A DNA stretch of 64,000 bases from Hesseltinella vesiculosa (Eukaryota > Mucoromycota > Mucoromycetes > Mucorales > Cunninghamellaceae), in assembly GCA_002104935.1 (NCBI GenBank), contig MCGT01000001.1, positions 1,133,001 to 1,197,000 on the forward strand, in the 5' to 3' direction. Below the pieces are notes generated by a model, which was given only the letters and a program-made list of their open reading frames with translations, had not been told where the DNA came from and searched no databases. This document shows positions 1 through 64,000 of this stretch, piece after piece (the first letter of the stretch is position 1; each line of letters opens with the position of its first letter). The translations under genes were made by a program, and so were the position numbers.

Positions 1-375
1 AACGACTGTTTGCCCATCGAAAACAGGATGATCTGAAAGAAGTGAGGTTACAAGGATAGTCAGATATTTAGCTTGAATTTCGATAGGTGGATGGGGTAGG
101 CTGTATGCCATTTTCGAGAGAGCTGCAACGGCCAAGCCAGACGTCGTCGTTCAGGCTGCTGATTAAAACAGCGTCTGTTCACACCTGTTAATAGACGCCT
201 GCCAAACAGAAATGAGAAGAGGATATGTGCCGCCTTGTAATTTTTTTTCCACTGCGCCTCTCATCGAGCATGTCGTCGCGTCTGAAGAAGCCGATGTGCT
301 CTTGTCATGAGAGGGGTCGTCAGGGTCATACAACGTTCCGAGAAATGGTATAAAGTCAAAGGCCAACGTCATCAA
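1..375 (-). CDS. 5' part of an unrecognised gene, cut by the window edge
   Basis: Probable amino-terminal part of a gene running off the left edge. Reading starts at an ATG at 375 with residues MMTLAFDFIPFLGTLYDPDD. A second protein-like stretch, open from about 130 to position 1, includes IEIQAKYLTILVTSLLSDHP. The two are in different contexts and would need one or two introns between about 130 and 260; candidate donors and acceptors exist but I could not find a phase-consistent join. The second stretch looks helical, but I recognise no family. It lies 168 bp beyond the MSH2 stop on the same strand. It could also be two unrelated open stretches. Confidence 0.35.
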
Positions 376-542
376 ACCTTTTTTTCTGGAGAATCACCCG
401 TTCTGGTCCATCCGAAATTCCTGCAGATAATTATAAGATAAAAAAAAGAGCGCTGGTGACCATCAGGCCGACGGCGCGGGCTGGTTTTACTTTTTTCAGG
501 GCAGAGGGGATCAGGTAAAAACCAGGGGAAGGTTTGTGTTTT

Positions 543-3500
543 AATTTTTTAGGAATTCGTTGGCTTGGATTGTCTCTTTGTATTTCTCCTTGACGAGCTT
601 GATTCGCTTGGCTAATTCAGGGCCACTGGTGACACCACCTTGAGTAATCTCCTGGATCATGTTTTTGATGCTTTGAATACTGTCCTGAGCATCTGTTTCC
701 ATAGCATCATCCGAGACAGGATCTAAGGGGAAGAGGAAGTCAACGCGGTCATTTTGGGTGTCTGTGATTGCATGGTTTACCTTGCTCGAGTTCTTGCGCT
801 TTTCGTTTGGCTAGCTGGACAACCGTTGGAGGGAAATTGGCCATTTCGGCGACGTGGATCCCAAAACTTTGGTCACACACGCCCTCTTGAACCTTGTACA
901 ACAGCGTGATCGAAGGCTGGTTGCCATTGGAATCATCCACATGCACCGCCACGTTTAGGTTCTTGACGTGTGGTAGGCTCGAGCCTAGATCGGTCAGTTC
1001 ATGGAAATGCGTGGCAAATAAGCAAAGAGCCCTGATTTTGGATGCAATGAATCTAAGAGCAAAACCGAGATTAGTTCATTATGCTGCTAACCCAACGATT
1101 TTTTGTTCCCATGATCTTACTCCGAAATTGACCAAGCAAGACCAAAGCCGTCATAAGTGCTCGTGCCTCGGCCCAATTCGTCAATGATGATCAGAGAGTT
1201 TTGTGTGGCAGATTTCAAGATGGTGGCTGTTTCCAACATTTCAGCCATGAAAGTCGATACGCCTTTGAGCTGACTGTCGCCAGCACCCACACGAGCAAGA
1301 ATAGAGTCAAACACGCAAAGCTTGGCCTCGGTACAGGGCACGTAGCAACCCACCTGCGCCATCAGTGCGATCACCCCAATCTAAGATGCGTATTTAAAAA
1401 AAAAAAAAAAAATAAGGGGCTTATTTTCAGGAATGGCCATCCCCCTACCTGTCGGATATACGTTGATTTACCACCCATGTTTGGCCCGGTGATCACCAAA
1501 AACTCAGATTCATCTGCGTAAGAAGTTGCGGAAATAAGCAGATGGTCCTCTTGTCTTCGTCGCATTTTACCTCGCAGCATTGTCACATCGTTGGGAATAA
1601 AGATAACATCGGCCTGTGCTTCAATACAAGGATGGCGGGCCTCCGTGAGTTCTACACCTCCTTGACCAAGAGGCGTCAACGTAGGTCGTACAAAAGGCAC
1701 TGGAGCCATGATCGACACATGGGCGAAGGACACAAGGACATCCAGTCGAGCCAGCACAGACCCCAAGGATTCCAGAACAGGGCAATAAGAAGCTGTCGGG
1801 GTTTACGAGAAATGGTGAGCTCCAAGTCCCTTTTTTTTCCTTTGGTTGGTTTGCACTCTTACCAACAATTTGAATCACTTCCTTGACAAGCTTGGTTTGC
1901 GTTTTTTCATATTCGTCACAAAGTTTAGACCAGGACTCATTGAGGTTCTTTAGGGTCGACGAAGTAAAGAGGACACCGGCCTTTTGCGTGGTGTACTCGA
2001 TGATGTCAGTTTTGCCTCGGAGAGCCGAGGCATCGTTTCGACTTAATCGGAAGCAGTAGCCGTAGACACTGCTCTTCTCCAGTTTGAGCTTCTTTTCTAC
2101 ATCCATCTTGAGTTTTTGTCCGACCTGTCAAGAAAATTTTAGCAAGCTTTCTCCCCTTTCTCTCGATGTCTGATCTTTACCCGATAGTGTTCCTTGTCCA
2201 TGGATTCCCTGGCATCGTCCATTTGCACACGTAGCTCTGTTTGAATAGAGAAAGTCGATGAGTACGCAATGATTCCCTTTACACAACGCTTTTGCACCTT
2301 TCAATGAAGCGTCGAAATCAGGGCGGATGACGAATTCATGCTGCTCCACGGCTTCAAGGTCAATAATGGATTCCACCAGCTCTTCCAGCTTCTGGGCTTT
2401 TTCATACAGTTCCTACACGATCGGGTGAGATGAAGTTGATTCAACCCCAATCCTTTGGTGAACATCAGCCTACCTCGATTTTGCCAGTAAACTCGTCTTT
2501 CAGTAGCTGTGCCAAGTCTTCGGCCTCGGGTTCATTGGCATTCAGGAGTGTGGTCATAGCAGGCAAGCGAATAACCACTTGGTAAATACGCACCACATCC
2601 TAAAAAAAAAGTGGGTCTTCTTTTGTTACTGCGCGTTGATTCTATACCTGCAGATTGGCAATGCCCCGTTGGAATTTCTTGGCCAGGCGGTGGAGATCAG
2701 GAATATTTTTCAAATGAGACTCTTGTAAGCCTTGGCGCAGCTCGGTATCGTTGATCATGATACTGACGAGGTCCTGCCGTTTTTCAATGTCAGTGACGTT
2801 GAGCAACGGTTGTTTGAGCCACTGAGCAAGCAACCGTCCACCCTGACTGGTCTTGCAGTGGTTCAGGAGGCCATATAAGCTCATGGACTTATTGGAGCCG
2901 TCACGCGCACTAGGCATCAGATTCAGCGCTTGCAAGGCGGAAGAATCAAGGCGCATGTACTGATCCAGGTTGTGCCGGATCATTCTGAACTGCTTATAGT
3001 TATCGGTGTCTTCGATCAAGCCCAGGTACTTGAGCAAACACGCACATGATTCCATGGCTTGCTTCAAATCAAATTCGGCTAGCAGCAATAAAGAATATGA
3101 GACTAGCCTATGGGGAAGGGGGAGCTACAGCTGCAACTTACGCAATGCCGAGGCCGTCAGGTCACCTTCCAGTAAACGATTCAAATCCTGCTCGACGTTC
3201 TTCATTTGGTAATCGGTGCGCTTGCGGTTGGTGATAGCAATGCCACATCGGTCCATTATGCCTCGGATTTTGATGCCTTCATAATCCTTGCCAGTGTCAT
3301 CCATAGGTAGTAAACATTCTTTGATACCCAGTTGAATCACCAGCGCCTACCAAGAAAAAGATGAGGAAAGCCTGTCCACAAAGCAAAGTCGCTGCTCAGA
3401 GCGCTGTGTTTACCTCCAGGTTTGAGTAGAGCTCATTGTCCATAAATTCGGCCACGCCAATTTCTTTGACGCTTGCATCAGCAAATGCAACGCCCACGGT

Positions 3501-4214
3501 CTAATGAAAATAAAGAAGGGCGTCAAGACGTCTAAACAAAAACAAAAAAAAAAAGGACTTAAGGGTTACCTTTTGATCGCCAGTGACAGACCACTTGACG
3601 GCAAGCACCATGGGGGCGACATTCATGGTGGATGAGGTGAACAGGACATCTTCGACATCTTGCAAATTGCCAGGTGACGCCTTGCAGCCCAAGGACCAGT
3701 TGGACGTGCCTTTTTTGGTGCGCCAGATCTCGATGCGCAATTGACGGTTGAGAAGACCATCGCGCAAGTAGTTCTCGGCAACGCTTCCGGACACGAATGT
3801 GGTGGGCAGACCGCCTGCTGATTCGGTGGCACCCCAGTATTTGATTACCGTTGTGGTGTGGTAGATTTGGTCAGCTGCAAGCAGAGCATCGTCGCCATGG
3901 AAGCTGTAGTATCGTTTCTGATTTGATTCTCGTTCAAACAGCCTCACTGTCCCATCCGTCAACTAGAAAGCGTGTTGGAAAGGTAGGCAATCAGTAAAAA
4001 AAAAAAAAAAACAAGCGACAGGCTGGTACATGCATGATCTTACTGGGGCTAAAGATCGAAAAAAGCGCACAAACGTTTGTTGTTCAGGCTTGTCTACGAA
4101 CAAAACCGGAAATAAGCAATGTATTGAAGAAAGAGGCATCAGCGAAGAAGTGCTTTTGATGGAAAGCAACAATCACTTACCAATATCAGGTAAATCTTTA
4201 AGTGAGGTCGACAT
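543..4214 (-). CDS. MSH2: DNA mismatch repair protein MSH2
   Basis: MutS homologue that pairs with MSH3 or MSH6 to recognise mispairs and small loops in nuclear DNA. About 14 exons. The start at 4214 opens with [11 protein letters not shown] in a 34-nt first exon (4181-4214), spliced to the mismatch-binding domain at 3962 ([20 protein letters not shown]). The connector, lever and clamp regions follow. The ATPase domain has Walker A ([15 protein letters not shown]), an ABC-signature region ([11 protein letters not shown]) and Walker B ([16 protein letters not shown]). The helix-turn-helix end finishes ...[11 protein letters not shown] then stop at 543. A 57-nt intron (1514-1570) just before Walker A is stop-free and a multiple of three; removing it restores the usual family spacing. 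Domain order is complete and near family length. Confidence 0.95.
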
Positions 4215-4385
4215 GGTCTTTGTGGAAAAGAAGGGGAGAGAAAGAAAATAAAACGCAGGGCGTCTTAACGCGACGCCTATTTTTTTTTTTTTTTGGGTCA
4301 AAAAGTCCGTCGTGGCCTCAAGATTGCAGGCAATGGATAAAGACAAATTTTATTTCATTATGGAGGATTAACAAAGGGCTAGTAT

Positions 4386-6056
4386 TTAATAGATACCTAT
4401 AAAGATTTAAGAAACAAGAGAGGATTTGCTTGTGAGTCCCAAAAAAAAAAAAAAGCGTCTGTTTGGGCTTACCGGGGATAATTCTGTACTTGACAACCTT
4501 GCAGTATTCTTCCCAGTCTTTGCCATACTTTGTGCGGCACTTGTGGTCGTCACGACGTTCGCGATGAAGCAACAGAATGGCAAAGTAAAAGGGATAAAAG
4601 TAAGGGATGGGAGAGGCAAAGCCGCAGGGGAGCGACCACGATAAAGACATCAGCCAGTCACCGAGGTAGTTGATATGACGGGACACGCCCCACCAACCGT
4701 TGGTAATCAGCTTGGTGCCACGCTGAGTGGTGATGTAGGTCAGATCTGAAGGAGAGAGTCAGGAATGGTCAATAACACGGGCCAGTTTGTTCGGTGGCAC
4801 TTACGTTTGGTGTTTTCGCCGCTGGGGTTGGCACGGAAGTCGTTCTTTTGGCTGTTGGCGCTGCGGAAAATCAGGTAGCCGAGGAAGTTGAGGGCCACAA
4901 TGGCGCCAAACACGGGCCAGGAAAGGTCGCGAGGATTATCCACCAAGTAGCGGGCTTGCAACGTGTAAGTCAGAGGCACCCAAGAGTACAAACCAAAGGC
5001 AAGCATGAAACCAAAACCATCTACGTCCGAAAAAAAAGAAAAAAAAAAACTATAAAGACCTATGTCGCCTTCTGACACGCCAGCCTCTTTCGTCTTTACC
5101 GGTGGTGATGTCCATGGTCGTCAAGACACAGTCCTCATTCCACAGCGAATCCACAATGTACCAGGCTTGGAACAATTGCACGAGCAGCATGCTGTTGGTC
5201 ACATAGCCAATATCCAGGTATTGCTTGGCAGCAAAGGCAATATTGATGACCTGCCAGCCGATCATGCCAGGGCGCAGCTCAGTGAAGAACTTGATGTCAA
5301 AGTCACCAATGCGAGGGTTCAGTTCGCGACCAATCATATACTACATTTAAAAAACGGTCAGACACGAAATCGACGGACAGAGGCACAACGTACATCATAC
5401 AAAGGGTTGCCGGTGTTGCCGCCCAGAGCCAATAAGGCGTCCTTGGCAAAACTCTTGATGTAAACGAACAAGGCGATGGCATAACTGAACACAATGGAGC
5501 TGACAGCCAGACCAACCCAGTGGTCATACACAAATAGCAAAGGCTTCAAGCCAGAGTCCTTCAAAAAGTAGAGAGCAGTGAACAAAGTGGTGTGGTAAGC
5601 AGTAAACCCTAGCAACGACCGAGAATGAAGGTAAGCATAAAATAGAAAGGATCGAGATCATTCTGTGTTTTCACATTTACCATTGGTCTTGTAGCGAAGA
5701 CGTTCACCATTGCGAAGGAGGGAGCCAGGGTAGACATCGCCAGGCAAAGCAATGTACAAAATGGCTTCAAAAGCAACAAAAGCAACATAGACAACAAATG
5801 CCAATGGATCGAACAAGGTCTTGGCGTAGTCGACCGTCAACAAATTTTCAAAGTAGGTTTTCCAATCGTCGATCAACAATTGCGATGGGTAGCCTGTCTT
5901 GTTGCAGCAAATCGAAAAGAATAGCACAAGCACGGGAAGAGCAGTGACCATACCTAATGCCCCGGCAGGACCAAGGAATTCATAATGTGTCGTCTTTGGG
6001 TTGAGTTCTTCTGGTTCCTGTGGTTTAGCAGCTTCAGCCTTCTTTTTGGGAGCCAT
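4386..6056 (-). CDS. ERG24: C-14 sterol reductase (ERG24 type)
   Basis: Multi-pass ER enzyme reducing the delta-14 double bond of sterol intermediates with NADPH during ergosterol synthesis. It starts at 6056 with [20 protein letters not shown], then [15 protein letters not shown] and many hydrophobic segments. Family signatures are [20 protein letters not shown] followed by PGMIGW (ERG24-like rather than ERG4-like), [20 protein letters not shown], and the NADPH-side C-terminus [20 protein letters not shown]. The last coding piece is a tiny exon at 4386-4396: splicing gives the family-typical ending RIIPGIY and a TAA, whereas unspliced reading runs into a T-rich tail. About six or seven exons. 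The MSH2 start lies 171 bp downstream on the same strand. ERG4 or a lamin-B-receptor-like protein is less likely. Confidence 0.9.
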
Positions 6057-6275
6057 GGTTGAATTGAAAAAGAGAGAAAAAAGAAGAAAAAAAGAATGTG
6101 CTCTGGGGAAAAGGAAGATCATTTTCAAACTCACTCGGCGAAGAGCTTTATTGATTTTGACATCGGTCAGAGTCGCCGCGCATCGCAAGTCTAGAAAATT
6201 TGCCTTTCGTCAAAAAAAAAAAATGAGTGCCATTGTATTACTGCTCTAAAGTCTTTAAAGATGTTCATCTAGTAT

Positions 6276-7918
6276 CTAGCCTTGACCCGTCTCGTCGTAT
6301 TTTCGTCGCTTGCGTTCTGTGAAAAATTAAAAAAAAAAAAAAAAAGGAAAACGAACGTGAGCCTATCATTTGTTTCGGCCCGTGCTGTCAGTGACACAAA
6401 TTTACCATCACGCAACACACTATATGCATTGGAGATATCTTGGAACTTGGTTTTTGCTTTCTCTTTGTCCTCGGGTTCGGTGTACCTGTCCGGGTGATAT
6501 TTCATGGCCAAACCCCGGAAGGCACTCTGGATTTCGGACTTGGAGGCAGTGGCAGGCACTCCCAATATAGCATAGTAGCCTTGGGGATCGTGGCGAGCTG
6601 TGGAGGGCGTCGCTCGGTGGGACTGCTTGTAAGATTGCCATCTTTGGTCAGCCTCGTCATAGTCATCTGTCCAGGAGGTTTCCCACGTCTTGGCATCTTG
6701 TGCTTGACTTGCGATTTCTCGTTTCCGCATCCAATCGCGCACATGCAATGACAGCAAAGGATAATACATGACAAACAGGGATGTCGCTAGACTTGGAATC
6801 ACAATACCAGCCTGAGGCAAGTATCAAAAAATAAATCAGTAGGGGACACTTCATTGGAGGCTCGTTTACCCAGTAGGTGCCACTGGCGCCGCCCCAGCCG
6901 AGGCCCCCATTGAGGATCATCAGGCCGGCCATGCCAGCAGCAGAAACGAGAGCAACACGGCGCCAATTGTAAATGCGGATGCCACCGACGCTGAGATCGT
7001 GGCCATTGACAAAGGTGCGCAGACTCCGACCCATGTAGCGGATGGTGAACACAAAGGCAGGGTAGTAGACTGGCGCGACTCGGACATCACTGAGCGTCAC
7101 CTCCAGGTCCATGAGGCGAGTTTTGTCACCATTATACTTGTCGCAGAGGAAGGCTTCCATTGCATTTTCTTCGTTGGTTTGGATGAACGATCGGACCATG
7201 CGAAGGGCTGTGGTGGGGTACATGGTGTAGGGATCGAGGCGACGCTGAATGGCTTCGTAGGCCGGGTGATCATAGTGAGGACGGTCCATGAGGTTGGGCT
7301 GGAAGGCGGTAGCGTCGCGCAAGCCTTGCCCTGTGCGGATACCATTGACAAGACCTCGGCGATAGCGGTGGGACGCATAGATTTGTAGATCGGGATATTG
7401 CGCCGGCGAGTACACGCGGTCCATACGAATATTGTCTTGGACCCAATACCAATCGGTGTCCCAATAGGCTTCGGTGCGTTGGGTTGCAGGATTACGCCTG
7501 TATCTAAGAACGTTGCGACCCTAAGCCAAAGACACAAGCAACGATAAGGCTCGTTCAAAATTGGCTCGTCTCTGGTTTCACTTACGACTTGGGCCTGCAC
7601 AAGACGAACATGAACTTTGCACGAGACCACCCAAAACGGTAGAAACACTTCTTCTGGAGCGCCAACATTCGATACATTCATGGCGAAAAAGCCTTTGCCA
7701 TGGTAATCATTAAAGATCTAGCATTTTTAAAAAAAAAACTGTTCGTCAAAAAAGCAATGCTTGGCGTTTGCAAGTGTACGTACGGTTTCAGCAGCCTTCA
7801 CATGTTGAGAGAATGGTACGGCCTTGAGCTTGTCCTTGGACGGACCTCCAGCAGTGGAATAGCGCTGACATCGTATTACGCTGGGAAACAGGGTTCGACA
7901 TGGCCACAATTTAAGCAT
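6276..7918 (-). CDS. membrane J-domain (DnaJ) protein, probably mitochondrial
   Basis: Probable Hsp70 co-chaperone. The start at 7918 gives [20 protein letters not shown], a basic, hydroxylated, acid-free leader typical of a mitochondrial presequence. The next exons read [20 protein letters not shown] and [20 protein letters not shown], then a long soluble part. Two hydrophobic segments follow: [20 protein letters not shown] and [20 protein letters not shown]. The C-terminal J domain has [20 protein letters not shown] and the essential HPD in MKYHPDRY. A final short exon (after an intron with an A/T run) completes it as [14 protein letters not shown] then stop. I do not recognise the exact family. 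C-terminal placement of the J domain behind two membrane segments differs from Mdj1 and resembles a membrane-anchored type III J protein. Confidence 0.8.
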
Positions 7919-8090
7919 AAGAAGAAAAAGAAGAGAGAAGGCGCAAGAACGCCAATAGAAAAGCCCAGCGGAGCGCAGTGACTGCCTGAAGCAAGCAATT
8001 TTTTTTTTCACCCCCGTCTGTTACTCAAAAAAAAGTCGTTTGTGTTTTTTCCATTTGCTCTTTTTTTCTTCTTTCATTACGTTTATCAAC
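7919..8090. promoter_or_regulatory. shared divergent promoter, J protein / COX7A-like gene
   Basis: A 172-bp spacer separates the two start codons, which face away from each other. It holds T runs and pyrimidine-rich tracts before the COX7A-like ATG, but I see no clear TATA box. Both products appear mitochondrial, so joint expression is plausible; that is inference from spacing and predicted location only. Confidence 0.5.
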
Positions 8091-8418
8091 ATGTCTCTTG
8101 TCAACCGTCCTAACCGAGTGCTCGCTCAACAACGCTTCTTCCAAGTACGTACAGTATTGATATTATGAACGACGATACTCATCATTCTGCGGCATTCTCT
8201 TTTGATAATCATCCTTAGGCTCCTTCCCAAACCCCTCTCTTCCTTCGTGGTCCCAGAGATAAGTTCTTTGTCGGTTTGACCGGTCTTGTCCTCGGTGTTG
8301 GTCTCGTCGGCTCTCTCTACGGCGCCACCCGCATGGTTCGCGTAAGTGTAGCCATTTTTACATCCATGGATCCCATTCTCATCCTTTTTTTTCTCTCTTG
8401 CAGGATCTCAAGAACTAA
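8091..8418 (+). CDS. cytochrome c oxidase subunit VIIa-like small membrane protein
   Basis: Three exons (8091-8144, 8219-8341, 8404-8418) give a 63-residue protein. It opens MSLVNRPNRVLAQQRFFQ, a short basic leader ending in RFFQ, as in several inner-membrane subunits. Then PLFLRGPRDKFF leads into one hydrophobic helix, VGLTGLVLGVGLVGSLYGAT, and a short basic tail MVRDLKN. Size, leader, the P-x-x-L-R-G segment and single helix fit fungal COX7A of complex IV in the inner mitochondrial membrane. It is too short to appear as one open frame because of its introns. An AATAAA at 8520 lies about 100 bp past the stop. Other single-helix respiratory subunits cannot be excluded. Confidence 0.65.
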
Positions 8419-8519
8419 ATACACCATCCCATGTTCTTTCCAACTAGACAACCACATTCATCTTTGATAATTCCCTCCACTCTCCTCGAAAATATGGGTT
8501 AGACCATCTTGCTTTGAGA

Positions 8520-8525
8520 AATAAA
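8520..8525 (+). terminator. polyadenylation signal of the COX7A-like gene
   Basis: AATAAA about 100 bp past the stop codon, followed by T-rich sequence. Confidence 0.5.
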
Positions 8526-9109
8526 GCGTCTCTCGTTTATTGTTCAACTTTTTTGATGTTTCGCTATCAACAAAAAAAAAGTTGCCTGTCATTTTTCCCA
8601 GTCATCTGATCCCTGCATGGTGTGGTAGTTAGTATAGTAGTACAAGTTGACATCCTTGATGAGAAAACTTACAGTATTGTAGCACCAAAAGAACGTATAT
8701 AAGAATCATGATGAAATCGACTGCACCTCTTTCATTCAATTTAAATTGTCTTGTCTGTCTTGTCTTAAAATGCCTACAACGGAATATGATCTTGGTTATG
8801 AAAATCCTGCTATCTTTAAGACGTATGATTTCATGGGCGCATCTGATTCCCAATCAGCTTCACCCTCTTTGGCGATTGAAGAACATCCTTTTGTCAACAT
8901 TGACTACCAACAATCGCGCAAGGACCAACGCATGCTGAGCCCAATGCAGCGGTGCAAGATTTGGATATGTGTGTACCAGTTGGAAATGTCCTACACAAAA
9001 ACGGCAAAATGCGTGAACGCGTCGCGTAGCAGTTGCCACAAATATGCAAGGATGTTTGATGGCAACCCACCCTACGACTTGCTGGAGCAGTTTGGTGTTG
9101 CAGCGATGG

Positions 9110-9215
9110 CTGAAAATACCGGTGTTCCTCTTACCGCCCTACAGCCCATTCCTCAATCCCATTGAGGAATGTTGGGCCAAAATCAAGGCAGGTGTGCGCC
9201 GGTCCCCTTGGACAA
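9110..9215 (+). mobile_element. C-terminal fragment of a second, different DDE transposase
   Basis: In a different frame from the surrounding transposase, about 30 residues read VFLLPPYSPFLNPIEECW then AKIKAGVRRSPW. This is the end of a DDE catalytic domain (the YSPxLNPIE block with the final Glu). The host element has its own, differently spelled copy of the same block (SYSPELNPIEQFW) at about 9850-9890, so this is a fragment of another element placed inside it. It ends in a T run. Confidence 0.65.
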
Positions 9216-9268
9216 CCTCTTTTTTTTTTCAAGAAAATATGAAGGTGCTTTTTTTTTTTTTTTTTTTT

Positions 9269-9410
9269 TTTGCGTGCACTGGAGATCTGGTTTGCGTGAG
9301 GGGAGACTAGGTTTGCGGGAGTCGGGGGTCTGGTTTGCGTGGCTGGAGAATCAGATTCACGTGCACTGGAAATGCTTTGCGTGCACTCAAATTTATTTTG
9401 CCTGCGCGCC
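9269..9410 (+). repeat. degenerate array of ~22-bp repeats inside the broken transposase
   Basis: Six to seven units of 20-22 bp, most beginning TTTGCGTG, start at 9269, 9291, 9312, 9334, 9356, 9376 and 9396. The better units share the core TTTGCGTGCACTGGAGATCTGG with substitutions. Later units drift (TTCACGTGCACTGGAAATGC). The array follows a run of about 22 T and ends where the DDE domain resumes. It is G/T-rich on this strand, unlike its neighbours. Confidence 0.65.
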
Positions 9411-10064
9411 AATCATCATCAATAATACTGGATTTTACGAGAAACTGTGTCTTTCTTGACGAATCTGCTTTCCATATTAATTTGAAATGTAGTATGGCAT
9501 GGTCAAAGAAAGGTGCACCGGCAGTGGTCACCGTTCCCAAAACTCGAGCGACAACAGCAACCATTTTAGGCGCGATCTCTGCTGAAGGTCTAATCAAATG
9601 CAGCCTTAGACTTCCTCAGCCTCCATCCAGTAAAAAGAGAAAGCGAGGAGATGGCATTGGGCATATGAGCAAAGGAACGGTTACGGGACACTACGTGAGC
9701 TTTCTAAAAGCTACGATGGATGAAATGGATCATTATCCGCACATGAAAGGTGATTACCTCGTGATGGATAATGCTCCTATCCATACATCAGAGAACATAG
9801 CCAAATACGTAGAATCTCGGGGCTACCACTGCGCTTACTTGCCTTCCTATTCTCCTGAGCTCAATCCAATCGAGCAATTCTGGTCAGTGGTCAAAAGTAA
9901 AGTGAAACGCAACAAATTTCTCGAGAAGGAAACATTGATGACTCGGATCAGTGAAGCTTCTAATAGCTTGAAGCTAAGTGATTTTAAAGGATTTGTTGGG
10001 CATTCTCACAAGTGCTTGGACAAGTGCCGTAATAGGCAAGCGCTCTGAAACTATTGAAATCAGA

Positions 10065-10190
10065 CAACTCAAGCAACTCAAGCAACTCAAGCACTCAAGG
10101 CACTCAAGCAACTCAAGCAACTCAAGCAACTCAAGCAACTCAAGCAACTCAAGCAACTCAAGCAACTCAGGCAACTCGGGCAACTCGGGC
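10065..10190 (+). repeat. 9-bp minisatellite (CAACTCAAG)n
   Basis: About 13-14 copies of CAACTCAAG begin 17 bp past the transposase stop. One shortened unit pair (CACTCAAGG) lies near 10093, and the last three units drift to CAACTCAGG and CAACTCGGG before a T run. The array translates to Ser/Asn repeats on the plus strand and Leu/Glu repeats on the minus strand. I take these long open frames to be artefacts of the repeat. Confidence 0.85.
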
Positions 10191-10277
10191 TTTTTTTTAT
10201 TTGTTAGTCAAATTCTGAGGGGACATATACAAGGTGAGGGAGAGGTGAAAAGAGCAGTGGGATCCGAAAAAGAAAAA

Positions 10278-10754
10278 CTACAAATTCTTTTTCGTAAAGG
10301 CCTCTTTCAAATAGAGGTGAGACGTGTAGCGGCTGAATAGATTTTGTTTTTTGCCAGCCTCATAGCACCTCACCCATGAGAAGCGGCCGGTGCTCTTGTT
10401 GCGGCTTTCGAGCACAAACTCCAAGTCGGGGCTGTGAGTGGATGGTGGCGGCGATGGTGTCATGCGCATTGGCGTGACGGGATTGGATGTGTCGTTGGAA
10501 AGGTACCGTCGCTTGAACGTACGACTGAATTGAATCAGGTCGTCGCAGTATGCATCAAGGCGGCGCTTGGCGTCGGGCGAGTTGTCATGGACGCAGTTAG
10601 TAATCTTGATGGCCTGCCTGATGGTTGCGTCGCAAAAAGATTCCATCTTGCACATCATTGCGTCCCTTGTATCTTTGTCTATGGGCATTAACACACGGCT
10701 GACGCGGTAGAGCATTTTGATGGACTTTGGATTTTCGAGTGTCGCACAAGCCAT
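10278..10754 (-). CDS. unrecognised ORF starting MACATLENPKS
   Basis: Open frame of about 158 codons from an ATG at 10752-10754. It starts MACATLENPKSIKMLYRVSR and contains acidic and basic stretches and a Pro/Ser segment (PMRMTPSPPPSTHSPDLEF). Its first codons lie within an inverted repeat whose partner at 11331-11376 reads the same start codons on the other strand (MACATLGNTKS). The three differences within the compared stretch all change the amino acid, which argues against purifying selection on that part. I recognise no domain. It may be a mobile-element accessory protein, a captured gene fragment or chance. Confidence 0.25.
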   Translation of the reverse strand: MACATLENPKSIKMLYRVSRVLMPIDKDTRDAMMCKMESFCDATIRQAIKITNCVHDNSPDAKRRLDAYCDDLIQFSRTFKRRYLSNDTSNPVTPMRMTPSPPPSTHSPDLEFVLESRNKSTGRFSWVRCYEAGKKQNLFSRYTSHLYLKEAFTKKNL

Positions 10755-10770
10755 GATAAATTTGACGTCG
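10722..10770 (+). repeat. left arm of an inverted repeat around a DDE relic
   Basis: Reading GGACTTTGGATTTTCGAGTG and onward to 10770, this arm matches the reverse complement of 11331-11376 with about four or five differences over ~46 bp. Homopolymer runs continue the similarity inward. The arms enclose the DDE fragment at 10835-11260. Confidence 0.7.
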
Positions 10771-10834
10771 TAGATATTTTTTTTTCGTGTCGTAATAGAC
10801 TTGTCGTGCGACAAACTGTTACTTAAATACAACT

Positions 10835-11260
10835 AAATAGGGATCCTATGGAAGCAGTCATTGATGCGGGGAGAAAAATTACTGATAATGCCATGCAGAT
10901 CCTTGATAGAAACATTATTACACGCCGCTTTGACTCGATGCGGCCGACCAGAACTGCTCAATCGGATTGAGCTCAGGGGAATAGGTTGGAAGATGCATGC
11001 ATCGATACCCACGATTCCTGATGAAGGTATCGATGGCCTTGGATTGATGAATTGGTGCATTGGCCATCACCAAATAGCAGCCGTCAAATTCTGGATGTTG
11101 GTCCATAGTATTCATGACCTCATTCAAGAAGGCGATGTAGTGGTGAGTGTTTGTGCCGATGTCAATGTGTTTGTAGGTAACTTGATCAAGTTGCTTTTTT
11201 GTTCCTTGTAGGCGGACTTCCCATGCTGATTTGAACAACACCAGAAGCACAAGGAACAAG
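10835..11260 (-). pseudogene. truncated Tc1/mariner-like DDE transposase, second Asp lost
   Basis: On the minus strand, about 100 residues match the catalytic domain of the 9.4-10.0 kb transposase at roughly half identity: HHYIAFLNEVMNTMDQHPEF, then YLVMANAPIHQS, then YSPELNPIEQFW. The second catalytic Asp (MDNAPIH in the neighbour) is Ala here. After FWSAAS the frame stops; similarity, if any, continues in another frame with frameshifts. The N-terminal half and the first catalytic Asp are missing. This is an inactive relic of a diverged family member. Confidence 0.75.
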
Positions 11261-11330
11261 GATCGTGGAAAAAGGCAACTTTCTCAAAATGCGACATAGT
11301 CCATTTGGTCATCCCGACAAAAAAAAAAAA

Positions 11331-11376
11331 CGCCAAATTTGTCATGGCTTGTGCGACACTCGGAAATACAAAGTCC
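11331..11376 (-). repeat. right arm of the inverted repeat
   Basis: Partner of 10722-10770. Read on the minus strand it starts GGACTTTGTATTTCCGAGTG. Its spacing, outward position and the transposase relic between the arms fit terminal inverted repeats of a small or deleted DNA element about 650 bp long. No clear target-site duplication is visible. Confidence 0.65.
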
Positions 11377-13500
11377 GCCACCTGTCTTCCAGGAGAGCCG
11401 CCACTTATTCATGGAAAGAGTGTAAATCTGACCTCTTTGGCAAAACCAAATCCAACCAGCGTCATCGCCATGAATTTGCACTGGTGGTCCTTTTTGAGAT
11501 GGCCATGGTGCAGGCAACTGAATCGAATCAAAAGGATGTCGATTTTCGATCTCCGTCAGCACCTCTCCATGGACCTATCCCTGATCATTGACGCCAAACG
11601 TTGCATAAAATGGATAAAGGAAGGAAGGGCGTGGATAGGCAAAAACATAGCACTTGTGGGTAGACTGGCTGGCAGTCGCATCGAGTGGCGCTTTTTAAAT
11701 TCTGCAAAAAGCCAATGCACACCTGTGTCAACTTGATGCAAATGGGCAACATTTTGATATCAGTGAGGAGCGAGCAAGTGAATGTGGAAAGTTCATAAGA
11801 GCTGATTCTCATGAAACACATGGATGCCAAAACAAATCAAGCTGCTTGGTCCATTCCTTCCGATGGCATTGCATTGCTTTTTAAATAGCGAGGGTGGCCT
11901 GCCCCGGGTGCATTTGATTGGAAGCCAAGGCACTGTGCGGAGGTTGAATCTGACCACCCAAATTCTTTTTCACCAGGTCGGCCTGACATCTGGTAAAGGT
12001 GTGCAGAGGCATGAATGGTGATGGTGTTGAGGTAAAGGCTGTCCAGCCAACTTTTTGATCCGTTTTGCTTTGGCACCTCCAACTCTCCAGCTACAAAAAA
12101 AAATGGAAAATCGGCCATTTTCCTCAGGGAGCCCCCAGGCGAGCTGATAACAAACCACAGTGCAAATGTGGTCCAGGTCAATTTACCCCAAATTTTGCAC
12201 ACGAGCCCAAAATGACCCAGACTGAACGTGAGCCAGAAATTAGTTCGCACGCATTTTTTTAGGAATTAGCGGTTTGCCCGATTGGTTCACCCGACAAAAA
12301 GAGCTATACATGGCAACAAGACCTGGCAGCAGCTGCTGGTGCCGTCCCAAGTCCAAAATCTCCAGTGCTCTCCAACCTCTCCGGGTACGGAAAGCACTAT
12401 GCCAACGAACATGGTTCACCTTGGCAAAATGCGTCGGCAGATATATTTTACCGCCCTTTTCTGTTGCCACCATCTTGCTTATGCTGCACTTCCATTATAA
12501 CTTATAACTTCCACTTTCATCAAGATGAAAATGAATGATTTTTTTATTGGCTGGAGGGACCTAAAGCAAAAATGCAACGATGCACTTTTGCGCTAATGAG
12601 CCAAAAGCTGCTTTTCGCATGGGACCAAACACTTACACAAAAGGCATGGATGGCGAAACCATCAAGCCGATCGGCAAAGACTGCCCAGCAAGTGTTTCTT
12701 ATTTTCGTTTTGACGAAAAAAAAAAAAAAAAAAAAGACCAGCCGGATTTCAAACGCCGGTCTTGCATGATGAAGAACCACTCGATTGACTACCACCTTTG
12801 CATGCAAATGCGGTTCGCGAAGAAACATAGGGGAGTTGAAGGGTGAATCGCAACGACATCTCTGAGGCATAGAACCCACTTATGCCATAAAAGGAAAGTT
12901 CCACGCTGCCCTGTGCTTGCCCTAGCCCAACTCATTCTTTTTTTAATACGACCTTTTCTTTGGGCACACCAAGATCGTAGAAGGAGACAGGGCCATGTAG
13001 GGACTGCAGCCGACTGTTCCTGACATGATCATCTATCACGAGTGGCCTCTCATTTTGAATGAGAGGTAAAAACATTGGCAGGCCAACAGCGACGGCCCAG
13101 GACCCTGTCATCGTCCATTGACCAAAACAGAAGAGATGAGCAGAAAAAAAGGCAGTTTTTGAACAGACGAGCAGGGTCAAAAGCCAGACACTGTGTGATC
13201 TCTCACCCTCCTCTCCTATTTTGTTTCATTCCCCTCCCTGTTATGCAGTGACATTTCGCAAGCAAATGGAAAGGTGTAAAAAGCATCAAGCATAAAAAAG
13301 GAGAGAGTCACAAGACACCTACGGATGTCATTTCATCACAGACGGTTGAAAAGTTTACAAGAACAGAAATTGAAACAACGCGCACTTTGTCATCACAATC
13401 TCACGAAAAAACGCCGACTTCTCCCACACCACTCGCCAGACGTTTCTTTTCTTTTTTTTCTTTTTTTTATTGTTATTTTATTTTTCCCCACTCTTTCAAC
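11377..13500. other. gene-poor stretch with decayed sequence, then the promoter of the next gene
   Basis: No convincing gene. Several frames of 60-140 codons on both strands overlap each other, lack recognisable domains and are broken by homopolymers (runs near 11320, 12095, 12717). I read 11.4-12.9 kb as old transposable-element debris. A short segment near 12180 (CAAATTTTGCACACGAGCCC) resembles one near 47070 in the other decayed spacer. From about 13200 the sequence becomes pyrimidine-rich up to the ATG at 13501, as expected for a fungal promoter and leader. Confidence 0.5.
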
Positions 13501-16024
13501 ATGTCCAAGACCTTTACTCGCGAAGAAGTTGCTCGCCACGCCTCTGAAAACGACCTATGGGTCATCATCGACACTGATGTGTAAGCTGACCTTCCGTTTC
13601 TTTAAAAGCTGATGGCTCACGGTTTTTTCACAGGTACGATTTGAGCAACTTTGTTGATTTGCATCCTGGTGGTGCTTTCCCCATCCTTGAACTTGCTGGT
13701 AAGGATGCCACCACTGATTTCTATGGTCTCCATCGCCAAGAAGTGCTTGTCAAGTACAAGCGTTACAAGATTGGTTCCATCGCCGGCGAAAAAGCTCAAT
13801 TCAGCATCCCTCAACCCGGTGAACTCTCCAAAGTGCCCTATGCTGAATCCAGGTAAGAAAAAAAAGGTCGCCTAGCTTTTTATCTTTATTGACATGGCTA
13901 TTCACTAGTGCTTTCTCTGGCTTCAAGTCCCCCTACTACAAGTAAGCGCTGGCGTGAAGATGCGGGGTGTCCGGAGAGGGCTGGCAAAAAAGTGGTGTGG
14001 AGAATTTGAGTTTATTGTGATGATTACATTTTTTTACACGTGAAAAATCCAACCGCTTTGTTTTTCCTTCCAAAAAGGGAGTCGCACTTCCAATTCCGCA
14101 CTGAAGTTCGCAAGATCATGGCTGAATTGGCTGAAGAATTCAGAGAATTGGACCAAACCGATGGCAAGCCCTCGGATGAATTGATGCAAAAATTGGGTGA
14201 AACCGGCCTTTTGGCTTGCAATGTTGGTCCTGGTCCTCATCTCAAGGGCATCAACATCCCTGCTGGCGTCAAGCCTGAAGAATTCGATTACTTCCAGTAA
14301 GCCCAAATCAGAAGCATATGCCTTGAACGTAGCTAACCTTTCTGTTTTTCTAGTGAAATGATTGTTCAGTAAGCAGGATGAGCTGGGCCGGTCCTGAAAG
14401 GCTCATAGGGTCCTTACCATTTCTTTTCTTTTTTTTTTTTTTTGCCAAACAGTGAAGAATTCGCCCGTGTGGTGCCTCGTGGTGTCGATGATGGTGTCAT
14501 TGGTGGTTTCGTCATTGCCATTCCCACCGTCTTGAACTTCGCCAAGCCCCATATCCGTGAAAAGGTTTGCACTCTGTCCTTGTTTTGGCAGACACGTCTG
14601 ACCTAGTCCTTTTTTTCGTAGCATGCCCGCGACATTTTGCTCGGCAAGAAGCGCATCTGTTTGGCCATTGTAAGTGACTGGCTTCGGTTTTTCGCCCTTT
14701 CCATGGTCTCACTGTCCATCTTCTTTTTCACTTAGACTGAACCCTACACCGGTACGCCAAAATAGACTTGTCTCGCCTCCTTTTTACCGGTCTTTTGTTC
14801 TCATGCACGTTCTTTCTCTCCTCACAGGTTCCGACGTGTCCCGCATTCGCACCACCGCCAAGCTGTCTGCTGACGGCTCTCATTACATTGTCAACGGTGT
14901 TAAGAAGTGGATCACTTCTGGTCGTTACGCCCAATTCTTCTCCACGGCTGTCCGTACCGACAAGGGTCTGTCGATGTTGTTGATTGAACGTGGCGAAGGT
15001 GTTGAAACCAAGGCTATCCGCACTTCCTACTCTCCTTCTGCCGGTACCGCCTATGTCACTTTTGATAACGTAAGCACTGCCTTGGCTTCTTTGCACGGAT
15101 GATGACCTGACAAATCCTTTATTCTGCTGTATGCGCGCTTTAGGTCAAGGTGCCTGTTGAAAACTTGTTGGGTGTTGAAAACCAAGGTTTCAAGGTTGTC
15201 CTCTGTAAGTGCAGACGATGGGCAAATCCCTAGGCGCCGCTTATATAGATAACTCATTTGTCCTCCATTTTACCATGACAGCCAACTTCAACCACGAACG
15301 TTTGGTCATGTTGATGGGTGCCAGCGCTGCCGGTCGCCTTGCCGTTGAAGAAGTAAGAAAAAGACGAACCCCGCTCGTACCGAGAAATCAACAAAGCTCA
15401 TCCCCCCCCCCTCTTTTTTTTTTTTGTTTCTTAGTGTTTGAAGTGGGCCAACCAACGCAAGGTCTTCGGCAAGCGTTTGATCGATCAACCTGTCATCCGT
15501 AACAAGTTGGCTAACATGGTAAGCACACCACATGACGAGTATCCAAATACTGATGCCTTTTTTTTTGTCACCGTCTAGATCTCGCAAGTCGAAGCCTTCC
15601 ACAACTGGCTTGAAAATTTGAGTAAGCCATACTCCAAAGGATGAACTTGTGACAGATGCTCACGTATTTCTTCGTTTTGCAGCTTTCCAAATGAACCACA
15701 TGAACTACGCCGAGCAATCTGAAAAGCTTGCTGGCCCCATCGCCTTGGCCAAGTACCAAGCTACCCGCATGCTTCACAACGTGTCTGATGATGCCTGTCA
15801 AATCTTTGGTGGTCGTGGTATCACCAAGACCGGTATGGGTCGCTATGTGGAAATGATGCAACGCACCTACAGTAAGATCATCACTGGAGACCTTGAAAGC
15901 ACCGATTCACCTTTTTCTTTTCCCTTTAGAATTCTCTGCTATTCTTGGTGGCAGTGAAGAAATCATGGCTGACCTTGGTGTTCGTCAAGCCATGAAGCAT
16001 TTCCCCAAGGAAGCTAGATTGTAA
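13501..16024 (+). CDS. cytochrome b5 / acyl-CoA dehydrogenase fusion protein
   Basis: FAD enzyme that oxidises acyl-CoA to enoyl-CoA, with its own haem domain. The start at 13501 (MSKTFTREEVARHASENDLW) opens a cytochrome b5 domain with the haem motif HPGG (VDLHPGGAFPILELAGKDAT) and a second axial His candidate in FYGLHRQE. After a linker comes the three-part ACAD fold: helical N-terminus, beta domain (AITEPYTGSDVSRIRTTAKL, KKWITSGRYAQFF) and C-terminal helices (QIFGGRGITKTGMGR, ILGGSEEIMADLGVRQ). It ends KHFPKEARL then TAA at 16024. More than ten exons, including 15-nt (14354-14368) and 16-nt (14736-14751) microexons needed to keep the frame. This fusion is known in fungi; the exact acyl substrate and organelle cannot be told. 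Confidence 0.9.
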
Positions 16025-16108
16025 ACTGCCCCCACCTGAGGGTACTCGGTGGTCTAAACTCAGAGAAAAACCAAATGATTCCAATTGTTTGCTTTTGTTA
16101 AAATGTTG

Positions 16109-16114
16109 AATAAA
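16109..16114 (+). terminator. polyadenylation signal of the acyl-CoA dehydrogenase gene
   Basis: AATAAA 85 bp past the stop codon. The rest of the 550-bp convergent spacer (16025-16574) shows no gene. A minus-strand AATAAA at 16548-16553 can serve the WD40 gene from the other side. Confidence 0.5.
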
Positions 16115-16574
16115 AAAAATACCAGATCCGCATGAACCTGTCCCTTTTGTGTGCCAACCAAAGGAATCGTGTGGAACAAGAAAGGTCAAGATGGGTATGG
16201 GAAGGTCACATGGCATATAATCGTTAATGCACTTTTTTGGTCAACTTGCATAAATACTGTACAAGCCCCGCGACTGCTAATTGAAAGCATTCATTTGTCA
16301 TGGACAGTGTGATATCATTGTAACCTGATAAAAAAATGAATTTTTTATGCACAGCTACTGCCAGTCTGTGCAGAGTGCTCTGCCTTTTTGTTGTCATAAA
16401 CCAGGCGATGTTTCCTCTCCGTTCTTTTTTTTTTAGTGCGTGTCTTCTATTCACAATGTCACCCCTGCTTTCCTCCCCACAGCAATTTGTTTTCCTGTAA
16501 ACGTGATTTCTAGCTTGTGATTGGTCCAACATAGTTGCCTGCTTGTTTTTATTGTTTGAATTGATTGCATGCGG

Positions 16575-18859
16575 TCAGTCCGCTTCATCGTAACTGCAGA
16601 CATTGACCAGGCCATCTACGTCAAAAGATAAATGGATTGAGCCCGCCCGTTTTTTTTTTAAGTCCAGTGGTTTACCATCTCCACAAGATATCAACAATGG
16701 CAAGTAAGGGTGAATAATGACGTCCCGGATTTCTATATCTAAATAAAAAGGATGGGAGGTTTTGCTGGCACAGGACAACTTTTTTTTTCTTTTTTACCTC
16801 CGTGATACTTCAGAATGGCCGTTGTTTGCCCCGTCAGAAGATTGAACACAAAAACTTGCCCATTGACAGTGGGGGCAAAAATGTATCTTCCGTTCGTGCA
16901 CACCTTGACAAACCAGGAGTTGGAGTGGTAGCTAAGCGTATGTTCAGAACGAAAAAAAAAAAAGAAAAGTCAGCAAGTGGAGGAGATTCTGGTTTGAAGG
17001 AGGGAGGTTTACTCTTTATGCTCATAGCGCTTGACTTCTTGCAACTTAAACTCTTTGCCGGTGACCTTTGGATAAATCAATTTGTGCAGGGTGCAAGTGT
17101 TGGGCTCCGTTGCTACATGAAAGAGTGAGGAAGTGAGAAAAGGAAGGCTCGTGCGAATCAGAGTGTCTTACAAAGTCCGTCATCATCACACATTTCGGCA
17201 CCACGCGTGATAAACCAGGCAAAAGGAGCGTCGTCTTCGTCTTCTTCTTCAATATCGACCAACGATTCGCTGTCATCTTCTTGCTTGGCCTTTCCCAATT
17301 GCTTTGTCTGGCGAACCTGCTCCAGATACACATCGGCATCCACCCAATCGACAAATCGACCACAATCACAATAGGAAGAGTACAGATTTTCAAAGGTTTG
17401 CATGAGCTGAGTGTAAAAAAAAAGAAAAGCTGAGTCCAAAACCACCGGGCTACGTCTTCTTTTTTTTGTACCTGTGCTTCTTCAAAATCATAAAGACGCG
17501 CATGTGCATCACAGGCGCCCATGAAATATTTGTTTCCGGTGTTTGGTACAAAACTAACAGTAAACGCCATGCAGGTGATCCCATCCCCCATTTGCTTAAA
17601 ATCGATCAACGTCCTGGAAGGGAAAAAAAAATGAGCTGGAAAAAAGGCGGAGTTGATGCCCACTTACGTCCAGTCATCCTCCATGGACCATTTAATGATA
17701 TAGCCATCTTGACTGGTCGAGATGTAATAATTTTTTCCATCAAATTTGACGGATTTGATGCACAAGATTTCTTCGGCATGGCCATTGAGCACACTCACAA
17801 CTTTTTGCGTCACCAAGTCATAGGTCTGTCCATAAAAAAAAAAAAAAAGAATAAAATAAAAAAAAGAATTCTTCCTTGTGGACTCCGACAGCTACCTTGA
17901 TTGGACATGGTAAGATATGGTTGTCTTCATCTTCGGCTGACCAGCGTTGGCGATCCTTGAGCTTTCCTCCCGTCACCAAATACGACCCCTTGAAGAGGCC
18001 ACAGTAGTATTCCTCGATTTGCTCCTCGCTGTTGTCGCGGAGCTTGGCCAGGAGCTTGAAATCGTCCTGCACGTCGTAAATGCGCACTGACCCGAACACA
18101 CTAAACGTGGCTAGCAGCAGGCCATCCTCGGACAGGCTAATACCCAGTATAGAGCCTTGCTCATTCATCTTGTGCACGCTGACCAACGGCGAGCTCTTGT
18201 TCACGTTTTGCACCATGTGGCCATTGTTCATGTTCCATTGCCAGTACGTATCCGGGTAGGCTTTTGCCAACTCAGTTGTACGCTCTTGATTGTACACAAG
18301 CTCGGGTTTCTGCCGATAAAAAAAATTTTTTTTTCAAGAAAAAGCCTGCACGACGTTACCTCCTTTTTTTTTCTTATTTTACCTTTCGTCCTCGACGTCC
18401 TTTTCCTGTGACATTGGAGGCGGGTGTCCTTTTACCTCGACCGTTTGGTAGCTTGAATCGCAGGGGAGGGAGCCTTTCAATTTGGTCCAACAAGTCATCG
18501 GTGTCATAGCCATCCATGGAGTCCTGAGCAGCTTCGTCCTGGAACGCGGAGTTCAAATCCATCGGGTCGTTTTCGACGAGATCTTGCTCTTTGCCTTTGC
18601 CTTTGTCGGTGCTGTTGATAGTAGTGTGTCTGGGCACAGGTGTGCTAGGAGGGGAGAGATCCATGGGGTCATCTACCATGGCTACCGGCGAATCGTCCTG
18701 TGCTTTCTGGCCAGCTGAACGCACCTTGAGACTGGCGTCGGCCTTTCTTCCACTCCGACGGCTGGCCGCACTGGGCACCTCGTCGTCGTCACTGTCAAAC
18801 GAGATCTTTTTCTTGCGCAACTTGCGTGTTTCTTTTGATAGAACCTCGTCAGTGTCCAT
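16575..18859 (-). CDS. WD40-repeat protein with a basic/acidic N-terminal tail
   Basis: Probable nuclear beta-propeller scaffold. It starts at 18859 (MDTDEVLSKETRKLRKKKIS); an upstream in-frame Met would add residues coded from a T/A-rich leader. The first ~160 residues are low-complexity, charged and Ser/Pro-rich with basic clusters like a nuclear signal. WD-like repeats follow: ISLSEDGLLLATFSVFGSVR, VKFDGKNYYISTSQDGYIIK, NKYFMGACDAHARLYDFEEA, and at the end VIIHPYLPLLISCGDDGLVN. An acidic insert (about 17240-17280) interrupts the propeller. About seven exons; a T-rich intron splits the last repeat and splicing restores CGDDGLVNVCSYDEAD then stop. An orthologue name cannot be given with confidence. 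Confidence 0.75.
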
Positions 18860-19372
18860 CGTCCTTTTCAAAGGTGAAGAAATAATAAAGTGTGAGAGCA
18901 AAAGAAAAGTAAACAAAAAAGCCCGTCCAGCAAAAAAAAAAAAAAAAAAAAGTGTTTCAAAACCGAGGGCGTCGTTGCTGGTGGTACAGGAATGGACAGT
19001 TTCCTTGAACCAGCTTGTTGACCGGGATAGTTTCTTTGCTGGACATTTCTTTGGTATGCCTTTTTGATTTCCACTTTTTTTTTATGTTTTCTTGTTTTTT
19101 TTTTTTTTAGCAGCGACGATATTAAAGAGGAACAAGGTTGACTATGCAACGTGGGTGTTTCTTTTGTTGTGATGATTTGTGTAATGATCGAGGTTGCTCT
19201 TTTGAACAACCTTAAATTTTGGACCTCCCCTCTCCTTCCAGATTGTATAAATGGAGTCATAATTACCGTGCCTTTCCTTTTCCTTCTCTCTCATTCCTAT
19301 TTTTTTTTTTTTCGAACTAAACCCATCCTTTTTTTTTTTTCATTTTGCTTCACTCCTAAATAATATTACATC

Positions 19373-20891
19373 ATGGGCGGCTGTCTCTCAAAAAAACAAC
19401 AGGATGACTCTTCTCAGACAAAAAATGCCGAGTATCGGCGCACGATTGAAATCGAGAACAGCTTACACGCAGAAAAACTCAGTCGACATAGAGACATCAA
19501 ACTGCTGCTTCTCGGTAAGCTAACAAACAAACAAAAAAAAAAAAAGAGCAAACCGTGTCCGTCCTTGGGCCAACGTGTCATTTATTTTTAGGGGCGGGCG
19601 AAGCTGGAAAATCGACGTTTCTAAAGCAAATCCGCTTGATCCATGAAGGCACTTATTCAGCAGAAGAACGACAAGCATTTCGAGAGATTGTTGTGCGAAA
19701 TGTACTACAGTGCATGCTGGCGCTGCTGGACGCTGCTGAGATGCTAGGGCTAGCGTGGCAATTTGAGCGATCGCCATCGGCAGGTGGAGGGAACAGCAGC
19801 CAGGTCAGTTTTATGGAAGACTGGTCTGATCTCGGCAAGATGCGATTTATTTTACAACAGCAAGCTGACCGACTGCTTGGCAGAGACAACGTGATTCTGC
19901 TACTACCTGCAGAGATCGTGGAACTTCTGGACTGGCTCTGGCACCACAACACAATTAAAACCGTTTATAATAGAAGAAATGAATATCAACTGAATGACTC
20001 GGCAGCCTAGTAAGTGTCTTCACCAAAAAAAAAAAAAAAAAATGGCATGATGGATTTCAAAAATTGTGGGGAGAGCGTGGCACAAGCTAAAGTTTACATT
20101 TGTACCACACTATCGGAGTGCCAACGATTTTTAGTTTTTGTCCATGCGTTTTCAGCTGAATTAACCTATCATTTTTTTTTTTAGCTATTTGAATGCTCTA
20201 GATAGAATCGGGGAGCCTAGCTTTGTACCAACAGATCAAGACATATTACGGTCAAGAGTCAAGACAACAGGCATTGTAGAAACGTCATTTATGGTGGGTC
20301 ACTACAGATACCACATCATCGACATTGGTGGCCAGCGGTCTGAGCGAAAAAAATGGATCCATTACTTTGACCGAGTGACAGCCGTCATTTTCATGGTAGC
20401 ACTATCCGAATATGACCAAGTGCTCTACGAAGACAGCTCTGTTAATCGGCTGCAAGAATCGCTCAATTTATTCAAATCCATCTGGAACTCGACCTGGTTC
20501 CGGCACACCTCCTTTGTGCTGCTCCTCAACAAAACCGATCTGTTCCTGGAGAAATGGTCCTTGGGGCGATTTCAAAAATGCTTCCCCAAGTATCAAGGTA
20601 ACACAACAGAGGGTCATATGAAAAAAAAAGAAAAGAAAGTTGGCAGGGCGGTATAAAAAAAAATTCCCAGGCCTTTCTCACCAACGTTTTTCAACAGGAC
20701 CCAACCGAGCCAAGGACGCGCAACTGTTTCTTCAACAACAATTTGAGGCTTTGAAACCAGATACGTACAATACCCAACTTTATTCACATTTCACTACCGC
20801 CACAGACACCGAGAATGTTCGGTTTGTACTCGCAGCTGTCAGTGACACCATTTTGCAGGAAGTCCTCCAGTGTGCCGGATTGCTGGATTGA
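19373..20891 (+). CDS. heterotrimeric G protein alpha subunit
   Basis: GTP-binding switch for seven-helix receptors at the plasma membrane. The start at 19373 reads [10 protein letters not shown], with Gly2 for N-myristoylation and Cys4 for palmitoylation. The P-loop is GAGEAGKST, where the family norm is GAGESGKST. The helical domain follows, then switch [13 protein letters not shown] (Arg present), switch [14 protein letters not shown] (catalytic Gln present), the base-specificity motif LLNKTDLF, and a TTATDT motif where TCAT is usual. The C-terminus is [13 protein letters not shown], so the Cys normally fourth from the end is sixth from the end. Four exons; one intron falls just before the P-loop. 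Divergent from the WD40 gene, with 513 bp between starts. Confidence 0.93.
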
Positions 20892-20936
20892 AAAATGATA
20901 AAGACTGTATTATAGCCAAGCCTCGTCCATCTCGAC

Positions 20937-20966
20937 CGAAAAAAAAAAAAAAAAAAAAAAAAGAGG
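20937..20966. repeat. A homopolymer between convergent genes
   Basis: A run of more than 20 A lies in the 150-bp spacer between the convergent stop codons of the G-alpha and RPC2 genes. No canonical AATAAA is obvious for either gene, so the A-rich tract may contribute to 3'-end formation. Confidence 0.4.
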
Positions 20967-21041
20967 GGCCAATGTTATTTCGTTATTTACAGGTTGTGAA
21001 AAAAAAAATGCGATGAAGAAAGAAAAAAGCAACGGGGGAAA

Positions 21042-25200
<4,159 letters not shown>

Positions 25201-25401
25201 GTCGATAAGAAAGTACAATAAAAAAAAGGTGGGAAGAAAGAGCCTGTGCCAGCTTTTTTTTTTTTTTTTTTTTTTTGGAGCGCCATCGTTTTTGGCAGGT
25301 GCCCGCTTTTGGGGGGTGGACGCATCCCAAGCCACAATAGCCGCAGGGATTTTTATTTCTGTTCAATCAAATTACACGAAAGCTTTATTCGCGTATCGTG
25401 G

Positions 25402-26782
25402 TTAAATAGAATGCGTGGCGTGCTCGGCTTTTGCCTTTTCTACAATGCGATGATAGCTAGTTTCATTAAATGGGTATAAAGTACCATCGCCAATGACAGG
25501 ATGAATTGGAACTAGCACAGAGATTGGGAAAATTAAGAGGTCAGCTCGGATGCGTAAAAAAAAAAAGCAGACTCACTGAACCAAGCCCAAGGTTGATGTC
25601 CCATGACGGATTGCCAATTAGCCAGCCAACCCATATCCCAGAGCCGCTCATGAAGGTCAGCCATGATCACTTCAAAGGTGTGCCCAGAGGGGTCCAGATC
25701 GACGCGGATATGCTCGGGCCGTGTGGACAACTGCTCGATGGTTGTACGGTTCTGTAGAATGTACGTCAAATGAGCCACAGAAAACCCACACACTGTCAGA
25801 CCAAAGATAAATGCAAACACGAGCAACACAATCCATTGCGGATCCAAGTCCAGAGCTCCATCGGCCAAGGCTCTGACAACCAGTGGCAATGCACTGCATA
25901 ATCCCCAAAGGCCATAAAGACCAGTGTAGGTAACGAATAAAAAAAAGAACTTGTAATTGTGGTGACCTACACAGTTGCTGACCCAAGGGCAATGGCTGCA
26001 AAGTAAGAAAGACAAACAACGGTGAGCTCCCTTTTGCGGTGATTTGGGCTGACTTACTGGTCCATTTTCAACACGCATTTATCGCAATCGCTGCAATGGT
26101 GGGTGCGGCTGGGCTTGAGGCATCGGCATAGTTCACAATAACGAGGCATGCCTGCTGCGTCGGTGACTGTGAGCGCTGGTAAAAACGGACGTTGAATCGA
26201 GTCGATCAAGGAGCTGTCCTGATTCATGGTTTTCTTGTTGTAAAAGGCGGGCAAATAGCAATATTGCGGTAGCTGGTTCGCCGTCGAAGAGGATCCCAAG
26301 GAGCTTTCCAGCTGGCCCAGCTGCGTCAACTATACAAAAGACGAGAGAGAATATGCGTCAGCCACTTTTTTTTTCATACTCGAATGACGACATACTTGAT
26401 CAGGATAACCAGGACTGGTGGTGATAATGCGAACATAGGAAATCAAAGCCATGACGGCAAAAAAGCTAGCAAAAGCTATCAGGACGCCTGGGTGCCAGGA
26501 AGAAGCGAGGTCAGGGTGCTGAGCTCAGCCCATTGGTGACGATTGTGTATTACCTGCAAGATGCACTCTGGCTGGGGTGTCATGAATTAAAAGTGGCACT
26601 AAAAGGCAGGTCCATAAAAAACAGGTGAGATTCTCTGTTGCTCGTTTAAACCCGAAAAGAGCTGATTTACCACAGATGCGAAAAACATAAATGTACCAAG
26701 TGTATGCAATGAGGCCATAGACGATGACTTGTAGAAAAACACCTGTGCAAAACCGAACAACTCTCGAGTCTGGCTTTCCCAT
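25402..26782 (-). CDS. DHHC-type protein S-palmitoyltransferase
   Basis: Membrane enzyme that attaches palmitate to cysteines of cytosolic-face proteins. It starts at 26782 ([20 protein letters not shown]). Two membrane segments precede a Cys-rich domain, [20 protein letters not shown] and [20 protein letters not shown]. The DHHC core is created by splicing at 26058/25995, because the exon ends in GACCA and the next begins CCATTGC. Two more membrane segments follow ([12 protein letters not shown], then [20 protein letters not shown]). A last exon across a T-rich intron gives [20 protein letters not shown] and stops at 25402. Four membrane helices with the DHHC in the second loop is standard. 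Which family member is uncertain; the C-terminus resembles Pfa3/Pfa4-like enzymes. Confidence 0.9.
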
Positions 26783-27257
26783 TGAAAAAGGAAGGAAATA
26801 AAGGAGAGGTGGGGGAGAAAAGCGTCAGGTGGAAATAAATTAGCTGAGTGCGCTTTGCCTTGTATCTTTTGTCCTCGTCATGCTCCATGAAGGTCACCCA
26901 GTGGAAACCGACATTGAGGACAGCTTCCTACTTCCTGCTATGATTCAAAGCATCCTTATTATCATTTTTAGCACTGTGGCGACCTTTCTTTACATAATAA
27001 TGGTCATCGTTGCCTAGAACGCAGGCGCGGCCGTGTCAGAATTATCAACCTCACTCTTCTTTATTTGCACTTTTTTTGGTTTTGGTGTCTTCCTCCACGC
27101 ATGACACAGAAAAAGCACTGAAGCGACACCTAGCCATGATTTCAGAAAAAACCGTCACATAGAGATGAGAAGGAAACAGGAATATGCCCGAGTCATTGAT
27201 AAAGCAAACAAGGCTGGAAGCTTATCACATTTTATCGTTTTTGAGATAAAGGATATT
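26783..27257. other. spacer without recognisable gene
   Basis: 475 bp between the start of the DHHC gene and the stop of the sulfhydrylase gene, both on the minus strand. It should hold the DHHC promoter and the sulfhydrylase 3' end. No coding pattern or RNA gene was recognised. Confidence 0.4.
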
Positions 27258-29291
<2,034 letters not shown>

Positions 29292-29612
29292 TTAAAAAAG
29301 CAAGATCCAAGGGAAATGGTGTGATCTCGATATCATATGCACCTGCTCATGATCTCTTAACCAGTAAACTGGATCATGAAACACCGAACGATTGATTACC
29401 TTCATCAGTGCATACTTTTGGTAAGCCAAAGTTTGGACCAAGAAATGCGCCTTTTTTTCATTTCATTTCATGCTCCTACCTGCTCAATTCAATCGAGAAA
29501 ACCGCAGGCACTACCCCTCTGCCTGTTTTGGAAAAACAAGCCACCTCTTTTTTTCCTCCTCTCTCTTCTTTTTTTTTTTCCTCTCTTTTTACTTGTACTT
29601 GATTCCTTGACG

Positions 29613-32600
29613 ATGGGCAAACGAAAGACAGAAACAGAGGCAACTGAATCTGCCCTGACAACCACCGAAGAAGTCAACTTTCCTCGTGGTGGCGCCAGCA
29701 CATTGACCCCTCTTGAACATCGTGAAATCTCCAACCAAGTAGCCAAAGATCTCTTTTCCACAAAGGTAACATTGGCTTGCATAACACAACATACACACCC
29801 CTCATGCTTCTTTTAAAAATAAAATAGAAATCACCCAAGAAGCCTACTGGCGATGAACCTGCTAAAAAGAAACGTAAATCCAACAAAGGCAAAGCAACCG
29901 CCTCCGAAGAGCCCAAGAAGGATCAAAATGTTATGCAAGAATTCACCTTCAATGTAATTCAGAAAAAAGCTTCGCGTGATCAGCAAGATCCTATGGCCAT
30001 GTTACTTATCTTTTCTCTCCTCTAGAAATTGTCGGTCGGCAGCCTTGTCCTTGGTTGCGTGACCCAAATCAACGAATTGAACCTGCTTGTCAGTCTGCCT
30101 TGCCAATTGAATGGATCGGTCGCCATCACCGAGATCTCAGGCCCATTGACCAGTTTGGTGGAACTGGCAGCTGAAGACGAGGACGACGAAATCGAATTAC
30201 CCAGCCTGTCCGACCTGTTCTACATCGGCCAATGGGTCCACTGTCGTGTCATTCAGCTGGAGGAAACAAAAGGAGCCAAACGCATTGAGCTGTCACTCAA
30301 GCCCTCTGTTGTGAATGAAAATGTCCTCAAGGTCGATGTCTCTCAAGGCATGGTAAGTGTCACTAAAAAAAAAAAAAGGTCTCCCAGCTGACGTTTCGTT
30401 CTTCCAATTAGCTCATCGGTGCCACTGTCGAAAGCATTGAAGATCATGGTTATGTCATGTCTGTCGGTGTCAATGGACTGACCGCCTTTTGCAAGCACAA
30501 GGATGCCAAATCCTATGTCGAGCAATACAACCGCGACGAATCGCTGATTGTTGGCCAGTATGTTCAATGTCTTGTCAACTCGATCCCTGCCAACAAACGC
30601 TCTGTCCAACTGTCCATGGATCGTGACGAAATCTCCAAAGCAAAGGTAGGGGAGGAAAAAGAAGTCGAAAAGATATGCCCAAAAAGCGACTCACGTCTCT
30701 CCCTGTTCTCAACCAGGTACTGGATCCTTTCTCGACACTAAACTCTGTCACCCCTGGCCAAAAATTGACAGGGATGGTCCAAGTAGCCAATAAATCTGGC
30801 TTGCTGGTCAAGGTCAACGGTTTGTATGACGTCTACATCAACACCGCCCAGCTGCCCTACAGCGACCAGCCCATCGACGACACCTACCGTGTCAGCTCCA
30901 ACGTGACTTTCCGCACCTTGTTTTGCGACGTCCAAACCGATCAAAAGTTCCTGTTTGGTTCTTTATTGCCAACATTACTCGACCTGACCTCGCCTGTGCC
31001 TTCAGCTGATGCCGATGACGATGAAGCCTACCTTGGTCGCCGCTACCCCTATGGCGCCTTTATCGAAAAGATCACCATTGTGCGCGTGTCCAAAATCGGT
31101 GTCACAGCCGTCATGGAAGGCGTCGACAATCTCTTGGGTTTTGTTCATGTAAAAAAAAAAAAAAAAAATGGCCACTCGAGGAAAACATCATCACTGACCG
31201 GCCTCTCTCTATAAGATCTCCCAACTGGCTGACGAACAGCCTAGTCTGTTGCCCCAAGACTCGGGCCCATTTGCAGTTGGCACCACCCACCGTGCCCGTG
31301 TGCTTGGCTACAAACCCTTGGACGGCATCCTGTCCCTGACTCTGAAACCTAGCGTGCTGGAAGACAAGTACCTTCAATTCAGCGACATCGTGCCTGGTGA
31401 GATCGTCCAAGGTACCGTGCATAAATTTGTCGCCAACGGTATGTTGGTCAAACTGTCCCCTCGCATCACCGGCTACGTACCCTTGACGTTCCTGAGCGAC
31501 GCCACCCTCACCCGCCCCGAACTTAAATTCAAGATCGGCGCCAAGGTCAAGCCCCGTGTCATGGCCGTCGAGGCCGACCAGCGCAAGGTTATCCTCACCC
31601 TGAAGAAATCCCTCGTCCAATCCGACCTGCCAGCCCTGCTCAACCTCGACGATGTCAAGCCCAAGATGGCCACCCATGGTGTCATTGTCTCCATCAAGCC
31701 CAAGGGCAGCGTCATCAGCTTCTACAACAACCTGACTGCCTTTTGTCCTGCCCATGAAATGACCGAACAGGCCGCTGCCGTCAAGCTCCAAGACAGCTTC
31801 CGCGTGGGCCAAACCGCCAAGGTCTACGTGTTGTCTGTCGATGCCGAAAATGGTCAGTTGCTGGTCTCCATGATCCGCGACCAAGTCAGCGATGCAAAGA
31901 GACCCAGCAAAAAGGACCAAACCCAGCCTCGCTACACCCCTGGCGACATCATCAAAGACGCCAAGATCGACCACATCAAGCCCATGCAGCTGGTGCTCAC
32001 CCTGCCCAACAACGTGCCTGGCCATGTGCACATCACCAACGCTTTCACTTCCAAAGCCTTGCGCAAGCTCAAGGACCAGAAACAGCCCCTGTCCTCTTTC
32101 AAGGCCGGACAAACGGTTCAAGTCAAGATCCTGGCCTCGCACGAGACCAAAAAGAGCAACTACCTGCCTCTCACCCACAAGGACCGCCTCGGCAGCTTTG
32201 TCGACTGCTCGCTCATCCTTGACCAGGCTCCCAAGTCCGACGTGCTCAAGACTCTCTCGGTCGGCGACGTCGTTCCCGGCTTTGTCGCTCAAATCCGCCC
32301 TGACCACATGATGGTTGCCGTCAGCCCTCTTGTCAAAGGAAAGGTCCGCAAGCAACACATCTCTGTCGATCCCGCCATTGCCTCCCAACCCGGTAAACAC
32401 TTTGCCGTCGGCCAGGCTGTCAGTGTCAAGGTCCTGGCTGTGCAAGCCAACAAGAAGATCCTCGACCTGCGTATTGTCGACCAAGATGAAAAGAAGAGCT
32501 CTCTGTCGTACCCCTTGGCTGTAGATCAAGTGAAGGCTGACCAATTGGTCAATGGCCTCGTCACGGCTGTGGACGAACGCCGCCAAAACCTGACGGTGCA

Positions 32601-34397
32601 ACTGTACCACGGTGTATCTGGCCGTGTGCATGTCACTCATCTGGCGGATGTGTACCAAGACACTCCCACCAAGGCCTTCTCCATCAACCAAGTGGTGCAA
32701 TGCAAGGTGCTGGACGTGGACGTGGCCCTGAAGCGTATTGATCTGACCCTGCGTGCCTCACTTGTCCAAGGCGCCGCTGCCGACCCAGCCAGCCAAAAGG
32801 CCATTACCTCCGTCCAAGACGTGAACAAGGACGATGTGATCCAAGGCTATGTCGAAAACGTGGCCAACGGCGGTGTGTTTATCTCGTATGGTCCTCAAGT
32901 CCAAGCCCGTGTCAAGATTGCTCAGCTGTCCGATGACTTTGTCAAGGACTGGAAAGACTTGTACACTGTTGGTCAGCTCGTCACCTCCAAGGTCCTCTTC
33001 GTGGATGCCGATCTCAAGCGCATCGAAGCCTCGCTCAAGGAGAGCGTGGTCACCGGCAAGCCTGTGGAAAAGAAGAAGAAGAAGGATGTCGAACAGCAAG
33101 TGCCTGACGAAGAAAGTGAGGATGAGCCCATGCAGGACAACACCGATGTGTCTGACGACGACAGTGAAGGCGAAAGCGATGCCATGGAAATCGACTCGGA
33201 CGCCCAGAACAGTGACGACGCCATGGAAATTGAACAAGACGACGACGACGAAGAAGAAGAAGAAGAAGAGAGCGACGCCGACGAGCCTGTGGCTGCTTTG
33301 CCCATCAGCAACGGCAAAGCGTTCGACTGGACCGGTCAATCGGCTCTCCTTGGCCAAGACAGCGACAGCTCTGACGCTGACAGTGAAGATTCTGACGACG
33401 ACAAGCCCAGCAAAAAGAAAAAGAAGGCCAAGCAAGTGGTGGAAGACCGCACAGCCGAGCTGAGCACGGCTGCACCTCAATCCGTCGGTGACTTTGAACG
33501 TCTGGTTGTGGGTTCCCCCGACTCATCGTATGTGTGGATCAACTACATGGCCTATCAACTGCAACTGTCTGAAATAGAAAAGGCCCGTGCCATCGGAGAA
33601 CGTGCACTCAAGACCATCAACTTCCGTGAAGAGCAAGAAAAGCTCAACGTCTGGGTCGCCCTCATGAACTTGGAAAACCAATTCGGCTCTGAAGCTTCCT
33701 TAGACCAGGTCTTCAAACGTACTCTCAAATTCTGTGAACCCAAGAAGATGTACTTGCAGCTGGTCAAAATCTATGAACGTAGTGAAAAATTCGACGTAAG
33801 GAAAAAAAAAAAAAACCGGCTGAGACTGATCTATTTTTCATGTCTTGGCAACCTTTATAGAAAGCTGAAGATTTATGGAAGCAAACCATCAAGAAGTTTA
33901 GCCAGTCGTCCAAGGTGTGGACCATGTTTGGCCAATACTATTTACAACAAGGCAAGCCCGATGCTGCCCGTGACCTTTTGCAACGTAGTCTCCAATCGCT
34001 ACCCAAGCACAAGCGTAAGTGATGGAAAAAGCTATAGCTGAACGTGGGCTCAGCCGTTTCTTTTTTTTTAGACGTCAAGACCATTGTCAAGTTTGCTCAA
34101 TTAGAATTCAAGTATGGTGAAGCTGAACGTGGCCGAACGATCATGGAAGGTGTGATGAACAACTCGCCCAAGCGTGTGGATTTATGGAACGTCTATTTGG
34201 ATTTGGAAATCAAGGCTGGCGACCATGGTCTGACGCAGCGTCTGTTTGAACGTGTGACCTCCATGAAATTCTCTTCCAAGAAAATGAAGTTCCTCTTCAA
34301 GAAATGGCTGCAATTCGAAAAGAAATATGGCTCTGATGATGATGTCGACCTCGTGAAGCAACGCACCTTGGCCTATGTGGAAAGTCTCAATGCGTAA
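29613..34397 (+). CDS. RRP5: rRNA biogenesis protein RRP5
   Basis: Nucleolar factor needed for cleavages making both 18S and 5.8S rRNA. It starts at 29613 (MGKRKTETEATESALTTTEE) with a basic, Lys-rich tail, then about a dozen S1 RNA-binding repeats (for example KLSVGSLVLGCVTQINELNL, VGQYVQCLVNSIPANKRSVQ, IVPGEIVQGTVHKFVANGML, VQGYVENVANGGVFISYGPQ-like units). A long acidic linker (about 33100-33420) is followed by C-terminal HAT/TPR-like repeats: FERLVVGSPDSSYVWINYMA, KKMYLQLVKIYERSEKFD, LEFKYGEAERGRTIMEGVMN. It ends LAYVESLNA at 34397. Most of the middle is one 2.5-kb exon; the flanking introns often have an A run right after GT. An AATAAA lies at 34588. Complete by family order. Confidence 0.95.
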
Positions 34398-34587
34398 AAA
34401 AAAAGCTCGTTTTTCATATCCTTTCCATTCCTCTCCTCTCTTCCCATTGCTCTTTTTTTTTTCATTACTTCATATATCCTCCAACTAGTTGATGTCTCTT
34501 TTTTTTTTTCATTTCTTTCTTTCTTTCTTTCTTTTTTTCCCCCTCATTCATGTGTACCTTATCTGCATCGCTCGCAAATCAAAAAGA

Positions 34588-34593
34588 AATAAA
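34588..34593 (+). terminator. polyadenylation signal of RRP5
   Basis: AATAAA 190 bp past the stop, after a strongly T-rich 3' region and only about 65 bp before the VPS28 start codon, so the two genes are very tightly spaced. Confidence 0.45.
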
Positions 34594-34657
34594 AAAATCC
34601 TGACCTTTTTTTTCGCTCTTTTTTCAGCTCTTTTTTTTTTTTTTTTTGATTGCTAGC

Positions 34658-35747
34658 ATGGCTTACACTGATACAAAGGATGTTCCCCCTCAATATGCTC
34701 CCGACTTTGTGAAATCAAGTAAGGAATGACAACATCGGCAAAGCTCATGATACTGACTTTATTATGTCTTCTTTAGACATAAACTTAGATGAGGTAACAA
34801 GATTGTCTTTTTTAAAACATAACTCGCCCACGCTGGCAAAGCCAGTTGCCCCTCTCACTTTACATTTACAACAATGACAGGAATTACGTCTCTTCAATAA
34901 CAACAAGGAACGAGAAAAATATGATAACATGGCCGATCTCTTTTCCATCATTGTCCTCATGGAGCATTTGGAAAAGGCGTTCATCCGAGACTCCATCACC
35001 GCTGACGAGTAACGCTATGCTCGCTTTTTTTTAATTATTTGTTGGCTTACCTTTATCTTCTTGGCTCACCAGGTACACTCCTCAATGTGCAAATCTGATT
35101 GCCAAATATAAAACCACAATGAACTTTCTTGCGGACAGCGTCACCAATCTGGATACGTTTATGAATGACTACAAGGCAAAGAATGCAGCGCTCCGCCCAT
35201 ACAAAAACGCCCAACTCACTCGAGCCTTTTTCTTTTTCCCTTGTAGCTTAGCTGCCCTGCAGCTGTCAATCGATTCAGAATCGGCGTGCCTGCGACTTAT
35301 GAGCATGCTGTTGAAGAAAACGCAAAAAACAACCGAGGCAAGGCGACGTTGTACGTGGCCGAAAGTGTATCGGTAAGGCAGCAGTCAGAGAGAAGGAAAG
35401 AAGCGCAAAACCCGGCGGGATGGCTGACGCATATTTTTTTATTTCATGTGGTTCATTATTAGCACTTTATTACCTTGCTGGATACCTTGCGTGTGAACCG
35501 GTTGGCTGTGGATGACATCCACCCTTTGCTAGAAGATCTCATCAAGGCCCTGAACAGCGTACCTGGCCTGCCTCCTGACTATGAAGCCAAGGCTGTCGTG
35601 CGGAAATGGTTGATTGTCCTTAATGGCTTGAAAGCCTCTGATGAGATTACTGCCGATCAGGCACGACAGATGGTCTTTGAGATCGAACGTAGCCACAACA
35701 ACTTTTATCGATGGCTCAGTGGCGATCATGAAGACACCAACGAATGA
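34658..35747 (+). CDS. VPS28: ESCRT-I subunit VPS28
   Basis: Endosomal sorting subunit linking ESCRT-I to ESCRT-II. Exons joined: MAYTDTKDVPPQYAPDFVKS, INLDEE, ELRLFNNNKEREKYDNMADL with FIRDSITADE, the N-domain YTPQCANLIAKYKTTMNFLA, then LSCPAAVNRFRIGVPATYEH with LYVAESVS, and the C-terminal helical domain FITLLDTLRVNRLAVDDIHP through FEIERSHNNFYRWLSGDHED. The intron at 35176-35246 uses a GC donor (AAG|GCAAAG) and TAG acceptor; reading through it shifts the frame and destroys the conserved LSCP block. An AATAAA is at 35773. It is full length by comparison with yeast and animal VPS28. Confidence 0.93.
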
Positions 35748-36290
35748 TCGCTTTGCTTTTCCCTCCTGTACAAATAAACACTACATCGTATACCACATAC
35801 CACAATGAACAAATCGAGCATGGAGTAGATTTACCTTCTCACTTCTCCCAACACTCGGGATAACCTGAAAAAAAAAAATCGATCTGCGCGTTTGCCCACC
35901 CTGCCAGTCAGCGATTTAGGTAAACGTCAGACTGAACCAGCTTTTTTTTTTCTCTTGGAATGGCATTCCAGTATCAAAATAACCATTTGACCAAAGGGCT
36001 CGTTGAGGACATTGGGGACCATTGGGTTGCCCTGAAGGCCAAAAATCTGAACATGTGATTTGACAGGAGCGGAGATTCGCCTTTGGTGCTGGCTTGCTCT
36101 CATTTTCAACGTCGCCCTCTTGAACAGGCAGGGCCTGCGCCTACGCATCCGAATCACAATAGGACCATACCCTGGTAGCAACATCGCAAAAGAACCCTGC
36201 CCAAAAAGAAATCCTCATGAATGTTCACGCATTTGCGCTGTTTTTATTCTATTTCTATCAAGATGTGGGACGATGAAGGGGAGTGGCGTT
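35748..36290. other. convergent spacer with an unassigned 85-codon minus-strand frame
   Basis: Contains the VPS28 poly(A) signal at 35773-35778 and a minus-strand AATAAA at 36243-36248 suited to the seryl-tRNA synthetase gene. A minus-strand frame at 35927-36184 (MLLPGYGPIVIRMRRRRP, later QIFGLQGNPMVPNVLNEP) has no recognisable family and sits downstream of another gene's end. I would not call it a gene without transcript evidence. Confidence 0.3.
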
Positions 36291-37742
36291 CTAGGCAGGC
36301 GGCGAGGGGGTCCAAACAGTAGGCTGGCCAGGCAGCCAGGGCTGGAGGACGGCTGGGATAAGCACAGAGCCATCGGGCTGCTGGAAGGATTCCACGAGGG
36401 CAATGAGGACGCGCGGGACAGCCATGGCGGTACCATTCAGGGTATGACAGAACAGGGTGTTTTCTTTGTGCTGTTCGGGGTGGGTGGGTCGGTAGCGGAT
36501 GTCGAGCCGGCGGGATTGATAATCGGTGCAGTTGGAGGTAGAGGATATCTCGCCCCAGGCTTGGCGGCCCGGCAGCCAGGCTTCAATGTCAAATTTGCGA
36601 TGCGCACTAGCACCCAGTTCATGGTGAGGCATGTCCAGCACACGGTAGGTCAGGCCCAAGCTGGAAAAAATATCTTCTTGCAGCGCCACCAGGTCGTGGA
36701 GAAGGGTATCGCTTTGGTCGGGCGTCGACACCACAAACAGTTCTAGCTTGGAGAACTGGTGTACACGGTACAGGCCGCGGGTTTCCTGGCCGCGGCCACC
36801 AGCTTCACGTCGAAAGGCGTGGCCAAAACCAACAAAGCGTCGAGGAAGGGATGCTTCAGGAAGCACCTGCTGCGCGCACTTGCCGGCCAGCGCGATTTCT
36901 GCAGTGCCAACCAAGCTCAGGCCGTCTTTGTCCTTTGGGTCGTCTTGTTGGATCTTGTAGATCTGCTCGCTTTCGCCACGGCGAGGTTGGAAGCCACAGG
37001 CATGGACCACGGACGTGCGCACCAGATCAGGCGTCATCAGTGGGTAGAAGCCATGGGCAACGGCCTTTTGCATGGCATACTGAACCAAGGCCAGCTCCAG
37101 TAGGGCGCCCATGCCTTGCAGGTAGTAAAAACTGGCACCCGAGACCCGACTTGCTTGTTCCAAGTCCATGAAATGCAGATGGTCATTCAGTGCGACGTGA
37201 TCGAGACAAGAAGAGCTCATGGGCGGGCCATTGACTTGCTTGACCAAGACAGGCTCATTGGCAGGTGCATCAGGGTGGATGGTATTGGGAAGAGACAGGG
37301 ATTGTTGTAGCAGCTGTGATTCCACCTGGTCGAGCTGCTGTTCACATGACCGGATCGATTGCTTCAGGACTTGGGCGTGCTGTCGTTGGTCTGTGATGGA
37401 TGGGGAGGGCTGCTGCTTGTTGCGCTGTTTTTGGGCTAGGGCCAGGCTCTTGGACAGTTTGTTCTGCTGCGAGCGAAGATCGATCAGCTGCTGGTACAGC
37501 GCTCTGCGGTCAGTACACAATTGTCGGTAGGCATCGGGATTGATTGGATCGTAGCGTCTGGATTGCCCACTGCTGACGTACACGTCCATCTGTTCTGCCA
37601 GTTGTGCATAGTTGAAGCGAGGCTGGACGACCAGGGGTGGCGATTGTTGCTGTGGTGTGGAGTAGCTTCGTGTCGATCGATGCTGCGCACGGTATCGTAT
37701 GGTAATGTGTCTTGTCCATGCATACAGCCGTGGATGTATCAT
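36291..37742 (-). CDS. seryl-tRNA synthetase, mitochondrial type
   Basis: Class II synthetase charging tRNA-Ser, here probably in mitochondria. One exon of 483 codons, unusual for this window. It starts at 37742 with MIHPRLYAWTRHITIRYRAQ, an Arg-rich acid-free leader ending near STRSYSTPQQQ, like a cleavable presequence. A coiled-coil tRNA-binding arm follows (about residues 75-150: LRSQQNKLSKSLALAQKQR through LDQVESQLLQQS). The catalytic core has TAEIALAGK, motif 2 FRREAGGRGQETRGLYRVHQ, EISSTSNCTDYQSRRLDIRY, and motif 3 NGTAMAVPRVLIALVE. A minus-strand AATAAA lies 43 bp beyond the stop. The two-enzyme logic (separate cytosolic SerRS elsewhere) is inferred. Confidence 0.92.
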   Translation of the reverse strand: MIHPRLYAWTRHITIRYRAQHRSTRSYSTPQQQSPPLVVQPRFNYAQLAEQMDVYVSSGQSRRYDPINPDAYRQLCTDRRALYQQLIDLRSQQNKLSKSLALAQKQRNKQQPSPSITDQRQHAQVLKQSIRSCEQQLDQVESQLLQQSLSLPNTIHPDAPANEPVLVKQVNGPPMSSSCLDHVALNDHLHFMDLEQASRVSGASFYYLQGMGALLELALVQYAMQKAVAHGFYPLMTPDLVRTSVVHACGFQPRRGESEQIYKIQQDDPKDKDGLSLVGTAEIALAGKCAQQVLPEASLPRRFVGFGHAFRREAGGRGQETRGLYRVHQFSKLELFVVSTPDQSDTLLHDLVALQEDIFSSLGLTYRVLDMPHHELGASAHRKFDIEAWLPGRQAWGEISSTSNCTDYQSRRLDIRYRPTHPEQHKENTLFCHTLNGTAMAVPRVLIALVESFQQPDGSVLIPAVLQPWLPGQPTVWTPSPPA

Positions 37743-37989
37743 TGTTGGAAAATAAAAGAGGACAGGCTAATGCGAAAAAAAAAAAAAAAAAAGAGAGAGA
37801 AAAACAACAAATTCATTTATTTCAAAAAGCATTATTTTGTAGATGTATGAAAAAACTATACAATAAGAAAAAAGGGGATAAAAAAACAACAACAACAACA
37901 TACACAATAAGGAGGCACCATAAAAAAAGAGAGAGAAGAGGGAATCATTTAACTAGGGCTTGGGATCGATAAAAAAAAAAAAAAAAAGT

Positions 37990-39720
37990 CTACATGATGG
38001 TGCAGTCCGAGTCCTTTTCATTGGGGCGGCCTTGGGGATCGCGGGTGTGCTTCCTTCGTTGTTGCATGCCGCCGTGCTTCTTGAGTTCGGTGAGTCGTTG
38101 CATGGCGCGGCGGTTGTTTTGGGCAGCGGAACGCATGTACCAGCGTCTTGCTTCGTCCAAGTTGGGCTTGACACCAACGCCGGTTTCGGTGTAGTAACCA
38201 ACAGCATACTCGGCCTTGGCGTAGCCTCGATCGGCAGCCTTGCGGGCCCAGAGGTAGGCTTCGCTGTCGTTTTGCTGCAGGATCCCGTCGGCGCCTGTGA
38301 GATACCAACCAGAGAGGGCCAGTTCGGCTTCGAGGTCGCCTTGCTCGGCAGCTTTGGAGTACCAGGCAATGGAGCGTCGAGGGTCGATGGGGCAGTTCAA
38401 AAAGCCGTTTTCGTAGGCGAGACCGAGCTTGAATTGGGAGGGAGCATAACCATACTGGGCAGCGGTGGTGAACAGGTCGCGAGCATAGTTGGGATCGGGA
38501 ATGACAGATGGCACGCCTTCTTTTTCAAAGGCCACACCAAGGTCATGCAGGGGCTGGGGGTAGTCTTCGTCGACGAGGCCGGCGGCACGTTCGAGCCAGC
38601 TCATGCCTTCGCGGGGGTTGCGCTGTTGGCCAAGGGTGCCGCGGAGTAGGATCATGCTGAGCTTGTGCATGGCACGCACATCACCGAGATTGGCAGCCTT
38701 GCGATAGAATTGGATAGCGTGACCATTGTCCTTTTTGGTGCCAGCGCCCACCTCATAACACACAGCCACGCGGTAGGTGCAACCCGGGTGACTTTGCTTG
38801 CTGCCTTGGAGATAGAGCGAAAAAGCCTTGTCGGCGTCGATGGCTAAGCCGAGTTTGCCACTTCCGTAACAATCCGCCAGGTAGAATTGAGCGTCGCCAT
38901 AGCCGGTCTTGCCGACGCCATTGTTGGCCAGCTTCTTGGCGATGCGCTGGGCCTCGGCATACATGGTTTCCTTGATCTTGCGATGCTTCTTGGGGTCCTT
39001 TTCGGTGTTGGCAAGGACGACAGGCATGACAAGCATCATGTATTTGACCAGGTCGAGCATGGCACGAGGGTCATTGCTCTGCATGGCTTCGGCACGGAAT
39101 CGCTGGAGGTTTTCCATAGAAGGAGGGGGGAATTGGCTGGAGGGTGTACGACGGCCAGCTTGGCTGGCAGCCAAGACGGAGCTGTCAGGCATGTAGGCAT
39201 TGTCGAGGGCTGGAGGGGGCTGGGGCTGTCCGTAGCCCATCATCATGGGTGTGCCAGGAGGAGGACGCATCATGGGTGTACCGGGAGGAGGGCCGGGTTG
39301 GCTGTAACCCATCTGTGGGGATGGTGCATATTGGGGCCGAGGGGTCATTTGAGCGGTTGGATAATAGTAATTAGGGCCAGGAGGAGGTGGCATGTTGTAG
39401 TAACCTTGGGGAGGTGCGGGTCGGTAGCTGGCAGGGCCAGCTGGATAACCGTTGGGCATAGCAGGGCGGGTCATGGGTGTGGCAGGAGGCCAGGCAGCTG
39501 GAGGCTGCGCTTGAGGTTGTGCAGATGGAAGGGAAGCATCTCTTTTCAAAGGCTCATCGGCTTGGTCGTTTTTTTGCGAGGAACCGGATAGACGATGGGA
39601 TGAGGCTCGGTCGGATGATAAAGAGGCAGATGACTGATTCAGTGACAGATTCTCTAGCTTTAGTTCATCGACAGCTGGCACAGCAGTGGACTGAGGCGCG
39701 GGTTCTTCATGGGTAGCCAT
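37990..39720 (-). CDS. Sel1-repeat protein, SKT5/CHS4-like chitin synthase activator
   Basis: Likely regulator that recruits or activates a chitin synthase at the membrane. A single 576-codon exon starts at 39720 (MATHEEPAPQSTAVPAVDEL). Residues ~1-210 are Ser/Pro/Gly/Tyr-rich and disordered (PPQGYYNMPPPPGPNYYYP, repeated PGTPMM). Residues ~215-560 hold a row of Sel1 repeats, such as AQFYLADCYGSGKLGLAIDA, AIQFYRKAANLGDVRAMHKL, SIAWYSKAAEQGDLEAELAL and EARRWYMRSAAQNNRRAMQR. The protein ends KDSDCTIM: a CAAX prenylation motif, as in yeast Skt5/Chs4. The repeat domain plus CAAX end supports this assignment over generic Sel1 proteins. A minus-strand AATAAA lies at 37816. Head-to-head with the WASP gene, 407 bp apart. 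Confidence 0.85.
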   Translation of the reverse strand: MATHEEPAPQSTAVPAVDELKLENLSLNQSSASLSSDRASSHRLSGSSQKNDQADEPLKRDASLPSAQPQAQPPAAWPPATPMTRPAMPNGYPAGPASYRPAPPQGYYNMPPPPGPNYYYPTAQMTPRPQYAPSPQMGYSQPGPPPGTPMMRPPPGTPMMMGYGQPQPPPALDNAYMPDSSVLAASQAGRRTPSSQFPPPSMENLQRFRAEAMQSNDPRAMLDLVKYMMLVMPVVLANTEKDPKKHRKIKETMYAEAQRIAKKLANNGVGKTGYGDAQFYLADCYGSGKLGLAIDADKAFSLYLQGSKQSHPGCTYRVAVCYEVGAGTKKDNGHAIQFYRKAANLGDVRAMHKLSMILLRGTLGQQRNPREGMSWLERAAGLVDEDYPQPLHDLGVAFEKEGVPSVIPDPNYARDLFTTAAQYGYAPSQFKLGLAYENGFLNCPIDPRRSIAWYSKAAEQGDLEAELALSGWYLTGADGILQQNDSEAYLWARKAADRGYAKAEYAVGYYTETGVGVKPNLDEARRWYMRSAAQNNRRAMQRLTELKKHGGMQQRRKHTRDPQGRPNEKDSDCTIM

Positions 39721-40127
39721 GAAGAGAAAAAAAAAATAGAAAAAATAGAAAAAAAAGGAGAAAAAAGCGCAAATTTTTTTGCTCGTTCTTTCTTTTTTTG
39801 GACATCCGAATAAGGGAAGATGGCTGGACTCGATGAAATGGATGAGTAAAACCTCTGGCCACTAAGCAACCTCGTCTACTTATGAAAAGATGTCAAATAA
39901 ATAAAAAAAAGAGAGGGAGAGAAAAGTTGCAATGTCACGATCTAGGTTTTGGAGTCACAAGCTTGGCATTCACAGGGCTTTCAAAAAAAAAAATGGAAAT
40001 GGCCAATTCCTGTTTATGGGCGGAACGCCAAGATCATTGGCCGATTTTAGCACCTGCGCTCTGGCTATTTTGCGAAGCGGTGCCTTTTTTTCTTTCTTTC
40101 TTCTCTTTCACATTATTAAACACTTGG
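39721..40127. promoter_or_regulatory. shared divergent spacer, SKT5-like / WASP
   Basis: 407 bp between two divergent start codons, with A-rich sequence beside the SKT5-like start and a T/C-rich tract (40085-40115) just before the WASP ATG. Both products act at sites of polar growth, so co-expression is possible but is only inferred. Confidence 0.4.
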
Positions 40128-41772
40128 ATGCCGTCTGTTACTTTAGCAAGTTCGGAAGACAAGGCTACAGTTAAAAAGGCACTTAATACCAGTGTAAGTA
40201 GCCTACTTGCTTTGGACCAGGGCAGACTTTGCTGACGTTTTTTTTTTTTTTTTTTTTTTTGGGTGTGAAGAGGATTGTTACTGCTGCTGTCGCTCGTCTG
40301 TATATTGCCTACCCTAATACCTCGTCATGGACCTATACAGACGTCTGGGGTGCCGCCACGTTTTGTAAAGACAAGAGAAAATCCAATTCGTTTTTTATCC
40401 GCATTGTGGACCTGGAGGTAAATTCGGATGGAACGGGATGGAGGACGATCATTTCAAACGAGAGAGAAGCTCACCGTTTTCTTCATCTTAGCATCAGCAA
40501 GGGGTGATTTGGGAGCAAGAATTATACCAAGGCTTTGGCTATGTAAAGGATCGCCCGTTTTTCCATACCTTTGGCACCGATGTAAGTCGAGATGGACAAC
40601 CACAGGGGCGAAACTGACAACCTCTTCATAGGAACACCTGGTTGGTTTAGAGTTTGTGGATCAAGGCGAAGCTGAAACCTTTTACAAAAAGGTCATGAAC
40701 AGGGAATCCATAAAAACAAAAGGTAAGAATCAGCCACGCGCTGGCGCAAGGCTCAAGGCTCGTCTTTTTTACTTTCTTTATGAATAGATGAAGCTGGGAA
40801 TTGGAAAATATCAAAACGGGTAAACAAGAATGATATCAGCCAACCCTCGGACTTCCGTCATGTGGGCCATATTGGCTATTCGACCGAGCAAGGATTTTCT
40901 GTGCAATCCAATGGAGCTAGCGAAGAAGACATCATTGCACAGCTTATGGCGCTTGGCATTTCTCGCGAAGAAATTACCCACAACCAAGACTTTATCCAAC
41001 AATTCTTGAATCAGCATAGCTCCACCCCAACCAAAAAACCCACTGGCTCCATACCCTCTTCTCCTGTGCCAACCCCTCCTGTATCAAAATCAGGTAAGCC
41101 CGCTTGTCTTTCTTTCAGTTCTTAGCAAAAAAGACTGACTCGTGTGTTCTCCTAGGCCGTCGTCCACCTCCTCCACCTCCTCCACGACGCAAAGCTGCTG
41201 CTGCTGCACCCTCCACCCCTCCTCCTGCCCCTCCACCATTGCCACCTGGCCGAAGCCACCTGTCCACTCGATCCACACCTAGCGTTCCTGCAGCTTTACC
41301 ACCAAGAGGTCCTCGACAAACCCAGCCCCCACCCATTCCTTCCACGATGCCCGTCCGACCTGGTGTCCCGGCTCCTCCTCCTCCTCCTCCTGCCGGAGGT
41401 GCCCCTCCTCCTCCTCCACCTCCTCCTCCTGCTGGTGGCGCACCCCCTCCACCTCCTCTTCCTCCCTCTGGCTCTGCTCCAGCGATGTCCGATGGCCGCA
41501 CAAACTTGTTAGCCTCCATTCGCGCTACCGGCGGCTTTGGCTCACTCAAAAAGACAGGTCAATTGCGCCAATCGTCTCCTAGCAACGGATCAGCAAATGG
41601 ATCAGTGGGATCAGTGTCTACATTAGCTTCAACAGCGGCAGCAGGTGGTGTGGCTGGCGCGGCTGCCAACGGCGGAGGGGATCTTGCCTCAAGTCTTGCT
41701 GCGGTCCTGAAACAACGCCAAACTGCCTTGCAAAGTGATGACGAAGATGAAGATGACGATGACTGGGATTAG
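40128..41772 (+). CDS. LAS17: Wiskott-Aldrich syndrome protein homologue (WASP / LAS17)
   Basis: Activator of Arp2/3 actin nucleation at endocytic sites and growing tips. It starts at 40128 (MPSVTLASSEDKATVKKALN). The WH1 domain spans several exons: VTAAVARLYIAYPNTSSWTY, GVIWEQELYQGFGYVKDRPF, HLVGLEFVDQGEAETFYKKV. Next is a CRIB-like motif, ISQPSDFRHVGHIGY, which suggests Cdc42 binding; it is present in animal WASP and absent from S. cerevisiae Las17. A long poly-Pro region (41160-41480) follows, then the WH2 actin-binding segment DGRTNLLASIRATGGFGSLK and an acidic tail with the terminal Trp, DDEDEDDDDWD. About six exons; the first intron contains a 22-T run. AATAAA at 41832. Confidence 0.93.
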
Positions 41773-41831
41773 TCTCCTTTTTTTTTTTTCTTCTGCATAT
41801 CTTTAGACTTTCTCTCATTGTGAAAAACAAT

Positions 41832-41837
41832 AATAAA
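41832..41837 (+). terminator. polyadenylation signal of the WASP gene
   Basis: AATAAA 60 bp past the stop. Only 119 bp separate the convergent WASP and CCDC97-family stop codons, so the two 3' untranslated regions probably overlap. Confidence 0.5.
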
Positions 41838-41891
41838 AAGCATTGTCATCAAAAAAGGTGTGTTTATTGCTACGCAAAAAAAAGAGGGGTA

Positions 41892-42732
41892 TCAAAAATC
41901 TTGCACGCCAGTGTCATTGTTGCCACCCACGGGTGATTCCGCATCAAAATAATCATCGTGCCTATCTCGTGTCAATTGATTCAGGTCATCATACTCTGGG
42001 TTGTCGTCCACTTGGGTATAGTCAAAATGATCATCCAGACCGTCCAGCCATCGTTCTTCCAAAAGCCGCACGAATTCTTCCCATTGCCTCTCTTCGTCAT
42101 TGCCATCGTCGCTGATGCCGATGCCATCGCTGTTGTCGGTTGCCATGGCAACTTCGAGGCTTGTTGAGACTTGCTTGCCGTTGTGTATTGGGTCGGTGGC
42201 ACTTTGGCCATCGTCTTCGTCTTCATCGGTGTCTTCTTCCTCGGGCTGCTGATGCCATTGATCGGGTGCCAGTCTTTGATTCATGTCTTGAATGATGCGA
42301 TCGACTGGGATCATATCTTCAGGATAAACTGCTCGGGTAGAGATGTATTCCTCGTAGAGCCCCGGTTCACGTAGGCGAACGTCTTCTTCATCGGTAAAAT
42401 AGCCGTTGGGTCGAAGATGATGCAAAAGGTAGTGGAGTCGTCGATTCTGGACAAGCTTTGGCTGGCCAGCAGGATCTAAACAATATGACAATGGTTCAAC
42501 GGCATTCTTTTTTCGCTTTTTCCTTACCGATGACGGGTTGTTGAAAATGGAGGCGCAAGGAAGGCGGCAGATGGGCGCCACACTGAGCATAGAAAAACGT
42601 TGGATCCACCTCTAGCCATTGCATGAGCATGTCCAGCTTCTGTTGTGGATCGCTGATGGGTATGGACAATGCAATAGCTTGAATATGTTGCTCTAGATAG
42701 GTTAAAATGGCATGGCGGTGATCAGGATCCAT
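41892..42732 (-). CDS. CCDC97 / DUF2052-family protein
   Basis: Small acidic protein of a family reported with spliceosomal U2 components in animals; its role in this fungus is unknown. Two exons, start at 42732 (MDPDHRHAILTYLEQHIQAI). The intron near 42475-42528 joins LHFQQPVI to DPAGQPKLVQNRRLHYLLHH. The family core reads RRLHYLLHHLRPNGYFTDEE, then VRLREPGLYEEYIS, and at the C-terminus EEFVRLLEERWLDGLDDHFD, YTQVDDNPEYDDLNQLTRDR, DDYFDAE. An acidic segment (EEEDTDEDEDDGQ) separates the halves. The conserved NPEYDDL block is the strongest evidence. Confidence 0.8.
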
Positions 42733-44355
42733 CTTGCAAGGTTAAAAAAGAAAAAAAAAAAGCGCCTGGACCAAAGGGATGGATGGGGAAAAAAATGCTG
42801 AGTCGCTCAACCGTGACGTTTGATCCCATTACGATTTTTTTAAAGAGAAAAAAGGGTCTCTTACATCATCAAGTGCTATCAGCTGGCATTTGTTCTTTCT
42901 TTTAAAGTGCCTAGCCTCTGCTTTCAGCCATGGAAAACATGAGCCAGATCAACTGATGCAACTATTTTTTCCTTTTTCAAAAAAAGAGTCACCTGATGTA
43001 CCATGAGTGCTTTTGCTATGGCTTTGGTCAGCTTCGTTTTTCAGGGTCCTTGAAAAAAAAAGGGTTTCCATGTTTAACGTTTTTAAATTGGAACACCTCT
43101 TTATTATTTTACTCTGAACCCTCCTCTTCCATAGGAGGGAAGAAACCGGGATGAGTACGAAAATCAAAAATAAAACAGTGGAGTGATGAATGGAAATTGC
43201 GCGCCTTTTCTATCTCCCCCCATAAAACCCCACATTGTTTTGTTGGTAGCACGATTGGTCCAAACTGAGCAGGTGTCACTTGTCCACGTTCTTTTTTGGA
43301 AGATGCCCTCTTTTTACCGGACCACGATCGCCGCTTGACGTATCCCAGCCCCTCCACTGTTCCTTCTTTTTTTCCCCCACACATTTTATCAAATCAGAAA
43401 AGAACCCGGAAAAAAAAAAAAAAAACTTTTTTTCTGAAGTGAAGCATCTTATCCTTCCATGACAAGCGTACTTTCAATCCCATGGCCTTCATGAGGCTTC
43501 AGAACCTTGACAGTTCATTCTCCAAGAAAGCTTACCTAAGAAAACCCCTTTGAGAATAAAAATATGACTGCTACTTTTCCAACCAATCCTACATTAAGGT
43601 TGATACGGTGAAGTGTGTCTTTTTTTGTTGTTGTTGAACAAAACCATCTTTTGATTTGCCCTAATAAGATGTGGTTGGTGTCGGATCATGAACTTTAAAT
43701 TGTGTTAAAATGCCGCTTATTGCAAAGAAACAGGTCGAGGCAAAGGAGAAAAAAATAAATGGCGGCCCTGTCACCTCTTGCATGATGGAAACAGCAGCTA
43801 TAAATGTTGTGTGCTCCGCCTCTTCACACATGAAAAAAAATAAGAAGAAAATAAAGCGGAACAGTGCACTTTGGAAAAAATAAAAAAAGTAAAGGATGGG
43901 AAAAGGATGATCAGGTGGTTTTATCTTGGGCGTATGGCGAGCAAGGCTCAGAGTGGTGTATTTTCCCTGATTTTCTTGTTTAGTAAATAACGTAAGCAGC
44001 AAGGGTAAAGACTTCGTGGGAACCCCCCACACACACACAACGTAACGCTTGTCACCCATAAAAAAAGCTTGTCGAGGCTTATTGGATAAGGTACACGAAA
44101 CACAACAAATAACAAGTTAGGTAGGAATGGACCCTGAAAACAGTACAAGCTAGAGAAAGTTGAAAAAAGGAAATTTGGGGTTGCACTGTGAATGGACAAA
44201 TGCGAGTCGAGGTTACACTCAGAAATAACCGCGGGACCTGAAATTGAATTCTTTTTTTCTAATATAAAAACTTTCTTCCAGAACCCTTTTTTTCCTTTTT
44301 CTTTTCACTCTACCTTTTTCTTTTTTTTTCTATTCAAAGTCTCCCTTTTTACAAG
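42733..44355. other. 1.6-kb spacer, promoter region of the UNC93-like gene
   Basis: No gene recognised. Open frames here lack domains and contain homopolymers. It is rich in A/T runs; the final 150 bp before 44356 is strongly pyrimidine-rich, as in other leaders of this window. Its size, unusual for this compact region, suggests a regulated promoter, an unseen noncoding transcript, or old insertions. Confidence 0.4.
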
Positions 44356-45984
44356 ATGGGTTTCAAGGATATTTATTATAATGCCACTTTCCAAGTGTTC
44401 TTGGTTAGTTTTATTTGTTTCTGTTGTCCTGGTAAGTAAAAAAAAAACCGTGAGAGCGAAAAAGGGGTGGCTCATCTTCTTTTTTGTGCAGGCATGTATA
44501 ACGCCTTGACCGGTATGGGTGGTGGGGGTACTGCTGATACCTTCTTCGTGAACGAAGGTAACACTGCCTTGTCAGTCACCTTTACTGTGTGCTCTTTGCT
44601 TGGTGCTCCTATTTATAACATCTTTGGTCACTGGGTTCTTCTCCCTGCTGGTCTCTGCTATGTCTTGTACACTGGTTCTTTCTTGACTCCTAACGGTGGC
44701 TTCACTATTGCTGCTGCTGCTATTCTTGGTATTGGTGCCGGTTTCTTGTGTAAGCCCGCTCCCTTGTTCTCTGCCATTGTTCTCATGCCATTTTTCTTCC
44801 AGGGACCGCCCAAGCTGGTATCATGATGTCTTACCCCAGTGAAGATCAAAAGGGTCGTGCCTTTGGTATCTTCTGGATGGTCTTCAACTTGTAAGTGCAG
44901 AGGGGGAAAAAAAAAAGAATATGCAATAATCGTGCATGTGGCTCATCCTACTTTCTTTTATCAGGGGTGCTACCATGGGTGGTGCTATTCTCCTCGGCTT
45001 GAACTACAACAGCACCGGCGGTGAAAACCGGGTCACTCTGGTAAGTGTCATTCCTTTTTTTCTAGACCTCCCAACATACTCACCCTCTCTTCATAGGGAA
45101 CCTACATTGGTTTCATGGTCATCATGGCCTTCGGTGCTTTATTGGCCTTGACCCTTGCCCACCCTAGCAAAGTCCTCCGTGGTGATGGCGCTCGTGTCTC
45201 TTTGCACAAGTACTCCAACGTCCGTCGTGAAGCCTGGGAAGTCTTCAAGTTGTTCACCGACTGGCGCATGCTCATCCTCATCCCCCTCTTCATCGGTTCC
45301 AACTGGTTCTACACCTACCAATTCCAAGTCTTCAACGGTGGCGGTTACTTTGACATCCGTGGCCGTGCCTTGAACAACTTCTTGTACTGGCTGTTCCAAA
45401 TCTTCGGTGGTGGTTTCATCGGCTGGCTCTGCGATCGCCAATTCCTCGGTAAGCGCCGCCAACGTGCCTTTGTCGTCAACACCTTCGTGCTCTGTGTCTG
45501 CGTTGCCCTCTGGGCCGGTGCCACTGCCTTCCAACGCCGCTTCGACAACGCTTCCATCTTGATCATCAAGGCTGACCCCACTCTCCAAATGACCGTCGGC
45601 TCCCCCGGCTATGGTGGCATCTGCTTCCTCTATGCCATGTTCGGTTTCATGGACTCCATCTACCAAGGCTTTGCCTACTGGCTCATGGGTACTCTCACCA
45701 ACGACACTGAACGTGCTGCTCGTTATGGTGGTTTCTACAAGACCATCCAAAACATCGGTGGTGCCGCTGCCTCCCAAGTCGCTGCCAACAACACCAACTT
45801 CATGACCCAATTGATCATCGTCTTTGTCATCAACGTCGTCGGCCTCCTCCTGTCCTTTGTCGTCTGCTGGACTGTCCCTGACACCACTGTCGAAGAAATC
45901 GACAACTTGGAAGGTGTCGAAGGCAAGGAAACCGTTGTCGGCGGCCACCTCGAAAACGACCCCGTCGAAAAGGTCGAAGCTTAG
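44356..45984 (+). CDS. UNC93-like major-facilitator membrane protein
   Basis: Multi-pass membrane protein of the UNC93/DUF895 branch of the MFS, common in fungi; substrate unknown. It starts at 44356 (MGFKDIYYNATFQVFLVSFI). Early helices read FCCPGMYNALTGMGGGG, LSVTFTVCSLLGAPIYNIFG, and AAILGIGAGFLWTAQAGIMM, where the Trp codon is made by splicing across 44751. GRAFGIFWMVFNLGATMGGA and later FGGGFIGWLCDRQFLGKRRQ, GSPGYGGICFLYAMFGFMDS and YQGFAYWLMGTLTNDTERAA follow. The last helix is IIVFVINVVGLLLSFVVCWT and the cytosolic tail is acidic, ending DPVEKVEA. Five exons, the last ~890 nt long. Codon use is strongly C-ending, suggesting high expression. Confidence 0.88.
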
Positions 45985-47521
45985 ATCCTCTCCTCTCATT
46001 TTTTCCACTCTCATCGTCCCCTCTCGGGGTGGCTTTGTTTATGGGAAGACTTTAGATCTGTGATCTCTTTCCTTCCCTCCCCTCATACCTAGTATTGTAC
46101 GTTTTTACTATGTCCTTATTTAATTAAAAAAAACCACCAGTTTTCATGGATAAACTCTTCATTCAACCATTGGCCACCTGGCTAGCCCACCTGCTCTTGG
46201 GTAGCATTCGTTCTTCGTTTCCTGGACAGTGCTTCTCGCCATGCGGTAAGCATGTTTCGGGTCGCTCCGCATTTTTTTTTTTTTCAGACCCACCACCTCT
46301 GCATGCAGTCTTGCCTATTACAATTTTGAAACCAAATGGCCTCCCACTTTCAACTCTGGCCGCCTTGCAAATAGAAGCATTGATGCCATTGAATGCCCAC
46401 CTGGTTCCTTGATTGACTGGCTCGTTTTTTTTTTGGATCTGTTTGGGCGGATCAACTGGTGACGGAGGAGCTGAGAACGAAAAAACTTTTTTCATTACCT
46501 GGGACCAGGGCACGAGGTCTTTGTTGCAAAGTATACCCCTTTTCAACACCCGCAGAAATTTGGGGGAGGCACACCTGAAAAAAAAGGTGCACGGTTTCTT
46601 TAAAGACACCAGTACCGAAGGCCTCTAGACCCAGCAAACCTGTCAAAGCCAGGCCTTGGTACGACTCTATTTCTACGCCACACATTTCATCTTTGACGTC
46701 CGTGTCATTGTCCACAAGCATCCATGGCCGGATTTTGACCTGGCTTCTTGTGTGTCCTGGCCAGGCGAGCTTTGCTTGTTGATGACCAGGCAATCCCCCC
46801 TACGTATAAAAGGGGTGTTCTAGATTAGCCTCACCGTAGCTGCAGGCTAATGGCCAGCAACGTCGGCATTTGAAAAATGGCATTGATCGCTTCTTTTTTT
46901 GAAGAGGAAATGGAGCCTTCTCCAATCGGCTTGAATGTTCTGCCCACTCTGTTTATCATGAGAACTGGCACTTGTGCAAAATTTTACGTCAACACGTGAA
47001 CTCAAAAACGTAGGGTGCAAGTTTCACCCTTGGATCTGGACAACAATGGCTGGCCGCCTCTGCCACTTTTCCTCAAATTTTGCATACCGGTACGAGGGTA
47101 AAATGATGAGAAATGACCATGGTTAAAATACCAAACGTCCTAGTTATCGTGGAGTAGAGCTTGAAAGGCAAGAAGAACGCACTGAGCGATGGCGAAGTCG
47201 ATCATGTGCATGAACCATGTAAACAAATGCGGCCAGAGTGCCAGTCCAGCCTGCCGTTTTCGGCATGGCTGACGGGCTTCTCTTTCATCTTTTCTTTGGC
47301 TCCACTCTTTCTAATGACACGTCAACCCCATCCGCTTGGTATCTTTGGGGTATGGATTCAGCATATCGGCCAATTTGGACTTTTCGAGTAGCTGGACAGA
47401 CCTCGCCTATCAATCGACGGTTACTGTAAAAAAAAAAAAAAAAAAAAAAAGGAACCAGGCGCCGGCTTTCGTTTTCGCCCTTTCCTTTTTTTTCTTCCTT
47501 GTTCCACTTTCACCTAAAGCA
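45985..47521. other. decayed spacer, probable transposable-element debris
   Basis: About 1.5 kb without a convincing gene. The first ~150 bp is the UNC93 3' region (T-rich, TTAATTAAAAAAAA at about 46120). The rest has short broken frames on both strands with homopolymers at about 46270, 46430 and 47428. Minus-strand pieces such as RPWMLVDNDTDVKDEMCGVE and GTGVFKETVHLFF vaguely recall piggyBac-type transposases, but the order is not consistent and I do not assign it. From about 47450 the sequence becomes pyrimidine-rich ahead of the next ATG. Confidence 0.4.
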
Positions 47522-49397
47522 ATGTATTATTTCCACTTGGCCATTGTCTTTTACGGCGACGACCTCCCATGTCTACCACAGAGCATCTTCTCTGAGTTGC
47601 CAATCTCAACCCAAGATCCAATCCCTGAACTGTATCGATTATCCTTGACTTCGGCCGAGCCAGCGATCGACCCTCGCATTGGCCCTCTTCAGATCGTCTC
47701 CATGCAAACCAATCAACATGCAGAAATGCAAATGGAATGCGGCATTGTACACCTGTATCGCGACAATCAGCCTGCGCCTGATCACCTTTTACCAGAGACC
47801 ATGGCAGCCGCGTCATTGCTGGACAGTTACGACGTTGAGCACCAGGACCTAGGATTGATCGTAGCTTCGTTGGCCATCCCCACCAGTTTTTCTATCGATG
47901 ACTTTATGAACTTTGTACATCCTTTTCACGATACCATTTGCCACTATCGCTTTCTACGGTAAGCCTTGTTTCTGCCTACCCGTCACGGAGCACCATTTTA
48001 CTGGAAAGGCTCAATTTTATTTATTTATTTTTTTTTAGCGATGCTGCGCCAAATCGTTACCTGGCATTGATGAAATTCGACAGCGTGCTCTCAGCTTATC
48101 AATTCCATGTCAAGTTCAATGGGCGGCAATTCCATGGTCTGAAACCTGAAGTGTGCCACACCGTGTTCTTAGCCTCGGTCACCTGGCAAACACAGCCTGC
48201 TGCCTTGCCGCTGCTCACTCTCGGCACAACGGAGCCACAAACGCCTCCTTCCAACACATTGGAATTGCCCACTTGTCCGATCTGTCTTGAACGTCTCGAT
48301 GAAAGCATCACCGAAATGAAAGGCTTCACCTGCCAGCACTCTTTTGATTGTGGTTGCCTCACCAAATGGGGCCACGGCAGGTAACCGCATAGCAACAAGA
48401 AGCGGTTACCACACTCACTACCTCTCCTTTTGCCCTGAATCTGCATAGTTGCCGCGTTTGTCAATGGTCAGAAAAACCCGTACTGGACGACCCTTCTTCT
48501 GCCGTCCACCGACGCAATGCTGATGGCTGGCTGCTTGCCCGTTACGAGCAACCGCTCTCCTGTTTTGTGTGCCATGCAACGGAACGCTTGTGGATCTGCC
48601 TGATCTGCGGTCACGTCGGCTGTGGGCGGTACCAAGATGCACATGCGTTTGTGCACTACCGCGAAACCAACCACCGCTTTGCTTTGGAGCGCGACACTCA
48701 GGAAGTGTGGGATTACATTGGTGACGGCTATGTGCATCGATGGATCCAGAACACTGTGGATGGCAAATTAGTCGAATTCCCTACCCTAACCAGCAGCCGC
48801 CCGCCTCTGCCCCTCTCTCCTTCCTCCTCCTCCTCCCAACCGGCCGGCTACCATCACCCTCCTGATCCACCAGGAAAGGCTACCTCGACCACTGCTGAAC
48901 TGATACCCTCGACTGCCTCCGCCTCGTCTGCAGCCCATCAGCAGGCAACCCCAGCAACGTCCAGCAAAACGCCCATACCCTCAACATACCCCCGATCTGC
49001 TGCCAAGCCGCCAGCCGCCAGCTATGACGATACCAACCACAGCAAGCTCGAGGCCATGTCTGTGGAATATACCACCCTGCTGACCAGCCAGATCGATTCC
49101 CAACGCATATTTTACGAGGATCAGCTTGATGCCTTGGCTCAGCAGCTCTCCCAGCTCACTGCGCGCCAAGCCCAGCTACAACGTCAGCTCGACCACCTTG
49201 CTTCCCAGCCACCTCCACAGCCCTCTGCTGAAACCCTGTCCAGTCAGCTATCACAGCTCCAGCAACGTCACTTTGACTTGGACACTGATCAAACACACTG
49301 GAAATTCAGCCACGATGCTATGAAAGCCAAATGGGAGAAGGAAAAGGCTGCAAGTTCATGAGAAGAAAAAGGAAGAGGAGGGGCAAGCAGCCATTGA

Positions 49398-49428
<31 letters not shown>

Positions 49429-49659
49429 TTCCCGTGATAGCACACAACTGAATTATCCAACACAAGTGAAGAACTGAAATCAACGCTGGCAAGCAAAAAA
49501 ACGCAGTTGACCGATCTGACAGAAGAAATACGCGACATGGAATTTTTTATTCAGGCACGCAGCACCATCCAGGACACAGACATGGCTGGCGGCACTGTCG
49601 AGACGGCGACCCCCAAACGCACCAAAAAGACAAGAAAACCAGGTCGTCGGAAACCATAG
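47522..49659 (+). CDS. BRAP2/ETP1-type RING and UBP zinc-finger protein
   Basis: Probable E3 ubiquitin ligase of the BRAP2 family (yeast Etp1/YHL010C). It starts at 47522 (MYYFHLAIVFYGDDLPCLPQ). An RRM-like BRAP2 domain (LIVASLAIPTSFSIDDFMNF, then YLALMKFDSVLSAYQFHVKF and FNGRQFHGLKPEVCHTVFLA) is followed by a RING finger, PTCPICLERLDESITEMKGF-TCQHSFDCGCL and SCRVCQW. A UBP zinc finger (CFVCHATERLWICLICGHVG, CGRYQDAHAFVHYRETNHRF) comes next, then a Ser/Pro linker and a C-terminal coiled coil. The final intron 49350-49440 appears to use a GC donor (GCT|GCAAGT) and contains about 28 T. Splicing continues the coiled coil as TTELSNTSEELKSTLASKKT and ends in a basic tail, TKKTRKPGRRKP. Confidence 0.9.
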
Positions 49660-49828
49660 ATATGCTTGACATCATAAAAAAAGACTGGACGATGCCCTGA
49701 TACTTTTGCAAGAGGGTTTTATATGAAATGAAGATTAAAAACTTGATGGAGACAGTGATTAAATACTTGCACAAAAGGGGAATAGAAGAAAAAAAAAAAA
49801 AAAAAAAAGCCGAGGTATCGTTTTTCAT

Positions 49829-50229
49829 CTACCACATGATTTCTTTGGCAATCTTGGACCGCTCCACAATGCATTTGTTTTCCTTGTATTTTTGATTGTG
49901 TTCAAAGGCATACAGGTACTTCCATCCAAGCTTGGTTTGACAAATCATGCAAAATATATCCACCACTGTATGCATACCAGTCATCAGCATCCGTTCTTCT
50001 TTTGCTCCCATAATGATATTTAGCACTTGATCCACAAAATACGCTGGCCCATCCTATGAAAAGAATTCGTGTTGGTCAAAGAGCCTCCCTTTCAAATAGC
50101 AGCCAAACGTACTCGTCCTTGGAAAGCCCTTGAAATAATATCCTTTTGGCTGAGCAGGTGAGAATGGCATGTGTTGCATGTGTACATGCATTCGATATTG
50201 TCTATATACTCTTGGTTTTTCTTCGTCAT
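49829..50229 (-). CDS. Yippee-family zinc-binding protein
   Basis: Small zinc-binding protein of the Yippee family; broad cellular role poorly defined. Two exons give about 113 residues. Start at 50229: MTKKNQEYIDNIECMYTCNT, with the first Cys pair CNTCHSHLLSQ. Exon 1 ends after ISRAFQGR in phase 0, and exon 2 opens DGPAYFVDQVLNIIMGAKEE. RMLMTGMHTVVDIFCMICQT (second Cys pair) and KLGWKYLYAFEHNQKYKENK follow, ending SKIAKEIMW. The longest open frame here is a different, wrong frame; only the frame used above shows the Yippee Cys pairs. The length matches the family. Head-to-head with the F-box gene, 216 bp apart. Confidence 0.9.
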
Positions 50230-50445
50230 GGCCAATCGCTAATGCTGGATCGTTCTTGTTAAAACGAGAAAAAAGCAAAGTGGGGGGCAAAGTGGAAGGA
50301 GGAAAGGAAAGGGCGTTTTTTTTTTTTTGGAAAACAAAAATTCATGCCCGATTGTCATGTGGAGGGTCACATGATTCGTTTTCTGTTCCGATGGACGACG
50401 TTTTTTTTTTTTTTTTCCTTGTCTTTTCTTCCGTTTGACTTATTC

Positions 50446-52374
50446 ATGGATGCGGCTAATCAGCTGTCACCAGAAATCATAGCATCTGTCATTAGTTATG
50501 TGTCGCCTCGTCATCTGATCGATACGGCCCTGGTGTGCCGCGCTTGGACCTACATCTCCCTGAAACAACTCTACCGCACCGTGTACATTCACAATGCTCG
50601 CCAGCTCTACAAATTTATGAATACACTACCTCGTCTCGATTCAACGTACCGCAACGCCATCCGCCACTTGCTTTTCAACGGCCAGTACACACCAGAGGGT
50701 CTCATTGTTAAACCCAGCCACTTGCAGGAAATGACATCTCACACGCCTCACGTTGACACGATTGCGTTTGTTGCCAAGCTGGAATGCGCTGCGCCGCCTC
50801 TAGGATTGACCCATGCTATCCTTAGCAATGACGTTGATGTCATCCCACACTGGCCCTTTGAAGAATTCCCAGCAAACTTACCCTATTTGAATCAGATAGG
50901 CGTGTTATTAGACAGTCCGTCCTTGCAGGACCACCTTGCCCTGCTCCGCCATCCTCTCACTTTGCTCACGCTGACACCAACACAATGGCAAACGGATCTC
51001 CTCCCGCCCTATCGCGAAAGCTGTTCACCCCCAGCGTCACCGTTCTTCCCCTACCTGACTTCGCTTACGCTTTGCACGAGAAACACCGACACCCTGCTTC
51101 TTGCACCCTGCCTCGTCTGGGTCCAACAGCATTGCCCAGTCCTGGATCATTTGACCGTTGACGCATTTACTCTAGAGCACATCAAGGATATACCCGACAA
51201 GCCCCCACCTGTGACTGTGCCTCACACTTCTGTGAAGTCCCTGAGAATCAGAGCAGATTTGCAAGTCCAGTCCCTCCCTTCGTTTGCGTTTTTTGCCGCC
51301 ATCTACCCCGGTCTTCGCAACCTGTCTTTGTTTGTTGGTGTTGTGGACGATGGTGATGGTCTTGGCTACCCCCATTATTTCCAGGATGGACTCGGAGAAG
51401 AACAGTTTGCACCAGAACACACTGACATTGCTCAACTCCAGCTGTGGAAACGCGAGCTGCTCGACTGGCTGGCAAACGCGGCGGCATTGACTAGCCTTGA
51501 CCTCTTTGAACTTGGATCGGCCGGGAAAACAGTGAAGATGATCCAGGCGATCACATACCTAGCAACACAAGGATCCTGGAAACCGAGGCTGACCCACCTT
51601 CGCATTGGCGATTCTACTTCTCCAATCCTCGTGCCGATCCACAGCTTGATGACCTGCAATGCTCTGGTGGGGTCGGTGCGCTCCCTAGCCTTGTCTTTCG
51701 ATGTCTACAGCCTCAGCTTCGACTTGTACTCGCCCAGGTTGACCCAACTGAGCCTGATGACAGTTCCTCCCAGTCCTCCTTTGCTCTGGATGGGCTTGTT
51801 CGTCGCTTGCCCGGCCTTGACGTCACTGAGCCTACGTGGGTTTTTTCTTCAACCGACCGAGATCAGTCAGCCAGCTGGAAACACCGCTGATCCCGACCAT
51901 GCCAGCCTCTACCCACACCGGTTTCCTTTGACACGTCTGACGCTGGTGAATTGCGATTTGGAGTCACCTCACCTCGTCCATTTATTCCTGCGCTATGCAT
52001 TGCCTAAGCTGTCTTTTATCAACTGGGATTTTATCAAGCTCCCCGGTATCAGAGTACCGATCTACCCAGCACTCCATCTCCCAGACCATCACCTCAGCCG
52101 ACTTTGGCTGGCTAATATCAAAATCGGCTTCGGGGAATCCTGCTCGGTCCTTCGTGTGTTTGAACGGCGTGGTCCCAGAGTGACCGAGATTGAGAAACAG
52201 ACGTGGACTCGACTCATGGAAGTGGCTGAGGAGAAAACCTCACCCATCAAGCAAGAAGCCTTTGACCTTGGCGACCCTCAAGAACTAGAACCTAGACATC
52301 CCAAGCACTTCCATGTTGTGTGCAACTATGCCGAAGATATTATGTTCAATTCTTCTCTTGGCGTTACTGGCTAG
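50446..52374 (+). CDS. F-box protein with a leucine-rich C-terminal region
   Basis: Probable substrate receptor of an SCF ubiquitin ligase. Intronless. I chose the Met at 50446 (MDAANQLSPEIIASVISYVS) over an upstream in-frame Met at 50344, because the extra residues come from a T-run leader. The F-box spans about residues 6-50: LSPEIIASVISYVSPRHLID, TALVCRAWTYISLKQLYRTV. Irregular leucine-rich segments follow (PYLTSLTLCTRNTDTLLL, AALTSLDLFELGSAGKT, CPALTSLSLRGFFLQP, FPLTRLTLVNCDLESPHLVH). Substrate unknown. It ends in VTG at 52374, convergent with the Fanzor-like gene. Confidence 0.85.
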   Translation: MDAANQLSPEIIASVISYVSPRHLIDTALVCRAWTYISLKQLYRTVYIHNARQLYKFMNTLPRLDSTYRNAIRHLLFNGQYTPEGLIVKPSHLQEMTSHTPHVDTIAFVAKLECAAPPLGLTHAILSNDVDVIPHWPFEEFPANLPYLNQIGVLLDSPSLQDHLALLRHPLTLLTLTPTQWQTDLLPPYRESCSPPASPFFPYLTSLTLCTRNTDTLLLAPCLVWVQQHCPVLDHLTVDAFTLEHIKDIPDKPPPVTVPHTSVKSLRIRADLQVQSLPSFAFFAAIYPGLRNLSLFVGVVDDGDGLGYPHYFQDGLGEEQFAPEHTDIAQLQLWKRELLDWLANAAALTSLDLFELGSAGKTVKMIQAITYLATQGSWKPRLTHLRIGDSTSPILVPIHSLMTCNALVGSVRSLALSFDVYSLSFDLYSPRLTQLSLMTVPPSPPLLWMGLFVACPALTSLSLRGFFLQPTEISQPAGNTADPDHASLYPHRFPLTRLTLVNCDLESPHLVHLFLRYALPKLSFINWDFIKLPGIRVPIYPALHLPDHHLSRLWLANIKIGFGESCSVLRVFERRGPRVTEIEKQTWTRLMEVAEEKTSPIKQEAFDLGDPQELEPRHPKHFHVVCNYAEDIMFNSSLGVTG

Positions 52375-52425
52375 CCCGATCTGGTTCCGTGGACCCCTTC
52401 ACAATGAAAACAGCTTAACATACAC

Positions 52426-52431
52426 TTTATT
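52426..52431 (-). terminator. polyadenylation signal of the Fanzor-like gene
   Basis: AATAAA on the minus strand, about 300 nt past the Fanzor-like stop. It makes a transcript with a ~300-nt 3' untranslated region plausible. The spacer to the F-box gene stop at 52374 holds nothing else recognised. Confidence 0.45.
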
Positions 52432-52699
52432 GAAGTAAAAATGTCGCAATTCAAAAGGAAAGATGTCGCAGAACAAACTAACAAAAATGGAATAAAGTTG
52501 GGTGAGTTCAGTATGAATGGGCGAATCAGAGAAACCAAATGGACTTACCAAGGATACGAGAAACGAAAGGGATAACAAGGGTGAACAAGAAAAAAAATGT
52601 GAAGATGCTGAGTTATGTGTTTATGAAGTCTTTACCTAGTTTTCATGTCTTGATGACAGAGCCGCCGCCTCACACTCACAGAGCGTGGTGCATTGTACA

Positions 52700-52739
52700 A
52701 AGTCGTTGGTAAGATTTCAAAGTCGCTCATAAGATTTCA
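52700..52739. repeat. 20-bp tandem duplication over the Fanzor-like stop codon
   Basis: Units 52700-52719 and 52720-52739, both beginning AAGTCG and ending TAAGATTTCA, differ at three of twenty positions. The stop codon (52727-52729, minus strand) lies in the second unit. Confidence 0.8.
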
Positions 52740-55700
52740 CAATTGGTCAGCTGTCCATAGCACCGCAAAGCAATGCACGTACACGAGAGGGAGTCTCGAC
52801 CAAAGCAGTTTTTTTGTTGCTGGTAAGCTTCACAGGAGGGGTTGGTGCAGCAAGAGGTACCCAGGTTCAGTTTCGACCTGCCATTAACAGTTTTGCGGGG
52901 GTGAATGATGCGGTGGCGGCAGAAAGGGCATGTCATCGACGTACGGGCTTCATTGGTGACAAGGACGATGGTATGTTGTCGTGATATGTGTCGGTGCCAT
53001 TTGCCACCTAGTCGAAAATGACCGCCCACTCTTGAACCAACCCCAGTGCCCGCATGCCCAATGGCTTGGATGAGGGTCTTGTCATGCTTTCGCTTGGCAT
53101 CCACTGGGATTTTCGTCTTCACCAGCCATTGTCGCCATTGTAAGTGTCGACGTCGACGCTCGATTTGCGGATGGTGGTAAAATTCACGGAGTTTTGCTAC
53201 TTTAGAGCGTGTTTGGGCAAAGCGATCGTTCAGTTGCTGGACAGTCATGGCTGAGGCCAGGGAATTGTGCGCAAGGATGGCTTCAGCTTGAGATACTTCT
53301 TGACCAGCGCCTGTCTTCAAAAAAATTAAAGAGTTAGATAAGCTCAATGTGGCTAGGAGTTGCTTATTTCTTACTTTTTCCTTTGCACGTTGTAATCGTC
53401 GTTGCAGCTGGAACTGCCCAGTCTTCCACGCAATATCCTTTGCAACCAACTTTGTTGGTTTTGGTAACTTGAAGAATTGGCCAGCCTTCAATTTCTCCAA
53501 CTCCTCGAGAGTGTGCGTCACCGTTGTGGCCATTGTCACAATACCATAGTCGGTACCAGATAGGATACATTCCTTGAGATCAAGGTCAAGCTGCGTATGG
53601 CGAGGGTCCTCCTCTACACGAGTGGTCTTGTTAATCTTGGTTGGAGGAATGGGTGGCGAGGGCTTGGTTTTTTTGGGCTTCTTGGTGTCAGTTGCCTGCA
53701 GGAAAAAAAATCGGAACGTGAGCACCTTCCTGCTCCTTTCTAAGTTCATCTGGACATACCTCCTGTAAGTGATACCGTGTGCGTCGTAAATTGGCAAGAC
53801 TATCTTGGGCTGCATGCACGTCACGTGTAGCCTTCTGTGCTGCTGCTTTTAGCCGCCGTTCTTCTTGAACCATCGCAAACTTGGAGGTTTCTGTCTTGCC
53901 TACCAAAAGAAATAAATATAAATGATATGGCTGTTTCCCTGAATCATTCCCTATTCTTTTTGAGCACCTTTGATTTTGCTTGTGTTGGAGGTTGATGGAT
54001 GGTTGACGGTGGCTGTTGTCTTCAATGCACAGCGAGTGCTGCGCAGCTGCTTCGTCATGTCTCGCTTGGCACTGGTGACGCGGTCTCGTTCTTTTTCGGC
54101 AAGTGAGATGGCTTCGCCAATGGTGTCGAGGTCATGAGCAAGGACGTTATCGGTTGTCGCGGAAGTAGCATCGACATCGGCAGTGGGGGCCTTGAGCCGC
54201 TTTTCATACATCGATTGCTGACGTGGCTTGATCGTACAACCAAAGAGCAACGTATCGAAGGCAGGCGTCACGTCGATTCGGTAGATGAACTCAGTTCCAT
54301 TCTTCGTGCAAGCCTTTGTGACTTCATCCATGTCGAAAATAGTGGAGAAGACACTGTGCTTGTTTTGCCGTGCTGTCCGGATGCATGTTACGCCGTTCGA
54401 GCGCATATCGACCCTCTTGTGGAGTAATTCGTACAGGGATGGAGCATTCATGGAAAGGGTGTATAGCGAACTAGCCGACACAACTGGGCAGTACTGCTGA
54501 CAAAATGTGTGGTACCCGCAAACACGAAGGACTTGGTTGCCGAGCATGATAAGATTGATTTTGCGGTATTTGAGGCGCCCGGGATGCTTCGGCCCATCAT
54601 ACACCATGTACGGCTTCAGGTGCTGGTAGATTCGCTTCAGCACGTCGAGCTCATGGCCAGTGGGGTCGAGCTTTTTCGATTGCTCGTGTACCATGGTAGC
54701 ATCCAACAATGGTGGAAGGCTCTCATCCCAGAGCAATCGAGACAAAACACCCTGTATGGTGCCAAGCCGGCGTGCGGATAGATCATGGGCATTCCCACCG
54801 GAGGGCAAATTGTCAAGATCATATCCCGTGCTATCCAAATCGTCCATGGCAGCTAAATCCTCTTTGTCTTGGTCCTAAAAAAAATGAGTGAGTTTCAGAG
54901 AAATAACCTGAGCGTCCATTGTATGCTCCAAATATATACTTCTTCACCAGCATCAGACAATGAGGCTGCTTTCGCTGCAGACAACGGTTTCAATTGTTTC
55001 TAGAAAGACCGAAGGGAAAAAAGTGAGAAATCAATGTGATTCATTTTCGCTGAGATCCGTTACCTTTTTCTTCTCTTCCTCGGCAGCTTTGCGGGCAGCT
55101 TGTCGTTTAGCATCCAATGATTCCTATTCATAAAATAAAGCACATAAGATCAACATTCAATCATTGCCAGCTTGACATCTCACCAGAACCGATTTCAAGT
55201 GCGAGATCCGGGAATCATATCCTTGCTGTTTCACGTTGTTGAACGAGCCCTTGGTCTTGTCCTTGGCCAATTGCCATTCCTGGCGCCTCAATGCTGTACG
55301 TACATGTGACCATTGTTTCTTCAGTTGACGCACCTCGTTTACTTCGACCTCCTATAAAAAAATTAGGAAAAGCACTCTTTACTTGATGGACAGCCAGGTG
55401 AGGTGTACCCCTACCTTGGTTTTCGCAGCCTTGGCGGCCGCCGCGTTTGCTTTGGCGTCATGGTGGCGTTTTTCTCGCTGGGGGGCAAGCCAAAGTCGCA
55501 GGAGCAGGCGCAGCAGATATCGCAGCATGGTTTTGAATGATTTCCCAGAAAGGAGGTTTTGAACGTTGGTTTCCATCTTATTGTTGTAGATGGATCGCAG
55601 TTCACTGGTCATGATGCCAAGGTCAGGACGACGAGTTGTGACATCCACATCAAGATAGGACCACACTGGGCGGTTAGTTTTTGTGGACGCCTGGGTCTTG

Positions 55701-56601
55701 CCGAAGGTTGATGAGAAGAGGTATTGTATGTGGCCAATGGAGAATAAATCGTCCGCCAACGCACGAGTAGGGGGCGGAAGCGCAAAAAACGTCATTTCTC
55801 GACTCAGTTCATCTGAGTGGCGAAGGGCGGCGACAGGGACAAGGTCGGACGCAGACAAGTATTTCAGTTCACCTGACCAAAAAAAATAAGGTGAGTCGAT
55901 CAGCTGGTTTTTTTTTTTTTTTTGAAAAGTGGCCTGATATCCATCATACCATTGTACCAATCAGGGCTCGGTGTCGTTGCAAATTTTAACATGGTTGCTT
56001 GCAGTAAAAATGTCATTTCTTGACAGTAATTGGTCGCTTCACTCATCGCTGTCTTGAATAGTCCAAAGACCTCATTTTTCAGTGATTGGCCTGTGTCAGA
56101 TTTGAAATGGCTTGCCAGGATGGATGTCAGGCCCTTGTGAACGCCACGGATCTCTTCTTTTAACTTGGTGACAGGTGGAGTTGAGGAAGAGGATGGATCG
56201 ATGGACAAGGGCAACGCAGCAGAGGAGGAGGACGGTTGGTCTGTTGATGAGGTAGCCATGACTTCGGCCAATGTTTCAGAGGACAAAGATGCAAATGACT
56301 CATTCAGCGTGCTTTTCCACACTGCCATGAACGCGAACTTCTTGTTGTATTTTGCGGTAAAGAAACCCGGCTTCCAGTGGCAGGCATCATCAATATTCTT
56401 CAGTAGACCTTTTGGTAGCCGTAGAACATTGTCCAGCTCGGTCTTGGTCTTGCCATGGTCCTTGGAAGTCAACAGTTTCGCCTTGATGTGCCGACGGATT
56501 TCGAGAATGAGGGCCTCCTTGGCCTCCATTTCATCGCTGATGCTTAGCAGGGGTTTTGTTGACGGTCGATCTGACAATTGCTGAGCACGACGCTTACCCA
56601 T
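52727..56601 (-). CDS. Fanzor-like (TnpB-related) RuvC protein
   Basis: Large protein of roughly 1,100 residues, about nine exons. It starts at 56601 (MGKRRAQQLSDRPSTKPLLS). The ~700-residue front is helical and charged with coiled-coil parts (ELRSIYNNKMETNVQNLLSG; EKERDRVTSAKRDMTKQLRS) and no known domain. The C-terminus shows RuvC I, GTDYGIVTMAT (Asp codon 53549-53551); a basic helical stretch; RuvC II, VLVTNEARTSMTCPFC (Glu codon 52949-52951) merging into a Cys-rich zinc-ribbon-like part (TCPFC, later SCCTNPSC); and RuvC III, CFGRDSLSCTCIAL (Asp codon 52793-52795). This order matches TnpB and Fanzor nucleases, known in Mucoromycota. Introns restore frame at 55950/55872 and near 53377/53317. 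The Fanzor class and activity are inferred. The start ATGGGTAAGC also resembles a splice donor, so an upstream exon is possible. Confidence 0.75.
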
Positions 56602-56923
56602 TAGAACAAAGGTATAAAGTGAAAAAAAAAGACGCGAAAAACTGGGAAAAGAAAAAGGACGAAGAGATGAGTTTGAATCGCCAGGAAAAAAAAAAAAAAG
56701 AGGGCTTGAGCACAGGACCCTCTGGTAAGAACACCAAGGAATCAAAGGCCAACAGGAAGGGGTATGATGGAAAAGCTTATTTGCTATGTTTCCGTTGTCT
56801 TTCTATCCTCACCCCATGGCATTCGTTTTCCCAAACGTCATATTTATTCTGCAACATGCGGCATTGAAAGTGGAAAGACTGTAAACCCAGTCTTTCCGTC
56901 TCACTCGACTCTGTTTGCTTCTT
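56602..56923. other. spacer between SEC18 stop and Fanzor-like start
   Basis: 322 bp upstream of the Fanzor-like ATG, on the same strand as both genes. Purine-rich on the plus strand (pyrimidine-rich in gene sense), with a 14-A run near 56686. No gene or element end is recognised. Confidence 0.4.
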
Positions 56924-59841
<2,918 letters not shown>

Positions 59842-60036
59842 GTTGAATAGTAAGATGATAGAGTGAAAAGGAGCAGAAAAAAAAAAATGAACTTTTGCTT
59901 GAGCTTGGCGCATTTTTGACTTGCCTGCCATTTTTCAAAGCCCGCCGGCCAGACTTCAAAAATGGGCCTTTTTTTTTTCAGAGTCGCGTCTCTCACTTTA
60001 CCATTTTTTTTTTTTTTCGTTTCCTCATACAATAGC
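59842..60036. promoter_or_regulatory. shared divergent promoter, SEC18 / MSH5
   Basis: 195 bp separate the start codons of an essential secretion gene and a meiosis-type gene. It holds A and T runs (59878-59887, 60005-60017) on either side. With so little room the two promoters must overlap, yet expression needs should differ; no specific site is identified. Confidence 0.45.
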
Positions 60037-63000
60037 ATGTCTTCTCTTGCTACAGTAAGTATTACTACTGAAGTAAATAGGAAGAATAGGTATAGAGTCT
60101 AAGATATGAGACAATCCTAATCACGGCTACTCCTGACAGGAACCTGGCCATTTGATTGTCATGTGTGTCCATTCGCAAGCTAGCAATCTGGGAGCCTTGT
60201 ACTACACACATCAATCACACAAGCTTTGCGTCTTCCATCAAGTTCAATATCGACATTTAAAAGACCCATTAAAGACAAGCAAGTTTATCTATAGAAGAAT
60301 GACATCGCCTACTCAACTCTTTCTAAAGTCTTGCAGCAGGTGCAGCCCAACGTTGTGATAGTGTCAAATAGTGATGACACTGAGCTTCTTGACACCATTC
60401 GTGCCTTTGGTGAGCGATATGTGTAAGAATGCATGCAACTTAGATTCTGATATAGACCCAAGCATTGAAATTGTGGTGTCTGTTCCAAAACTGTTCAAGA
60501 GTGATGCTGGTAAAAACGCGCTTGTCCATTGGCACATGGATGAACGTATGCCGGCTCCTACGGACTCTGACCTGGATTCCGATCAACAAACCGCCTGTAT
60601 GTATCAAGAAGCACTCTTGCAACTGTCTGTCATTGTTCCCATGCATCACCCTCTTCCTGCAAGTCCTTTTTCTCTCTCTCACTGAACCTGACGACCCTTC
60701 TTTGTGTTAGCTCTCCTGCGTTTGCCCTCTCTTTGACTACATCAAGGAACACCCCACCTCCATGCATGTTCTTTCAGTTGAAACTATTGACTTGTAAGTA
60801 CCAAACCAAGGCAGGTCAGAGTACAAGTTTATTATTTTTATACGGCTAGGCACAATGCCATGCGGGTATCAGAAGAAGACCTCTACTCTCTGCAAATATT
60901 GGACCGGCCTTCTAGCTTCCAAAGCGACGTGACCACTCCTTCATCCTTGTTCGGTAGGTGTGTGTTGGTTCACACATCATGTCTTACCTCTACTTTTTCC
61001 CCCCATCAGCTGTGTTGAACAACACTGTCACTTCTTCTGGCCAAGTCCTGCTAAAAGAATGGTTCCATCGCCCAAGTCTGGAAATCCAAGTGATTGAAGG
61101 TCGTCTACGTTCAATCAAGCTACTGCATCGGCTACCTAACTCTGTCTTGCAAGAGCTTTCCAGATTGCTGAAACATATCAAGAACATCCCTCGTATCCTG
61201 GGTCGCATCGGCTTTCATCGCGCATCCGTCCAAGACTGGCTGGATCTCTATCACGTAAGGCATGAGGGCGAGGGTTCCATCGCCACTTATGTTCTGTCCT
61301 GTTCCTCTTCAGTTTGTCTATTACTGCCTAATGATCATTGACATGCTCAATTCCAATGTCGGAGTGCCACCAAATAACACCGTGCTTCAAAAGGTGAGAA
61401 GATGTAAAAAATGATCGAGTTCGATCGCCGACGCGCTTTTTTTTGTTTTTTTGGACTAGATCTTGGGTTGCCCGGAAGTTCAAGCCTCCTTGGCCCCCAT
61501 GATGGAAATGATCCAGACGACGGTATCTATTTTCCCAGTATCCTTGAAACCTCTCCCAGTGCTCATGACATCTACTAGATCGACTTTAGCAAAAGCAGTG
61601 AATTTAGCCATGTCGTTGTCTTGCCTGGTGTTGATCCTGAACTGGATCAACTACAATACCAATATGATCACTTGGAGGACGAATTGGTGAATTGAGCTCG
61701 TGACAGAAACCTCAGCTTATTTTTTTCTTTTCAATTAGTTGACCTTGGCCGACTGTGCAGGCAAACATGTACCTCCTGAAGTGGCCCCCTTTGTGCAAAT
61801 GGTATATGTGCCTCGTATGGGCTTCTTCATGGCGCTGCCGGACACCGTGGCTGGTCTGATGGAAGAAGTTGACTATAACGATGAATTCGGTGTGACTCGC
61901 GAGTACACCAATGACCACGTTGTGTACTACAGATGCCCTATGACGGACTGTAACTCCCCTCGCCATTCTCCACTTTTTTATTCATTTCCCGACGCTCTTT
62001 TTTTTTTGTTCTTGCTTCGTATGCAGACTTTGGACAAAGATACGGTGATATTCATACCAAAGTAGAAGGTACCCGCAAAAAAAAAAAAGAGAGAGAGAGA
62101 AATGTGATTAGCGCCACGCTCACTTTATTTTGATTTCCTACCCATGACTAGAGAAACACATCGAGCTGGTCCAAAACTTGGGTGATCAGGTCCTTCTTGA
62201 GAGAGGGCACCTCTTGGTTCTTGCAGAATATCTCACCGAGCTGGACTGGTAAGTGTCATCTATTTTTATCTCTGACCTCACTTTTTGTGTGAGTGTAGCA
62301 TCCAATCTCTGGCAAAAGCTGCCTTGGACCACCACTACAACCCCCCAACGGTGACTACGGCACGGGGCTTGTCCATCCAATTTGGCCGCCATCCTATCTA
62401 TGAATTGGTCTTTGAGAACTATGTTGCCAACTCTGCTTCGTCGATCCCTCCTATTATGGTCCTGACCGGTGCCAATGCCTCGGGCAAGAGCGCCTATATG
62501 AAGCAGGTGGGGTTTGAAAAGAGGGGAGAAAGGGCAACAGGGATATATTTAGGCTTTGTCTCTTTTTAGATAGCTTTGATTGTCTACATGGCTCACATTG
62601 GAAGGTACTGGGAAAGCAAAAAAAAAAAGGAAAGAGCAAATTGCAATTTGACTCCGTTTCAACCCCTCGCCCCTCTTTTTCCACCTTTTCCCACTTTTGG
62701 ATAGCTTTGTGCCCGCCAAGGAAGCCCTTGTTGGTTTGACGGATAAGATCTTCACCTGCACCAGCACTGTGGAATCATCAATGACGGTAAAAAAAAAAAA
62801 AAAAAAAAAAAGCCCTGTCGTTGCTGCTTCGAGTCCCGACCCCTTTTTTCTACAGAACACCAGCGCCTTTGCGCATGATGCATTGCAAGTTGCCCAAGCC
62901 ATCGAATATGCCACTGACCGAAGCCTGGTTGTGATGGATGAATTTGGAAAGGTAACGAGGCACAAACAAAAAAAAAAAAAATCCGGGTGACCTTGTGCAA

Positions 63001-63576
63001 GGGAAACGGGAAACACACAGCCAACCCCCCTGACTTTTTTTTTTCCGGAACCAATTTAGGGAACGATCCCTGAAGATGGAACAAGCTTGCTTGCAGCGTC
63101 GTTGAATTACTTTGCACAAAAACATCCAAACTGCCCCACTGTCATTGCAAGCACCCATTTCCATGGTATAAAAAAAAAAAAGGGTCGGCGGCCCAGGACT
63201 GACCTGACATTTTGCCTTAGACTTACTCGTGGGCAACCTGGTGTGGGACAGCTACCCGTTTGGCCTTTATTGCATGTCTACCAAGTTGAATCAGAAAGGT
63301 ACTGACTTGGAATATCACTACCAAGTACAGCGGGGCCTCGATGATCGATCTTTTGCCTTTACAACCGCAGTCGCAGCTGGGCTCTCGGTCGACGACGTTC
63401 AGCAGGCGGAATCCTACGAACAACGAAGCCGATATGAAACCATGGAACAGGCCATGCTCCATCTGACGTTTTCCAACGACGACGACTTGGCGACCTCTCC
63501 CATTTACCAAGCTTTACTTGCTCCGTTTTCTTATCTTCTTTCCCTTGACGATGAAACGACACCTTCAAAACAATAA
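60037..63576 (+). CDS. MSH5: MutS homologue MSH5 (meiotic)
   Basis: Partner of MSH4 in stabilising meiotic recombination intermediates for crossover; not a mismatch binder. Start at 60037 (MSSLAT, then a short first intron). N-terminal parts: HLIVMCVHSQASNLGALYYT, QPNVVIVSNSDDTELLDTIR. Core: VLNNTVTSSGQVLLKEWFHR, VPRMGFFMALPDTVAGLMEE, LDHHYNPPTVTTARGLSIQF with GRHPIYELVFENYV. ATPase: Walker A VLTGANASGKSAYMKQIALI with VYMAHIGSFVPAKEALVGLT, Walker B SLVVMDEFGKGT, then TVIASTHFHDLLVGN. The DEFGKGT and GSFVPA spellings are MSH5-like, not MSH4. More than a dozen exons; the intron after SSMT starts GTA followed by a run of about 20 A. It ends ETTPSKQ at 63576. Confidence 0.9.
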
Positions 63577-63971
63577 ATGACGACGGGCACATGCAGCCAG
63601 AATGAAAAAATTGAACAACCAAAACGCATGACTTTCCAAAAGAGAGATGCATCATTTTGGGCTCCGTCGCGCACGTTTTCTCTTTTTTTTTTTTTTTCAT
63701 TCCCACTTTTTTTGTTCTTGTTCTTTTTTTTCCTCTTCTTTAAAAAAAAGGTCTCTACAAAGCCCATTGTATTCTTCCCTTTCCCCTTAAAACCCATCTA
63801 TTTTGTGTCGACACCTTGCCAAATCAACATTTGTTTTGCTCCTTTTTTGTAAAGTAGTGGTGATTTGAAACCCTTTTCTTATTTCCTCTTTTTTTTTCTC
63901 CAGTTTTTATAAAGCTCTCACATCCCTCCATCCTAAACGACAATACCATCCTTTGATTATTCCTCCGGTGT
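63577..63971. other. 3' region of MSH5 and leader of a following gene
   Basis: About 400 bp dominated by T- and C-rich tracts (63682-63735, 63880-63902), resembling the pyrimidine-rich leaders ahead of other plus-strand genes here. No coding pattern recognised. Confidence 0.4.
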
Positions 63972-64000
63972 ATGTCGAGCCATCAACCTACGTCTACCAC
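63972..64000 (+). CDS. possible start of a gene cut by the window edge
   Basis: An ATG at 63972 opens MSSHQPTST and stays open to the edge, after a pyrimidine-rich leader. Only nine full codons are visible, so this is a weak call based on context. Confidence 0.25.

Follow-up and report, generated by a model that had tools for sequence, protein, structure and literature searches.

TnpB of the prokaryotic IS200/IS605 elements, which use an HUH transposase, is a protein of about 400 aa, and the gene described here shares with it the order of the nuclease core and a proposed copy-back logic. For both TnpB and Fanzor, the idea that cutting of an empty site and its repair copy an element back is discussed in the part of PMC10432273 drawn on here. 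Among the eukaryotic Fanzor1 nucleases, SpuFz1 of Spizellomyces punctatus (PDB 8gkh), PpFz1 and GtFz1 have the order RuvC I-RuvC II-zinc ribbon-RuvC III, and their genes lie, according to the sections of the published accounts consulted, in multicopy elements in which no transposase was found and whose left end is preceded by conserved bases. In the portion of Bao and Jurka 2013 (PMC3627910) used here, Fanzor1 is placed in Mariner elements, including Fanzor-only elements with TA duplications, and Mucor, Rhizopus and Phycomyces are treated; PMC11423790, likewise drawn on in part, treats a Parasitella Fanzor, and among the listed titles and beginnings of abstracts there was no work on Mucorales Fanzors other than PMC11423790.

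Here we analyze a 64,000-nucleotide stretch of the Hesseltinella vesiculosa genome (the window, with position 1 its first letter). We find that the Fanzor1-type gene it holds is best explained as the cargo of a non-autonomous Tc1/mariner-type transposon, an explanation that, taken together with a proposed omegaRNA and copy-back, we consider likely.

A Fanzor1-type gene with all catalytic residues

52727..56601, minus strand: Fanzor1-type gene, nine exons, 1117 aa (gene model, homologues and profile match to SpuFz1)
56601-55950, 55872-55415, 55351-55184, 55123-55064, 54999-54940, 54874-53968, 53899-53760, 53695-53375 and 53314-52727, minus strand: its exons
53549..53551, minus strand: codon of the RuvC-I catalytic Asp864 (GTDYG), invariant in 6/6 proteins
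52949..52951, minus strand: codon of the RuvC-II catalytic Glu1044 (TNEARTS), which aligns with the E of SpuFz1 DEYKTS
52832..52930, minus strand: C4 zinc ribbon, C1051 and C1054 (CPFC), C1078 and C1083 (CCTNPSC)
52793..52795, minus strand: codon of the RuvC-III catalytic Asp1096 (FGRD), which aligns with SpuFz1 NRD

The original prediction of a Fanzor-like gene of several exons at 52727..56601 is correct in position; the gene lies on the minus strand, with its ATG at 56601 and its stop codon ending at 52727. Exon joins, based on splice signals and on alignment to the gene models of homologues, leave eight introns of 60-77 nt each, all GT..AG, and the nine exons join to a 1117-aa frame without a premature stop, as had been proposed. 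The motifs quoted at the outset (GTDYG, TNEARTS, CPFC, CCTNPSC and FGRD) are all present in Fanzor order, and D864, E1044, the four cysteines and D1096 are identical at all seven positions in six aligned proteins: the window protein, P0001 from Halteromyces radiatus, P0002 and P0003 (near-duplicates, family B) and P0004 (family C), these three from H. vesiculosa, and P0005 from Actinomortierella ambigua, which is 25% identical to P0002. The Fanzor motif D-X(125,275)-[TS][TS]-X-X-C4 zinc finger-X(5,50)-RD, as given in the portion of PMC3627910 used here, is found in the window protein with 182 residues from D864 to TS and 11 from the last Cys to RD.

A profile of homologues matches SpuFz1 with an E of 1.8e-6 (1.8e-5 with nine proteins); a single-sequence search with the window protein alone gives no such match to a characterised Fanzor, and one of six family members matches Cas12f1-like_TNB in Pfam, weakly (best E 0.016). 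Fanzor structures were compared, as the original prediction had proposed, with a model of the homologue P0001, which is of moderate quality (mean pLDDT 63, pTM 0.36), has the RuvC/TNB fold and matches SpuFz1 (Foldseek 4.7e-5) and, more weakly, GtFz1 and PpFz1. In a second structure comparison the same model gives a Z of 11.6 to SpuFz, barely above the 10.8 of unrelated coiled-coil matches, which concern another part of the model; most non-Fanzor rows here match the long helices 301-415 and were left out, and an earlier model (5 sequences, pLDDT 52) was left out of the fold search. Profile, motif and the fold of P0001 together bear out the Fanzor identity. Judged by its sequence, the window gene encodes a Fanzor1-type RuvC nuclease with all catalytic residues, and it shares with SpuFz1, PpFz1 and GtFz1 the domain order, the catalytic residues and the fold match.

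It differs from them in length, at 1117 aa against 600-700 for most Fz1 proteins and up to about 800 in the descriptions drawn on, and in a long clade-specific front. A long front ahead of RuvC I had been noted and is present, but it spans about 860 residues rather than about 700, and it is not peculiar to the window copy: it aligns with P0002, P0003 and P0005, and its residues 1-400 are under purifying selection. Relative to L017, stretches of whose protein are 66-84% identical to the window protein, dN/dS is 0.19 overall, 0.198 over residues 1-400 and 0.14 over the nuclease part; in the underlying alignment some exon edges were misplaced (exon 2 gained 69 inserted columns), codons with gaps were skipped, and the terminal stop was the only stop met. 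This measurement, also named by the original prediction, indicates purifying selection. Across the six complete coding regions in the genome, 19 variable codons are synonymous and 13 are not; two of the six (L010, L013) have a one-base gap and one copy has three inserted bases. An active nuclease, one half of the earlier suggestion of an active or domesticated one, is plausible given a dN/dS of 0.19 and recent copies that are 99.4-99.6% identical; the other half does not hold.

The mobile element and its carrier

52423..56881, minus strand: mobile element, 4459 bp between flanking TAs, common to other copies whose flanks are unrelated
From 56881 and ending at 52423, minus strand: element tips, CAGTCTTTCC on the left and ...AAAGTG on the right
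56882..56883: left TA, with GTT before it in this copy and ATT in most of the copies; putative TAM side and target duplication
52421..52422: right TA, then T; a putative guide would begin in the flank beyond

A 61-aa RuvC-I probe finds 39 matches in the whole genome (27.05 Mb, 85 contigs), seven of them at 100%, so that the paralogue count makes the gene multicopy. The seven copies of the element (family A) comprise six complete ones, the window's included, and L014, which is cut by a contig end. Their alignments (99.4-99.6% DNA identity) end at the same left base and, on the right, within one base of the window copy's end, TA stands at both ends of all six complete copies, and the flanks are unrelated; these sharp common ends overturn the earlier view that no obvious element ends lie beside the gene. 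The Fanzor gene fills the element except for about 0.3 kb on either side; the TIRs are weak, the tips CAGTCTTTCC and CACTTTATTG agreeing only partly. Families B and C are likewise multicopy in the same genome, with aligned pieces 96.6-99.8% identical. That the gene is instead a settled, domesticated and immobile host gene, as first suggested, is scarcely credible: it is a long open gene under purifying selection, with an F-box gene on one side and an AAA ATPase gene on the other, but the seven near-identical copies with common ends and unrelated flanks and the two further multicopy families speak against this, and the copy number already refutes it for the window gene's family.

The neighbors, an F-box protein and an NSF-like AAA ATPase, are convergent, with stop codons at 52372-52374 and 56924-56926 that would be about 88 bp apart without the element. 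In the flank, at 56888-56897, the minus strand reads GGAAAGACTG, which repeats the tip CAGTCTTTCC perfectly in inverted form over 10 bp; the 50-base left flanks of the five further complete copies show no such repeat. L044 is a decayed relative of family A, with a left end and a gene start containing in-frame stops, followed by other sequence. Many copies of families B and C lie near contig ends, and a telomeric location was considered for them and rejected; because several contig ends fall inside elements and the examined loci contained no repeats of telomere type, this looks like assembly breakage.

The tips of family C, CAGTCAAACCA and CACTTAAACCA (the second read inward), agree at 9/11 bases. 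Ahead of its Fanzor gene runs an open stretch with HTH_32 (E 2.9e-9) that ends before a DDE domain and is, from this match, a truncated N-terminal part of a Tc1/mariner transposase. L045 holds an intact 457-aa transposase ORF with HTH_32 and DDE_3 (E 2.6e-28), has about 90% DNA identity to the HTH region of family C and a left tip alike at 23/26 bases, and the genome has at least 164 DDE_3 matches. No DDE transposase lies within the window element, family C having the truncated N-terminal part only, and none with family A's full left end was identified among 20 places (12 known by position alone). We therefore describe the element as a non-autonomous carrier, and the truncated transposase of family C, the L045 transposase and the abundance of DDE_3 lead us to infer mobilization in trans. 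Insertion as a Helitron or an IS200/IS605-like element, considered for the weak TIRs, was dropped because of the TA at both ends, the CA tips and family C's partial Tc1 transposase. Compared by its description in the portion of PMC3627910 used here, the Fanzor-only Mariner PUl-4 is likewise a Fanzor1 alone in a TA-flanked Tc1/mariner-type carrier; it comes from another host, and the H. vesiculosa elements differ in their weak TIRs and in a related family that keeps a truncated transposase N-terminus.

Other Tc1/mariner sequences lie nearby or elsewhere in the genome. DDE_3 (Tc1/mariner) matches occur in the window at 9086-9937 (plus strand) and 10939-11154 (minus strand). The 3.7-kb place G000:C23:1077361-1081094 has inward-facing tips at its two ends that resemble those of families A and C with 1-2 mismatches, and a DDE_3 match lies between them, which makes it a possible autonomous partner on its sequence. 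A second Tc1/mariner family, 1.73 kb long with 116-bp TIRs CACTCTTTCC and a 434-aa ORF with DDE_3 (L013:7051-8780), or a short derivative of it, sits exactly in the terminal TA of a Fanzor/Tc1 element in L013, L027, L030, L032 and L045, that is, in 5/5 loci with its tip, a count that covers loci selected because they contain such elements. Placed at a right end, such an insertion would swap the putative guide for the newcomer's own TIR.

The flanking signature and a predicted TAM

The flanks of the copies carry an oriented signature. On the left, TT precedes the TA in 10/10 flanks and ATT in 8/10, a set made up of six family A copies (five ATT, one GTT), L028 (ATT), L008/L016 (ATT), L044 (GTT) and L032 (ATT, counted after setting aside a nested element), with L030 and L045 excluded since a nested element hides the outer flank. 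On the right, T follows the TA in 20/21 flanks (seven of family A, three of B, seven of C, L016, L017 and L027; L018 is not T) and none begins with AA; a nested element was set aside for L013 and L027, and L022 (a duplicate of L020) and L026 (end undefined) were excluded. Background in the window is 10.8% for TT before a TA and 27% for T after it. A genome-wide pattern count agrees in part: 12 left ends match the tip fully, of which eight fit ATT, one differs from the ATT pattern at one place and three at two (including the nested L032), while the other 23 of 35 tip-like places carry mismatches.

The TAM of SpuFz1 is CATA, and its elements have a conserved CA just upstream of the 5' (left) inverted repeat, in the parts of the published work drawn on. 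By analogy with this TAM and its upstream CA, the oriented signature predicts a TAM of TTTA or ATTTA for the window nuclease. The word of the insertion signature also appears in MCi-5 of Mucor circinelloides, which, compared by its description in the portion of PMC3627910 used here, has a putative 6-bp TSD ATTTAT and no significant TIRs, and differs in that three of five carry a Harbinger transposase.

It is quite possible, if short of probable, that ATT-TA on the left and TA-T on the right reflect a preference of the mobilizing transposase, or sequence of the element itself, rather than a Fanzor TAM. Tc1/mariner transposases have target preferences beyond TA, and seven of the 35 tip-like places were not recovered with ATT within three mismatches, places that may lack ATT or be chance matches. 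Five flank pairs, not including that of the window copy, were joined and used as queries, and no empty site was found (10 of the 12 matches are the copies' own flanks and two are partial paralogues of one left flank), so the TA duplication stays putative and TTTA could belong to the element rather than to the target. What tells against a transposase preference is orientation: a palindromic TA cut by a DDE transposase should treat left and right alike, but no right flank begins with AA, and the SpuFz1 precedent has its conserved bases on the left. The left flank of L011 has a paralogue that reads AATTTTTAT at this place, which weakly suggests that the TT is target DNA.

A stem-loop module 3' of the gene and a proposed cycle

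52630..52701, minus strand: candidate omegaRNA core, SL1 (52687-52681 with 52677-52671) and a downstream hairpin
52632..52635, minus strand: donor-like GTAA motif closing the hairpin module, GTAA in 8/8 aligned variants
52478..52548, minus strand: intron-like 3' stretch of 71 nt (GTAAG, branch-like CTGAAC, TTTTTGTTAG); GTAAG is absent in L016 and L018

A 72-nt module, 26-97 nt after the Fanzor stop codon, is kept in eight variants and across families in which at most about half of the protein residues are shared. In the RNAalifold structure, SL1 has 6-7 pairs, three of which are changed on both sides in some sequences (compensatory); in all, this applies to 6/11 pairs, with a small covariation term (-0.55). 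SL1 has a gap in two sequences and two pairs broken in one sequence each, and is absent from the minimum-energy structure when family B is folded alone. A covariance model finds 23 matches in 272 kb (28 sources, five without a match) and no others up to E 1, each directly 3' of a Fanzor gene; since eight of the matched sequences built the model, the placement is informative and the scores are not. A looser pattern that requires GTAAG has 40 genome matches, against 10 for a reversed control, and finds a module-like place, C30:126859, outside the training set of the covariance model.

We infer that this module is an omegaRNA scaffold and that the flank beyond the right TA would be its guide. That it is instead a 3' UTR or a transposase-binding element appears rather unlikely. 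The distance to the right end would fit such a role, as the family A module starts about 280 nt and ends about 209 nt short of the right end, and the separation is 128-219 nt across the variants; the omegaRNAs of GtFz1, SpuFz1 and PpFz1, in the published parts consulted, have 75-150 nt, and the 75-nt SpuFz1 scaffold runs straight into the guide. Rfam has no match for the module. Against this stand the covarying stem, comparable to the 7-bp SL1 of Fz1 omegaRNAs as far as described there, and the occurrence of the module only beside Fanzor genes in the 272 kb searched.

The GTAA that ends the module raises the further possibility, improbable in our estimate, that the guide RNA is made by splicing, with this GTAA (mostly GTAAG) as donor and the transposon end AAG/TGTA as acceptor. 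In families A and B, L017 and L026, a second GTAAG with a branch-like CTNAAC and an acceptor-like TTAG outlines 64-71 nt, the size of the Fanzor gene's own introns. The last two AGs are 157 nt apart in L028 (family C) and 99 nt apart in L027, the last being that of the terminal AAG/TGTA. In the seven variants whose module end is defined, splicing would join a 69-78-nt scaffold to TA-T and the flanking guide, so that scaffold meets guide although the intervening DNA varies from 128 to 219 nt. We treat it as a minority hypothesis because it draws on sequence patterns only and because the tip AG is also part of the transposon end; the listed titles and beginnings of abstracts included no work on spliced Fanzor RNA.

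Returning to the module as a scaffold, we propose that the element would be moved in trans by the DDE transposase of related Tc1/mariner elements, for instance that of L045 (457 aa), that the 3' module would serve as omegaRNA scaffold with its guide supplied by the flank beyond the right TA, and that on the sister or homologous chromosome the empty target, marked by a TAM of about 5'-TTTA and a guide match, would be cut by the nuclease. Repair of the cut empty site would copy the element back, and this copy-back would let it persist in the genome although it encodes no transposase. New in this proposal are the stem-loop module 3' of the stop codon as a candidate omegaRNA, the oriented insertion signature, TT-TA on the left and TA-T on the right, read as a predicted TAM, and the donor-like GTAA at the module's end with the possibility of a spliced omegaRNA.

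What had been supposed to be a host gene thus becomes a mobile Fanzor system open to experiment, with several near-identical copies, a predicted guide in each right flank, TTTA as predicted TAM and a predicted omegaRNA core. Fanzor carriers share their genome with a Tc1/mariner transposase whose left end is closely similar, and why Fanzor elements that lack a transposase persist becomes directly testable.
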